From: Amanita rubescens
Lineage: Eukaryota; Basidiomycota; Agaricomycetes; Agaricales; Amanitaceae
Reading direction: 5' to 3'
DNA: 64,000 nucleotides
NCBI GenBank assembly: GCA_015039365.1
Contig: WION01000194.1
Coordinates: forward strand, 1-64,000
The position numbers and the translations under genes were made by a program. Under the pieces are notes generated by a model. That model saw only the letters and a list, made by a program, of their open reading frames with translations, was not told where the DNA came from and searched no databases. This document shows, one piece after another, positions 1 through 64,000 of this stretch. Every line of letters starts with the position of its first letter. The stretch's first letter is position 1.

Positions 1-85
1 CAATCTGTACATACATATCTCAGATCTGTCTAATGATGATATGGACGATCGTGGGATGGAAATCTCATGTTCTTGGCGACCTTCG

Positions 86-832
86 CTAGTAATCACTGGC
101 ATATGCACCACTCGCTGCCTTGAATGCAGCTTGGAGTTGGTCCTTGATGCACGTCGCTTCTTCCACCAAATGAGAGTTATCAGACTACAAGGTTTTAAAA
201 TCAGTCTCAAGAACGATGGTCTGCGATGGACAAGATACAGACCGGTACCAGTTCAATAAGAGAATTCGCCAAGTTTATTGTGCTTTCGTCCATGATCTGA
301 AGTACCGAATAAGCGATCGGGCCAGGGACGAGAGGCAGCACGTCGGCGTGCTTCTTCTGTTCAACAATTGCTGACAAGGCGGCCTCGAAGTTTGATACGA
401 TGCCTTTGGCAATCTCGATGATAGCTGTTGCTTCATCTACAGAGAGGCTCCTGGGTGGAATGCTCTATAATATAGTGCGAATGGTTAGGGTTTGCAATTA
501 ACCTATTAAAAAACTGGCCTACCGAAGTGTCGGCATTGCACTTAACGAGGTCGACTTCGACACGTCCGATGTGGACAAGAGCTACCTATGGAATACATGA
601 ACATCTATGGAGTTCGACAGATTGGTCCTACCACTTACCGTTACGTCTACAACATCAAGCACACTGACAATAGCATTTACGGCGGAAGCGAGTTCAGGCT
701 AGGTCGACAGAGAAGCGTGTTCAAATCAGCCCCAAGTTCGCTGACAGCTCGAGGCTCAATGGGGAATGTGGAGGAAAGGCTGGATAGGGTGGCAAGGAGG
801 AAGAAGATAGACGCAAAGCTGATCTTAACCAT
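86..832 (-). pseudogene. Decayed HsbA-like secreted protein, type A, copy 1
   Basis: Decayed paralog of the intact gene at 4100-4839. The ATG (832) opens a signal peptide like its sister (MVKISFASIFF...). The frame then breaks about 40 residues in: a TGA stands where the sister has a Lys codon, and further stops follow. The middle exon (about 250-450) still reads as an HsbA helical segment (SVDEATAIIEIAKGI). The last exon keeps LQAAFKAASGAYA and a stop at 86-88. HsbA-family proteins (hydrophobic surface binding protein A, Pfam HsbA) are small secreted fungal proteins that adsorb to hydrophobic surfaces. Homology to the sister is clear; loss of function is inferred from the broken first exon. 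Confidence 0.7.
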
Positions 833-964
833 GATATGCTAACCGCGCAGCCGGAATAACGACTACAGCAGGAGGGGGGGGGGTGAACCTTTAATACCAT
901 CTCACAGAAAACCACTGATCCTTACTGGAACCAGCCACATTGTTGGGAGGTGGCCGAATAGGCT

Positions 965-1440
965 AGATTCAACATAAACGTCATCATTCCTGTCACCTTG
1001 GTCAGTACTAGGGGGTTGCTTTTAATATAAGTGAAGGATAGGCGTACCGTAAGATCTATCGGAATGACACTATTGCCGAATACTTCGGGACAATTGGAGT
1101 CAAGCTAGTCTGCGAACAAGCCGCTTCACGGATCCGAGATAGACTAGACCAGAATTCACTTTAGCGAGACTCATGGCCGGACATCGGTTAGGTCCATCTC
1201 AAGGAACTAGGCAGCGCTCATCGCGCGTGGCAGTCCAATTCGGATACTAGAGATCAAAGTTGAACTTCATATTCCTACTTACTGTTGTGACAAAATCCGT
1301 CTGGGTTGCATGCAATCGGATAAGATAAGTCGATGGAGTCACAAAGAACGGTAAAGTTGGTAACGACCAAAAGTCTGCTGTGCCGTTGGGTCATTGCGGG
1401 CTTCATGGTGCCAGGTGCGATGCTTACCGGAAAAGGCTAA
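965..1440. repeat. Duplicated spacer block, copy 1
   Basis: About 470 bp of non-coding DNA upstream of the type A gene, recognisable again at about 5735-6215 in the same relative position. Shared strings include gtgaaggataggcgtacc and acaagccgcttca. Small indels separate the copies. This marks a segmental duplication of the A+B gene unit. No gene is seen in 840-1500. Confidence 0.75.
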
Positions 1441-1502
1441 ACCTGAGTGTAGCGTAGGGGGTCGTAAACCCCGGGCCGGGCCGGCTCTGCACCCAGCTAC
1501 GA

Positions 1503-1789
1503 AAAAGAGCACGAAGACGAGCTATACTCAACCACCAGAGAGGTGGAGCAGCTCTACCGGGCGCATTAATAGATGAGGAGGAGGAGGAGGAAGACCACAT
1601 TGCACCATTAAAGCAGCCATGCGAATGCCATGTCGCTCACTACACACTCGCACAATTCGTCATTGTCCTCAGACAGAAAGTAACGCGTCGGAGGGCGGTA
1701 CTAGACGAGATTAAGAACGGGGCGATGATTAGAGTGTGGGACGAGGCAATAAACGAGTGGCAGCAAGTATCGAAACCGAAATCGGTTTT
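1503..1789 (+). pseudogene. Relic of an acidic protein, unknown
   Basis: A reading frame from about 1576 to the stop at 1787-1789 has no in-frame ATG. It begins with an acidic run (DEEEEEED) followed by CECHVAHYTLAQF and a basic and aromatic tail. The upstream 80 bp (gaagacgagctatactcaac) recur at 3447-3525, where the frame continues differently. I do not recognise the family. The absent start and the frame change between the copies suggest a relic. Confidence 0.3.
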
Positions 1790-1979
1790 GTAGGAAGCTC
1801 AAGGTCCGTTCTTTTTTTTACCCGCTCCCTTGGATGGACACGCTACTATTGAGCATGCCTGTTCATTACTTGTAAGGCCATTAGCCGGTATCAAACGCGC
1901 TGACGCGAGGTTCTTTCTGACAAAATTTATCTCCATTTGATTGGAGTCGGATGGACGCGACAACTCGAAGATCAAGTTC

Positions 1980-2727
1980 AAGTATGCGTCGTATCTCCTG
2001 GTCTACTATACAAGCGACGTTCTGGAAAGCTGCCAAAGTCGTTTCTCAGTGATTTATAAATGCGGCAATACTGGCGGACGATGAAATGGCGGACGATGAG
2101 TTGCGTGAGAGTGCGTGCAAAGAAGTAACAGTTGAACTGCGCCAACGTGTATTTCTCGGCGTCGGAGTCCTTGCGAATAGCATCGCAGACAGCAAAAATG
2201 GTATACAAGTCAGGTTTTGGATTGGCCCGAAAATCATGCGATCCGTGTGCTCCCGAATTCTCTGCAAGTGATTCCATTCTACGCGAGTAATGGTATCCTC
2301 TGTCGTGCACCCGCGCAACTTGGAGTTGAGACTCGCTCCTTTTAATGGTCGCCGTTCGATGCGATAGCGCTTCCCTCCCGATTGGACATTTTGAGGACGA
2401 CAAACTCGTGCTCCGGCTCCTCTCTTTCTTTACACAGTTCGAGTGTCAATAGAAAGGTTCTTGGAAAAACGTCGGTAGATATCATCATCTATTGGGAGAG
2501 ATGACCCGTTGCGCGAACGTGGGGAGGACGAGGACCGAAAGGCCCTCGATAATAAGAAGTGGGTTGCCATGACTTGCGGCCAACCCAGAGTTGCTATTGG
2601 CAGTGCCTGCGAGGCGTGAAGCTTTAAGCCCCGTCAGCGAACCCTGTGCCCGGGACCCTGTAATAGTTGGAAGCCTCATTGAGTCATTCGTCGATAGCAA
2701 CGTGCCGAACAGCATGGGATTCGCCAT
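1980..2727 (-). pseudogene. Broken basidiomycete hypothetical protein (QFNCYFFART motif)
   Basis: Read on the minus strand, three frames in succession carry protein-like sequence. First is EHEFVVLKMSNREGS (around 2400). Then comes QLQVARVHDRGYHYSRR, and finally KYTLAQFNCYFFARTLTQL (around 2100). Such an order (a beta-rich N-terminal part, then a QFNCYFFA helix) resembles uncharacterised Agaricomycete multigene proteins, from memory. The frame changes and in-frame stops make an intact product unlikely. An upstream frame from the ATG at 2727 (MANPMLFGTLL) may be its 5' end. Function unknown. Confidence 0.4.
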
Positions 2728-2984
2728 TTCGGCTGTTGGCAATTCAAGAAGTTGAGTTGTTTGTTTACATTTAGCTCTCGTCGGGCTACTTTATCGTCAG
2801 GCTGTTGTACCGCGACAAAGAATCTACATCGTGAGTCTGCCCATGTGCATGCCATCTCAGCGCTTGTCTACTATGACCTGCGCTTTCACATGGTTTCGCG
2901 GATCTTTAGTAGCTAGTCGGGAGAAGATGCACAAGGATCAAATAAAATAAAATATCCGCCTTATCCACGCGTTCAACACCCCTT

Positions 2985-3370
2985 TTGCGCTTTTCGAAAT
3001 ACTGTTGTACAATCTTAGGCTTCACACTGGCTAGTCGAGATAAGTTCGACAAAGAACTTATTGAGCCAAGACTTTTGAATGTGCCAATTGCAAGTTTGCA
3101 AGTTTGCTTGGTCCGTGTTCTATTGATATTCAGGCAGAGTAATGAAGACCACAGAAGGGTCATTGGAATTTGGAATTCTCGTCGACCGACGAATGGTTTT
3201 ATCGATCATACCGCGCCTTCTTTGAATACATCGCCAATTGCTCCGACGACTCGGATGTGGGAAACGTGCATGATGGTACTTACTGGTTCAGTTTTCCTCT
3301 TATACCTGCAACTAAACAGCCAGCGAAATCAGCGGGGTATATGCCCACAGTTTCTGCGCTCGATATGTCC
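2985..3370 (-). pseudogene. Truncated HsbA-like type B gene, 5' part only
   Basis: The block around 3125-3370 matches the 5' ends of the type B genes at 6430-7206 and 10381-11184. Shared features are the reverse complement of a start region with MTLLWSSL and the upstream strings ccgacgaatggttttatcg and gactcggatgtgggaaacg. The body of the gene is missing: sequence diverges after about 25 codons. It is the B member of the first A+B pair, lost by truncation. Confidence 0.55.
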
Positions 3371-3387
3371 GCTGGGGGGAACCTGGG

Positions 3388-3756
3388 GTGCCCATAGCAG
3401 GGCCTTCTAATGAAGACGTTGATGCAAATACCAGCACCAGCTACGGAGAAGAAGAGCACGAAGACGAGATACTCAACCACCAGAGAAGTGGAACAGGTCA
3501 AACGGAGTCTGCCGGCGCGTTAATGGATGATGACGACACCACCACGTTGCGAAGGGACGATCTTCTATATGTCGTCCGATCAAGGAGAGGAGTCAGAGGC
3601 ACCGCAGGCGCGTCGGTGGTCGTCGAGATTATTGAGTCAAGTTAATGTGACCGTACCGGATGAGTCGCCGAAAAAGAACAGCAGATCGACGAGGACGAGG
3701 AAGAGTACAAAATCATCGACCTCGTCGACGTCGACGAAGATGAGTGTTATGTATAG
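3388..3756 (+). pseudogene. Relic of an acidic/Ser-rich protein, unknown
   Basis: The frame from 3388 starts at a non-ATG codon and reads YGEEEHEDEILNHQRS, then runs to 3645. A different frame carries an acidic tail to the stop at 3754-3756 (DEDEEEYKIIDLVDVDED). Part of it is homologous to 1503-1590. It looks like two frames of one decayed gene rather than an active one. Family unrecognised. Confidence 0.3.
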
Positions 3757-4099
3757 AACAGTTGCGATGGGTGTTTAAATCTACTTGTATATATAATTCA
3801 CCGACGCTTCGTGCTACTTTACTATACAGTGTACTTCGCTGTAGGTTTGGGACTTCGAGTAGTGTAGATCTGGTCGGCATCATGCATCATGGACAAATCA
3901 GGATTGTCATCAGGAAGCATACATAGCATTAATCTACCTTAAAAGCTTCGCGTCCCACAAGGTATTTTCGTAGTTAATCATAATCGTGTAAAATAATGTC
4001 AATCTGTACATACATATCTGTCTAATGATGATATGGACGACAGTTGGATGGAAATTTGCGACGTAAATGCATGTTCGTTTCGTGAATTGGTGACCCTCG

Positions 4100-4839
4100 C
4101 TATAACACCAGGGCATATGCATCAACGGCCGCCGAGAGTGCAGCTTGGAGTCGGTCCTTGATGCTCGTCGCTTCTTTCACCAGGTCACAGTCATCAGACT
4201 ACAGGGTATAAAGTCAGTGAACGTATGGTCTACGATGGACAAGATACAGACCGGTATCAGTTCAATAATAGAATTCGCCAACGCTGTTGTACTCCCGTCC
4301 AAGACCTCAAGATACAAATAAAGGACTGGGCCAGGGACGATAAACTCATCGATGTACTCCTGCTTTTCAACAATTCCTGACAAGGCGGCCTCGACGTTTG
4401 GTACGATGCCTTTGACAATCTCAATGACATATTTTGCTTCATCTACAGAGAAGCTGGAAATGCTCTAGAATGTAATGCGAGGGCGAAAACAAATGGTCAG
4501 CGTTCGAAATTAAACTATTAAAAAAATTTGGCTACCGAGGTGTCGTCATTGCATTTAATGAGGTCGAGCTCGACAGGTTGGGCTTGGAGAAAAGCTACCT
4601 GGGAAATACATGAACATCTATGGAGTTCGAATTGGTTTACCACTTACCGTTTCAGTTACAACATCAAGCCCATTGACAATAGACCCTACTAGAAAAGCGA
4701 GTTTAGCTACGTCGACAGAGAGCTTGTTCAAATCCTCCTCGAGTTCGCCAACAGCTCGAGGCTGAATAGGGAAGGTGAAGGAAAGGCTGGATAGGCTGGC
4801 AAGGAGGAAGAAGATAGACGCAAAGCTGATCTTGACCAT
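4100..4839 (-). CDS. HsbA-like secreted protein, type A, copy 2
   Basis: Small secreted protein of the HsbA family in four exons. Exon 1 (ATG 4839) has a clear signal peptide (MVKISFASIFFLLASLSSL) and a short mature start. Exon 2 carries the single Cys segment ELDLIKCND. Exon 3 (about 4450-4257) is the amphipathic helix block with SVDEAKYVIEIVKGI, ending at IELIP before a GT. Exon 4 starts SDDCDLVKEATSIK and stops at 4100-4102. Introns are about 50-90 nt. A TATAAAAG motif lies about 50 bp upstream of the start. HsbA proteins coat hydrophobic surfaces and can recruit hydrolases; that role here is inferred from family membership. It pairs with the type B gene at 6430-7206. Confidence 0.75.
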
Positions 4840-4887
4840 GATATGCTGAGAGCGCACCCAGAACAATGAAGACCACAGGCGGGGTGA

Positions 4888-4899
4888 ACCTTTTATACC
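4888..4899 (-). promoter_or_regulatory. TATA-like element of type A HsbA gene copy 2
   Basis: The reverse strand reads GGTATAAAAGG about 50 bp upstream of the ATG at 4839. The same motif sits at the same place in copy 3 (9303-9312). It is degraded to TATTAAAGG in the decayed copy 1. Confidence 0.5.
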
Positions 4900-5033
4900 A
4901 TTTCACGGGCACAATCGGCAATTCCCCGTGGTCTGTGTGTTCCGTGATTCTCATCGTCTTTGACCCCATCTGGCAATTAAACAAGATCCTTACTAGAACC
5001 AGCTGCATTGTTGCAGGGCCAAATAGGCTAAAA

Positions 5034-5730
5034 ACAGATTTTACAACTAACCTCAGGGTCCCAATTTACGGTCGTGTGCCCAGACACACCTTCAAAATGC
5101 TGCCTGGCTACCGTTGCAGAGGCCGTAGCTTCGCATTCTATTATAATAGGGAACGAAAGACGGTCTGGGTTGCACACAAGGCTAGAGGCTTCGAGGTTTC
5201 ATGCATTCATGACGATTGTAGATGATAAGTGCTCCACAAAGCTAACGGCGCTAAACAATTTGGTAACGTTACTAAAGGACTAGCGCTATTTGGTCCTGCT
5301 TGGCGAGTCGCTTTTTCGGACCAACTCGGACAGTCTCGCTAGCGAAGACGATGGGTACGTAAGTTGAGTGGGGCATTTCCTCGCTAGAGTCCCGAAAGAA
5401 CGACATTCTTAGATCGATTGAAGCCCCCTCGAGTTCACCAGACATAAAATAATGGCTACCTTTATATGACAACAAAGCATTGTGGAAAGCAAAGTTCTCC
5501 TGGGTGCTTCCAAGTTGTCAGGCTCCTCATCGCTCGCCCCGCGGAGCTTTGGGTCATATTTTGGGCGGGCACCTGCCGCCTCCTGTGCAATATGGATTCT
5601 GAGGAAGGTGAGGTTGATTTTCACCATGGTATTGATCTCGTCGTGAATGAATGAAGCCCTCGCCATTTTACGATACTGCATGTTGTTAACACTTTCAGGA
5701 ATTTCTCATCTGAACTACCTGATATTTTCC
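5034..5730. other. ~700 bp insertion relative to duplicate unit 1
   Basis: Unit 1 (around 950-975) passes directly from aataggctaga to ataaacgtcatcattcctg. In unit 2 the same two strings are separated by about 700 bp. The extra segment holds no gene I can recognise. A minus-strand start at about 5622 (MVKINLTFLRI) faintly recalls an HsbA signal peptide but loses similarity at once. Confidence 0.45.
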
Positions 5731-5734
5731 AATA

Positions 5735-6215
5735 AACGTCATCATTCCTGTCACCTTGGACGGTGCATGGAGGTTGCTTTTATTATAAGTGAAGGATAGG
5801 CGTACCCGGGCCGTAAGATGCCTTTCTTTCGGACACTCTTGCCGAATAGTTCGGGACAATTGGATTCAAGCTAGTCAGTTCTACTTGGGCATAAGATGGT
5901 TGCGAACAAGCCGCTTCAAGCCTTCATGGATCCGAGATAAACTAGCCAGGCTCATGGCCCAACATCGATTGGGTCCGCCTCAAGGAACTGAGCAGCGCTC
6001 ATCATGCGCAGTCCAATTCGAACGTTGAACTTCATATTCCTACTTCCTGTAAAAAAAAATAGGTCTGGGTTGCATACAATCGGATACGACAAGTCGATCG
6101 ACTCACAAAAAGCCGTCAAGTTGATTAATGACCAAAAGCCAGCTATACCGTTTGGGTCATTGCGGGCTTCATTTCATGGTGCTGATGGTGTGCGATGCTT
6201 ACTTGAAAAGGCTAA
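5735..6215. repeat. Duplicated spacer block, copy 2
   Basis: Second copy of the block at about 965-1440. It shares gtgaaggataggcgtacc and the string around tctgggttgcat. It lies between the type A and type B genes of the second pair. Confidence 0.75.
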
Positions 6216-6429
6216 ATGTGGCGTAGCGCTCATAAACATGGGCCGGCTCGGCACCCGTCATCGATTCATCCCTGTCAACACATATTGGAGAGAACTTGCT
6301 TTTGTTGAATTCTGCTCCGAACTTGAAGTGCCTTATCATCTGGGAAATAAATTATTCTATAGGTTGGTGCATAAAGTACAATGAAAGGATGCTAAGAATA
6401 ACGGGAAACAATCATTGTTCGTAGGATGG

Positions 6430-7206
6430 CTATCCTGATGAATATAGTTGAATCGCCTCTTTGAATCCGGCATCAATATGGGCCCTGGTATTCGTTGCCT
6501 CTTCCTTGTAGCTCTCCTACATTTGCTAAATCAGCCACGCATGTATGATTTATGAAAAACAAGCTACGAACCGGAGCCAACTTTACCATAGCATTTGCTA
6601 TTGCCATTGCGCCGTCGTGTATAAGTCTCATTTCCGTCCTAATGGCACTGATGACTGGATTCTGTACGTTGACATGGGTTGCCCACGTGAAGAGTCTCCC
6701 GGTGGCGAAGGCAATGGAACCAATAACGGGGACAACATTGAGCGACCCCACAATATTCTTTTTCTCGCACGCCAGTTGTAACACATTGTCTATAATTGGA
6801 ACCAGGACTTTAATAATGTCGAGGCAAGCTCCTGCTTCACTGTCGGAGACATTGCAAACGCCCTGGAATACGAACAAAGACGATTATCAGATTTCCGACT
6901 TTATTCGTTGAGAAAATACTTGCTTTAAGATCCTTCTCGCACTTGTCAATACTTCGTTGGAGTGTCCAGACCCTACGAAAGGCGCCCTAACGAATGAATT
7001 CGGATGAGTTTAACAAATACTATCGGCCAGCTACTTACTACTAGATGTGAAATGGTGGTTGAAACTCCTATAGCGTCCAAGCAGGAAGCAACTTCGCGTC
7101 CATTTTCAATGACCTGAAGTAAGTCCTTTTTAACTTGGTCAATGGCCGTTTCGACCGTGGCTTGCTGATATCGAGGGAGAGCTAATGAAGACCACAGACG
7201 AGTCAT
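6430..7206 (-). CDS. HsbA-like protein, type B, copy 2
   Basis: Three main exons. Exon 1 (ATG 7206) reads RYQQATVETAIDQVKKDLLQ and ends with SCLDAIGVSTTISHL before GTAAGT. Exon 2 reads NVSDSEAGACLDIIKVLVP through TWATHVNVQNPVISAI to MVKLAPV. Exon 3 starts SYKEEATNTRAHIDAGFKE and ends at the stop 6430-6432. The helix spacing, single Cys and 'xPV|' exon end match HsbA-family genes, but the sequence forms a subgroup distinct from type A. The N-terminus (MTRLWSSLALPRYQQ) is not a convincing signal peptide, so either it is not classically secreted or a 5' exon was missed. Its closest relative is at 10381-11184. Confidence 0.6.
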
Positions 7207-7329
7207 TGGTGGGGATCCAGTCAACTGTTGTTGTTCTCATCAATCCTGGGTCATCCTTTTAAACGCCAGTTAATTGCTCCGGCCATGTGGGAAACACGCA
7301 CTGCGACACTGCATTTACCGGTTCTTCGG

Positions 7330-8517
7330 AGGCAAATTTCTAATGCCGCACATAGGAAACTGAAGCACCATCTGGGGGTACAACACCAAGCCGGGCCAAA
7401 CCTGAAAAGGCTAGCTTATCGCAACGTCACTCAGGGTCACCTAAAAGTCGGCTCGAGTCGGAACATCATGCATCAAGCTTCATTGTCCATGGTGGCGGTG
7501 GCAAAAGTCAAGTAGCGAACATGGTTCACCGCAACGTGCAGAAGGAACGAAGAAAGAAGTGTGAGGACAGAAGCATTTTATTGCGCAGCCACGATTTCAA
7601 TTTTCTCGACGGCATGACATTCGGCTCGCTCTTTGTTACGTATGGTATGTTGATGATTTAGCACTAATGCATGGACCCGGACTCGGCCACATCATGAGAC
7701 TAAATCCCGGGATATTTATGTCATGGCTCAGAACGCAAATATTATTATTAGTACGCACGTCTTGATGACAAGTGGGTACTTCTTCGCTTTACGGAAATGA
7801 AAAGAGCTGAGCGCAATTGTATATTTCCCCCACAAAGTGGGCATGGTGATGAACTGGTACGTTGACGGCTCTTAAACGCCGCTGACAGTCAAGATTTCAG
7901 AGACTACTGGTGTTCCCGGATTCTACGGTCACTTTTCAACAGCCATCACTACTTCAACGAGCAGGGCTCGATCTTCAATGCGGTACGTCTGAAAGCTCGG
8001 GTCAACTATAGTGGTAGCCTGACTGGTAAAGTGCTCTGAGCTCCTCGTAACCCACAGCCCCATTCTTGAATGCCGATATTTTTCTGTTGAAATTCAACAT
8101 CACGAACGTTACGAGTCAGCCGTAGCGCCAGAAATTCTACTGTATCAAACATTTCGCCGCAGCTTCTGATGATGGTGACAGAGATACTAGAATAACGTTA
8201 ACGTTCGGTCGATAGAATAATGAACACCCATTCAAAGTGGGTTCTGATCAAGGCCATAGGAACCATTCCCTTTGAGTTCATAGAAACTCGTTTGAAGATC
8301 TGAGGTTACTGGTACTGGAAATCTGGAGGAAGAATGAAGAAGCACAGTTTGCGCAGAGCCAGACGCGTGACAATCACGGGTTACTTGAATAGGAAGTTGC
8401 TGAGTCAAGACTTCACAAACTTATCGTATCTAATGATGACATGGACCACAATGGATGCTCGAATGGAAGCGTCTGTTCTGTCTATCCATGTGACCGTGAG
8501 CCCCACTGGGACTATCA
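7330..8517. other. No gene recognised
   Basis: I see no convincing coding sequence. Short open frames (for example 8334-8558) have no recognisable protein and no splice partners. Confidence 0.5.
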
Positions 8518-9245
8518 TTAACTGTATGCAGCAATCGCCTCATCAAATGCATTTTTAAGTTCGGCCTTGATATTTGTTGCAGTCTGGACAAGGTCAAGCT
8601 AAATTTTCGGGTCTCAGAAACTGATCGTTTTCAAAAGATCGGCTACAAACCGGAGCCAAAGGGATCAGAGCGTCCCCCAATGCCAAGACACTATTTTCCA
8701 AGGTAACAAGTTCGCCGTGAATGAGAGGGACGGGGATGTACAACGCCGAGAAGATAGCCTTCTTCTGAACGAGTGCATTTAATGCGCCCAGAACGTCTGG
8801 CACGATGCCTGATATGATATTTAGGATAATATTTGCTTCAGCTTCGGTGACATCGAGAATGCCCTGGGAACGCAATACGAAGTCAAAAGTCAAGATTGAA
8901 AAAATATCCATAGGGAACCATTTACCGAGATGTCCTTGACACAATTGGTAAGATCTCCATTGACAGTTTGGGCTTGGAGATAAACTGCCTGAAAACACGC
9001 AGACCATCTATCACTCATTTTATTTGACAAAACGGTCGGCCGCTTACCGTTTCTTGCACGAGAGTGATTCCGGTTCCACTTCCAACAGAATCTATGCCGT
9101 TAGTAAGAGTAATTACGTCGGCGGCGAGCTTATTCATATCCGTCTGGAGTCCGTTGAAATCACGAGGTTTTATAGGGGAGGTGAAAGAGAAGCAGCATAA
9201 CGTGGCAAGGAGGAAGAAGATAGATGCAAGGTTGCTTCTGATCAT
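8518..9245 (-). CDS. HsbA-like secreted protein, type A, copy 3
   Basis: Four-exon HsbA-family gene. Exon 1 (ATG 9245) has a signal peptide (MIRSNLASIFFLLATLCCF) followed by a PIKPRDFNGLQ propeptide-like start. Exon 2 carries AVYLQAQTVNGDLTNCVKD with the conserved Cys. Exon 3 is VTEAEANIILNIISGIVPD through the second helix to ALIPLAPV. Exon 4 reads DLVQTATNIKAELKNAFDE and stops at 8518-8520. Intron positions equal those of copy 2, so the two are tandem paralogs. It pairs with the type B gene at 10381-11184. The role (surface-adsorbing secreted protein) is inferred from the family. Confidence 0.75.
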
Positions 9246-9302
9246 AGCGTGTCGATCTCAACAATCGAAGGAAAACCGCAGAAGATGAGGTCCTCACTAT
9301 TC

Positions 9303-9312
9303 ACTTTTATAC
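9303..9312 (-). promoter_or_regulatory. TATA-like element of type A HsbA gene copy 3
   Basis: The reverse strand reads GGTATAAAAG about 60 bp upstream of the ATG at 9245, matching copy 2. Confidence 0.5.
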
Positions 9313-9319
9313 CACGGTG

Positions 9320-10380
9320 TGCGTGTTATCAGGAAATGACCGTGCGCGACGTATGTTTCTTTGAGGGATAGACTTCATTACTCCTGTCATATTTGACAAA
9401 AGTCGTTCGGTAAGTAAAAAAAACATATGCATATGCCGTAAATTGTGTTCATCTTCAGGGTCGAACACGGAGTTTCCGAGTTTCTCGCAACGTGCATCAA
9501 AAATAAAGTTGCAGATTTGGTATCAAAACCAGTCGGCACAGTTTTGGTCAGAACACAGCTGTGCGGCTGACGCCAAAAATTTCGGAGCTTCCAGGTCCCG
9601 ACCGCATTGTCGCAGAAAAGACGCTTCTCAAAACTGGAATAAGCTAGACCAGATTTCACAACGTAATCTCCCACCATATGCATGGCTAAGTATTGATCAG
9701 GATCCTAAAACATCGGACCGACATTCGCCACATAACTCCAGAAAGCCATTTATATATTGTTCACAGGCTACAATCATGGAGGGTGTTGAATTGTGGCGGT
9801 TTGTATAGTGTGCGAAACTTGAACCATGGTTCTTAATTTTGTCCTCCAAGTTCAACTACTTACTGATCGGAATGGCAAGGACACTTCTATTCATGGAAGA
9901 GCGGTTCGTCTCGTCTCTCTGTTGTGAAACTAGCCCTCGTCGCGGGTCCGCGACGTGAGCATTCCTTGATTATGCTTGCTGGTTCACGGTCATATGGCGC
10001 GGAAGCATTCAACAACTGTGATCCTGTCTTGGATCCGCGGACTCGCACACGGCTTTGACTTCGAGAACGTTCTGATCTTTGGATTCACTCACCCACCACT
10101 ACATAGCAGATATTCGCCAATGCTTTTGACAGAAATCGAAGCCATTTCTTGACATAAGCATGTTCTCGGAACTTCTTAAAGTACTGATATGTTTTATTAA
10201 ACTTTATCAAACGTGCAATCAGGAGACTCGAAGAACAGTGTCCGAACATTCGGTCTTGTGACAGGAATAAATTAATGTTCTAGGGTGGTGCCGTGAATTA
10301 CAATTGACTGGAACAATGGGAAGAATAAACGGGGACGAGATACGCGAAACACGTGGAATGAGCGGCGCGGAGAGGGATTA
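9320..10380. other. No gene recognised
   Basis: About 1 kb without a supported gene. The open frames at 9387-9683 and 9443-9808 lie on opposite strands of the same DNA and resemble nothing known to me. Confidence 0.5.
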
Positions 10381-11184
10381 TTATGACGAATAAACCATAA
10401 TTGCCTCTTGGAATTTGGCATCAACTCGAGTCCTGATACTCGTTGCATCGTCCTTGTAGGTGGGCTGCCATTGGCGAAGTCAGTGTCAGAGTCGGATGGC
10501 TTACAATAATCGAGCTACGAACCGGTGCCAATTTTTCCATCGTGTTCGCCAATGCCATCGCGTGGTCGTGTATACACTTGACCTCTGACTTAATGAGACT
10601 GATAGTGGGGTTCTTGACGTTGACATGGGTTGCCCATGTGAAGAGTCTGCCTGCAGCGAAAGCAATTGAATGGATTATCGGCAGTCCAATGTCAAATCTT
10701 TCTGCGACATCCTTTTTCTCGCACGCCAGTTGCAACACCTTTTCGATGTTTGGTACAAGGACGTTAATGATGTCGAGGACATCTCCTGCTTCACTATCAG
10801 AGACGTTGCCAATGCCCTGTAACGGAACACGATGCGAAGATAGATGGTCAGAATTCCGAATCCATCTGTGGAGTGGAAAGATCGCATGCCTTGATATCTT
10901 TTTCGCATTTGTCAAGATTACGTTCGACGAGAAGGACCTTACGCATTATGCTCTAACAAAACAGGATCAGCTTAGTTTGAACAAATGACCGTTCAGCTAC
11001 CCACCACCGCCTGTGAAATGGTGGCCGAATCTTGAACAGCATCAATGCAAGAAACGAGGTCACGCGCATTCTCAGTGACTTGGTGTAAATCCTTTTTATA
11101 CTGGTCAATGGCAGTTTCGACTACGTTTTGTTGATATCGAGGCAGAGTCAATGAAGACCAGTTAGACCACCGTAGAAGAGTCAT
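10381..11184 (-). CDS. HsbA-like protein, type B, copy 3
   Basis: Paralog of 6430-7206. Exon 1 (ATG 11184) reads RYQQNVVETAIDQYKKDL and SCIDAVQDSATISQAV before a GT donor. Exon 2 starts NVSDSEAGDVLDIINVLVP and contains TWATHVNVKNPTISLIKSE, ending MEKLAPV. Exon 3 reads TYKDDATSIRTRVDAKFQE and stops at 10381-10383. As in its sister, the N-terminus (MTLLRWSNWSSLTLPRYQQ) lacks a clear hydrophobic signal core. The upstream flank is shared with the truncated copy at 2985-3370. Family membership is supported by exon layout and helix pattern; function is inferred. Confidence 0.6.
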
Positions 11185-11189
11185 TGAAT

Positions 11190-12119
11190 TTTGGAGTTCT
11201 CGTCAACCGATGAATGGTTTTATCGGTCCTGCTGCGTCTTCTTTAGTCATACATCGCTAATTGCTCCGGTGAGTCCGACGACTCGGATGTGGGAAACGTG
11301 CATGACAGCACTTACCGATTCTGTGGGGGCGAATTTCCAAACGGCGAGCATAGGATATTAAAGTTCTGTTTGAGGTTAGTAGTGCACCGCTGAACCAAAC
11401 TTAAAAAGGCTAGATCGGAACCTCGCTCAGGGTCACTTACCTCCGAGTCGAGGCTCGTGTCGGAACTTCAGTGTCCCGTGCGTGGAAGTAGTATGTAGTT
11501 CCAACGCCTCAGCATAAGGGTAGAAAGCTGCACAAATCGAGAATAAGATGAACTTGGTATTGCGCTTTCAACATATCCAAGCAAGTCTTTGATGATATGA
11601 AGATGCTAGTCATTGTTACGTATGTTGGTCATTAGCATCGGATCCAGCACCGTTAGTGCATTTCTTCTGTCGCCGGACTACGAAATTAATATACACGAAT
11701 GGAGCTGAGCGGGGTTATTCAAGTTTCCGAGTCTTCTGCCAGATGAGTATGGCAAAGAATTCTCCATAGCGAGAATTAAACATCGAGAATGGTGAGGGGG
11801 AGGGGGAATGAGAGAGGTCACATTGGCTGGACGAAGGACTCATGGCTGGGCAGGAAGGAGAAACGTCGCATGGCATACAGAAGGAGCGACGGTGGGCACA
11901 ACGGTCACCGTTACATGAGGCTCGCAAAAATGGGTAACCACCGCGTCCGCCGTCTACCAGTCTCGTTTGTCCGCTTCCTTGCTTTATGTCGCGAAGTTTG
12001 AATCTAACAGCAACCACACAAGAGTATTGCTCTCAGTCGCTAGTGACTTGCATTGGACACTCGCGTGACAGTGACACCAACTTCCAGTGTCGAACTCTAG
12101 TCTCTTCAAGGCCGAGTCT
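11190..12119. other. Intergenic; no gene recognised
   Basis: The first 150 bp is the conserved type B promoter flank. The rest, including opposite-strand open frames at 11715-12017 and 11789-12001, shows no recognisable protein. Confidence 0.5.
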
Positions 12120-13624
12120 ATGTCATCAAGTCCATCAAACGCGTTGTCTGGAATTCCCCGGGAACTCAAGGATTTATTCTCATGGAACCCACCTCTGCTG
12201 GTCCCACGCCCGTTCCCTGGCAGGAAAATGTCGACCGAAACTCGTGAACCGGCGTTTTTCGATAAGCACTTTACCAAAGAGCTTAAGCTTCTCCACGTGA
12301 AGCGTCTTCCATCACTTGCTCACGATATCGCCACCATTGTCGACAAAACAATCATGGATTCCTTCAACGATGGTGTCCAATTCCCACCATCTGATACATT
12401 GCTGTCGGCGCGGCAACTTAATTCTATTGTACGCAACATTGGTCGGGATAAGACAGATGAGAAAGCCGTGGCCAGCTTTTATGACAAAACCACTGCCTTG
12501 TTCTGTGCACCCATAGCGTCGACTCTCGCTCTTCGACTTTCGGATTGGGATACTCTGCTCATGTGGACTCAGTCAGCCAATGTCTATGGCTATGCCATCG
12601 CTGGCGGATTCCTGCAAGTCGCCGGCCCAACAGATTTAGCCGACAAGGAGGCGCAGCTTAAGGAGGTCATGGATGAAGAAACGCTCAGGCTTTTCCGATC
12701 GCTTTCAACGCGTCTTGCGTCCCTGGTGACAAATGAATTCAAGAATATGGCTGCTGGTGGTCCCGAAGTAATGCTTGCGATCCCTAACCTCTCAAATTCT
12801 CCGAGCTTTGATTGGGCTACTTGCGATGCTCCGGAGTGTGCTTCGGCGACAAACCACGAGAGGGGGCGCAAAAATGTAGCCGAAGTGTCTGTAGGACCCG
12901 ACGCCAAAAACACCCCATGGGCTTTCGACTCACGTTCAAACAACTCGACGTCTCTCTCGAACCCAGAGACAGTTCGACCACAAGGCGACGACGCTGTCGA
13001 TGACCCATCCTACAAAGATAGCCACGACCTGTCCGCGCAGTTCATCGTTCAACAGGCAAGCAAACATTCCATACTTCCCGAGATCCATAGCGCTAATTTG
13101 AGATTTTACCGAGGCATGGGCACAGGCCACGCGGGTAGATGGTTCCATCATTGTTCTCCAGTCTGGCAATCATGAGTTCATTGGCATTCGTCATCGAACT
13201 ACTCAAACTCTCTATATCTCAGATCTCATTGAGCCGCACGCCTGCAAGGATCCATCATACGGAAAACTCCATGTTGGCATATATATTGCAGGAATTAAGG
13301 ATGCCCTCGATCGGGAAAGACAAAAGCACGACGCCCGGCCACCTGATGGTGGCAATGGACCGTCTGGCAGTGGCGGCGGCAAGCAGGGTGGTTCGAGTGG
13401 CGGTGGTCCAGGCAGTGGGGACAGGGGCAACCGTGGGGGTGCTCCATGGCGATCTTAGTTTGGACAACATACTTGTGTCTGATTCTGGTCTGACAATCAT
13501 AGACTTTAGTCATTCGCGGGTGTGCCCTGATCAAGACGCAAAATATAGCGAATGTTCAAAGCTTTCGTCTCTCCTCGACCGACGTGAAACTCACTATAGG
13601 CGCTTCTCGGCGAAAGGGACATAG
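12120..13624 (+). pseudogene. Truncated Agaricomycete kinase-like protein (N-lobe missing)
   Basis: From the ATG at 12120, about 350 codons encode the N-terminal module of a basidiomycete two-part protein, with phrases such as AVASFYDKTTALFCAPIAS. After about 13135 the frame shifts by one base and continues as VDGSIIVLQSGNHEFIGIR and YISDLIEPHACKDPSYGKL, then a Gly-rich linker. In a third frame, kinase catalytic-loop and DFG-like sequence follows directly (VLHGDLSLDNILV, then IIDFSHSRVCPD), ending at the stop 13622-13624. Homologs in this family, as I recall them, have a kinase N-lobe between linker and HGDL loop; here it is absent. The two frame changes and the missing ATP-binding lobe indicate a decayed gene. 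If functional, it would need unrecognised introns. Confidence 0.6.
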
Positions 13625-13639
13625 ACTCGAAACTTCTTC

Positions 13640-14640
13640 AAAGATGGCATTATTCAGGCCTCAACTACACAGGCGCCGGCAATGAACTTACACTATACTA
13701 GTCACTACGTAATGCGAGGGATGCATATTTTGAGATCAACCCTAAGAGTAACTCTTGCCGGAACAAATCCTTGTAAATACCCGCGAGACCCGAACGTCCT
13801 GGCGATACTTACGCCATGCATTAGCCACCCATGAGGATTCGGTTCACGCATTATCATGCATTACCACGCATGATCACGATTCACGGCATTTTGTCCATTT
13901 TCGCAGAGCAAAATCGGCGAACAACATATATTTAATATCATGACACGACGATATTGTATGTATAAATATCTTGAAAAAAGAAGGTTGCTACATGACCTGC
14001 ATGAGGCTGTTGAACAAATGCCGTGCCCACGAAGAGTACACATGGACTATGCGCAGCTCATCATGTTCCTATCCGGAGAAAAAAAAAGAACAAGCAAGGT
14101 TAAAAGTATGGACGATCCGAGTCACGCTGTATGGATTTTTCATGTAGGTGCCGAGCCTGGGCGCTCCGGCAGCCCCTCGAACCTTCCACACGTTGCCGCG
14201 ATAGAGCACATTTGCTGTAGAACTAGATAATGAACTGGGATCGATATGGCAACAACAGGGGTATGAAAAAAAATCCGTTTCGGGTCTTTTTCTTTCTTTT
14301 CGGTGTACGATAGTTCAGCGCGTTGAACGGACGCATAATTAGTCCCCATTTCAAAGAAATAAGTAACGTTGACACGTGGTACAATGCTCGTGTTATACTG
14401 CGGTGCCTATTGAGTCTGCCGAATAGAGAAAAATGGTCCAATTGGTAGGTGAGTCACTAAAAATACCTGTGGATTGGTTGGACTGAATTACCGAGAGAGG
14501 GAAAAGATTATAAACCAATCACACAAACGTAACTATGGACCCACAAACCTACACACCTTCTAAATTAGGCAAGAAATGAGGGGCAGACTTGCTAAAGATG
14601 GAAATAAAATTAATGACACCAATCAATCGACAGGGTGGCC
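13640..14640. other. Intergenic with a dispersed-repeat copy
   Basis: No gene recognised. It holds a repeat copy at 13840-13925 (listed separately) and AT-rich DNA leading to the Clp1-like promoter. Confidence 0.5.
13840..13925. repeat. Dispersed repeat, copy a
   Basis: Contains gcatgatcacg and, further on, ccattttcgcagagcaaa. Nearly the same string (ccattttcgcggagcaaa) preceded by atcatgcatgatcatggc occurs at 37120-37160. A third related segment lies at 25452-25620. Probably a short non-autonomous mobile element. Confidence 0.5.
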
Positions 14641-14680
14641 GAAGCAGTGACGGCAGGGTCCGGGGGGAATGCTAGGGGGG

Positions 14681-14688
14681 TATATAAT
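14681..14688 (+). promoter_or_regulatory. TATA box of the Clp1-like gene
   Basis: TATATAAT lies about 45 bp upstream of the ATG at 14732. It argues that an earlier in-frame ATG at 14669, which lies upstream of the box, is not the start. Confidence 0.55.
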
Positions 14689-14731
14689 ACTCTGCGCCCG
14701 CTCGTCATGCCCGCCAAACATCTTCCGCACC

Positions 14732-15699
14732 ATGGTCGCTCGATTTGTAAACAACTCCCGCCCCTCTTCTCACTCTCGCCGCTCTTCCTCCTCTTCATGC
14801 GCTCCGGTTAAGCGTATCCTCGGAAAACAAAACAGAATGGCTGTACTACACCAACTCAGGACCCCTCTTTCCAACAAGGCTGCTATCGTCAATCGGAGTT
14901 TCGCTACACCACCCGCCGATATGCGAACTCCGCCTACGGCCACCACAACGACGACCCCCTTGACAAACACCCGCGTTCGTCTGCCTCGAACTCTACCCCG
15001 CCCTGCCCTTCGAGAAATTGACATGTCCATTGTCGAGGAAGCTTTTCCTCACTTTGCTGGCGTGCCAGCGCAATACATTCGTGATAAGTTGGCAGTCGTG
15101 GCCCCGCAGTAAGTGACCATATCTCCAAACTCCGCGTCTATCGAAGACTGATCGACCTTCCTAGTATGCTCGCAGCGCTCCGGTCCGTGCAAGTTTGCCT
15201 TCCTGGCCCCGGCCTCCCTTCCGAGCTCGACGTCGAGCTCAACCCTGCTTCGGGGGAAGCACAAGCTAATCCGCCTACCCACATGATCGCCGTTTACTCG
15301 TCCTCCGCCGCAGCAGGGAAAACAAAAGTAACACTCTTTCCAGCTCACCAACTGGTTTTCAGCATCCACTGCGCAAACCTACCTGCCCTACCCTCACCTT
15401 CAAAACTTCCCATATCAGAAAGGTCGCGCCGGATACCGGTTGTCCCGTTCCGCCTTCCGGTACCGGCAGCGTTCCCTTTACTCTATTCGTATCTCTACAC
15501 AAAACGCGCCGACGTGCTACTTGCTTCGTTAACCCCGGAACACGAGCAAGATATGGCGTCTCTAACGCGTCTGGCTGCCCTCATTCAGGGCCTATGGCAA
15601 AATACGTGTGTTCTGGGCGTCGTTGACCCGGTGTTGTATAACACATTGGATGATGCATGGTGTCGCATTATGTCCTTACTGGAGAAAGCACAGTCATAA
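14732..15699 (+). CDS. clp1: Clp1-like protein (clamp-cell/sexual development)
   Basis: Two exons. Exon 1 starts at the CACCATGG context (14732) and has a Ser/Thr/Arg-rich disordered N-terminus. It ends with the conserved block DMSIVEEAFPHFAGVPAQYI. The intron (about 15110-15164, GTAAGTG...CTAG) joins to MLAALRSVQVCLPGPGLP. Exon 2 carries KVTLFPAHQLVFSIHCANLP, then PVVPFRLPVPAAFPLLYSYL and YTKRADVLLASL, ending at 15699. These blocks match the basidiomycete Clp1 family, whose founder (Coprinopsis clampless1) is required for clamp connections and dikaryon maintenance. There is no signal peptide or transmembrane segment; a nuclear or cytosolic regulator is expected. Family assignment is from memory of conserved blocks. 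No mating-type genes are in the window. Confidence 0.72.
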
Positions 15700-15875
15700 T
15701 ATTTTTCATTCCATCCTACTCGCATTGATAGATGTAAGCATATAGACAATAGTGTACCTATAACCATAGGATCATAAACATTTAAGTATTATTATAATAT
15801 TTATTTTGTGCATAGGAAAAACCTGTTTGAAACTGTTTGCCACGGAGTAGAAAAATCGTGACTGTTAGCTCTTCC

Positions 15876-17338
15876 ATGCTCGCGCGTGCTCGGCACCATG
15901 TCCTGCGAAGGCCTCTGGTGTCGTCCTTGCATTCGGAAACGATAAACCGGCCGCCACCCAAATTAAGCGGTAAGTACATATTGCCTTAACGTGACCTTCT
16001 ACCAACCGATGCAGAACGCAAGGTTAAACTCCCAAAAAAACCTCCGGTCCCGACTGGTCCCAATGTCTACGTTACGAACAAGGAATATCTTAAATACATA
16101 AGACCTCTATTCTGGTACCGTTGGACCATCAAATTCTTTGCTCGCGATTTATTCCTAAAGGACGGAGAACTCTATGCTGGCGCGTTTCAACTGCCCTTAC
16201 CTCAAACGTGACATGCACTTCTTTGGGGTTGAAAACGCGAAACTGTTCCTGGGAAGGTTAACCTAGAATTTGCAGAGTGGCAGGGGTGAGTAGGACTGGT
16301 CGTCGTGTTGTGTGTGTGTGATGCGGATTGTTGACGATTTGGGCGGTTTTTCAGAAAGAGCCTTTTTTGTCCATCCGCAAGGTGACTTATGGGCCTGAAC
16401 ACGATGCGTATCGGATCACGGTCCTTTCGTGCACGCCAAAATGTCATGATGCGCCTAGCCTTTTGGATGCGGATGCAACGCGCGTTGGACCTGGAATATC
16501 CATCTATGATGCGCGATTTGCTGTTGTGTTGGAAAAGGCATTTTTTAGGTTCCTTTGGACAAAACGCGCGTTTGACTCGCCGTGGAGGCACTTGGTAATC
16601 CCGAAAAACGTGGCCAACATAAAGGCGAAGCAGAGGGAGGAGGACCTTGCGCTGTCCAGGAAGGAGCTCATTCGACATTCGTTCGTTCAGACGCCTACAC
16701 TGGAGGATGTGATTCCACAGCCTGTGCCTGAGCCACTTCCGTGTGTTTCCAACGAGCCATGCACAGACGTTGACTTTGCAGAGACGATTGAGCCGTTATT
16801 CTCGCGTGGGTGGTACGTTGTATACAACAACGTAACCGTTAACGTCAATGGAGAGTTCCAAATGCAGAAACAGCCCGTTCTCAACGGGTTTTTCAGGTTC
16901 ACCTCATTTCCTGCGGCCATGCAGTTCTCCCGCGACGTATTAGAATTGGCAGACGCTGAAAAGGTGAGTGTTTTAGTCGTTGGGAGTGGCAGTATGATGA
17001 CATGGCCCTAGATTGCCGTGTCGCTCTGGTCGGACGCGCAGACGGTCACTGTGCAAGGTGTGTCTGAAGTGAACGGGAATATGGTGATGACGCGGGATGC
17101 ACGGTTTGCGACGCTGGTTGAGCAGCTGTTTGTGGACCAGTATTCTCGGCACGCGCGTCGGAGTCAGGTACGGGCGATGAAGTTTCTTGCGCAACCGCGG
17201 ACTGTAGAGGAACTCCTTACACACCCCGGAGCGCGATCACACAGGACATACATGTGGGACAAATGGGAGAAGATTTTACATAAACGGCAGCTGGTTGAAA
17301 ACCGGGAGCGGGCAAGTGTGACAGTCACGGCTGAGTAG
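15876..17338 (+). CDS. Putative mitochondrial protein with two pterin-dehydratase-like domains
   Basis: The ATG at 15876 starts an Arg-rich, possibly mitochondrial leader (MLARARHHVLRRPLVSSLHS). After an intron ending ATGCAG, the text reads TNKEYLKYIRPLFWYRWTI, which aligns with the first half of a pterin-4a-carbinolamine dehydratase (PCD) fold. A stop appears at 16209-16211 and the link to the next exon is unresolved. From about 16347 comes a second half (FLSIRKVTYG..., GISIYDARFAVVLEKAF). Then a second domain: ETIEPLFSRGWYVVYNNV, FFRFTSFPAAMQFSRDVLE, intron (about 16963-17011), AVSLWSDAQTVTVQ, DARFATLVEQLF. The catalytic HHP of PCD, expected after ADAEK, is missing. The gene ends at 17338. 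Either the stop region hides an intron or the locus is partly broken. A catalytically dead PCD-fold role is inference. Confidence 0.5.
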
Positions 17339-17429
17339 AGGATGAATTGTTTTCCAGAATTTTGACTACGTAAATAAAACTCTCATCTGTTTCCTGCCCG
17401 CGAGTCGTCCTTCTTTTCTGTCGCTCGTT

Positions 17430-18616
17430 ATGTTCCATCTTTCTTATGATTTCCGCTGGGCTTTTCTTTTCCTCATCCTAGTCGCGGTTATTACAACACG
17501 CTACTTCTCACATCCTGCTGCGCTCGACTTTATCGTACACGGCCCCTCACAGTGGTCAAATACTGCCGGTTACCATCAGCCCCATGTCCTCCGCAGGGAT
17601 GTTCGTTGGACCACCGCTGCTACATCTATTGTTTCAACCGTTACCAGAACCGCGTCAAGCACGGGTGGTCTCGCGACAGGTTCCGGGACAACCACCCTGC
17701 CTCCAACGGCAACGTCCGCTCTCCCTGTATCTGCCCAGGCAGTTCCGACCGTCCCGCCTTCTCCCCCGGTTATACCCTCTCCATTCCCTCAGCCCTTCTC
17801 CGCCGGCATCCCGACCGATGGCATGACCGTCTCATGCGTCAACTTTTTCAGCAATATGACCAACTCTCTGTCGTTCTGGGCATGTCGACCCTTTTCTCTA
17901 CTCATGCAAAGCTCGGACGATTTCGTGAACGTTAGTTGTTATCTTATTTTCTCTCGCGGTAGCTGAGCTGATAGTTCTGATCTAGGCACAGACTAACTTG
18001 ACCCTGCTAAATGAATTGGTGTGGGGAACTTGTAATCCGACGCCTGGAGAAGGACAGTGTGTAGAGAATTTAGGATGGTTCGCGGACCAGTTGCAGCTAT
18101 CGTGTCCAAGGGAGTTGCAGTCAGATACGCCGATCGCGGCAGATACGCTGACCGGTGCGTTGGGGCGCTCGTCTGCTTGGGAGACACATAAGCTGATTTT
18201 CTTTTTTTCCAGCTCTGCAGGCCTACGGTCTCGTGTATAACACCGCATGCATCGTCGACCCTTCGACCAACGCATACTGCTATATCGAAGCGGCCCATAA
18301 TTCAAATCCGGCCGATTTGTATCTCTACCAGCTGCCTATCGACATCGCATTTCCCAATAGCGCCACTCCGACGTGCTCGTCATGTTCGAGGGATATTTTG
18401 AACATGTATCTGACTGCGCTCAATAATTCAACACAGGCGGCTGGTTTGCACGCTTTGGCTTCGACATATAATTCCGGTGCAAGAGCGGCTGACACGCAGT
18501 GCGGATCGACGTTTGCGACGGTGAGCAGTAGTGATGCTGTGCCATCGTGGTCCCTCTCCTGGATACACGCGTTGCCGCTCATCTCTCTCGTGCCGATACG
18601 ACTGCTGCTGCTATGA
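17430..18616 (+). CDS. Secreted GPI-anchored Cys-rich protein (DUF7729-like)
   Basis: Three exons with in-phase introns (about 17937-17985 and 18152-18212). Exon 1 starts with a hydrophobic signal or anchor segment (WAFLFLILVAVITTRYF), then a Ser/Thr/Pro-rich stretch, then MTVSCVNFFSNMTNSLSFW with ACRPFSLLMQSS. Exon 2 has NLTLLNELVWGTCNPTPGEG. Exon 3 has CIVDPSTNAYCYIEA and PTCSSCSRDILNMYLTAL. The C-terminus is Ser-rich followed by a hydrophobic tail (IHALPLISLVPIRLLLL), as in GPI-anchored proteins. The Cys pattern and order fit an uncharacterised fungal extracellular family (DUF7729, from memory). Cell-wall or plasma-membrane location is inferred; molecular function unknown. Confidence 0.65.
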
Positions 18617-18619
18617 CCA

Positions 18620-20150
18620 ACAACAACTATGCTTGTTCAATGCTGATCTATTACGCCATCTACTAGCCTTGTTACTTTCACGCTTAAATTTATGGGATGG
18701 TTGGTTTATTCTCGCCTTTTTATGCGCGCATCACTTCAATTCAAATCATTGACATTTTTCTCACACTGCTGGACATGAGCGCAAAAAAGGGTATTTGTGG
18801 GTTTATATGGGGCTACACTTGGGTGATTTGTTTCTTTTTTGTTGTATGTACGATGATTTTTCTTTCTTCTCGGTGCCCTCCCTATATTTTATTTAGCTAA
18901 AAGAATCGTAGACACGTACCTAATGGATTACAGCCTCCGTGGGCGAATTTGATCTGTGGCGTTTGTTTCTGATCAAGGAACGACCCCCGTCGGTCGGCAA
19001 AGCAACAGAGCCGCAGCGGAACCGCGTGGTTGCGTTGTACTCCGACGTCACTCTAGCTCAACCTCAGTTGATTTATCTGGGTACGGGCACCAAGCTGTAC
19101 CAAGTCATTTGCAGATGACTGTACAAACCTCGCTTCAATTATGGTGATGATTAACTGTCCACGTCGAAGTTCCCAGAAATAAATTCCATGGTATGTCAGT
19201 GCTTTGTCTGTTCCGAATAAGACCTCCCAATCAATAGGCACGTAAGGGACGGTGCCACGATGCTATTTCATGGTACTATTCCTTTGGAGTACTACGTGCG
19301 GTGGACCTGTGTGACTCGCCTATTGAGCAGTTAGGTACATCCTGTCGCGCCAACTGGCAACGGATCGGGAACTTGTAAGCAATGGATACCACGCTGCGGC
19401 TGTTTTGACGTTCGTGAGCTTACAGACTCTTCGCTTCTCAATTACTTACCTTTCAACTATCGTTCTGACAAACCGACAAGATATGATACTTTGAGTACAC
19501 ATAAATAGCAGCACGTTTGGTAACGACTTGGTTACCGGTTCAAGATTCAATCCTATGCGGAATTATGGTGCTCTTAGTGGAACTGATGCCAAACGACGCT
19601 AGGACCTTCAAGGATTCAATCACAACTGAGTACACACGTCGTTGATAACGGAGATTGGACCGGTCGCAAGACAACGGTTGATTGAATCACTTCATTCCAC
19701 CCATTCCTGATGCGATTGATATTGACTGTTGTTGTTGTTAGATTAGATATCGAAATGCTAGACCCAAGCCGGAGTTGATGCCTTTTTTGCGCCCGTTCCG
19801 GTTACTTACCTGTGATAATCGGAGTCATTGGGATATTAATATCTTTGATGAAGAACGCCATGCGGTCTAGGTCCCACGTGGGTCAATGATAAAGCAAATA
19901 CATGCGGATGCGGTATGGCACTCGTAGTAGGAATTCCCACATGTAGACGCCTAGCTGCGGGCATTCCACCCCCTTGAGTTTAACCCACCACCTACTAACT
20001 TCACACTCTGTCCGCCAAGTCCCACACGTCGTCCTTCGCCTCGCGCATCCAAGTTTATCTCGCCAGCCGTCCCATCTCATATTATCTTACCCTTATATCC
20101 CGAGCTCTACCACTATTCCGCTCAAGTCAGATCTGTGTAGGCGATTCAAG
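18620..20150. other. Intergenic; no gene recognised
   Basis: About 1.5 kb with only short open frames and no recognisable protein. The last 200 bp, with CCTTATATCCC near 20090, is the likely promoter of the G-domain gene. Confidence 0.55.
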
Positions 20151-20156
20151 TTAGCG

Positions 20157-23100
20157 ATGGTGCGGACCACCGGTGCATCTGCTTCGAGTGAGTCAAATAC
20201 ACATCCATCCTCTGCCAGAATTTGATCTGCACATAATAGAAGTAGATGCAGAGCACATTGCAATGCTCAGAGAGCGACGGAAATGCAGCCATTTTCGTAT
20301 TCTCATTATTGGAGAAGCCGGTTCAGGCAAGACAACACTTCTTGAGAAGGCCTGTGGCGTAGCAGAAGGCATAAAGCCCATCATATATGATCAGTGTGGT
20401 AAGTGAGTCAGAGTTATGTACAATTGCATGCTCAACGATTTTAGGTAAAAAACTGGGACCTTCTGAAATCCCTCAAACTGAGGTGAGCCATGGCCCACTA
20501 TTAGTGATATATATAGTTTGACTTCTATTGATACACAACAAAATTGTAGAGTGGTAAACATGGTTTTGAGTATCAGATCACATATCCTGGAAGCAACTTC
20601 ATTTTCCATGTCTCTTGGGGTTTTGAAGCTGGTAAAAGTGATGAGATGGAGGATGTCTGGAAATTCATTGAGAAGCAAGCTGCAACTGGGTTGAAAAATC
20701 AACTACATGCAATTTGGTATCTTTTGATCAATTTGTTGCATGGATGGATGGTGATGATTCTCATAGGTACTGCATACCCATGGACAGTCCCCGGCCTCTT
20801 TCATCTTCAGAACTTCAGTTCTTTAGTAAAGGGACAGGGAAAGGTAAATGTCCCTATTCATCTACTTATAAAACACTGATTCATAAAATTATCAAATGTC
20901 AACTTTTAATACTTTCACAGTTCCATTGGTGGCCATATTCACCAAATTTGATGCTCAAGTAATTCAGGAATATGTGAAATTAACTGATATAGAAAATGAT
21001 AAAGATAGGTGGACCAAAGCCAAGGTCAATGCTGAAAACATTTTTCAGGAAGTCTATGTGCCTAAAGTCAGGAGTACTCTGCATCCTCCAAAAGAATGGC
21101 TACATTTGGAAGGTAGAGATGATGAATATCACCAGTTAAAAAATACATCTCATTTGGCAGATTTGGATGTATATGAGAACAATGGTCTTGATTTGACTGA
21201 GAAGACTGCTGCTACAATTGATGATGTTCAATTGCATCAACTGTTTGTTTCAACACAAATGAACAATCTTCATCTTTGTGTTCGATCTGCACTTGAGTAA
21301 GAGTAATGCTACAAATACTAATTTCAAGCTTTAACAGTCTCCAGGCATGTCCTACTAATTCAAAGTGAACCCTCAATGGACAGAGTCATGTCCACAGTCT
21401 TCAGCATGTTTCCACATTACTGGGTACATTTCCAGATCCCTCAATGTTGACACAGACAAATCTGATACATGTGAAAGGTTGACAGAAGAGTAGGTTATTT
21501 CATGCAATGAAAAATGTACTTTAAAAATGTGCAGCATGGTGTGAGTGTTTGTGTTATTCTATGATGAAATGCCTAATTAAATAACATGGATCGTGAGTAG
21601 AATGTATGTAGATCACCATTATTTTTGCATAAAGGACTTAAGATCCAACATCTTAAACAGCATGATGAAACAATTGTGAGTAGCTCATATCCTTTCTGTG
21701 CCAGCTCTGATGCCATTGATGACAGGAAGTAAGAGGCTTGAATATTCAAGGGTTTCAGTGAACTCTAACCTCATTACAAAATAGGAGGTGGGGACACTCC
21801 ACTGTTACTGCCAATCTCAGAACATTTCATACCATGACAAGCAGAGAGTGAGTAAAACTGATTCTTTATTATCAGGCAAATACTAATTCTTGGGTTATTA
21901 ACAGGATGTGAGCAACACTAGACCTTTACCACATCATATTTACTAAATTGCTAACAGAGAGTGGGTGATTGTCTACTTTTCTGCCTGGAAGATAGCATCA
22001 CTGGCATTCTTGTATGATTAGCAATTTGTGGGTGATCACTGGAGTTTCTGTCAGCTTCCATCTTACCTTGCCATGGTGGGCAGCATGTTAGTGCACCATG
22101 TTTCTTCAGATGATAGGCTTATCTCATTTCATCTTATGACCAGCAGAGAGTGAGTGAAAACTGCACTTACAAAGAGCCCTTTCATGCCAAAACAAACAGA
22201 AGGTAAATCTTTTTTCTTTCTCATCAATATCCTTGCCAATTTCACCCTATGGATATCAGTTTGTGAGTGACATTACCCTGCATTCCTTCAAGTATTTACA
22301 TCATGGCCCACAACTGGCAGTTTGTATGTGACACAACTTTCTCATCCCATTATATTTTATTGCATGGTCAGCAGAAAGCAAGTGATGTCACATTATACAG
22401 TCTTGTCTCATGTTGTCTTATGATTCACTTTAGAGAGTAAGTGGCCCTTCTGGCCCTCTTCATATTTTATGCCATGACATGCAGGAAGTGAGCATACTTT
22501 TTATGCAATGAAGTCTGAACTCATACCATCATCAATAGAGGGTGAGTGTACTGAAATTGTTCCTGATTGACAGTCCTGCTACACCTCATCACCCAGAAAG
22601 TGAGTAGTGGTGTAGTTTTTATTTTCTAAGGCAGTCACACCATGCCTTTCACCTCATGGCTAACAGAGAGCAAGTAGCAATATACTTTAGTTGATACAGT
22701 TCATCATTCTTATCTCACAAACCACAGGAAGTGAGAGATCTACTTTTTTTATCTGCAAGGTATTCCTGAGCTCAAGCCACAACTAACAGCTTGTGAGTGA
22801 TTTACAGCCAGACAGTATCATAACATCACATCCTATATAACAGGAGGTATGAGTTGTTGCACTACTTTCAGTAGGCTACATATCTCATCCAGCAACTACA
22901 GAGAGTAAGTGACATTGCAATTCTGCCAGACAGCATGTAATTTCATCTTATGGTAATCAGAGAGTGAGTGGCATTACACACTCCTGCCTGCCAGGTATCT
23001 GATCTTATCCTACAATCAACAGAAAGTGAGTGATGCTACACTTTTTCAAACTTAGCATCCTGAAATGAATTCAATAGCAAGTGAGTTCAAGGTTTATTTA

Positions 23101-23671
23101 TTGCCTATGATTTATTTTAAAATATATACATAGATTGTACATAATTCTCACACAGTTGTCAACTTGTTCCTGATAAAACTTTATAGGTAAGAAATGGTAG
23201 TACACTATGTGACATACTGATCTCCATATTAGCTTGTATGTTTACTGCTGTGTTGGACTTTGAGTTCAAGTTTAATCTTATCCCCCTCTTCTTCAGTTTG
23301 CTCTTTTCACTTTGTTTGGAGGCCAATCAGCCAGGCCTTCAGTGAAGTTTTCAGTAACTGTAAGAATTATCATTACTTCCATGACAGACATGTAATATTT
23401 CTGTAACCAGCCTACAGCCTGCCAAGTATTAGTTGGTAATGTTGGGTATTTCATCTGTTTCCTAGGCTAACACCCCAAAGCAATCAATGTCATTGCCACA
23501 CTATCATTCCAAGTAATGAAGCCATTCCAGGAATCCATTATGGATGCCTTGGAACAGTTTAAGAGATGGAACCATGTGGAAAAATTGAAAACTCAGATCA
23601 CCTCTGAGTCTATACCCACTGACCACACAGAGTTAATCAAATTCCTCTATCTTCAGATCATCTGTATATGA
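20157..23671 (+). CDS. G-domain GTPase, Agaricomycete family, with micro-exon array
   Basis: ATG 20157, then several short introns. Exon 2 has the P-loop IIGEAGSGKTTLLEKACGV. Exon 4 has FIFHVSWGFEAGKSDEMEDV, the G3-like segment of the family. It ends with LHAIW and splices to YCIPMDSPRPLSSSEL. The next exon has the G4 motif TKFD (VPLVAIFTKFDAQ). It runs through LTEKTAATIDDVQLHQLFV to RSALE; after an intron (about 21294-21344) comes HVLLIQSEPSMDRVMSTVF ending FPHYW. The likely 3' exon is at about 23481-23671 (AINVIATLSFQVMKPFQES, then helices to the stop). Between 21420 and 23480 lies the micro-exon array described separately. G1, G3 and G4 support GTP binding. The family is abundant in mushrooms with no assigned function. 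The 3' exon linkage and the whole middle are inference. The locus is almost CpG-free. Confidence 0.65.
21535..23235 (+). repeat. Regular array of putative 3-nt exons separated by ~56-nt introns
   Basis: From 21726 to 23080 there are 24 successive YAG-NNN-GT sites, with the triplet (one hexamer) exactly between acceptor- and donor-like signals. Triplets start at 21726, 21785, 21845, 21905, 21958, 22022 (6 nt), 22084, 22147, 22200, 22260, 22321, 22375, 22434, 22485, 22539, 22597, 22667, 22728, 22790, 22844, 22902, 22961, 23023 and 23078. Spacing is 51-70 bp, mean about 59. Donors are GTGAGT, GTAAGT or close variants; two are GCAAGT (22378, 22670). The triplets are mostly aga, gaa, aaa or ttt. 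Similar but longer candidates precede (21535, 6 nt; 21661, 15 nt) and one more triplet follows at 23233. The intervening DNA is only loosely similar from unit to unit. Splicing is not proven. Confidence 0.7.
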
Positions 23672-23849
23672 TGGGCTTTGATGGCATGTGCACTACAGCA
23701 CTTTATTTACAATTCACTCAATTTATGCATGCACATTTTTGCTATCATCTACCAGCTCTACTTGCATTTCCAACTTATTTGTGCTTTTTTTTGTTGTATC
23801 AATAATACCAAAGTTTCTTTTGCTGATTTATCATCACACATGTGCAGCT

Positions 23850-24330
23850 CAGTGGCTGAAATATATTAATTCTCTAACCTTTCATTTACAGCTATTTATA
23901 ATGTAGATGATGGAAACTTATTTCCAAGTAGTACTTCAGAAATAGATATTTTATGCAGAGTCTTAGTAAGTTACCTGATTACATCCCTGTGAAATTAGTA
24001 TATTACTTCTTTAACATTTCATTTACAGTTTCTTATAACAAAACATTTAATTGTGGGGATGTTTCAGCCCTACATCTACTATCCAAAATATGGTGACATA
24101 CCCAGGTAGAATTATATCAGAAACTTGTACCTGAAATGCATTATTTCTCTGCATTTTGTCTTCCTTTTTTACTAACAAAATCATTTCTTCTGTTGCTATT
24201 ACAGCCCTATTACAGCTATTATGAAATTGCCCTTTGCCTGTGGTTTGAAATTACACCAGAAATGTGGCCAAAATGGATTACTTCTTTAATGTTTCATTTA
24301 CAGCTTCTTCTAACACAAAACATTTAATTG
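23850..24330. repeat. Diverged repeats around tttcatttacag
   Basis: Three segments share ttcatttacag followed by a related tail, at about 23878-23910, 24003-24052 and 24283-24330. The last two also share aaaacatttaattgt. The segment is AT-rich with no credible gene. It follows the putative 3' exon of the G-domain gene. Confidence 0.5.
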
Positions 24331-25380
24331 TAGTGCTTCAAAGTCCAGTTACAGAGACCAAACATAACCAGTTATGTAACCAGAAAAGACTGGAAAAGAC
24401 TGGAAATTAGTCCCTGGTTAAGTCAATTTTGTGTTAGACTGGTTACAGGTTATGATCATTTCAAAACAATCATATGTAAGACCAAAAAAGACTGGTTATA
24501 ACCAGTTATAACCAGTCTTTTGCAACTGTTCTGCACTCAATAACATGACTGGTGTATTCTAGATGTTATCAGCTTCATAATTGCTCTGGGATCAAGGAAA
24601 ACAGTTGAGAAATGAGTGAGATACAGTCAAAATAAGTTTAGACGATGGGCTAGTATGTCATATGTCACAATTATTGATTTTCAGAGCTCACTGACCACCT
24701 AATCCATAAAATATCATGGTACATACCATCAAACACTTCCTAACCCTCAGTTATTGAATTAGATGGCCAAGAGTTGGCCAATGAGAGAGTGCCAAAGAGA
24801 GTGCCAAAGAGAGTGCCAAAGAGAGTGCCAAAGAGAGTGCCAAAGAGAGCACCAAAGAGAGTGACACAGGCTCAGCCACACAGCTGAGTCCTGTTGGAAT
24901 ACTAATGAGATGATTTTGTGAGCACACCACTGTTTTTGATATTGGGGCACACAGATGTTCTGACCCTTTTTCATTTTTGTACTATTGTTAACTGTTAACT
25001 GTTAACTTGTGTAATTACAGTAGATAATGCATCATTCTGCTCTCTCTGGCTGACTCTGCCCATTGCAGTGTTGTGATCAATAGAGCATTTTCCTATTTTT
25101 TTTTGATGATTAGGACATTGACATGTAGGATAATCTGAAAATAATATTCTGCCCATTGCAGTGTCATGATCAGCAGAATATTTTCCTATTTTTTTCATGA
25201 TTAATTTCATAGCTCCAGTAAGACCACATCCCATATATCCTCACACACTCTATGCAGAGACTCTTCATCCTATGGCCAGTCTAGACCAGTCCAGACTGGT
25301 CATGTAACCAGTTAAGGTTACAGATTACACCCAAAAAAGGCAAAAAGACCCTGAGACCGGACTGGACTTTAAAATACTAC
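24330..25380. mobile_element. Non-autonomous DNA transposon (MITE-like), ~1.05 kb
   Basis: The left end, 24330-24349, reads gtagtgcttcaaagtccagt. The reverse complement of the right end (25361-25380) reads gtagtattttaaagtccagt, giving inverted terminal repeats with about 17 of 20 matches. Subterminal DNA is rich in further inverted motifs, including a near-perfect hairpin at 24485-24521 (actggttataaccag core) and ccagtctagaccagtccag near 25285. No transposase coding sequence is visible. The interior has a 12-bp minisatellite and a duplicated ~58-bp segment (25056-25113 and 25149-25205). I could not define the target-site duplication. Confidence 0.55.
24783..24866. repeat. 12-bp minisatellite, about 6-7 units
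   Basis: Tandem copies of gagagtgccaaa, the last two diverged. It lies inside the putative transposon. Confidence 0.85.
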
Positions 25381-25451
25381 ATCGGACAGTGACTTGCTGT
25401 GTCACTATGCTATTAAGCCACAAGTACACCACCACTTTGTTGTGCAAATTT

Positions 25452-25620
25452 GGACTATCATGCGTGATAACATGTGAAAGGCATGATCATGCATGATCAC
25501 GCAGAACTCAAAATATTGTTCTGTGGACCACACGTGAGCCATGCATTATTACAAAATATACATTTTCTTCTCTACTCATTGTCCACGCGTGAACCACGCA
25601 TTGCTCACGTGTCAGTGCCA
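25452..25620. repeat. Dispersed repeat, copy b
   Basis: Starts with ggcatgatcatgcatgatca and ends in a stretch containing cacgcgtgaaccacgc. It shares gatcacgcag with the segment at about 37010. It is probably the same repeat family as 13840-13925 and 36980-37160, but diverged. Confidence 0.35.
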
Positions 25621-25954
25621 GGACCATCTCCGCACATTCAAGTTCAACTTGTGTTATGCAAAGGGAGCTGCTCGGGAGCTTATCGCGAAATTGATATGGC
25701 TTCAAGAGCCATGTAGCATCCATCCATCCGTGACCGTAATCTAACGGAGAACAAGAAGAGAAATGGGAGACAGCTGCATGGGGGCGGCTAACTTGGCATA
25801 GTACGGCATGTTCTCCAGGATTTGCCTTTCTCCCATTTTCTTGCTAACCGGTTCTCATAGCTTCGCTTTACTTATTTTGGACTCAGACGCGAGTCCTTTA
25901 TGCCAAACCGGTTTGACCATCTTCGCGACTCGGATGAGCAAACGACTCGTCGGT

Positions 25955-26115
25955 AGTGATGTCAAAGGCCCACCAAGCCCCGAGGCCGCATGTAGCCGAG
26001 GCTTGCATGGGGCTTATAAGGGTTCAGGCGCTCACGGCCTGGCTTTGGGTGTCACAGGCCGAGGGTGGGCCTTGAAGCCCCGGCCTCGGCAGTCACTGCT
26101 GCTGATTTGTCAGCA
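25955..26115. mobile_element. GC-rich short element with imperfect terminal inverted repeats
   Basis: The left side reads gtagtgatgtcaaaggcccacc (about 25953-25974). The reverse complement of the right side contains gcagtgactgccgaggcc and aaggccca. The element is rich in gaggcc/ggcctc and lies in otherwise AT-rich, gene-free DNA. A MITE-like origin is inferred. Confidence 0.35.
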
Positions 26116-26171
26116 GTGCAACTAGATAGTTTTTTAGCCTCGCGTAAAACTAGTAGGAGAATAGCGTAAAA

Positions 26172-26279
26172 ATGACCTCCACCAACCTTGGACCCTCTGA
26201 TGAACTTCAAATCGAGGACGCTGAGCCCATGCGACCTAGACGGCCCGAAGTGCCATCCGAAGGTGCGAAGCGCAGATAA
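26172..26279 (+). other. Short ATG open frame, 35 codons
   Basis: MTSTNLGPSDELQIEDAEP followed by a basic tail. It has a plausible start context (aaaATGacc) but no recognisable family and could be chance or a relic. The surrounding 25.7-26.4 kb holds no other gene. Confidence 0.2.
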
Positions 26280-26477
26280 CGCGACTGTGCCTTCTCACCG
26301 GGCCGGATGATTCACATAGTCATGATTCAGCTTCCAATCCTAGTGATAAGATTCATCACTATACATTTAGTATCATTTCCTAGAATCACGACCTTTATGT
26401 CACTATTTTCATAGTGGTATTAAATATAACTTGGTTAGGCGTCGAAAACGCGGCAAGAAGGAGCAGAAACAGAGGCT

Positions 26478-26625
26478 CTTACTACGATCGGAGATGTGGT
26501 TCTAGAAAATGGCGTGCTTTCCAAGTGCATGTCGGCATCGCACCAGTCTGCAGTATCTTCTTTTTCCAGTGGTCCTTACTACGACCAGAGATGTAGAAAA
26601 TGGCGTGCTTACCTATTGCACCACA
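26478..26625. repeat. Tandem ~97-bp duplication in the lectin promoter
   Basis: A block with tactacgatcggagatgt and gaaaatggcgtgctt (26478-26520) recurs about 97 bp later as tactacgaccagagatgt and gaaaatggcgtgctt (26576-26620). It lies 110-260 bp upstream of the lectin ATG. Confidence 0.65.
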
Positions 26626-26736
26626 TCTGTTGGGAGTCCCTTTTTGGGGTCGTTGAAGAGGTATTTAAGGGTTTCGCTTTCGACAGTTTGCATAGCTCAA
26701 CTTGCAGCTTCTTCAGAAATATACCAAAAAAGCGAA

Positions 26737-28007
26737 ATGACTAACGAAGTCATCAGTCAAGCATTACCAGGTAAAATAAATTCTTACAATTTGTTTGTGC
26801 ATTCTAACGTGGCCATTGCTTGCGCGCAGTCCCAACTGCATCACCAGGAACCGCTGACATTGTCGGCTTTGGGTTTACCGGCGTTATCATCATACGCAAT
26901 TCTGTCGACCTCCAGGCCAGATCCATCATTGCCAACTTTGGTTACAACGCAGGTGGATGGCGCGTAGAGAAGCATGTTCGTCTCCTCGGAGACACCACAG
27001 GCAACCGCGCCACTGACGTTATTGGGTTCGGCGAGAATGGAATTTATGTCTCCGTCAACAACGGGAGAAACTCATTCCAGGAGCCAAAATTTGTCCTCGC
27101 AGATTTCGCGTATGCTGCTGGAGGATGGCGCGTGGAGAAGCATATTCGCTTTGTTGCTGACATCAGGAAGATAGGACGCGTTGATGTTGTAGGCTTCGGT
27201 AATGCAGGCATACTGGTTTCGTTCAACAATGGTAGTGGCGGATTTGACCCTGCTAAACTTGCGCTCAACAACTTCGGTTACGACCAAGGATGGAGGCTAG
27301 ATAGGCATCTGCGTTTCCTCGCTGATGTGACTGGTAATGGGCTCCTGGATGTTGTTGGATTCGGAGAAAACCATGTTTACACCGCTCGTAACAACGGCAA
27401 CGGCACCTTCCAGCCTGCTGCGCCCGTTATTAACGACTTCACCATTGGTGCAGGTGGATGGGAGATCGACAAACACCCCCGTATTGTCGCAGATCTTACT
27501 GGTGATGGAAGAGCCGATGTCCTTGGTTTCGGATACGCGGGCGTTTACGTCTCTCTCAACAATGGCAGTGGAGAATTCGGACCCATCAAAGTGCACGCCA
27601 ACTTTTCGTACGCACAAGGATGGCGCGTCGATAAACACCCGAGGTTCATAGCTGACCTTACGGGCAAGAAGCGGGGGGATATTGTCGGTTTTGGGGATGC
27701 AGGAGTATACGTGTCACTCAACAACGGCGATGGCACATTCCAGCCTGCCAAACTAGTTGTCGAGAACTTTGGATATAATACAGGCGGATGGCGTGTTGAG
27801 AAACATTTGCGTTTTGTTGTTGACTTGACGGGCAGTGGAACCGCGGATATTATCGGCTTTGGAGAGGACGCAGTGTGGGTTTCATATAATGATGGGAATG
27901 GGAGCTTTGGTGCGGTTCAGAAGATTACTGGTGTCTTTGGGTATAATGGTGGGGAATGGGCATTAGATAAAACCGTTCGCTATGTTGCGAACCTTTACCG
28001 TATTTGA
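26737..28007 (+). CDS. Seven-bladed FG-GAP beta-propeller lectin (PVL-like)
   Basis: Two exons. A short first exon (ATG 26737, MTNEVISQALP) splices over an intron of about 60 nt ending GCGCAG to VPTASPGTADIVGFG. The mature protein is about 400 residues. It has seven repeats with the pattern D-V/I-x-GFG-x-x-GVYVS-x-NNG, each followed by GG/QGW and a KH-R core. Several repeats carry a Ca-binding loop such as DLTGDGRAD, DVTGNGLLD or DLTGSGTAD. Size, blade count and repeat text match the Psathyrella velutina lectin family, known to bind N-acetylglucosamine and sialylated glycans. No signal peptide is present, so it is probably cytosolic, as are many mushroom defence lectins. The glycan target is inferred from the family. 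Confidence 0.85.
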
Positions 28008-28215
28008 ACTACCTGTACAATACTAGTTCCGAGGAGGACTCTGTCAAAGTAAAATAAAATAAAAACCTCATACAAAATTGGCGTGGTGTGTAACTACCTG
28101 GCTCTCGGCCCCGGTCTTCAAAACGAACATGATCTCGTTCAACAATCGCTATCGAAGTGAGACAGGCGCATCTTACTCCAACGCGTCTGTCTTGCTGTCA
28201 GAAATCTATATAAGC

Positions 28216-28485
28216 ATGTCATCCACCACCTACCTTTCTTCACGTTCCCGGTTCGCCACACTCTACGACGACATTCAAGCTTCAAGCTCGCCACGATTCC
28301 ATCCCGCCGTCCCGTTCCTCCATTATTTTTTCTTTCTTTCGGGTAAACCGGGCCCATCATCCCAAAATACAAGGGCCGCCAGCTTTCAGCGATTGGTATT
28401 GACCCTTCGGCATTCTATATCGCACGTGGTAATTGATGTCCATAGAACGGATGATGACGCTCGCCCACGCCTGGGCGGTCCTTGA
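28216..28485 (+). other. Possible small gene, unknown
   Basis: An ATG at 28216 follows ctatataagc (28204-28213) by a few bases. The frame reads MSSTTYLSSRSRFATLYDD, then a hydrophobic patch, for 90 codons. I recognise no family. The closeness of the TATA-like string to the ATG is odd for a real promoter. Its 3' part overlaps the opposite-strand monooxygenase relic. Confidence 0.25.
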
Positions 28486-28765
28486 GTAATGGTGTCCACA
28501 CACCCCTCAGGATGGATGTCGCGTAGCCGCTCGAGAAGATAATGACATCCGGCGTCTCTCCCGCTTCCCGCAGAGGAATAGTGTCACGCGGCAACGGCGC
28601 GTGACATCTTTCAAATACACTGCCTGTCTAAGATGTCAACCCGCACAGGGTTACGCGGTGAGCTCTTTATCGTTGCCACCATATGCCGTCTTTTCATGTC
28701 CTTGTAGCTTTCCCGAGGCGTCTTAAAACTTTCTCCTCCAATCATCAAGTCATTATACAACATCC
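28440..28765 (-). pseudogene. Fragment of a flavin-containing monooxygenase-like gene
   Basis: On the minus strand two neighbouring frames read TSRMLYNDLMIGGESFKTP, and after a stop, REAGETPDVIIFSSGYATS followed by GVWTPLLKDRPGVGE. The DVIIF-SSGY phrase is like the ATG-containing strand (DVIIFATGY) of FMO/BVMO-type flavoproteins. No FAD-binding GxGxxG start is present, and the frame is interrupted near 28617. It is a short, broken remnant. Confidence 0.4.
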
Positions 28766-28775
28766 TCGAAGTCAC

Positions 28776-30527
28776 ATTTGATCCTCTTACTCTTTGCACT
28801 TCCGTTGCACCCCTTCTCCAAAAACTGTCTGCCGACGAAGCATATACTCCATATTTATCTCTTCTTCAGAGAGCTCTCCTCTCAAGATTATCCCTGCGGT
28901 TTTCCGAAGTCTACTCAACCGTCAAAATCGACAACCTCAATGCCTTGGTTAAACCCCTCAAAGAGGCGGGGATCGAGGGTGCATTTGACGAACATACATT
29001 ATGGGTTGCGCTGGGCGTGGCGAACTGAACATCTGCGTTGATCACAAGGATGGAAGCATCACCTTCGTTGACGACTCATACGTCTTAACGGATGAGCCAA
29101 GCATTAACCCAGAGGCCAAGACGAGCGCTTCAAGCGAAGGTTTCGTCCAGCCCAGTATGGCGGAGTTTGTGAGGACACGATCAAGCCGGATCGCGACATC
29201 TCTTCACAAATCACTGGAGATAATCGAGCCTGACTATCACCTGAAGAGCAGGCTGAAAAGTTCAAGTCTTTGGTGACAGCAGCAAACGTAGAAAGGCATG
29301 CTTTACGCTTGCGACGTGCGCTGGTGACTAAGAGAAGAGAGTTACTCAGCGAGCTCAGAAGAGAGGATTTGAGACGCAAGGAGCAGGAACGAGCCAAAAA
29401 AGAGATCGACGAAGCTAAGAAGTACGCCCAGAGTCTGGTAACCAAGAGAATTCTCAAGGCCAATGATGTCGACGTAAGTGCGTCACAAATCAAGGACGTT
29501 GTTACTGATAATTTGCACACAGAAGCTCGAAAACTATGACACGGAAGGTCTGAACACCATTCAAGTGCCACAGCTTGAGAAGGAGAAGGAGCTAAATGAA
29601 TGCTTACGCGTCGTATCGAAACCCATAGATCACATTGAGCGTGCATACAGAAAATAAGAACGTCCCCTTCTGGCTCAGGATTACGAGCGGCAACAAAAGA
29701 CAGATCGCGAGAGCATCCCAAAAGACTCGGAAGGAATCTGCTAAGAAAGCTCACCAAGAGGACCTCGCTACTAAGGTTCGCCTTGCGTGGATGATGAACG
29801 ACTTTTCGGCTCGTAAAGAAGTGTTGTTGGCGAAGAAAGGCGAAGAATTTGCTAAGTGGAAGGAAGCAAGATCGAGGAGGAAAAGGAGAAGTTGAGAAAT
29901 GCTGTCGTCAAAGCATGGGAAGAGGAGAAGCGTCGCGAGGAAGAAGAGAAAAGGCGCAAGTGGGAGAAGGAAGAGGAGGAGCGACAGCTAGAAGAAGAAA
30001 CGGCTCGAAGAAGGTTCGGTTAAACAGCTTACATCGAGTATATCGAAACTGAGCCGTTGCAGAGCGGAGAGAAGAGGAAGAGCGACCACAGAGAGAAGGA
30101 GAGGCGAAACGCAAGGAAGAGGAGGAAGTGGCGGAGCGCCGAAGGCAGCGGGAGGCAGATCGTCTTGCCGATCTCGAAAGAGTCCGGAAACAGCAGCAGA
30201 GGGAGGAAGAGGCCGAGAAACGCGGTTTACAGCGGAAGCCGTTTAGCACACCAGCACCCGCGGCACCCGTTCAAGGTGGAGACACATGGAGAAAAGCTGG
30301 TCCACCTACAGGACCTCCGTCTCGTCCTGAGACCCCAGCGCTTGCTGAGAGGGCTAGTCGGTTACGACCTGGCGCAGGTGGCGCGCTCGCGAGGAAGCTA
30401 AGCAGCAAGGTGGCGGTGGTGCTAATCCACCTGCGCTACTCAGCCAGCACCTTCTTCTCTGCCCCCTAGGAAAGAGGAGCCTGTTAAGGATGACGACGGC
30501 TTCCAAACAGTGAAAACTGGTGTTTGA
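28776..30527 (+). pseudogene. TIF32: Decayed copy of eIF3a (3' two-thirds)
   Basis: The text follows eIF3 subunit a from its mid-region to its C-terminus. In order: LSLRFSEVYSTVKIDNLNAL; then GCAGRGELNICVDHKDGSI; then TRSSRIATSLHKSLEIIEP; then LRRALVTKRRELLSELRRE; then EAKKYAQSLVTKRILKAND; a retained intron with GTAAGTG...CACAG (29474-29521); then KLENYDTEGLNTIQVPQLE; HIERAYRK followed by a stop; and a long charged Glu/Arg helix region. The extreme C-terminus KDDDGFQTV ends at 30527. The N-terminal PCI half is absent and there are many frameshifts and stops, for example after IERAYRK at 29655. Because an intron is kept, this is a segmental DNA copy, not a retrocopy. The functional eIF3a must be elsewhere. 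Confidence 0.75.
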
Positions 30528-30949
30528 CGTCCTCGGCGAGGGCGGGCATAGATAGTCATTCGGATGTCGTTCTTGCACTATCATTGTACTTTTTTTCCAT
30601 CACTTCAAACTCCTTCATTTGGTGTGATTGTAATGACTTGGCTGTTCGAATGGTTATCAGAACGCGGCATCAAAAAGGTCTAAGTCTAAATTTTACTACT
30701 TAGTCTACATGTATCGTATGATTAATAAATTAATCAACGAATTCCTCGCATGTTCGGATATCGTGAGATGGTGATAGGGTAAATAAATTCAACTCATTGG
30801 AAACAAAGTCGACAAGGAGTCTTCTCGGGAGGTGTCCACGTCAGAGGGGGAAGCGTATGCGAGAAGGATGGAGTCGCTTTTTGTAAAGCCTGAAAACTGG
30901 ATGTAGAGCTATCACATTGATACAGCCTGAGGTCTTTTACAATCTACAA
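30528..30949. other. Intergenic, convergent gene ends
   Basis: Between the eIF3a relic and the NLR stop codon. AT-rich with polyadenylation-like strings (aataaat); no gene seen. Confidence 0.5.
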
Positions 30950-33900
30950 TTAGCCAGGTACGTAACAACCAGCCCAATCACGACCAATCTTGCAATCTTG
31001 GAAGTTAATGAAGGCAGACGCTTTGCGGGAAATGATGATGATGCTGTATGGACAAGCCAGCTCTGGCACCCACATTAGCCGATAACCGCCGGGGACCGAA
31101 AGGATCCAGCGTGTTTGGGTATTAGTCCAAGCAGGGTAAACATGACCTACAATGGACAACTGTGGAGATTCTTCATTTGTAATGCAGGGGCTATTAGTCG
31201 GGGAGGCAATGGAATTAGCTGAATGTGTGTGAAAATTGGGTGCCACAGGCCCAGCCGCAGTTGAAGCATCCCACACCCATACAGAGTTGTCGTATGAGCC
31301 GGAGACAATGCGCATCCCATCAGGGGAGAAGGCAACGGACCGGATGGGCCCGGTGTGGCCATTGAGCGCCTTCAGCTCAGCCCCAGTCGAGGCATCCCAC
31401 ACCCGCACTGACTTGTCATATGAGCCAGAGACAATGCGCATGCCATCAGGGGAGAAGGCGACCGAATAGACGGAGTCGGTGTGGCCATTGAGCACCTTTA
31501 GCTCAGTCCCAGTCGAGGCATCCCACACCCGCACTGACTTGTCGAATGAGCCAGAGACGATGCGCATGCTATCAGGGGAGAAGACGACAGAATAGACAGT
31601 CTCGGTGTGGCCATTGAGCACCTTCAGCTCAGCCCCAGTCGAGGCATCCCACACCCGCATTGACTTGTCATATGAGCTGGAGACTATGCGCATGCCGTCA
31701 GGGGAGAAGGCGACCGAATGGACGGAGTCAGTGTGGCCATTGAGCACCTTCAGCTCAGCCCCAGTAGAGGCATCCCACACTCGCACTGACTTGTCATATG
31801 AGCAGGAGACTATGCATGTGCCGTCAGGGGAGAAGGCGACCGAACAGACGGACCTGGTGTGGCCATTGAGCACCTTCAGCTCGGCCCCAGTCGAGGCATC
31901 CCACACCCGCACTGAGTTGTCATCTGAGCCGGAGACGATACGCGTGCCATCAGGGGAGAAGGCGACCGAATAGAGGAAGTCGGTGTGGCCATTGAGCACC
32001 TTCAGCTCAGCCCCAGTTGAGGCATCCCACACCTGCACTGACTTATCATATGAGCCGGAGACAATGCGCATCCCATCAGGGGAGAAGGCAACGGACCGGA
32101 TGGGCCCGGTGTGGCCATTGAGCGCCTTCAGCTCAGCCCCAGTCGAGGCATCCCACACCCGCACTGACTCGTCATATGAGCCAGAGACGATGCGCGTACC
32201 ATCAGGGGAGAAGGCGACAAAATGAACAGGACTGGTGTGGCCATTGAGCACCTTCAGCTCAGCCCCAGTCGAGGCATCCCACACCCACACTGAGTTGTCT
32301 CCTGAGCCAGAGACAATGCGCATGCTATCAGGGGAGAAGGCAACGGAAAAGACAGGCTCAGTGTGGCCATTGGGCACCTTCAGCTCAGCTCCAGTTGAGG
32401 CATCCCACACCCGCATTGACTTGTCATATGAGCCAGAGACGATGCGCGTGCCGTCAGGGGAGAAGGCGACCGAATAGATGGAGTCAGTGTGGCCATTGAG
32501 TACCTTGAGCTCAGCCCCAGTCGAGGCATCCCACACTCGCACTGACTTGTCTTCTGAGCCGGAGACGATGCGCGTGCTGTCAGGGGAGAAGGCGACCGAA
32601 AAGACAGACCCAGTGTGACCATCGAGTACCTTCAGCTCAGCCCCAGTCAAGGCATCCCACACCCGTACTGGCTTGTCTAATGAGCCGGAGATAATGCGCG
32701 TGCCGTCAGGGGAGAAGGCAACGGAACAGACAAGCTTGATGTGACCACTGAGCACCTTCAGCTCAGCCCCAGTCGAAGCATCCCACACCCGCACTGACTT
32801 GTCTTCTGAGCCGGAGACGATGCGTGTGCCGTCAGAGGAGAAAGCAATCGAACACACAGGCTCGGTGTGGCCATTGAGCACCTTCAGCTCAGCCCCAGTC
32901 GAGGCATCCCACACCCGCACTGAGTTGTCGAATGAGCCAGAGACGATGCGCGTGCTGTCAGAAGAAAAGGCAACAGATCGGTGGGTATTTCCAGTTCGTA
33001 TAGCCATCAGTGGCACATCAGTGGCCTTCCTATGAGTGAAGGAAGGGATGTGAGGGAACTGCTCTCTCCACTGTTGAGAGAGAGTGGACCCTGCGGACCA
33101 GGTTGCCAATGCTGAAATGTACAGATGCGGTGTAGACAAAGCTGGTGGATTTCCAGTGAAGTAGGTAGCAAAATTAGCTGCTTCAGCAATGTTGGCGGCA
33201 AGCTCGGATTGTCTGTTCGCGTTCTGATCGACCATCGTTAGAAACTGTGCATCCAAAGTGACAATATTCGCACCTTCAAGACCCACTCACGCGCACGTTG
33301 AAGCATTGTGGTACACTGACCGCTGGATCCAAGTAGGTTCATGGCCTCAATCCAGAACAGAATGCGGATACGGAGAAAGTCTGTGATACGATCTCTGAGA
33401 TCCGCGCCATCGGCGTTCGTTTCATCGGTCTGGGCCAAATGATAAGCCCAGTACCGAGAAGCGTACCTCAGGACGGCGCTGATATTGGTGTCAATCCGCT
33501 GCGTCAGCTCTGGGTCCTCGGCATCAAGTACAAACGACGATGGCATGTCACCGATATTGAAACGTAGCGACTTCATGACATCGAAGCAACGTTTTGTGAG
33601 GAGGGTATGGTGGTGGGCCTCGTCAATTGAGAGGGAAATCCGACGACCGTCAAGCTCGAACGTTGATCGTGTCTCAGTCTGACTGAAGATAAAGTCGGGA
33701 AATGATGTGTGGTACCAAAGGACCTGGTCATCCTTGCAATAGAGAACTGCATAAAGGCCATCCAAGACAGCGATCGCAGTTTCATCAGATTCAGAGATGA
33801 GGGTAGCAGCAAGAGATGTCGATGTGCGTTCAAATGTACAGAGGAAGGTGTGAAGGATGCGCAGACGAGAGTTGAAGAGGTCGTCGTCGTCAAAGCCAGA

Positions 33901-35973
33901 AAAGGCATCACGCAGGATTTGCTGGTATAGCTCGTCAATGAGTAACGGTCGCCGTGCACCACTCGCTGAAAATGATTGCCGGACATGCAGCTTGCTCAGT
34001 AGCTTGCGCTGCTCATTTACTGTGATCCGAGGATTTGGTGTCAAATACCTCACGATGGTTGCAGCGGAAATAAAAAGACCGTCCGCTAGCTGTGCCATGG
34101 TGTTCAGCTCTGGCTTGTCCACGAAGTCGGGAAGCTTGACACGCAGGTACTTGATGATGTCTGATCCTACACGCTCAATCGGCACATCTTGCAGGCGACA
34201 GACGGCGTTGGACGATAAGGACTTGCAGAGTTCGACGACACGAGGGTCTGGTCGGCTTGTGACAAGAAACTTGAGCCCTAGTAGGGGACGTCGGTTGATT
34301 GTCTGGAGTATGTCTTGAAGAAACATGGACCCTCCATCGGCCTCGATCTCGTCCAATGCATCAACGATGATGAGGTAAGGTGGGAGCTCCCTATGACGTC
34401 GGGGCTCGGACTGCTGCCATGGACCAACAAAGAGGTCCTTCATCTGCTCAGTCAACTTGTCGACCGAGTCGAACTTGTCCGATTCATGCAAAGCGTGGGC
34501 GTACGATCTCGACTTTCGAGCGAGCTGGTATACAAGGGTGGGAATAATATAGATTTGTCGTCTTGTCTCTTCAAATTGGCGGGAGCAAAAAAAGTTGCCA
34601 CCCAAGACGGAGTGTCGTCCACTGGTATATTCTTCCTTCTCAAGCCTGTCGAAGTATTGGGCAATGGTATATGCGATGGTCGTCTTGCCGGAGCCAGCTT
34701 CGCCAGTCAGCCAGAAGATAGGCGGGCTGTCTGCCGAGTCGGCCCATGCGATTATATCCTTTAGAATCTCCTCACGCGTTTCTTTGGTACATGGTTCGCG
34801 GGTCACTGTCGCCCCAGGGCCCAAGTCAGCGTTGTAGATCGCCTTCCGAGCGCGAATACGATCAAGTTGCATTAGCTGATGGATGATCAGTGCTCGTCCT
34901 AGTAGAAGATTTTGATGTTTACCTTGATCTCAGAGTGTATAACATTCACCTGTCTCTCTGTGGTCCAGGCGATGTCGAGCTGGATGCGACGGATGAGCAA
35001 GTTGGGAATCTGATAGGAGGTTAGGGTTGACCTGGAAAGTCTTCGTAGCCTCATCAATCCGTTTGAATATGTCCTCTATGGCTCCCCTGTCTGCTTCGTT
35101 CTCCAATACCCGTACAAGCGTCCATTTCGACGTCATTTGCTCTAGCCTGAGGATTTCATCCCGAAGGATCCTGCGAGCACACATTGGTTATTGTCTCTGA
35201 TTTTGGTAAACGAATGGCTTACCCAGCGAATGCTGCCATTCGTGGCTTTGCTGAGTCGGGGATACCTTGGTCCACGGCCTTATCCACGGCGAGGAGTCTT
35301 TCTGCAGTCTGAATGATGAGTTTTTCGATGGCGCCCTTGTTGTCTTTAACCGCCTGAAGCAGAGAATCAGTGTGTGGTCCATTGAGACTAACAATGTACA
35401 TTTTTTATGTCGATGATGGCGTTAACAGCGGCAACCGGCGCCTTTGCCAGAGTTCCACCGAGACATCCCTCGACCTTCTTGAGCAACATTTCCATACCGG
35501 TCCACGCGACTGAGAGTATATCTTTGGCTGTCGATTTCGAGTAGGAGTCTTGCGCTTGACGATCCGCCGAGAGCGCATCTGGAAAGGTTGAAGTTCCGGG
35601 TATTGGAGAGAGGGATTTTGCATTATATGCGGTAAGAGTCGAAGTCTGGCTGGTTTCTCTGCCGTGCCCTTTGAGACGTGTCCGAGGTCATTCTCTTGGA
35701 TACGAAGATTGAGCGTATTGTAATCTCACCTTGACCCACGGCGGAACCCCACGGATCTGGAACGCTTGATGAAGGAGATCTTGCGGACTGGAAGGGGGCG
35801 GTAGGTTCTGTATGGTGGGTTACCAGGACAGTACCTGGAGGGACGCCAATATACTTACCTGAAGCTGTCGGCTCACTCAGACTGGCTCTAGCGAGTTGCT
35901 TAGTAATCCAATCTCGAAAGATCTTTACACGCTTCTTCGATTTCTTTGCTATAGTAGAGGATCGATCGTCCAT
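30950..35973 (-). CDS. NLR protein: N-terminal helical domain, NACHT NTPase, 14 WD40 repeats
   Basis: An apparently intact gene of about 1,550 residues in seven exons, starting at the ATG 35973. The N-terminus is low complexity. The helical domain follows in several small exons (KSTAKDILSVAWTGMEMLL; AVKDNKGAIEKLIIQTAER; VRVLENEADRGAIEDIFKR; LDIAWTTERQVNVIHSEIK). The NACHT exon has LGPGATVTREPCTKETREE, Walker A GEAGSGKTTIAYTIA, Walker B LIIVDALDE and sensor VTSRPDPRV. A 50-nt intron (33224-33273) with a CTAAC branch site joins WVLK to NANRQSELAANIAEAANFA. Fourteen WD40 repeats follow, then the agaric-type tail WILSVPGGYRLMWVPELACP and IGRDWAGCYVPG. NLRs of this layout are fungal STAND ATPases implicated in non-self recognition; the trigger and effector are unknown. 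Confidence 0.9.
31250..33030 (-). repeat. Fourteen near-identical 126-bp WD40 repeats
   Basis: Each 42-residue unit follows SVAFSPDGTRIVSGSYDKS then VRVWDASTGAELKVLNGHT. Differences concentrate at a few positions: the residue pair after GHT and the next one or two (EP, KL, GS, DS, SP, GP, DF, RS, ET), and the position after GS (F, E, L, Y, G, D). Conservation extends to the DNA (for example gaggcatcccacacccgcac in most units). The count of 14 could form two seven-bladed propellers. Confidence 0.9.
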
Positions 35974-35979
35974 GGACGC

Positions 35980-36660
35980 AAGGCATCTGTTAGGCCGAAC
36001 TTGCCCCGCACTGCATTTTCCCTGTAAAGGGCAGCGGCGAGACCGTGGCTTTGTCCGGTTGATGTCCGGAGAGAGGCGCCCAAGGCACCGTGTGGTATTC
36101 AGGTCTGCTCACCCGCCATTTGCACCGGTCCCCCCCATTGCCTTGGCCCAAGCCGGGCGAGTATGCAGGGGTGCACCAAATAAAAACATGTACATGACTG
36201 TAGCCGCCGCCATCTGGCTTGCCCACGCCTGGCCTTTTGCATGGGAGTACACGCATGCCACGCGAGCGCTAGTCCATGGATGCCAGCTATGGCAACAGTA
36301 CCTGGACAGCTCCGAGGGGCATGTCCGTTGAACTTCGGGTAGCATGGAATTGAGATTCAATCCCGGTGCGAGAGTGAAAGCTGTCGAGCTAAATATAAAG
36401 TGAGTGACAACGTAGGTCTTGAAGAACTTGACTTCCATGAGCAGGCTGGGTTGATACAACATATGTCAGAAGAGAATGATGTGTGAGCCAATTTAACTAT
36501 ATTACGTCTGTGTTTGCATTCTCTGAACCGAGACGTGAGATGTCCAACAGCGAGATGTTCCCCAAATGATCGAATTAGGTACGCCACTCGCTGGATTCAT
36601 CCAGCTGTGTCCTCTATACTCCATCTATGCTTTCAACTGCAGGTGAGGCCGCGTTTGCGT
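35980..36660. other. Intergenic; no gene recognised
   Basis: Upstream region of the NLR gene. Overlapping open frames on both strands (35972-36331, 36109-36462) have no recognisable content. Confidence 0.5.
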
Positions 36661-36679
36661 CCGAGACGAACATGCAAAC

Positions 36680-36883
36680 ATGGATGTCGCGAGCAAGGAC
36701 AAGGACAAGAAGAAACGCGTGTTTAGAGTCTGTTTCTTCATCTCTAGCATCCTATCAGTTTGCTGACGCAGCACAGTAACGCGCGCTGGTTTCGATATGG
36801 ATCCTTTCGTCGTCATCTCTTTCGAAAGATTCAAAGAAGAAAAAACTATTTTCAGAATGCACGTGTACCGCTCCTCAGCCTGA
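36680..36883 (+). pseudogene. C2-domain fragment, possibly from phosphatidylserine decarboxylase
   Basis: The ATG at 36680 gives MDVASKDKDKKKRVFR, then an intron-like stretch ending GCACAG, then VTRAGFDMDPFVVISF. The second phrase resembles the first strand of the C2 domain in fungal phosphatidylserine decarboxylase 2 (…DMDPFVVISF…). Similarity then ends and a stop follows. A short truncated gene fragment; the assignment is tentative. Confidence 0.35.
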
Positions 36884-36979
36884 CTGTACGACGGGATTGT
36901 ACGCGTCTGATCTGATTACTGTAGGTTTAGTGTGAATGTACCGATAGATAATCAGTTTCCAACTCATGTGTTGTTGGAT

Positions 36980-37160
36980 TTTTAATCACGAATGGACCAT
37001 GAGTGATCGATGATCACGCAGCTTTCCCAAATTTTGGGAAAAAGGTTGATTGTGCATGATTTGAAATTTGAATGCATGCTCATGCACATGAGTGGTTCAT
37101 GCACTATCATCCGTTATCATGCATGATCATGGCATTCTGACCATTTTCGCGGAGCAAACC
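36980..37160. repeat. Dispersed repeat, copy c
   Basis: A long palindrome-rich stretch (atgatcacgcag, gcatgctcatgcac, atcatgcatgatcat) ending with ccattttcgcggagcaaa, which is shared with 13840-13925. Confidence 0.5.
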
Positions 37161-37550
37161 ACCACTGATTTGTGGACAAAATGTTAATGTGCATAGGGCG
37201 GAAGTGCAAAAAGCTCGTGTTTGTGTGGCAGGCAAAGTCGTTGCCAAAAGTCGAACTCCACCGTCACGTTAATGATTTTCTTGGCAGCCTAACATCATAT
37301 ATGTGGGTTGTCGTCCTTAATGCTGTGCACACCATTCCAACTATCTGTAACCCATACGTAACAAGTCATCCTAATTGGACGTGCACAGGGCCACAGGCCA
37401 CACAACCCCCCCGTGTTGATGATCTACCTGGCTCTACATAATTTGCGGTATGAACCATCCCCACGGTCTTTCAATTCGTAACGGAGCATAAAAGTGGGCT
37501 AAGGTGTTGGGTTCCTTAGGCCCCTCAGGCTTCAGTTTCAGAACCTCTCC

Positions 37551-38291
37551 ATGGCGAAACTCACTTCAACCTCTATTCTTTTTCTTTTCGCGAGCCTCAT
37601 AGCCTACTACGCATTTGCGCTTCCCCTCCTCCGACGAGGCATCGATCAGCTCGAGAGTGATCTGGAGCTCTTCTTTGGGGATACTGATATCCTATCCGAT
37701 TCAATAGCTTCCTTTAACCCGGTCCCTAGTCGGATAGAACCGGTGAGTGATTTCCAGTTACTAGAGCCACGAATCCAAGCCTCACTTCCATATGTTTCTT
37801 AGCACGTTCAGACTCTCCCCTCCGAGTTCGCGCTTACCAATAACGATCTCCAACAGTGCATCGATGATCTCAATGTGAGTAGTTCAGCCAAAGGGCGGGC
37901 TTCGAATGCTTATCTGATTTCTTGTCATTGCTTTTTCGAATAACAGAAGATTAAAAGGACCAATATCGTCGATGCAACTATAGTGCTCAAATTGATGCAC
38001 GACTTTCAGCCTAGTATTACGGGAATGCTCAAGAATGTACGAAGTAAGAAATCTGCTTTTAAGAAACTGAACATGGTCTCCTTCATTTTGGGGGAGCTGG
38101 AAATGTTGCAAAGTGGCGTAGCGGGGTTGATGGGTGAGCTGACGAGAGTAGTTCCGGTTTGTAACTTCCTTTGTGACGCCAATTTCGCTGATAGCGGCAA
38201 TTACCAGTCCCAATTTCAAGGCGAAGCAAGGAGCCTCCAGGCCAACATGGGGGCAGCATTCCACCAGACAATTTCGCTTTTGGAGTCGTAG
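37551..38291 (+). CDS. HsbA-like secreted protein (second cluster, gene 1)
   Basis: Four exons with the same layout as the other cluster. Exon 1 has a signal peptide (STSILFLFASLIAYYAFA) followed by a kex-type LPLLRRG site and DQLESDLELFFGDTDILS, ending at a GTGAGT donor. Exon 2 reads HVQTLPSEFALTNNDLQQC. Exon 3 starts KIKRTNIVDATIVLKLMHD and contains SITGMLKNVRSKKSAFKKL, ending TRVVP before a GT. Exon 4 reads SQFQGEARSLQANMGAAFH and ends at 38291. The helix pattern, one Cys and the VP|GT exon end are typical of HsbA-family proteins. A CATAAAAG motif lies about 65 bp upstream. The LRR dibasic site suggests propeptide removal. Function is inferred from the family. Confidence 0.78.
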
Positions 38292-38299
38292 AATAAGTA

Positions 38300-39170
38300 C
38301 AAACCCCAGATTACAACCTTTCGTATTAATACAACGCGATATTGGTGTTATGATACGAGTGGGGTGAAGTTTTGAGCTTTAACTGTTGGCCTTTCGACGA
38401 CCGTGCATCCATGCAAGGAGTATTTCAGATATAGCATAGGAGAAAAAAGGAAGCATACAATGCTCACGGCGCGAATACCAACATGCGTCACTTGGAAGTT
38501 GGTCAGCAATCGCTCGCAAGGAACGAGGACGAGCAAGTAAACGAACCTCATGGAGGCACCACGCCGAATCCGACAGCTTAACATTAAGCGTCACCCCGAT
38601 TTCACCTTGCATGCGTGTCCGATTGATTTCTGATATTCGGTATTTCATCAAGTGGAGGATACGCGAGATTTACCAGCGCAACCTGAGTAGCCCAAGGATA
38701 ACGCAACGGGCTCAAATACCAGCAGTTCAGCGGTGGGATGATGAGCGATTTGCATTGTCACGGCGCGTGTCAGCACAGCACCCTAGAGCAAGCTCAAAAA
38801 AGCACTTGCAATCATCTCAGAAGATCCACTCAAAGTATCTACAGCGCGTCCACGTTAGCCTCCGTTCTTCAAGCTCTAGGCAAATTACGGTTGCTCGTTC
38901 CACTCACAGCACTAAGGCCACGGATTGTAAAAGACAAAGGACCCTCTTATTAGGATGAGGATAGGATTGCCTTGGTAACCGATGGTCCACTGAACAATTA
39001 CTGAATGCAGATCATCGACATTGAGCGCTAGAGCGGAGTAAGTAGAGCGGTGATGACAGTGATTGCCGAGACTCGCGCGTCACTGTCAGTGTGACTTACT
39101 AACCCGTTCAAGCCCTCTAAGGCGGGGCCTTTGAAAAATATTATGATAACCCTGTCGTCTCCTATGAGAT
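38300..39170. other. Intergenic; no gene recognised
   Basis: No supported gene between HsbA genes 1 and 2 of the second cluster. Open frames here are short and unrecognised. Confidence 0.5.
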
Positions 39171-39172
39171 AA

Positions 39173-39180
39173 TATATAAA
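39173..39180 (+). promoter_or_regulatory. TATA box of HsbA gene 2, second cluster
   Basis: TATATAAA lies 64 bp upstream of the ATG at 39244. Confidence 0.55.
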
Positions 39181-39243
39181 GGCGAATCAAACTGGCAGGT
39201 GAGCCAGTTTTCCCGTCCTAAATTTTTACCCTCTCTTCCGACC

Positions 39244-39981
39244 ATGGCTAGATTTGCCTCTGTCGCTCTCTTAATCTTTCTCGCCACTCTCATTGGCCAC
39301 GTATTCGCACGCCCTATCGTCAAACGGAACGTCAATCAGCTCGAAGGGGATCTTGAACTCTTCAACGGTGATATTGATGGCCTGTCTCAAGCTATAGATC
39401 AGTACACTGTCAGCTCTCACACGGCAACGCCAGTGAGTGACTTGTAATTATTGAAATCAGTTGTTGCTGACATTTCCTCCGCCTTCCATCTATTAGCAAT
39501 CAGATCAACTTCCCTCCGCGTTTGAGACTAGCAACAGTGATCTCCAACAGTGCATTAATGATATAAATGTAAGTACATTCGCCCGATCGCTATTTCAGAG
39601 TGCTAACGTCCTTGGCGGAATTACAGAGCATCACGACCATCAATACTGCTGACGCGGAAATTGTGCTCAAATTAGTCAAGGACTTTACACCCAACATCAC
39701 GGGAATGTTGAAGAATCTGCAGAAGAAGAAGGCTGCCTTCCGTGAATTTGGTATAGCGCCATTCATCCTGTCGCAGGTTCAAAGCTTGTACGGTGGCGTG
39801 ACGAAGTTGATAGATACATTGGATAAAGTGATACCGGTATGTAATCCTTTTATTGTGAAATTCTGCGCAACTGATCAATGTATATTATTACCAGGCCAAC
39901 TCCCAAGGTGTGGCGAACGCTCTTCAAGCCAACATGGGACCCGAATTCCGAAAGACAATTTCGCTATATTCTTCAAAGTAG
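39244..39981 (+). CDS. HsbA-like secreted protein (second cluster, gene 2)
   Basis: The start at 39244 (accATGGct) gives a signal peptide MARFASVALLIFLATLIGHV, then an RPIVKRNVNQ dibasic site and LEGDLELFNGDIDGLSQAI. Exon 2 carries QLPSAFETSNSDLQQCIND. Exon 3 starts SITTINTADAEIVLKLVKD and contains GMLKNLQKKKAAFREFGI, ending LDKVIP. Exon 4 reads ANSQGVANALQANMGPEFR and stops at 39979-39981. It is a close relative of the gene at 40885-41614. All donors are GTGAGT, GTAAGT or GTATGT. Secreted surface-adsorbing role inferred. Confidence 0.8.
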
Positions 39982-39989
39982 CATTACTA

Positions 39990-40880
39990 CTAATCTAAAG
40001 TGTAGAGCACAGACCCCTCATTTATTCTTGTTCTACCTGGATCGGACGCGAATAATACGTCGTGTTATCGTGACAACGTAATGAGAACGTGACGCAGGGT
40101 GGTGCTCCCATCTTCGCGAAGATTAACAGATGGCTTTGAGTGCTTCTCAGTACATCATTCTACATAACCTCAATCAATTACGCAATACGTACGTATCCTT
40201 TGCCTGCTTGCCGGAGCGCGTTCGATCTCTCATACACGCGTCGGCGCTGGTCTGGATTCCCCATGGGCGCGGAATCATACTCACAGAACATAGCAGCTCC
40301 TATTCTTGCGTCGATGAGTGACGCGCCACCTAGGCTTGGGTTTCCCAAACAAAAACTAATTGTGGCCGAAAACAAAGGGTACACAATTTCTATGGTTGAT
40401 CAAAAATCGGTGTCTGTTGAGCGCTTTGAGCGCCGATCACGGCTATTACTATTAGTATTACGGAACCGGACGCGGTGAACCGGTGACTTGCCAAGCTACT
40501 CGTACCCACACTATCCCCCCATGCGAAGCTGTGGCCTATGCCATAAATGCGATCAGACCACAGAGAGCAGAAATACGTTAGAACCTCATCTCAGGTGTGT
40601 AGTCCACCAGCGAATACAAAAATTTACGTCCTTTTCCTATGTGCGGTGCTATTCAAATACTTAGTTGATGTAGGTGGAGCTTTTTCATTGTAATGTATGG
40701 GCGCTGTCACGATGAAGCACCAGGAACGAGACTAAGCCCCTGTGATCTGCCGAGGTTTAATAACAACCCTGTGCCATGAGTATAAGGCAAGTCAAAGCAT
40801 TATTACTCAGTCTAAGGTGCGCTACCACAGTAGTCTGACTCTCTATCATCTGTCTCAACATTTTACCCTCAGGAGGGCAA
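39990..40880. other. Intergenic; no gene recognised
   Basis: No supported gene. Frames at 40130-40478 are unrecognised. Confidence 0.5.
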
Positions 40881-40884
40881 ACCT

Positions 40885-41614
40885 ATGGCTAAATTTGCCC
40901 ATGTCACTCTCTTGTTCTTTCTCGCTACCTTCATTGGCCACGTTTTAACACTTCCTCTTCTCCGACGGGACGACAATCAGCTTGAACAGGATCTTGAGCT
41001 TTTCAACGGCGATCTAGACAGCCTGTCAGATGATATTGACGCATACTCCCGCGTTAGTCCAGATATACCAGTGAGTGACTTTTAACTGTTGAAATGAATC
41101 ATAGTCGACTCCGCCTAGCAATCAAATCAACTCCCCTCTGCATTTGATACTAGTAACAGCGATCTCCAAAAGTGTATTGAGGATATAGATGTAAGTATTT
41201 CAGTTACATAATTGAATACTTCAGAGCGCTAATAAACGTGCTCGTTTCAGTTACAGAGCATTACAACCATTCAGACAGCTGATGCGTCAATTGTACTCAA
41301 ATTAGTAAAGGACTTTACGCCTACGATTACAGGAATGTTGAAGAATTTGCAAAATAAGGTGGACATTTTTGAGGAATTGGGCATGGTCCCGTTCATCCTG
41401 TCGCGGGTTAAAACCTTGAACAGCGGTGTTTCAACATTGGTGGGGGCGCTAGAGAAAGTGGTACCGGTTTGTCATTCTCCTTACAAGGTGAAAGTCTGCG
41501 CGGCTGATTACTAACCATTATTATCAGAGCCAGTCTCAAGGAGTGGCGCGAGGTCTTCAAGCCCAAATGGGTCCGGCATTCCAAAAGACAATTTTACTAT
41601 ATTCAAAAAAATAG
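40885..41614 (+). CDS. HsbA-like secreted protein (second cluster, gene 3)
   Basis: The ATG at 40885 opens a signal peptide (FAHVTLLFFLATFIGHVL) followed by LPLLRRDDNQLEQDLELFN. Exon 2 reads QSNQLPSAFDTSNSDLQKC. Exon 3 starts SITTIQTADASIVLKLVKD and contains GMLKNLQNKVDIFEELG, ending LEKVVP. Exon 4 reads SQSQGVARGLQAQMGPAFQ and stops at 41612-41614. Splice positions equal those of the gene at 39244, so the two arose by tandem duplication. Function inferred from the HsbA family. Confidence 0.8.
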
Positions 41615-41619
41615 GCGAA

Positions 41620-42440
41620 TTAGGTACTAATTAACAGTATAGAACACAGACCCCCCTCGTTTGGCCTCATCTTAGTAATTTGTTGTATTTCGGCACACCT
41701 GCGTAACAAGCGGCGCCCAAGCGGCCCCGAGGGACGCACAGTGAGATGCTTGAATTGAGCTTTGTGGGCGCTGCAATTTGTCATGATGCACTGGCGAACC
41801 TGGTCCCACGCCAGGGATCTCAGCGAAAAATGTTCCAGATACAGTGGGAAGGGTATGACATTCCTTGTTCTCAGATCACATGGATGAATTCGACATGCAA
41901 TCCACGTCCCCTCTACTCCCGATTGTCATTGATACGAAGGGCTTCTCCATCTGTGGTTCACCTGTTCAGATGGGAAACAGCACCTCAATCCCATGTGTGC
42001 TTCGCACATTATTAATTGCTTTTGATGAGCTGACAGCTGAGATTTGTTGATTGGCGCTCGACCGTGGATTTGGTGCAAGCATCAGTGTTCTTGGTGCGCC
42101 ATCCCGCCCACGTAGTGGTTACCCACCGTGTTCAATAACGTATACGCGTTCGATTTTCATTGCGCCAATGGACGTGACAAGCTAATCACACCATGATGCT
42201 CAGCTGCCCATGTCCACAACCGTGACGCACCTTCTACACCTGTTTCGCATGTGGAGCTCTTGAGAACCGGGAATACTGCGGATAACATTACACGTTTATG
42301 TCAGGATCAAATACGCTAACGAGGGAATAATGATGGACACCGGTGGGTGAATCACGTAGCAACAAATTGACTTACGGCACGATGCGACATGTAAGAATTT
42401 TTGAACATTGTTCTTTCCCATCCAGGGTTCTCTGCCCGAG
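41620..42440. other. Intergenic; no gene recognised
   Basis: No supported gene between HsbA genes 3 and 4. Confidence 0.5.
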
Positions 42441-42442
42441 GA

Positions 42443-42450
42443 AATATAAA
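42443..42450 (+). promoter_or_regulatory. TATA-like element of HsbA gene 4
   Basis: AATATAAA lies about 60 bp upstream of the ATG at 42508. Confidence 0.45.
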
Positions 42451-42507
42451 CCGAAATGGAACACACTCCCCCATCTTTCGCATCTCCACTAGCCAGCCAG
42501 CTCTACA

Positions 42508-43210
42508 ATGAAGGTTGCACTCACATTCGTTTACCTGTTCCTTGCAACTTCAACAAGCGTTATTGCGCACCCTCTCCAACGGAGGGGTGACCCTACTCAA
42601 TTCTTTGCCTCTCTGGGCAAGCTCAATACTGATGTCACCAACTTCAATGATCACGTACCAGTTGATGGCGATATCTTAGGCCTACAGCTGGTTGGTATCC
42701 TAACATTTTCTTGTTGAATCGAATGCTCATTTTTACCAGCTCGAACCTATCTTGGAGCTCATTGGTTTAGACTTTCAAGACTGTTCTGACGCTCTTAACG
42801 TTCGTAGTGCCAGTTGTTACTTCGGATTTGCACGCTAATTTTGTGTTTTGCGGTAGCTCGCCGGTCCCCTCTCCGATAGTGATGCGCAGAAATTCGTCGA
42901 TGAATATATACCCATTTCTAACTCGTTCTCGAATGGGTTGAACAAAATGGCAACAGCCCAAAAGAACGCTCCGAACCGTAATGGTGGCGTTTTAGGAGCG
43001 TTAGGGACGTTTCGTCGGTCAGGTCGGCAATTCCGTCAATCAGTTCTTGCACAATGTGGGTGGTGGCCGCGGTAATGTACCGGTACGTGAAATTTCTTCC
43101 ACTACATTATATTTATATTCTGACACGTGTTGCAGGCCCAACAGGCCAACGAGCTCAACCCCAGTAACAGCGAATTGCAACAGGCTCTCCAGAATGCCGG
43201 ATCGGCTTAG
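42508..43210 (+). CDS. Divergent HsbA-like secreted protein with probable frameshift
   Basis: Exon 1 (ATG 42508) has a signal peptide (MKVALTFVYLFLATSTSVIA) followed by HPLQRRGDPTQFFASLGKL. Exon 2 reads LEPILELIGLDFQDCSDAL. Exon 3 reads LAGPLSDSDAQKFVDEYIP and ALGTF. Beyond that the expected continuation (VGQVGNSVNQFLHNVGGG) lies in another frame, so one extra base sits at about 43010 (tttcgt where ttcgt is expected). Exon 4 reads AQQANELNPSNSELQQALQ and stops at 43208-43210. The exon plan matches HsbA genes but the sequence is the most divergent of the cluster. Either the copy is newly broken or the base is a sequencing or assembly error. Confidence 0.55.
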
Positions 43211-43214
43211 AACA

Positions 43215-44440
43215 GTTGTTCTCTTATTCCATTTATGATACCTGTGTGTCGTACAATACCCCCCCCCGGACTATTGTTGAAGCTGGTGCTCGCGTAATGT
43301 TTGCAATGTCATTCGTTTCTCTGAAAGTCTGAAATAGAATGTGACCGATGTCACTCACTACAACGGCAGATGTACTGTACGCCGCATACATCTATGCAAC
43401 AATCTGCAGGTGATCGGCTAGCGATGTGCTAGGTGAGCTCGTTTGACGCTGCGTAATGCCTGACTCAGTACGATGCGCAGAGTCTCTATCCAGTCATCCC
43501 GTGTTTAACCGATTCCGTTTTTTTTTACTGAAGGGTGCATGGCGCCTTGTCTCCGTATCAGAGTGGTTCTCGCCCTCAAAGGGATCAATGTAATTGACAA
43601 GTTGACGAAATGTTTAGCTGCCCACGTAGAGGCGGCGAAGCACCATTCGGACATCAATTCAATTCATAGAAGCATTTGCCGCTCTGGAACGTGAAAATAA
43701 ACGTAGGGTAAGGTGCTCTATCCATTCGTTCAATTGAAGAAGAATTTGGAATATTCTTTTTTTCTCAACCAGTGTTTCAGGTTGTATAGATGTCCCATCT
43801 TTTGCGACCCTGCCAGCCAACCGCTTCGTTTTTCTCTTCCCTGCAACTTTTCCAGCTTTGTATCTTGCGTGTCCCCTCCAACAGGCCTCAGCCAGCTCGA
43901 TTTTTACTGGTTACTGTAGCGACTGCATCATTGAACGCCCTTGATGCACGGAGCCCCAGGCGTCGACGCGGATAGTGATGCGAAGGAGGTTGTCGGTCGG
44001 TTCAATACTCGAAGGGTAGTCTGACTGGCCATACCAGTTCGCAAAATGTTAGATTTACGATTTGGCGCGCTGTATAGAACAGCAGGGTAAACCAGGACCT
44101 GGATTACAGAATTCTATCCAGAAAGCATCTGAGCGTTTTAAAATCAGTCTGTCTTTGGTAGTGTGCTTGTCCTGATACTACGTTCAATTGTACTATTATT
44201 ATCATTGCTGTGCTAGCAGTGGGCGCTGGCACAATTGTGCCAACAAAAGCGTGACTCGGCGCCACCAGTTCTTGACGACAACGGCTTCGTCACTGAACTG
44301 TCTTGTAGCTGGTCTACAGACAACCCACAGTGTATAACCCATATTCTTTCACAGCAACCCGCAGGTGATTGACATCTTACTGTAAGCTATTTCCTGACAC
44401 TGCCTTATACCCCAACTCAGTATTATGATCCGCAGCTCTA
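43215..44440. other. Intergenic; no gene recognised
   Basis: No supported gene. It contains a C9 homopolymer (43259-43267) and unrecognised frames at 43713-43975. Confidence 0.5.
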
Positions 44441-44441
44441 C

Positions 44442-44448
44442 TATATAA
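44442..44448 (+). promoter_or_regulatory. TATA box of DUF1769 gene 1
   Basis: TATATAA lies about 110 bp upstream of the ATG at 44556. Confidence 0.4.
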
Positions 44449-44555
44449 CCACGCATTTATTCCATCGACTCCGCTCTCTACTGACTTCCCGTTCCGACTC
44501 ATCTCCCAGATCCAAGCCTCTCCAGGCGAATCCTCGTTCGTCCCCCAACGTTTCC

Positions 44556-45556
44556 ATGGCTCCGCATCTCCGTATTCTGGCTGGCCCGTCTCCGGATGCA
44601 CTTACACCTATAACCCACCTCGTCAACACCTCCTCGTCTTTCAAATTCTCTTCTGAATTGTTCGAAGGCGAGATTTCAGTGCATATCAAGGACTTTGTGG
44701 ACGATCGTGGTGAAATGCGACGTTCCGACTACTTTGATAGGGAGGATAGACAAGGTATAACGTGGAGCATACAAACCTCTGGTGAGCATCTTGTGGAATC
44801 GTTCGAATGACCGCCCAAGTTGACCAATGCGTTCGTGGATCAAGGGAGGTTCCTGGTTCCTCGAAATGCTGATGATATCATGTTCGGTAATATCTTCGAG
44901 CGGCGGCTACGCCTCCCACGGGGATCCAGCGCTGCTCTCAGGTTTATGAAGTAAGTGCGGAATCGAGTTGCTTGAGAGCGATAATCATATATTTGCAGAT
45001 TGATCGACCCTACGCTCGAACACGATCTAACGTCTCAGACAAAGCCTTGGGCGCTCTCCCCTCTCGTAGCGACTATGCCATACTGTTCACGCAAGTATGT
45101 GGACGAGGCGATGAATGCATCGCCGCGGAGGCCCGGCATGTTGAGAGAGATGTCGATGAACAGTCTGAATGGCATTGATCTCAACGCTCCCAGGAAACGC
45201 AAGAATCTGAAATTTGAAAGTTCCTCGCATAGACAAAAGTATTTTAGGGACCCAGCACGGAGGAAGGAAGTCGAGTTTGGGCCTGACGTGAGTGTTTCTG
45301 CTGGCGATCTGGGTCTTGTATGTCTGATCGGGCTTTTTAGGAGATTATCTCTTCCGATTTTTGTCATGGGTTCCTCGAGTTTAACCCATCGCTTGCTCTC
45401 AAGCTGCCAGTTGGTCTATCCTTTGATCTGGTGCGGTATTGGGATAAGCACCCGGTCAGATTTGTTTGCTGTGAGCGGAAGAAGGGAATGGAGGACGGCG
45501 AAGACCCATGGGGTCGCGTGTTTTGGTGTGTCATGATTGAAATTGCAGAGCGATAA
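44556..45556 (+). CDS. DUF1769-domain protein, copy 1
   Basis: Four exons. Exon 1 reads MAPHLRILAGPSPDALTPI and SSELFEGEISVHIKDFVDD, ending ITWSIQTSG. After an intron (about 44780-44840) comes RFLVPRNADDIMFGNIFER. The third exon begins LIDPTLEHDLTSQTKPWAL and ends EFGPD. The last has IISSDFCHGFLEFNPSLAL, YWDKHPVRFVCCERKK and DPWGRVFWCVMIEI, ending at 45556. These blocks match the conserved fungal DUF1769 family, which has no assigned biochemical function. No signal peptide is seen, so it is probably cytosolic. A diverged second copy lies at 46709, across the oppositely oriented NEDD8 gene. Confidence 0.8.
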
Positions 45557-45728
45557 TGTATTGGATGCATGGCGTAACGTATATTGAGACAATATCCTTG
45601 TAGTTCGTTGTACGACAAATGGACAGACTTTCATCAGCGGAAGAGTATAGTGTAGTGTAATTATAGTGATAGAGAGAGTGCAACAAGACCAGGACGATAA
45701 CACCATCGATTAGTCAAAGGAAGCTCTA

Positions 45729-46212
45729 CTAGGCCTGCTGGCCACCACGAAGGGCAAGGACGAGATGTAGCACGGCACCGGCTTCGACGTTGAAATCGTT
45801 AGCCGTCTTGTCGTCTGACCTAGAGAAAAGTCAGTTCCTTTTGCAATCGTGGATAGCTCAGAGGTGACTGACATTTGCCGACCACGAAAGATGAGTCGCT
45901 GTTGTTGTGGTGGCACGCCAGACTGCTCTTCGACTTTCTCCTTAATACGCGTGATCTGGTACAGTAAGAGAGTATATCAGGAGGGGTGTTGCAGTTGAGA
46001 CAAAGGAAAAACACAAAACCTGGTCCGACGGATCGATGTCGAGTTCGATCTGAAGAAAAGGTGAAAGGGTGAGTGAGGGGGTTGATAATCTTGGGATCGT
46101 GGGTGATCTGGGACGCGTACCTCCTTGCCTGTGAGTGTCTTTGAGGTGATGGAGAGTCAGGATTGGGAGGGTTAGAAGGGATGAGCTGACTCACCTTGAC
46201 TTTGATCAACAT
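45729..46212 (-). CDS. NEDD8: NEDD8/Rub1 ubiquitin-like modifier
   Basis: Five short exons on the minus strand: MLIKVK (ATG 46212, donor GTGAGT), [35 protein letters not shown] with RLIFRGRQM, and [19 protein letters not shown] with [10 protein letters not shown], stop 45729-45731. The IxxDIxPSD, PPxQQRLIF and LVLALRGG blocks identify NEDD8. The C-terminal RGG is followed by three residues (QQA) to be removed by a processing protease. NEDD8 is conjugated through the UBA3/UBC12 route to cullins and activates SCF-type ubiquitin ligases. It is tail-to-tail with DUF1769 copy 1. Splice sites were assigned by eye; protein identity is secure. Confidence 0.9.
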
Positions 46213-46708
46213 GGCGTCTAATGTAGAGTTGATGAGGATGGCTAACGAGTTTTGAAGTGTTACATTTGTCACGCTTAGTACGCCGTCTATGATAGTTTTA
46301 GTATACCACTACGTCAAACGGTTCCTTCTAGCGCTCATCTTCGACAGATTCAATCCATTCAAATGCTGTTGCGAATGATGAGTTACTGAGTCTTTGTTTC
46401 CTCGAGTGCCCAGGGCATTGGCGTTGTATCATAAGACAAACTCTATATTGCGCTCAGGCTCGTACTGCCGACAGATCACTGCCTGTGATTCCTGCAACAG
46501 TCTGCATCTGTACATGGGCCATCGCGACCATCCCTGTAACACGAAGATCAGACAAGTAATTCAAGACTCGATCTCGGTCTCTGGGGGAGATCGAAAGGAG
46601 CAATGACGCAATCAGATTATCCTATTATAACCGCAGCCGGCGCACCGTTAACATGCAGGGCAGTGTACGCAGTTTGCGTGGCATCTTGTTTGCTGTCCAC
46701 CATCATCA

Positions 46709-47814
46709 ATGGCACCTCATCTCCGGGTCCTCGTAGGCCCCTGTCCAAGGACACTTGTGCCTATCACTGATATAGTGAATACCCCTGCATCGCACAGAGT
46801 TTCATCAGAACTGTTTGAAGGCGAGATTGCTGTACATATCAAGGATTTTACGGACGAAGAAGGCGTTATCCGCCACTCAGACTATTTTCAGAGAGAAGAT
46901 CGGCAGGGTATAACATGGAGCATTCAAGTTTCCGGTGAGCTTCGGGCATACTACACCCTATATGCGCATATAGTAACCGTCAGATACAAGGACGATTCCT
47001 AGAGCCGTATTCTGCTGATGATGTACTCTTTGGAAACGTGTTCGATCGACCGCTGTATATGCCGTGGGGCTCCAGTGTTGCCTTGAAGTTTATGCAGTAA
47101 GTTGAATCAAATCATTATATTCACGCTTCATGTTTTTCTGATACTCCGTTAGGTACATTGATCCCACTCTCGAACATGACCTTTGTTCGCAAACTAAACC
47201 ATGGGCATTATCGCCGCTCATTGCAACAATGCCACATTTTGCACATAAACGTATAGAAAGTGATTCCGGAGAATTAGACTTTGGCTCTCCATCGCGTTCG
47301 TGGAATGATTCTACGGGAGAATTATATCAAGCATCAATTAGGGAAATCAGCTCATCGGAATCCAGTGAATCCAGTGCATCGAGATTCAGCCAATCACCAG
47401 ATAAACATCTTTATGCATGACATCGATGACGCTCAGCCAGCTATGGTGAAGAAGCGCAGGAAGAGGGCAGCACGTGTGACTGACTTTCAGTTTGAAACTG
47501 CTGCCGAAAGACGTAGTTATTTCAGCAAGACTGAACACCGGCGAGCGATCCAATTTGGTCGCGAAGTGCGTAGCTTTCCTGTGATTATTCACGCCCCTTT
47601 TGAAATTCGGCTTTAGGATATCATAGCAACCGATTTCTGCTATGGGTTTATTGAGTTTAATCCGAGCATAGCATTGCGCCTTCCTGGAGGGCTGAGCTTT
47701 GACTTGATGCGATACTGGGATGGGCAGCCGGTCAAGTTTGTGTGCTGCGAGCGCAAGAAGGATGACTTCAGAGGGGGTGGCATGGGGACGAGTGTTTTGG
47801 TGTGTTGTAATTGA
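46709..47814 (+). CDS. DUF1769-domain protein, copy 2, C-terminus frameshifted
   Basis: Paralog of 44556-45556 with the same exon plan. Exon 1 has MAPHLRVLVGPCPRTLVPI and SSELFEGEIAVHIKDFTDE. Exon 2 has RFLEPYSADDVLFGNVFDR. Exon 3 has YIDPTLEHDLCSQTKPWAL and a longer Ser-rich insert than copy 1. Exon 4 has IIATDFCYGFIEFNPSIAL and QPVKFVCCERKK. After this the conserved WGRVFWCVVIE lies one base out of frame, past a G-run (agagggggtgg, around 47770-47780). As read, the frame ends at 47814 without the conserved end; the shifted frame would end at 47824. It could be a real truncation or a homopolymer error. Confidence 0.7.
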
Positions 47815-47829
47815 GCAGGCGTAGAATAC

Positions 47830-48256
47830 CAAGTGTGATAAGATTGTGACGTCAAGATCGGCAATGAGCGGCAGAACGGTGTAACCCATAATAGCCTCCG
47901 GCGCTGGACCGCGGTCCTGGCTTTGCGCGATTTGCTGTCATCTCGCATGTTGGAATGAACGACGACCGTCCCTTAGCCATTCAGGTCCGTCGCGTCCTTT
48001 GTCTCGCTTGAGCGCCCTTCATCATACCCCTGCTTAGGCTCTAGCGTCCAAGTTCATCAAAAGAGTGGTGCTTGGGCCGAGGTTCAAATCAAACACACTC
48101 AAGGTCGAGGCATGATAGCACCCGTTACCCCTACTCACAGCATCGAAGTCGCATGAAATCGGAGGTCGCAAGCACAGCCAGTCAAGGACGACGAAGCCAG
48201 CGCGCGCAACTCTTATAAGCCGTATATGTCTCAACCTTTTTTCAATTTAGACAGGC
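47830..48256. other. Intergenic; promoter of PH-domain gene
   Basis: No gene seen. ATG 48257 follows tttcaatttagacaggc. Confidence 0.45.
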
Positions 48257-51200
48257 ATGGTCGTTGAGCCATTTGTCCCCGCAGAAACTCATGGTTCAAT
48301 GCAAGCTTTGCATCAAGCATCCGAAGTCTCCGATAGCGAAGCTTCCTCGCCACGCACCTCGGCTTTACCCGACAGTCTCGCTCAACTTTCCCGGACTAGG
48401 GCGATTTCAACGCCTATGAATACAGAATGGAGTCATACTCTGCCGCCGAAGGTTACCACCTGCATCGGTTATGCTAAAAATAACACCAATGTGAATTTGT
48501 CGGATAGTCGCGGCAATAGAGCGGTCGGTCATGAGGACAATGTCACACTTTACAGTAATAACATGCAAGGAATCCAAACACGGAGCATGCTATCCGTGGA
48601 TGATGACGAAGATAATGTACCATTGCAAGTTCTCAAAGAACAGGCACGACGGAGTCAATCGCATGCTACAGGACAACTCCCTGGATCGTCCATCGACGAA
48701 CCAACAGCTGCAGAAAACATGTCACCTGAAATTGTCATATCTCATCCAGACGATGTGCAGTTTATGCATGAAAAGGGTACGAGTAAATTACGTTCATTAC
48801 TATTGCATACCCAAGTTTTATCTTAGATATGACAGCTTTAAACGACGCAGCCGACTCCGATCGTAACGCTTCCATTGTACTACAGGATTTCCAAAGAGAG
48901 GCGCTACAGCCACTGGTGCTGCCCGATATCGGACCTGCCTCGTCGTTAACGTCTCTTCGGACCGTTAATTCGGATTCGGCATCGCATGAACCTAGCTTTA
49001 CTTACATTCCGAATTCTTCCACGTTATCCTCTCCATTCCCAGCCCGTTCACGTCCTAGTCCCAAAATCGTACTGCCTGTAACTTCGCCTCGCCTCTCATC
49101 TCGACGCATAAGCATGCAAGACAAGGATGGTAACCTTTGTAGCCTTGCGCTTTTCGCCCACCATCGTTACACGCCATCCTCCACTGCCATTGAAGCTGCC
49201 CACACTTCCACCGCTATCGGCCACCTTTATAACCAATATTGGTCAAAATACTGACAAACGAAAGCGCGATAACCGAGCTAGTATAAGGAGCATGCCTGCT
49301 TTGCCACGGAGTGGTACAGGCCGAGGCGTTGGCGGACATGAAGAAGAAGAGGACCATGAAGATGATATGGAAGACGCTATTGATGAAGAAGGCGATGATG
49401 ATATTCTGCAAGGTGAAGAAGAGGGGAGGGCCCTGTCGAGAATCGACCGCTCGGACACGAGATCATCATCTAGCGCCGGCAGCGATTGTAGCATGAGAAA
49501 CGACTCAAGGACGTCTTCATATTCCACGGCTCAAGGAGAAGCGGGACAAGAACAAGAACAGGAACATGTGCAAGAGTCATATAACCGAGGCACCCTGGGA
49601 GAGTTTTTGCCCCGGGTGGACACGACGAAACTAGACGTTTCATTTCTAGAAACGCCTCCCACACCATTATTAGAAACAAGCAAGGGTAAAGCGAAAGACA
49701 TTGATGCCGCTACGCCAACGGAGCGCTCACAAAGCGATTACTTCTCTTGGGCCGCGGGGGGTACCGCGCGTGCTTCTTCAAGCACGTTGGTGTCAAACAA
49801 AAGGTCCTCAATGTATCAGACCAGGCCATTGTCATTGGCACGGACCCGTAGTAGTATGACGCCATTACACACGCCTATTCCTGGATTCGCGACCCTAAAA
49901 ACTCTGCCCCTGCCACCCCTGGCCGATGCGGCAAGACCTGGCATGTATAAACATGCGTCGCAGAGTATGATCAATGTTAATTTGAAGTCGCATGAAGAGG
50001 TACCACCATTACCCGTGAGTGACGGCGAGTCGGAGATGGACAATAATGGTGGTGGCCTAACGGAACCTGCGGAGAGCAAAGGGAGAGAAAAGAGGCTTAG
50101 CAAGGTGTCCCTAATTGAAGAACCACCGTCACCCAAGATCCTACGCCGAAGAAGGTCAATGCCGTCATATTACGGGCCAACCTCACCGCCACCTCCTTAT
50201 CCGACATTTGCGCCATTCCCGGGCCCGCGTCGACCGTTGATACAGCCAAGAGAGGACGAAGGGATGGAGAAGCTCCCACCTTACAATAACGATATTTACT
50301 TAAAGGCGATATTGCCACGGAAGATGGAGTTTTCAAAGCCGGGTGTGCAAGCCAAAGACAGGAAGTGGAGAAGAGTTATTTGTGTATTGGAAGGGACGAT
50401 GTTTCGAGTGTATCGGTGTCCAGCGAGCGTCGCAGGGGTATCGGCCATTGAGAGCTGGTGGGAGAGAAAGGTGGGTGTGGGTGACGTGAGTAATTTCACG
50501 TCCCCACACATCACTGCGACGACTATCATCCATGGGCCGTCTGCCCGTTCAGCGGGAGGGTCGGGAGGGTTGGGAGACGATCAAAACAAGGAGGAACCAC
50601 GGAACCTGCCTAGGGCGACTATAGCGATAACACCAAAGACGGAGCCTAAGCGATCGAGACTGACTGTGCCTTTCCTCAAGTCGGTGAAGGCGCACGTGCG
50701 GTCTCGTAGCGACGGTTCACATGAAGCCTTAAGGCCGGATTCATCGCGGGGGTCGGTGAACTATATGAGGACGCCTGGGGGTAGTTTGTCTTCTCGGGCG
50801 CCTTCACCTGCGTCAGGGGTTATGTCGTCGGCGGGATCGACACGGTCGAGTAACAACGGGATGCAGCAGTCCGTGTCGCGATCGACGACTCGGGATGATG
50901 TTCCGGATCCGGATCCGGCGGACCTGATCAAGACGTACTCGCTGCAGCGTGCAGAATGTGGGCTTGGGCTTGATTATACGAAGCGGAATAATGTGATCCG
51001 AGTGAAGATGGATGGAGAGCAGTTTCTTGTACAAACAAAGGAACCGATGGAAGTGGTTGCATGGATAGAAGGGATTCAAACTGGGACGAATGTAGCGCTT
51101 GACTTGGATGAGCGGGTTATGCCACGAGGACCATTGTTCCCTAGGTGGGTGAGCAATTATGATTATAAAATGACGCTGATGGCGGGACAGGCGACGGAGA

Positions 51201-51391
51201 CGGCGACGAGTAGTAGTAACGTAGATAGGCTAAGTAGTAATATTTCCCACGGTGTTATCAGGACAGCTGTCGCATCGATTCAGAAAATTGGCCTTCATCA
51301 CTCCGCTCTCACTGACGACCTCTCTCTTCCCGACGATTCTCCACTTCCCCCCTACCTCACACTTCCAACATCACACGATTCAACACAATAA
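48257..51391 (+). CDS. PH-domain protein with long disordered N-terminus
   Basis: About 1,000 residues in three or more exons. Exon 1 (48257-48776) is Ser/Thr-rich. Intron 1 (48777-48826) is clear (GTACGAG...CTTAG). Exon 2 begins MTALNDAADSDRNASIVLQ and runs to RRISMQDKDG near 49126. The second intron acceptor between 49127 and about 49290 is not resolved. The large last exon has an acidic run (HEEEEDHEDDMEDAIDEEG), proline-rich stretches and then the PH core AKDRKWRRVICVLEGTMFR. The second PH half follows a basic insert: ECGLGLDYTKRNNVIRVKM, then EVVAWIEGIQTGTNVALDL and DERVMPRGPLFPR. The split PH domain suggests phosphoinositide or protein binding at membranes; partners unknown. It ends at 51391, only 30 bp before the PP1 start. 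Confidence 0.72.
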
Positions 51392-51421
51392 CCGAACCTT
51401 TAACTACTACCGAATCAAACC

Positions 51422-53150
<1,729 letters not shown>

Positions 53151-53154
53151 TGAA

Positions 53155-53904
53155 TTGTAAAAAAAACGTTACTATAGGACGACGGAGAGCTGGGGGGTGG
53201 AGCTGCATCATCAGGTTCATCATCTTTGATGGGACGGGGACCGTTTTAACCCCTTGTTATTCATTCACTCTTTTCCTTTCTCGATGTGTGTTGGGTGTGC
53301 TTAATTCTTGTTCTTCTTTGACTGTTATTTCTTTCCTTCTTCTTTTCCCTTTATCCCACCTATTCCGCCCGTGTTGCCTCCTACCTACCCTTCTTCCCCT
53401 GTCTGTGCAATTCTATATATATACTCTCCGTGCCTTGTTCTTTTTTTTTCTCACTGTTTTTTTACTGTCAGTTGGTACTCAGTACGTTCCTGGCACAATC
53501 CAATACACATATATATATCGAACAATTTTAATACTCGGGATTGCGTTCCGTTGGTGTCATCAGCGTTGCGACGCGCGGGGGAATTATCGTGTCACGGCAA
53601 TGATGGCCTTACTACGCACCGGCCGATCACTTCCACTCCTTTGACAGCATTTATATATAGGTGTACCGACACCTGACGTTAACTGCGTTGTTTACAGCAG
53701 ATAACTCACACATTAATAGTATCGTCATCTCAGATAGGCCATCCAAAACACGAACTTTTCAAAGTCCCGGGCCAAGATTACAGCAGCATCAATATAGATA
53801 CGACTCTGCCGGCGAATCGCGATGCGCGTTTCAGAGAGTCGAGGCCCTCTCCTCAGTGACCGTTTTTTAAAACGTCTTTCCGCCGGTTCTTGCCATTGAA
53901 CTTC
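53155..53904. other. Intergenic; left edge of the P450 tandem array
   Basis: Contains a segment at 53455-53610 homologous to 59825-59960 (shared gcgttccgttggtgtcatc and agcgttgcgacgcgcggg) and the upstream block of P450 copy 1. No gene is supported. Confidence 0.6.
53813..53904 (+). promoter_or_regulatory. Conserved block upstream of P450 copy 1
   Basis: Includes gatgcgcgtttcagagag, then tgaccgtttt...aacgtctt and ggttcttg just before the ATG. The same order recurs upstream of copies 2 (56620-56702) and 3 (60200-60281). Possibly promoter or 5' leader; it may only reflect recent duplication. Confidence 0.4.
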
Positions 53905-56203
53905 ATGCCATTATCCTCCGTGATTGAGCTCGCTCCGCTGTGTCTTGTGGTTTGGTTGGTGAGCGTCTTGTATCGCCAATGGACGTCGGTTCGTGATGCT
54001 CTGAGAGACATTGGGTGAGTTGCGGTGGCTGGTATTTGACGAAGGTTTACTGACGACGTACTATAGGGATGTACCTGGAAAAGGTATCTTCTGGATGCAC
54101 CCAAAACATTTGGTTACGATGGTTGTGGCGCCTTGGTTCCCCAGGCCAGGGGGTATAGGACAGCTTTTTGGAAAGTTCTCAGGTATGTTACGATTCGTAC
54201 TTTGAAAAGAGTTTTGGATGCTGATGCTAATGCAGTGTACAAAAAGTATGGAACGACGTGTTTGTCATCTGTGTGTTTCTGGACATCTATGCCGGTTTAT
54301 TTTGTATCCGATGCTGATGCGTTTCGAACTATCAATAATGAGCGGAGGATATTTGATAAGGAACCCTTCAAGTTGGTGAGTTAGTGTCGAGATCTTTTCT
54401 AGAGGTGGTGACGTGATGCGAATGAAAAGATCGATATTTATGGGAAAAATATCGTCTCGACAACGGGGAGCGAGTGGAAAAGACATAGAGCGGTGGTAAG
54501 AAACGCTTTCAATGAGGTAGATCGTTCGCTGGTGCCCCTTGGTTATTGTATTGACGCTCCGATCTTTAGGCTAACAACTCGCACGTATGGGCAGAAACAT
54601 GTAGAATCATAAACCAGTGGTTTTCTACTGTAGACTCCAAACCAGAACAACCTGTCGATTGTCTGAGTGTATTCACGCAGGCATGTCTTTCCTTCTCTAC
54701 CCTGGGTTGGAAAAGCAGCTCATGACGAGAATAAAGATTGCGTTTCTTGTTATCGCTTCGGCTGGTTTTGGCAGGAGAATCGATTTCAACGATTCTCTCG
54801 ACCTGACCGCCGCGCCGGTCATAAACAAGGAATATACACCCGGTTCGGCGAAACCGATGTACACCCTCGGAAGCTCCCTTACAACGGCTGTTCGTGGAGT
54901 CATGATCCGCGGTCTGACACCCCTTTTTGCTTACCCCATCGCGAAATACATACGTATCCCGTTCATTTCCCGTATGCTGGAAGAGACCACGATAGGTTTC
55001 GGCTCGCTCAGGACGCATATGGAGGATATCATATCTAATGCCCGGGTTGAATTGCTTGGTGAACACGCAGAGGAAGACTGCAAACCTCGAGCCAGGAATA
55101 ACGACGCGGGCGCGGCTTTGCTGAAGAATCTCGCCCAATCTAATGCAGAGGAGGAATTCGGAAACGATAAGTTAACGGATGATGAGATCATGTCCGATAC
55201 GTTTGTGAGTAGTAACTAAAGCAATTTGTCATCGGGCTAATTTAGAGGTAGGTGTTCCTGCTAGCGGGGCATGGTAAGATATTTTTTTGCGAACGGTGCT
55301 AATGCTAAACCTAATTGTGAAGAATCTACGTCCCACGCGCTCTGTTTCATGATTTGTTTGCTTGCCCTGCATCCTGAAGCACAGGCCAAGGTGTATGCGG
55401 AAGCTTGCGAGTTATGGCCAGAGGCACCTTCGCTCGATGCTCCTCCCGTGTGTATTTCGCTTCGCAAATGGTAGAATTGCTTAATCACAATTTCAGGAGT
55501 ATAAAGGCTCATTGCCCCACCTCGTGCGTACCGAACATACTTTTGTATTGGATTTTTGGCAATTACATGACCAGGAATACACCACCGCAGTGTTTCATGA
55601 ATCTCTGCGTTTATTTCCACCGGTGGTTCGACTCATGAAAAGTGTCTTTACGGATACCATCCTCAAAACCCGTCGGTTCACTACCAACACAGATGGCCCA
55701 TTGGACAATGTGGAAGTGGTAAACACACCTATCAAGGCCGGGGGCATCGTCGTGTTAGATATACTCGGGGTGCATAATAATCGTAAGTGTTATTTAGATG
55801 TTAGGGCGATTTGGTACGAACGTCAGTCCAGCAATTCACTGGGGTGAAGATGTTGACAAGTTCAAGCCTGAACGTTTCATCGACACCGAAACGTACAAGT
55901 GGCCCCGAGATGCATGTACGTCCATTGACACTGTTATCAATGTCTTGACTATAACACCTGGTAGTCTGCGCGTTCGCTCAAGGTCAGCGGAGCTGCATTG
56001 GGCAGCGTTTCGCGGTAACGGAGGCGGTTTGTATCGTTGCTAATTTGGTCCGCCGATACGAAATCTTAGTTCCTGCCAACTTGGAGTCAAAGCCTAAAGT
56101 AGAGCAGGAGAAGGAATTACTAGAGTGTACACTAAAACTGACGGTTACCCCAAAGAATGCGCGGGTGCGACTGAGGAAGAGGGTAACCAAGCGTGGCGCT
56201 TAG
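53905..56203 (+). CDS. Cytochrome P450, tandem copy 1
   Basis: A multi-exon P450. The N-terminal membrane anchor is LAPLCLVVWLVSVLY after MPLSSVIE (ATG 53905). Exons then give DVPGKGIFWMHPKHLV, KYGTTCLSSVCFW, VYFVSDADAFRTINNE, IVSTTGSEWKRHRAVV (C-helix WxxxR) and FLVIASAGFGRRIDFND. The I-helix is LLAGHEST (A-G-x-E-T/S-T). The K-helix ExxR is ESLR in VFHESLRLFPPVVRL. The PERF segment is DKFKPERFIDTETYKWP. The heme loop FAQGQRSCIGQRFAVTEA matches FxxGxRxCxG with the axial Cys. It ends at 56203. Most introns are GT-AG, but one is GC-AG and one appears only 22 nt long. Substrate and CYP family are not assignable from sequence alone. Confidence 0.85.
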
Positions 56204-56314
56204 AGCCCTGGAGCTACTAGGTGAGATATATTGAATGGTCATTGACTTGCACGCGCCAGCTAAGACTGGTGAATTTTTATAGCACTCCATCCAATTCGCG
56301 CGATTCTACAAATG

Positions 56315-56430
56315 TACATATAGGAGTAGCCTCGATACTGTGATACATTTTTCATACGAACGTAACATGTAAAAATTAGACAGACGTATGTGATTGAAAT
56401 GTGGGAAGTAAGTAGTTTGCTAAATGCGTT
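56315..56430 (-). pseudogene. Remnant of the antisense gene, after P450 copy 1
   Basis: The block with ggagtagcct and tttttcatacgaacgta matches the 3' end of the minus-strand gene at 59216-59908. Only the 3' portion is recognisable. Confidence 0.5.
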
Positions 56431-56619
56431 GAGAGTAAGTTGCGTTGTCACTTGTCTACCGTGAGATCAAACGAGACCAGCAGTCGCTCGGCCTCCGGCT
56501 CTCCGTGATCTACGTAAATCTCGCTGCTAAAAGGGTTTGGCATCATCATCGATCTTCTCGGATAGGCCGTCCAAAATGCGAATACTACTGTTTCGAAGCT
56601 CAAGGTTGCCGCATAGATA

Positions 56620-56702
56620 CGACTCTGCCGGGTCCCGGTGATGAGTCGAGCCCCTCCTTGACCGTTTTAAAAACGTCTTCTCACCGGTTCTTGTTGAACT
56701 TC
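56620..56702 (+). promoter_or_regulatory. Conserved block upstream of P450 copy 2
   Basis: Contains ttgaccgtttt, aaacgtctt and ggttcttgttgaacttc ending at the ATG. Same order as upstream of copies 1 and 3. Confidence 0.4.
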
Positions 56703-59027
56703 ATGTTATCCTCCGTGATTGAGCTCGCTCCGGTTTGTCTTGCGGTGTGGTTGGTGAGCGTCTTGTATCGCCAATGGACGCTGGTTCGTGGTACTCTGAG
56801 AGATATTGGGTGAGTTGCGGTGGTAGTGTGCCGTCGGGATTGACTTGACGAAGTACTGGCAATGTAGGGATGTACCTGGAAAAGGAATCGCCTGGATACG
56901 CCCAGACAGTATGGCTTCGATGGTTGCTGCACCTTGGTTCCCCAGGCCTGGTCATATAGGTCACTATTTTGGAAAGTTCTCAGGTATGTTACTTGGTATC
57001 CAAGACTCGGACTTGAAGAGTGTTGCATGCTGATGCTAAATATCAAATGCAGTGTTCAAAAAGTACGGAACGACGTGTTTGTCATCTGTGTCTTTCTGGT
57101 CATCTATTCCGGTTTATTTTGTATCTGATGCTGATGCGTTTCGAGTTATCAACAATGAGCGAGGGGTATTTGGGAAGGATGTCGAGAGGGTGAGTGACGT
57201 CAAGATGTTTGGCGATGTGACAATTTTGATCGAATGGAAAGCTCGAGGGGCTCAATATTTATGGAAAAAATATTGTCTCGACAACGGGGAGCGAGTGGAA
57301 AAGGCATAGAGTGGTGGTCAGAAGTGCGTTCAATGAGGTAGATCGATCGCCGGTACCCGTTTGGTTATTATATTGATTGACGCACCGATCTTTAGGCCAA
57401 CAACTCGCACGTATGGGCAGAAACATGTAGAATCATAAACCAGTGGTTTATCACTGTAGACTCCGAACCGGAACAACCTATCGATTGTTTGAGCGTGTTC
57501 ATGCAGGCATGTCCTTCTGTACCCTGGTTCGGAAACGTAGCTCATGGTGAGAATAAAGATTACATTTCTTGTTATCGCTTCGGCCGGTTTTGGAGCGAGG
57601 ATTGATTTCAACGATTCTCTTGACCTGACCGGCGCACCGGTCATAGACAATGAATATACACCTGGTTCGGCGAAACCGATGTACACCTTCGGAAGCTCCC
57701 TTACAACGGCTGTTCGTGGAATCGGAATCCGCGCTCTGACACCCCTTTTTGCTTACCCCATCGCGAAATACATACGTATCCCGTTCATTTCCCGTATCCT
57801 GGAAGAAACTACGATAAGCTTTGGCTCGCTCAAGATACATATGCAGGATATCATATCTAATGCCCGGGATGAATTGCTCAGTGAACACGCAGAGAAATAC
57901 TGCGAACCTCGAACGGATTTAGACAGGAACAACGACGCGGGCGCGGCTTTGCTAAAGAATCTCGTCCGATCTAATGCAAAGGAATTCGGAAGCGATATGT
58001 TAACAGATGACGAGATTGTGTCCGATACGTTTGTGAGTGGTAACTAGAGCAATTTGTCATCGGGCTGATTTAAAGGTAGGTGTTCCTGCTGGCGGGGCAT
58101 GGTAAGATGTTTTTGCGAACGGTGCTAATGCTAAATGTAATGGTGAAGAAACTACGGCTCGCGTGCTCTGTTTCATGGTTTGTTTGCTCGCTCTGCATCC
58201 CGAAGCACAGGCCAAGGTGTATGCCGAAGCTTGCAAGTTATGGCCAGAGGCACCTTTACTCGGTGCCCCTCCTGTGCGTGTTTCCCTCGGCAGGTAGTAG
58301 AATTACTTAATCACAATTTCAGGAGTATAAAGGCTCATTGCCCCATCTCGTGCGTATTGAACATGCTTTTGTATTGGATTATAGGCAATTCACATGGCCA
58401 GGAATACACCACCGCAGCGTTTTATGAGTCTATGCGTTTATTTTCACCGCCGATTCGACTCATGAGAACTGCCTTTTCGGATACCATCCTTAAAACTCGT
58501 CGGTTCACTACCAACACAGACGGTTCATTAGACAATGTGAAAGCGGTAAACACACCTATCAAGGCCGGGAGCGTGATCATGTTAGATATACACGGGCTGC
58601 ACTATAATCGTAAGTGTTATTTAGATATTAGGACGATTTGGTATGAACCTCAGTGCAGCAATTCACTGGGGTGAAGATGTTGACAAGTTCAAGCCTGAAC
58701 GTTTTATCGACACCGAAACATACAAGTGGCCCCGAGATGCATGTACGTCCATTGACTCTTTTCAATGTCTGACTATAACATTTGGTAGTCTCCGGGTTCT
58801 CTCAAGGCCAGCGGGGCTGCATTGGGGAGCGTTTCGCGGTAACGGAGGCGGTTTGTATTGTTGCTAATTTGGTCCGCCGATACGAAATTTTAGTTCCTGC
58901 CAACTTGGAGTCGAAGCCGAAAGTAGAGCAGGAGAAGGAATTACTAGAGTGTGTACTAAAATTGTCGGTTACCCCAAAGAATGCGCGGGTGCGACTGGCA
59001 AAGAGGGTAACCAAGCGTGGCGCTTAG
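56703..59027 (+). CDS. Cytochrome P450, tandem copy 2
   Basis: Paralog of 53905-56203 with the same exons. N-terminal anchor MLSSVIELAPVCLAVWLVS; then VPGKGIAWIRPDSMASMVA; C-helix SEWKRHRVVVRSAFNE; I-helix LLAGHETTARVL; K-helix YESMRLFSPPIRL; DKFKPERFIDTETYKWP. The heme loop is GFSQGQRGCIGERFAVTEA, so the axial Cys is kept. It ends KRVTKRGA at 59027. Donor and acceptor positions, including the GC-AG intron and the 22-nt intron-like gap, equal those of copy 1. All key P450 motifs are intact, so it should be functional if these introns are spliced. Confidence 0.83.
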
Positions 59028-59215
59028 AGCCCTGAAATTTGGTGAGATACAGTGAAGGACATTGACTTGCACGTACTAAGACTGGCAAATTTTTACTAGT
59101 AAAGCGCTACATCCAATTCGCACGATCCTCCATCGTGCTTCACCGAGTCCAGAAAGAACTCTGGGTTGACATTATCTCCCTCTTTTAGGCAACCAGGGCT
59201 TCTTCGATGCTTCAA

Positions 59216-59908
59216 TTACTCTGAAAGGAGTAGCCTTGATACTGTGATATTTTTCATACGAACGTACCATGTGATTGAAAGTCTGCTGTCAGCTCGAAAT
59301 GCGTTGAGCGTTGTCAATTGCCGCGTACCCCAGTGACGGACTAACTCTTTCTTTGCCACTCTGGTCACCATTTTTCTAGCGACGTTCCCTTGATGCACAC
59401 TGACGTTGATCTGCACAAGCGTATGAAGTCGCAATAGTGGTGCATATACTCCGAAATTCGATTCATCGCAGTTTGAAAGAACGTAAATATACAACCAATC
59501 ATACGAGAGGAGTCCAGAAGCTGAGACTCGAAGGGTTTCTTCGGTGCGTCCATGTGCCAGTACTAAGGTGACGCGCTCTGTATAACCATCTATGATGTAT
59601 CGGCCTGGTTGGGCTTCGTCATCGAGTAAGTCAAAGAATTCTCGGGTGCGGTCAATTTTGAGCCGTAGTAGGAAGTTGTCATCGGGGAGGTCCTTCCTGG
59701 GTGTGCGCAGTGATAGTGCGTAACGCGGGCCGTGTAGGTTGCCAAACGGAGGTTGCACCCTATGACCAGTGGGGATGGCCTGAAAAAAAAATCCATGGCG
59801 CCTCGATCGGTTGTTTGAAACCATCTTGGCAACTTTTTTTACTGTCGGTTCGTCAGCACATTTCTGGCACGATCGTTTAATGCTCGGACTGCGTTCCGTT
59901 GGTGTCAT
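59216..59908 (-). CDS. Hypothetical protein antisense between P450 copies
   Basis: A single uninterrupted frame of 230 codons from the ATG at 59908 to 59216. The middle reads YALSLRTPRKDLPDDNFLL and YIIDGYTERVTLVLAHGRT, the C-terminal part HTLVQINVSVHQGNVARKM. I recognise no domain. It has no signal peptide. Remnants of the same gene follow P450 copies 1 and 3, and its 5' flank recurs at 53455-53610, so it is part of the duplicated unit. The length of the open frame and repeated co-duplication support a real gene; function unknown. Confidence 0.5.
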   Translation of the reverse strand: MTPTERSPSIKRSCQKCADEPTVKKVAKMVSNNRSRRHGFFFQAIPTGHRVQPPFGNLHGPRYALSLRTPRKDLPDDNFLLRLKIDRTREFFDLLDDEAQPGRYIIDGYTERVTLVLAHGRTEETLRVSASGLLSYDWLYIYVLSNCDESNFGVYAPLLRLHTLVQINVSVHQGNVARKMVTRVAKKELVRHWGTRQLTTLNAFRADSRLSITWYVRMKNITVSRLLLSE

Positions 59909-59960
59909 CTGTCCATCAGCGTTGCAACGCGCGGGCGGCGTTATTATGTCACGGCGATGA
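59825..59960. repeat. Duplicate of the left edge of the P450 array
   Basis: Shares tttttactgtc, gcgttccgttggtgtcatc and agcgttgc-acgcgcggg with 53455-53610. It covers the 5' end of the antisense gene. Confidence 0.65.
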
Positions 59961-60199
59961 CAATTGAATATTGAATATTGATTGACCGTAACTAGATCTC
60001 AGTGTCATCTTTATAGTGTACGCTATACTCTGCTATACTGTACGAAGGCTGGTACGTGTTCAAGACCTCCGGCATGTCCGAACCTGGTAACGCTAACTAA
60101 GTTATTTACAGGATGAGTCAACATGCATTGCTAAAAGTGAGTATGACGTCGTCATTTATAGAACTTTCCGAAGATTACAGCATGTAGATCCGAATCTGC

Positions 60200-60281
60200 T
60201 ACTGCGATGCGCGTTTCAGAGACGGCGAGCCCGCACCTTGACCGTTCTTAAACGTCTTCATGGCGGTTCTTGTTTAACTTC
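60200..60281 (+). promoter_or_regulatory. Conserved block upstream of P450 copy 3
   Basis: Contains gatgcgcgtttcagagac, ccttgaccgttctt, aacgtctt and ggttcttgtttaacttc ending just before the ATG, as in copies 1 and 2. Confidence 0.4.
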
Positions 60282-62635
60282 ATGTTATCCTCCGTGATTG
60301 AGCTCGCTCCGGTTTGTCTTGCGGTGTGGTTGGTGAGCGTCTTGTATCGCCAATGGACGCTGGTTCGCGATACTCTGAGAGATATTGGGTGAGTTACAGT
60401 GGTAGTGTGCCGTCGGGATTGACTTGACGAAGTACTGGCAATGTAGGGATGTACCTGGAAAAGGAATCGCCTGGATACGCCCAGACAGTATGGCTTCGAT
60501 GGTTGCTGCACCTTGGTTCCCCAGGCCTGGAGACACAGGTCATTATTTTGGAAAGTTCTCAGGTATGTTACTCGACATCCAAGACTCGGACTTGAAAGAG
60601 TGCTGCATGCTGATGCTATCGCAGTGTTCAAGAAGTACGGAACGACGTGTTTGTCATCGGTTTCTTTCTGGGCATCTACCCCGGTTTATTTTGTATCCGA
60701 TGCTGATGCGTTTCGAGTTATCAACAATGAGCGGGAGGTATTTAAGAAGGATGTCGAGTCGGTGAGTGACATCAGGATTTCTCCAGGGGTGATGTGCCAA
60801 CACTTTTTGATCAAATGGAAAGTTCGAGCCGATCAATGTTTATGGAAAGAATATCGTCTCGACGACGGGGAGTGAGTGGAAAAGGCATAGAACGGTGGTC
60901 AGGAATGCGTTCAATGAGGTAGATCGATCGCCGGTACCCGCTTCGTTATTATATTGATGCTCAGATCTTTAGGCCAATAACGCCTATGTATGGGCAGAAA
61001 CATGTAGAATCATAAACCAGTGGTTTTCTACTGTAGACGCCAGACCGGGACAACATATCGATTGTCTGAGCGTATTCACTCAGGCATGTTTTTCCTCCCC
61101 TATGCATGTTCGGAGAAGTAGCTCACGATGAGAATAAAGATTGCATTTCTCGTTATTGCTTCTGCCGGTTTTGGAGCGAAAATCGATTTCAACGATTCTC
61201 TTGACCTGACCGCTGCGCCGGTCATAGACAAAGAATATACACGCGACTCGGTGAAACCGATGTACACGTTTGGAAGCTCCCTTACGACGGCTGCCCAAGG
61301 AGTCAAAATCCGCGCTCTGACGCCTGCTTTTGCTTACCCAATCGTGAAATACATACGTATCCCATTCATTTCACGCATCCTGGAAGAGACTGTGACAGGC
61401 TTTGGCTCGCTCAAGATGCATATGCAGGAGATTATATCCAATGCCCGGGATGCATTTCTCAGTAAACAAGCTGAGAAAGACTACGGATCCCGATCGAACT
61501 CAGCTAGGAATGATGGCGCGGACGCGGCTTTGCTAAGGAATCTCGTGCAATCTAACATAAACGAGGAATCCGGAGGTTGTAGATTAACGGATGATGAGAT
61601 TGTGTCCGATACATTTGTGAGTGGTAGCTAACGCAATTTCGTCCTTTGCGCTGATTTAGAGGTAGCTCTTCCTGGTAGCGGGCCATGGTAAGATAAAATT
61701 TTCGTGAACGTCGAGGGATCAAGGTGCTAATGCTAAATTTAATTGGAAAGAAACTACGGCTCGCGTGCTCTGTTACATGGTTTGTTTGCTTGCTCTGCAT
61801 CCCGAAGCACAGTCCAAGGTGTATGCCGAAGCTTGCAAGTTATGGCCGGAGGTACCTTCGCTCGATGCACCTCCTGTGCGTGTTTCGCTCAGCAGATGGT
61901 AGACTCAATTGCTTAATCACAATTTCAGGAGTATAAAAACCCATTGTCCCATCTTGTGCGTATCGAACATCCTTTTGCATTGGACTATAGCCGATTCACA
62001 TGGCAGGAATACACCACCGCAGTGTTTTATGAGTCTATGCGTTTATTTTCACCGGTGATTCGACTAATGAAAACGGCCTTTTCGGATACCATCCTCAGAA
62101 CTCGTCGGTTCACTACCAACACAGATGGCTCATTGGACAATGTGGAAGTGGTAAACACACCTATCAAGGCTGGGAGCGTAATGGTGTTAGACATAAACGG
62201 GCTGCATTATAATCGTAAGTGTTATTTATATGCTAGGGCGATTTGGTACAAACATCAATGCAGCAATTCACTGGGGTGAAGATGTTGACAAGTTCAAGCC
62301 TGAACGTTTTATCGACACCGAAACGTACAAGTGGCCCCGAGATGCATGTACGTCCATTAACACGCTTATCAATGTCTTGACTACAACATCGAGTAGTCTC
62401 CGGATTCTCTCAAGGTCAGAGGAGCTGCATTGGGCAGCGTTTCGCGGTAACGGAGGTGACTTGTATTGTTGCTAATTTGGTCCGTCGATATGAAATCTTA
62501 GTTCCTGCCAACTTGGAGTCGAAGCCGAAAATAGAGCAGGAGAAGGAATTATTAGAGTGTGCACTAAATTTGACGATTACCCCAAAGAATGCGCGGGTGC
62601 GACTGAGAAAGAGGGTAACCAAGCGTGGCGCTTAG
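60282..62635 (+). CDS. Cytochrome P450, tandem copy 3
   Basis: ATG 60282, anchor as in copy 2. Exons give VPGKGIAWIRPDSMASMVA, KYGTTCLSSVSFWAS, GSEWKRHRTVVRNAFNE, FLVIASAGFGAKIDFND, I-helix VAGHETTARVLCYMV, K-helix YESMRLFSPVIRL, DKFKPERFIDTETYKWP, and heme loop GFSQGQRSCIGQRFAVTEV. It ends KRVTKRGA at 62635. The intron before the heme exon is about 52 nt (GTACGTCC...). Like its sisters it needs the GC-AG intron and the 22-nt gap to be removed. All catalytic motifs are present. Confidence 0.83.
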
Positions 62636-62894
62636 ACCGCTGGAATTCGGTGAGCGATACTGAAAGGATATTGACTTGCATGTGCTAAGACTGGTGCATT
62701 CTTATAGTACTACATCCAATTCGCGCGATTCCACATCGTCATTCGGCACACACTGCTTGTTTTCTGCTTCACGGAGTCACCAAGAACTTTGGGTCGTTGG
62801 TAATCCCTCATTATCCCGTTGTCTCTTGGGCCAGGCCTTTTCAAATGCTTCATTTGTGTAATGCCCTGCTTCCGAAAGTACATTTGATTGCAAA

Positions 62895-63090
62895 TATACT
62901 ATGATATTTTCCTACGGACGTATCGTGTAAAAATTAGACCCATGAATGTGATTGTAAAGTAGTGACAGAGCCGCAACTCACCCAAAATGCCTCAACGCAT
63001 CTTCCAACCTCACACTCTTTGCCACTCCCGGTTTGTGGCGATCTTCCCTTGATGCCTATCGCGACGTTCAAGAAATTGATGTGCACAAGC
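62895..63090 (-). pseudogene. Remnant of the antisense gene, after P450 copy 3
   Basis: Shares ttgatg-c-atcgcgacg and gtgcacaagcgtataa with the C-terminal part of 59216-59908, but is interrupted and shorter. Confidence 0.5.
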
Positions 63091-63558
63091 GTATAAAATC
63101 GTACTCTGATATTCATTGCAGAATGTAGCGTCTTATATCGTGAAAAAGAACGATGGCAGAACGAATAAACCAATCAATATCACAAGACGGAATCGGCATC
63201 AATGGACAACTGTGCACGCGGAGAAAATTTTCAGTTCATGAGGCTGACAGCGCTGATGCAGATGCGTCACGCTGATCGTACCACATATGGTTCCTGTGAA
63301 CTCTGGACAGTGGACCCTGTTATCTGAGGAGACAGAACATGCATATGGATTGCTTTCCGCCGTTGTGGTTGATACTCGCGTGGGATTACATAGCGATAGT
63401 ACTAAGTGCCGTGTATGTTTTTAATCAAGTGCTTATTCCAATTTCCGAGTCGTCTGATTCTTGTACTCTTTAAGCATTGATAGGGATTTGATGAGATGCC
63501 AACCAAACAGCATCCGAGTCCGTCTTATTAGTGTTCCCGAATAGGACCACCATCGCCC

Positions 63559-64000
63559 ATGTCCTCTGTGCTAAAGATCGTTCCAGCGTTCTTGGTGGTG
63601 TGGCTGATTGGCAAGCTGGTATCGGTTCGAAATGTGCTGAGGGACCTTGGGTGAGTGCCGTCATCGGTATACCGCAAATGAAGAGCCAACAGCAGTGACA
63701 GTGACGTCCCTGGGAAGGCCATCGTCTGGCTACACCCCTTCTACCCAGCTGCCCTCCTCGCAGCGGCTTGGTTCCCCAGGCCAGGAAACATAGGATACTA
63801 TTCGGGCAGGTTCTCGCGTGCGTTCACTTGCCCTCGTTGGCGTCCGGCTGGCTGGGTTTTGTGTAAACAAGGGCGTACTGATCACTTTCGCAGTGTTCAG
63901 GAAATACGGTAGCACCTGCTTATCGTCGGTGTATTTCTGGTCGTCTACTCCGACCTATTTCGTATCCGATGCTGATGCGTTCCGGTTCATCAACAACGAG
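63559..64000 (+). CDS. Cytochrome P450, tandem copy 4, incomplete at window end
   Basis: The ATG at 63559 opens MSSVLKIVPAFLVVWLIGK, a membrane anchor. The next exons give VPGKAIVWLHPFYPAALLA, AWFPRPGNIGYYSGRFS and KYGSTCLSSVYFWSSTPTY, then FVSDADAFRFINNE at the window edge. It is more divergent from copies 1-3 than they are from each other, so it may be the older member. The rest lies outside the window. Confidence 0.75.

Follow-up and report, generated by a model that had tools for sequence, protein, structure and literature searches.

Does the G-domain gene in this stretch of Amanita rubescens DNA build part of its protein from exons of a single codon, or do the splice-like sites in its 3' half belong to one long intron? 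In the window, the whole 64,000-nt stretch analysed here, a first-pass annotation had described a run of sites reading YAG, a triplet and a donor between the FPHYW exon and the 3' end of the gene. We conclude, with a probability of about 95%, that in this region a GTPase-like gene carries a protein-coding array of exons one codon long. The earlier proposal that these exons are real is supported by the proteins P0002 and P0008, by conservation between alleles, by the lack of stop triplets and by the genome-wide 3-nt spacing.

The array and its apparent spliced product

The array lies after the G domain (ending ..FPHYW) and before the C-terminal part (FALFTLFGG..), as listed in Table 1. Sites of the described type indeed occur throughout 21535-23235: a scan of 21501-23300 for exact YAG-N{k}-GTRAGT, with k from 0 to 12, was dominated by k=3 (11 sites), followed by k=6 (two) and k=12 (one), with no site at any other k. 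Which of them act as exon borders is set by P0002, a protein of 265 aa from a public contig of 1,143 bp. In a spliced alignment, 264/265 of its residues are identical to the window, in 35 blocks over 2.7 kb with one mismatch, and it contains the residues of 29 micro-exons in order and in frame. At the sequence level P0002 reads as the spliced product of the window gene, and from the protein sequence and the 1,143-bp size we infer that its contig is a cDNA.

Together the 29 micro-exons (23 of 3 nt, four of 6 nt, one of 12 nt and one of 15 nt) provide 40 residues, which run VDRRHGNHDETIEE..RRKQIL between FPHYW and FALF in the spliced reading. Every triplet is one codon, in frame with both flanking parts, and the phase beginning EERDRQFHRK, one of the two described earlier as open, turned out to be the correct one. 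The first-pass annotation was right about the array itself and less so about its content: instead of 24 triplets and one hexamer, P0002 sets 28 micro-exons within 21535-23235 (23 of 3 nt, four of 6 nt and one of 15 nt), with the 12-nt exon just 5' of this interval. What had been presumed the last exon is followed by two further coding exons, which finish with a TGA at 23669. For the first micro-exon a length of 4 nt was considered and given up, 12 nt being allowed in 13/13 loci.

Table 1. Features of the window gene, all on the + strand; P0002 stands for the spliced alignment with that protein.
Feature	Position	Basis
5' exons: ATG, P-loop GEAGSGKT, most of G domain	20157..20843	by eye, P0001 as guide
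5' exon bounds	~20157-20187, to 20398, 20445-20482, 20550-20716, 20767-20843	exon 1/2 junction uncertain
G-domain exon VPLVAIFTKFD..LHLE	20921..21112	P0002 from 20929 on; homologs
Exon DLDVYENNG..RSAL	21161..21296	P0002
Exon EHVLL..FPHYW, end in phase 0	21345..21423	P0002
Micro-exon 12 nt VDRR	21478..21489	P0002; 12-nt V-x-R-x exon readable in 13/13 loci (by eye)
Micro-exon 6 nt HG	21535..21540	P0002
Single-codon exon N	21601..21603	P0002
Micro-exon 15 nt HDETI	21661..21675	P0002
Single-codon exon E	21726..21728	P0002
Single-codon exon E	21785..21787	P0002
Micro-exon 6 nt QR, AAGCAG acceptor, first site used	21842..21847	P0002
Single-codon exon D	21905..21907	P0002
Single-codon exon R	21958..21960	P0002
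Micro-exon 6 nt QF	22022..22027	P0002
Single-codon exon H	22084..22086	P0002
Micro-exon 6 nt QR, CAGCAG acceptor, first site used	22144..22149	P0002
Candidate triplet AAG (K), splice-like flanks, absent from P0002	22200..22202	sequence
Single-codon exon F	22260..22262	P0002
Single-codon exon F	22321..22323	P0002
Single-codon exon K, CAGCAG acceptor, second site used, GC donor	22375..22377	P0002
Single-codon exon R	22434..22436	P0002
Single-codon exon E	22485..22487	P0002
Single-codon exon R	22539..22541	P0002
Single-codon exon K	22597..22599	P0002
Single-codon exon R, GC donor	22667..22669	P0002
Single-codon exon E	22728..22730	P0002
Single-codon exon L	22790..22792	P0002
Single-codon exon E	22844..22846	P0002
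Single-codon exon R	22902..22904	P0002
Single-codon exon R	22961..22963	P0002
Single-codon exon K	23023..23025	P0002
Single-codon exon Q	23078..23080	P0002
Single-codon exon I	23134..23136	P0002
Single-codon exon L	23233..23235	P0002
Exon FALFTLFGGQSARPSVKFSVT, start in phase 0	23297..23359	P0002; similar exon in paralog L039 (by eye)
Exon PTACQVLV	23411..23435	P0002
Last coding exon AINVIATLSFQ..IICI and stop TGA	23481..23671	P0002; matches listed fall mainly here

The match of P0002 in the array stands far above its controls. The array and its anchors align with 54/54 identical residues and a score of 295.8, whereas shuffled controls (n=60) reached 131.6 ± 6.6, with 150.7 as their highest score and no more than 33 identical residues, and the 40-residue array part scores 218.7 at the window array versus at most 41.5 in 21 other window stretches. 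P0002 shares HG, KRWNH and DHTEL with the window allele; the other allele, C650, has CGT in place of the H codon, and its deposited model P0001 reads KRQNH and DHKKL. P0001 also treats as coding the 48 nt at 21113-21160 that are missing from P0002. The exons, at most 30 nt long in the product (judged on protein) and flanked by canonical splice sites, are spliceosomal micro-exons by the usual definition. Length variants of the array through exon skipping are possible, with the AAG at 22200, unused in P0002, and the acceptors of NAGNAG type as candidate sites.

With all exon lengths given the same prior weight (a flat prior), a splice-chain model applied to the window and 30 other sequences (many of them alleles or paralogs, one overlapping another) placed 264 exons of 3 nt but not a single one of 1, 2, 4, 5 or 8 nt. 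Stop triplets numbered 0/163, versus 16.3 expected from base composition by position.

Introns around the micro-exons were first put at ~48-67 nt; the 30 in the window have a median of 56 nt, but range from 45 to 110. Their donors are 28 GT and 2 GC, their acceptors 20 CAG, 8 TAG and 2 AAG. Judged by such signals they look like ordinary fungal U2-type introns, with GTRAGT-like donors and a CTNAY element near the YAG acceptor. CTNAY was found near the acceptor in 14/30 and 20/41 introns of two sets (4.3 and 6.0 in shuffles), and no excess was seen in 12 other introns (2/12 vs 1.6). Among the six motifs tried there, TNAY was enriched like CTNAY, TRAY and ATGAY in the sister gene C1 only, and CTAAY not at all; a branch point YTRAY at 6-30 nt showed no enrichment. 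GTRAGT donors occur in 39/71 micro-exon introns versus 0/12 other introns (hand counts, tested statistically), one of the 12 bordering the 12-nt exon and all introns in these donor and motif counts having been placed by an aligner that rewards GTRAGT-like donors.

Between the two alleles, changes per site amount to 1/120 in micro-exons and 3/306 in splice cores, versus 103/1,639 in intron bodies (p=0.008 and p=2.5e-5, respectively). Among nine pairs of alleles or paralogs, intron bodies are the more changeable part, compared with triplets, in six; L026/L037 and L011/L012 show the opposite trend, and L018/L019 differ nowhere.

Recurrence across genome and gene family

Across the genome, paired splice sites are separated by 3 nt in 4,428 cases, by 2 nt in 6 and by 4 nt in 3. 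In 30 family loci, the sense strand downstream of the G domain holds 253 sites with a spacer of 3, against 0, 1, 4 and 0 with spacers of 1, 2, 4 and 5, and no spacer-3 site was found upstream or antisense. Exact 3-nt sites number 5-13 downstream in 29/30 G-domain loci, the exception being L038 with a single one. The single-codon array architecture is common to the whole family. Among the 150 G-exon matches listed, 96 have a C-terminal exon downstream, against 9 in a wrong-side control, with both lists ending at 150 entries; for one array, no G domain was found upstream in C3:124300-127000.

Further products point the same way. P0008, aligned with C1, covers 40 single-codon exons, 33 of them identical (36/46 residues overall), with a score of 79.1 versus 13.2 ± 6.1 (maximum 29.0) in shuffles (n=40), and by its sequence looks like the spliced product of this sister gene. 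P0012 comes from a contig of 1,254 bp and agrees with L031 at 318/319 residues; the 12-nt exon and the first codon exon are spliced into it, after which the reading continues into the following intron as far as a stop. P0010 fits L034 and L023 via W F E. G K K E. D R E; its spliced alignments, like those of P0008, used an intron penalty and narrowed input. Used as queries, the array-coded portions of P0008 and P0010 retrieved no proteins other than themselves, so that independent spliced products are few. Sixteen other deposited models end early, eight before the FPH motif and eight within ~70 residues past it.

As to whether the encoded protein is a GTPase of the MMR_HSR1 or immunity-related type, MMR_HSR1 was below the Pfam cut-off in P0008 and P0003, with no listing for P0001 and P0002, and PF01926 is precomputed for some family members. 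The best Foldseek matches were GM4951 and IIGP1/Irga6 (E 3.5e-5 to ~1e-4, TM ~0.31-0.41). In the AlphaFold2 model of P0008, residues 316-359, in the array-coded part, have pLDDT <50 and are followed by a helix at 361-382.

Homogeneous arrays and competing readings

Some family arrays combine near-identical 62-nt introns with varied codons, some of them with frame-breaking spacers. The 62-nt intron gave 391 matches; of the ~150 listed, most lie in runs of 65-bp steps. Homogeneous arrays were seen in L041-L044, and L049-L053 are of the same class. The first-pass annotation had argued that a decaying satellite would conserve its whole unit. This reasoning holds for the window array, where TRF reported no array within 21535-23235 and unit-wide similarity is lacking, but not for these other arrays, whose intron bodies are near-identical and yet whose triplets vary.

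It is unlikely, if by no means negligible, that the homogeneous arrays are dead copies, or artefacts of assembly or polishing, instead of working single-codon arrays. Identical repeats are difficult to polish, and tokens of other lengths stand inside the arrays of L043 (1, 2 and 4 nt), L044 (one of 4), L051 (4 and 2) and L052 (one of 4); L039 has two odd ones, which may be there by chance. Moreover P0010, the sole likely spliced product of a homogeneous array, stops inside the array, and its later array part matches none of the four loci tried (L034, L023, L035, L041). Against this, tokens within the arrays of L041, L042, L049, L050 and L053 measure 3 nt without exception, and L039 and L041-L043 have 0/158 stop triplets versus 7.7 expected. 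Bases also show correlation inside triplets (z=19.7) but none from one exon to the next (z=-0.8), in trimmed lists, with L043, L044 and L052 excluded, L051 represented by its last 25 triplets, the odd L039 tokens, common first codons, last two triplets (AAA, AAT) and part of C1 left out, and window hexamers treated as triplets. Because bases are dependent within triplets and independent across boundaries, we rejected a frame shifted by one base, in which the GC3-rich acidic codons of the homogeneous arrays would represent a formerly contiguous coding stretch invaded by introns. A search for the joined exons of L042 as one uninterrupted copy gave no match, an empty result from this tool carrying no weight. 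The dependence supports the triplet as the unit rather than translation alone, since unit copying may also cause it.

For the window gene, P0002 might derive from an intronless homologue or a retrocopy, in which case the array need not be spliced. Retrocopies exist generally, and P0002 is known by its protein and the length of its contig. We consider this origin very improbable: the 75.7-Mb assembly holds no contiguous copy, the four matches being the FALFTLFGG exon of both alleles and two weak ones (E 0.41); the window allele's residues appear in P0002 outside the array also; P0012 is RNA-like, in that its upstream introns are gone and the following one is retained; and a retrocopy would itself need an mRNA spliced in the same way.

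A single ~1.9-kb intron over a decayed satellite, its splice-like cores being relics and no micro-exon entering the mRNA, would agree with P0001, which joins FPHYW-VMMKQ-LFALF and so leaves out nearly all of the array, and with the clearly repetitive nature of other family arrays. The micro-exon residues in order in P0002, the spacing of 3 rather than 2 or 4, the absence of stop triplets and the drift of intron bodies between alleles while cores and micro-exons are kept leave it hardly any credence. Recursive splicing, with the sites as ratchet points for stepwise removal of a long intron, could invoke two zero-length YAG|GTRAGT sites, one at ~23186 within the final long intron of the window array and one at ~4140, close to where the L039 array ends, but it would need zero-length AG|GT junctions leaving nothing in the mRNA, while the triplets stay in P0002 and the 30 loci give spacer 0 five times and spacer 3 253 times, which makes it extremely improbable. 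Both alternatives had been raised in the first-pass annotation, and P0002 contradicts both for the window gene.

Putative mechanism and meaning

A protein-coding array of single-codon exons thus being our preferred reading, its product would be made by splicing. Since 3 nt of exon offer no room for spliceosome components at both ends simultaneously, each intron would be recognised singly, by intron definition. Neighbouring introns may be removed one after another, each codon joining a growing exon, and strong intronic donors may offset the missing exon sequence. The array-coded product would form a flexible, fast-evolving linker leading into a helix. The unit of gain and loss may be an intron plus its codon, ~60-65 nt, so that paralogs would vary in codon number with the frame kept. 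As a tentative idea, possible though short of probable, such cassettes could be a route of protein evolution: with near-identical introns as homology arms, single codons would be added, dropped or exchanged in frame, diversifying the linker of a large family of fungal GTPase-like proteins by one amino acid each time, as exon shuffling at the codon level, and the 62-nt-intron arrays, each with its own codon vocabulary, would be fresh products.

In the parts of the literature covered here, APC11, VPS55, Drosophila homothorax, RPS24 and PICALM likewise have exons of 1-3 nt handled by the ordinary spliceosome, but with one or few micro-exons per gene, compared with 23 to ~40 single-codon exons in one gene, within a large gene family, in Amanita. 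Within the sections available, intron definition with successive removal of the two introns is proposed for Arabidopsis APC11 (PMC4674806), the importance of GTRAGT donors is stressed for the 1-nt exon of plant VPS55 (PMC8831610), and three micro-exons are placed between exons 4 and 6 of RPS24 (PMC11162997). This portion of the literature yielded no consecutive single-codon exon array, exons of 1-3 nt being described singly or few together.

The exons of schistosome micro-exon genes (MEGs) are longer, 6-81 nt. MEGs share with the array consecutive small symmetrical exons and variants by skipping, but their micro-exons account for as much as 75% of the coding sequence, secretion is common among their products, and the available part of the source describes no single-codon runs (PMC4015677). 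A MEG has most of its coding sequence in consecutive symmetrical micro-exons, the window gene only 120 nt of ~1.3 kb. The exons of SNHG14 (SNORD115/116), a snoRNA host gene, are not known to be single codons. What it shares, in the excerpt at hand, is dozens of consecutive introns per transcript (PMC11608373). Introners form many-copy families of near-identical short introns, as does the Amanita 62-nt intron, but are spread over many genes, the fungal group named in the part covered being Pezizomycotina (PMC9860276), whereas the Amanita copies looked at are in tandem in one gene family.

In summary, a coding region is missing from the annotations deposited for this family, the model P0001 being an example. 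Standard gene finders and aligners would hardly detect such arrays, and therefore others may be hidden elsewhere. Near-identical introns with varied codons raise a new question, the origin of such sequence. Our results indicate that the spliceosome can build a peptide out of single-codon exons that follow one another by the dozen, a finding relevant to the recognition of the smallest exons and to the order of intron removal.

Gene layout and the apparent spliced product P0002

Contig C106 of the 75.7-Mb assembly contains the window, and the best protein match of the window's GTPase-like gene is the deposited model P0001 (F5887DRAFT_1280464), which describes the other allele, carried on contig C650. 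The spliced alignment of P0002, the apparent product of the window gene, places the flanking exons on both sides of the array in phase 0, and the array of the paralog L039 was read by eye with phase 0 on both sides as well. A 48-nt segment that is open in frame and coding in P0001 is most likely an intron, since it is missing from P0002 (Table).

Table. Features of the GTPase-like gene and of its downstream surroundings in the window.
Feature	Position	Strand	Remark
P-loop G domain	up to FPHYW, 21423	+	ordinary exons
48-nt segment	21113-21160		most likely intron
Array	between FPHYW (21423) and FALFTLFGG (23297)	+	
Exon FALFTLFGG..	from 23297	+	
Exon PTACQVLV	from 23411	+	
Exon AINVIATLSFQ..IICI	ends with TGA at 23669	+	
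12-bp minisatellite AGAGAGTGCCAA	24784-24863		6.7 copies, downstream of the GTPase-like gene
Gene with repeated GDVVGFGxxGVYVS-like units	about 26735-28008		units presumably FG-GAP/VCBS-like
Tandem repeat of 126-bp unit	31252-32955		about 13.5 copies, 85% matches; to judge from the motif, presumably a minus-strand gene for WD40 repeats

P0002 comprises 265 aa encoded on a 1,143-bp contig (source JGI), while the same residues cover 2.7 kb of genome. Its alignment to the window consists of 35 blocks, and all but one of the 265 residues are identical; at the block borders the donors are GT or GC and the acceptors AG. The blocks include micro-blocks of 3 nt (23), 6 nt (four), 12 nt (one) and 15 nt (one). 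The triplet chain had been predicted from the DNA and used as query before P0002 was known. Within the array, P0002 departs from this prediction in three ways: K at 22200 is missing, QR replaces R at two places (NAGNAG), and one I is additional. Outside the array it differs by one residue, by the spliced 48-nt G-domain intron and by the unpredicted exon PTACQVLV. Over the array and its flanking anchors all 54 residues are identical, versus at most 33 in 60 shuffles, with a score 25 standard deviations higher. Searched against the genome, the 85-residue segment containing the array gave no contiguous match besides two weak ones (E 0.41). This alignment and the 3-nt spacing described below uphold the first-pass annotation, which had proposed an array of single-codon exons at 21535..23235. 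The array is real, and it is very probably spliced as single-codon exons.

Spacing and conservation of the triplets

When exact YAG-N{k}-GTRAGT sites were counted in 21501-23300 for k from 0 to 12, k=3 occurred 11 times, k=6 twice, k=12 once and no other k at all; TRF reported no tandem repeat within the array. A chain model without exon-length preference, run over 31 sequences including alleles and one overlap, yielded 264 exons with a length of 3 nt, and lengths of 1, 2, 4, 5 and 8 nt did not occur. Its other exons were not multiples of 3 in 141 of 200 cases, and many of those of 50-140 nt probably represent skipped introns with weak sites.

Between the window and its C650 allele, whose alignment ends at about 23845, the micro-exons differ at 1 of 120 sites with zero gaps, the splice cores at 3 of 306, the larger exons at 14 of 675 and the intron bodies at 103 of 1,639 (59 substitutions, 44 gap columns). 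Summed over nine other pairs, 34 of 333 triplet, 96 of 999 core and 529 of 2,873 body positions have changed. Triplets changed less than bodies in six of these nine pairs and more in L026/L037, a pair with gaps, and in L011/L012, where a single triplet change is seen; one pair is unchanged. None of 163 triplets is a stop, where position-wise base composition predicts 16.3, and neither is any of 158 triplets in L039 and L041-L043, where it predicts 7.7; the plain stop trinucleotide frequency of the same regions (6.4%) gives about 10 expected per set.

Recurrence in the gene family

Pairs of consecutive exact sites, each with a 3-nt spacer and separated by 30-60 bases, have 4,428 genome matches on both strands and none in the reversed-pattern control. 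The count for a haploid genome would be lower, since for some loci at least the assembly contains both alleles. With 4-nt spacers there are 3 matches versus 66 in the control, and with 2-nt spacers 6 (five on C749, one on C13) versus 6. Thirty family loci, several of them alleles of one another, were gathered via the G-domain exon; 29 carry 5-13 exact 3-nt sites on the sense strand downstream of it, and L038 (C170:52563-55943) carries a single one. L034, an apparent allele of L038, has nine over the same span. Across the 30 loci, spacers of 3 nt total 253 and those of 0, 1, 2, 4, 5, 6, 12 and 15 nt total 5, 0, 1, 4, 0, 10, 10 and 11, respectively; no spacer-3 site lies upstream or antisense.

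Among the best 150 of 415 candidate G-exon matches, 96 have a C-terminal exon match 2.3-10.4 kb downstream (median 4.1 kb), and 9 of the best 150 do so in the wrong-strand or wrong-side control. Seven of nine array clusters drawn from the 3-nt-pair matches listed follow a listed G exon, and for the eighth (on C2) reading upstream confirmed one. For the ninth, C3:126933-131374, no G domain was found in the preceding 2.6 kb (L055, C3:124300-127000); a C-terminal exon match lies on the same contig at C3:132482. When the array part of the family protein P0003 served in a query, none of the 150 matches listed ran through that part, the earliest starting at query residue 71 of 158.

Further protein records bear on splicing. 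P0008 (478 aa, contig of 1,486 bp) is identical in 229 of 303 residues to the related gene at C1:30432-34760; its array stretch spans 40 single-codon exons, 33 of them identical, and overall 36 of 46 residues agree versus at most 17 in 40 shuffles. P0012 (319 aa, contig of 1,254 bp) matches L031 with one residue different, is spliced across VTRQ and D and then runs into the next intron (GC donor) until a stop, a sign of an RNA that is incompletely spliced or has retained an intron. P0010 agrees with the L034 and L023 arrays over their first codons, and its later array part fits none of four loci tried.

On many contigs a 62-nt intron recurs at 65-bp steps. Diversity is 0.391 in triplets versus 0.0013 in introns over the 24 units of L041, and 0.640 versus 0.0087 over the 33 units of L042; codon vocabularies differ among five further arrays, and L042 and L044 have 43 of 49 tokens in common, the differences being whole triplets. 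Plain tandem duplication followed by even mutation does not produce such near-identical introns and varied triplets. These arrays could instead have arisen by homogenisation of introns with selection on codons, from one intron that inserted between codons, or through assembly polishing. Among ten arrays tokenised, L043 (C749:1200-6800, minus strand), L044, L051 and L052 contain some non-3-nt tokens, at which neighbouring introns lie 1, 2 or 4 nt apart; this may reflect decay, frame change or assembly artefact. Two odd-length tokens in L039 may be chance sites.

Proposed splicing and significance

Array introns have medians of 56-57 nt. GTRAGT donors occur in 39 of 71 array introns, and none was seen among 12 other introns from these genes. 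CTNAY, the best of several motifs tried, is found close to the acceptor in 34 of the 71 array introns versus about 10 expected. Both intron sets were placed by an aligner favouring GTRAGT-like donors. This pattern fits excision by intron definition, in which each array intron would be removed singly. The introns would leave one after another, in an order that we infer, because a 3-nt exon is too small for recognition from both sides. Successive intron removal has been proposed for Arabidopsis APC11 with its 1-nt exon (PMC4674806), and the array's strong donors resemble the GTRAGT donors at the VPS55 1-nt exon (PMC8831610). Zero-length sites (YAG directly followed by GTRAGT) are seen near the array end, at about 23186 in the window and about 4140 in L039, and are possible ratchet points.

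Among the open PubMed Central papers listed in full-text searches, none was found with an array of consecutive single-codon exons. The micro-exon as a building block is already known; we judge the array architecture to be new, a novelty that would be weaker if all micro-exons were regarded as one kind.

In the AlphaFold2 model of P0008 the G domain is confident, residues 316-359 are of low confidence and a helix (361-382) runs into the C-terminal helices. The best Foldseek matches of this model are immunity-related GTPases, weak at a TM of about 0.31-0.41, and a role in immunity or recognition would be speculative. The single-codon exon array is a trait of this gene family.
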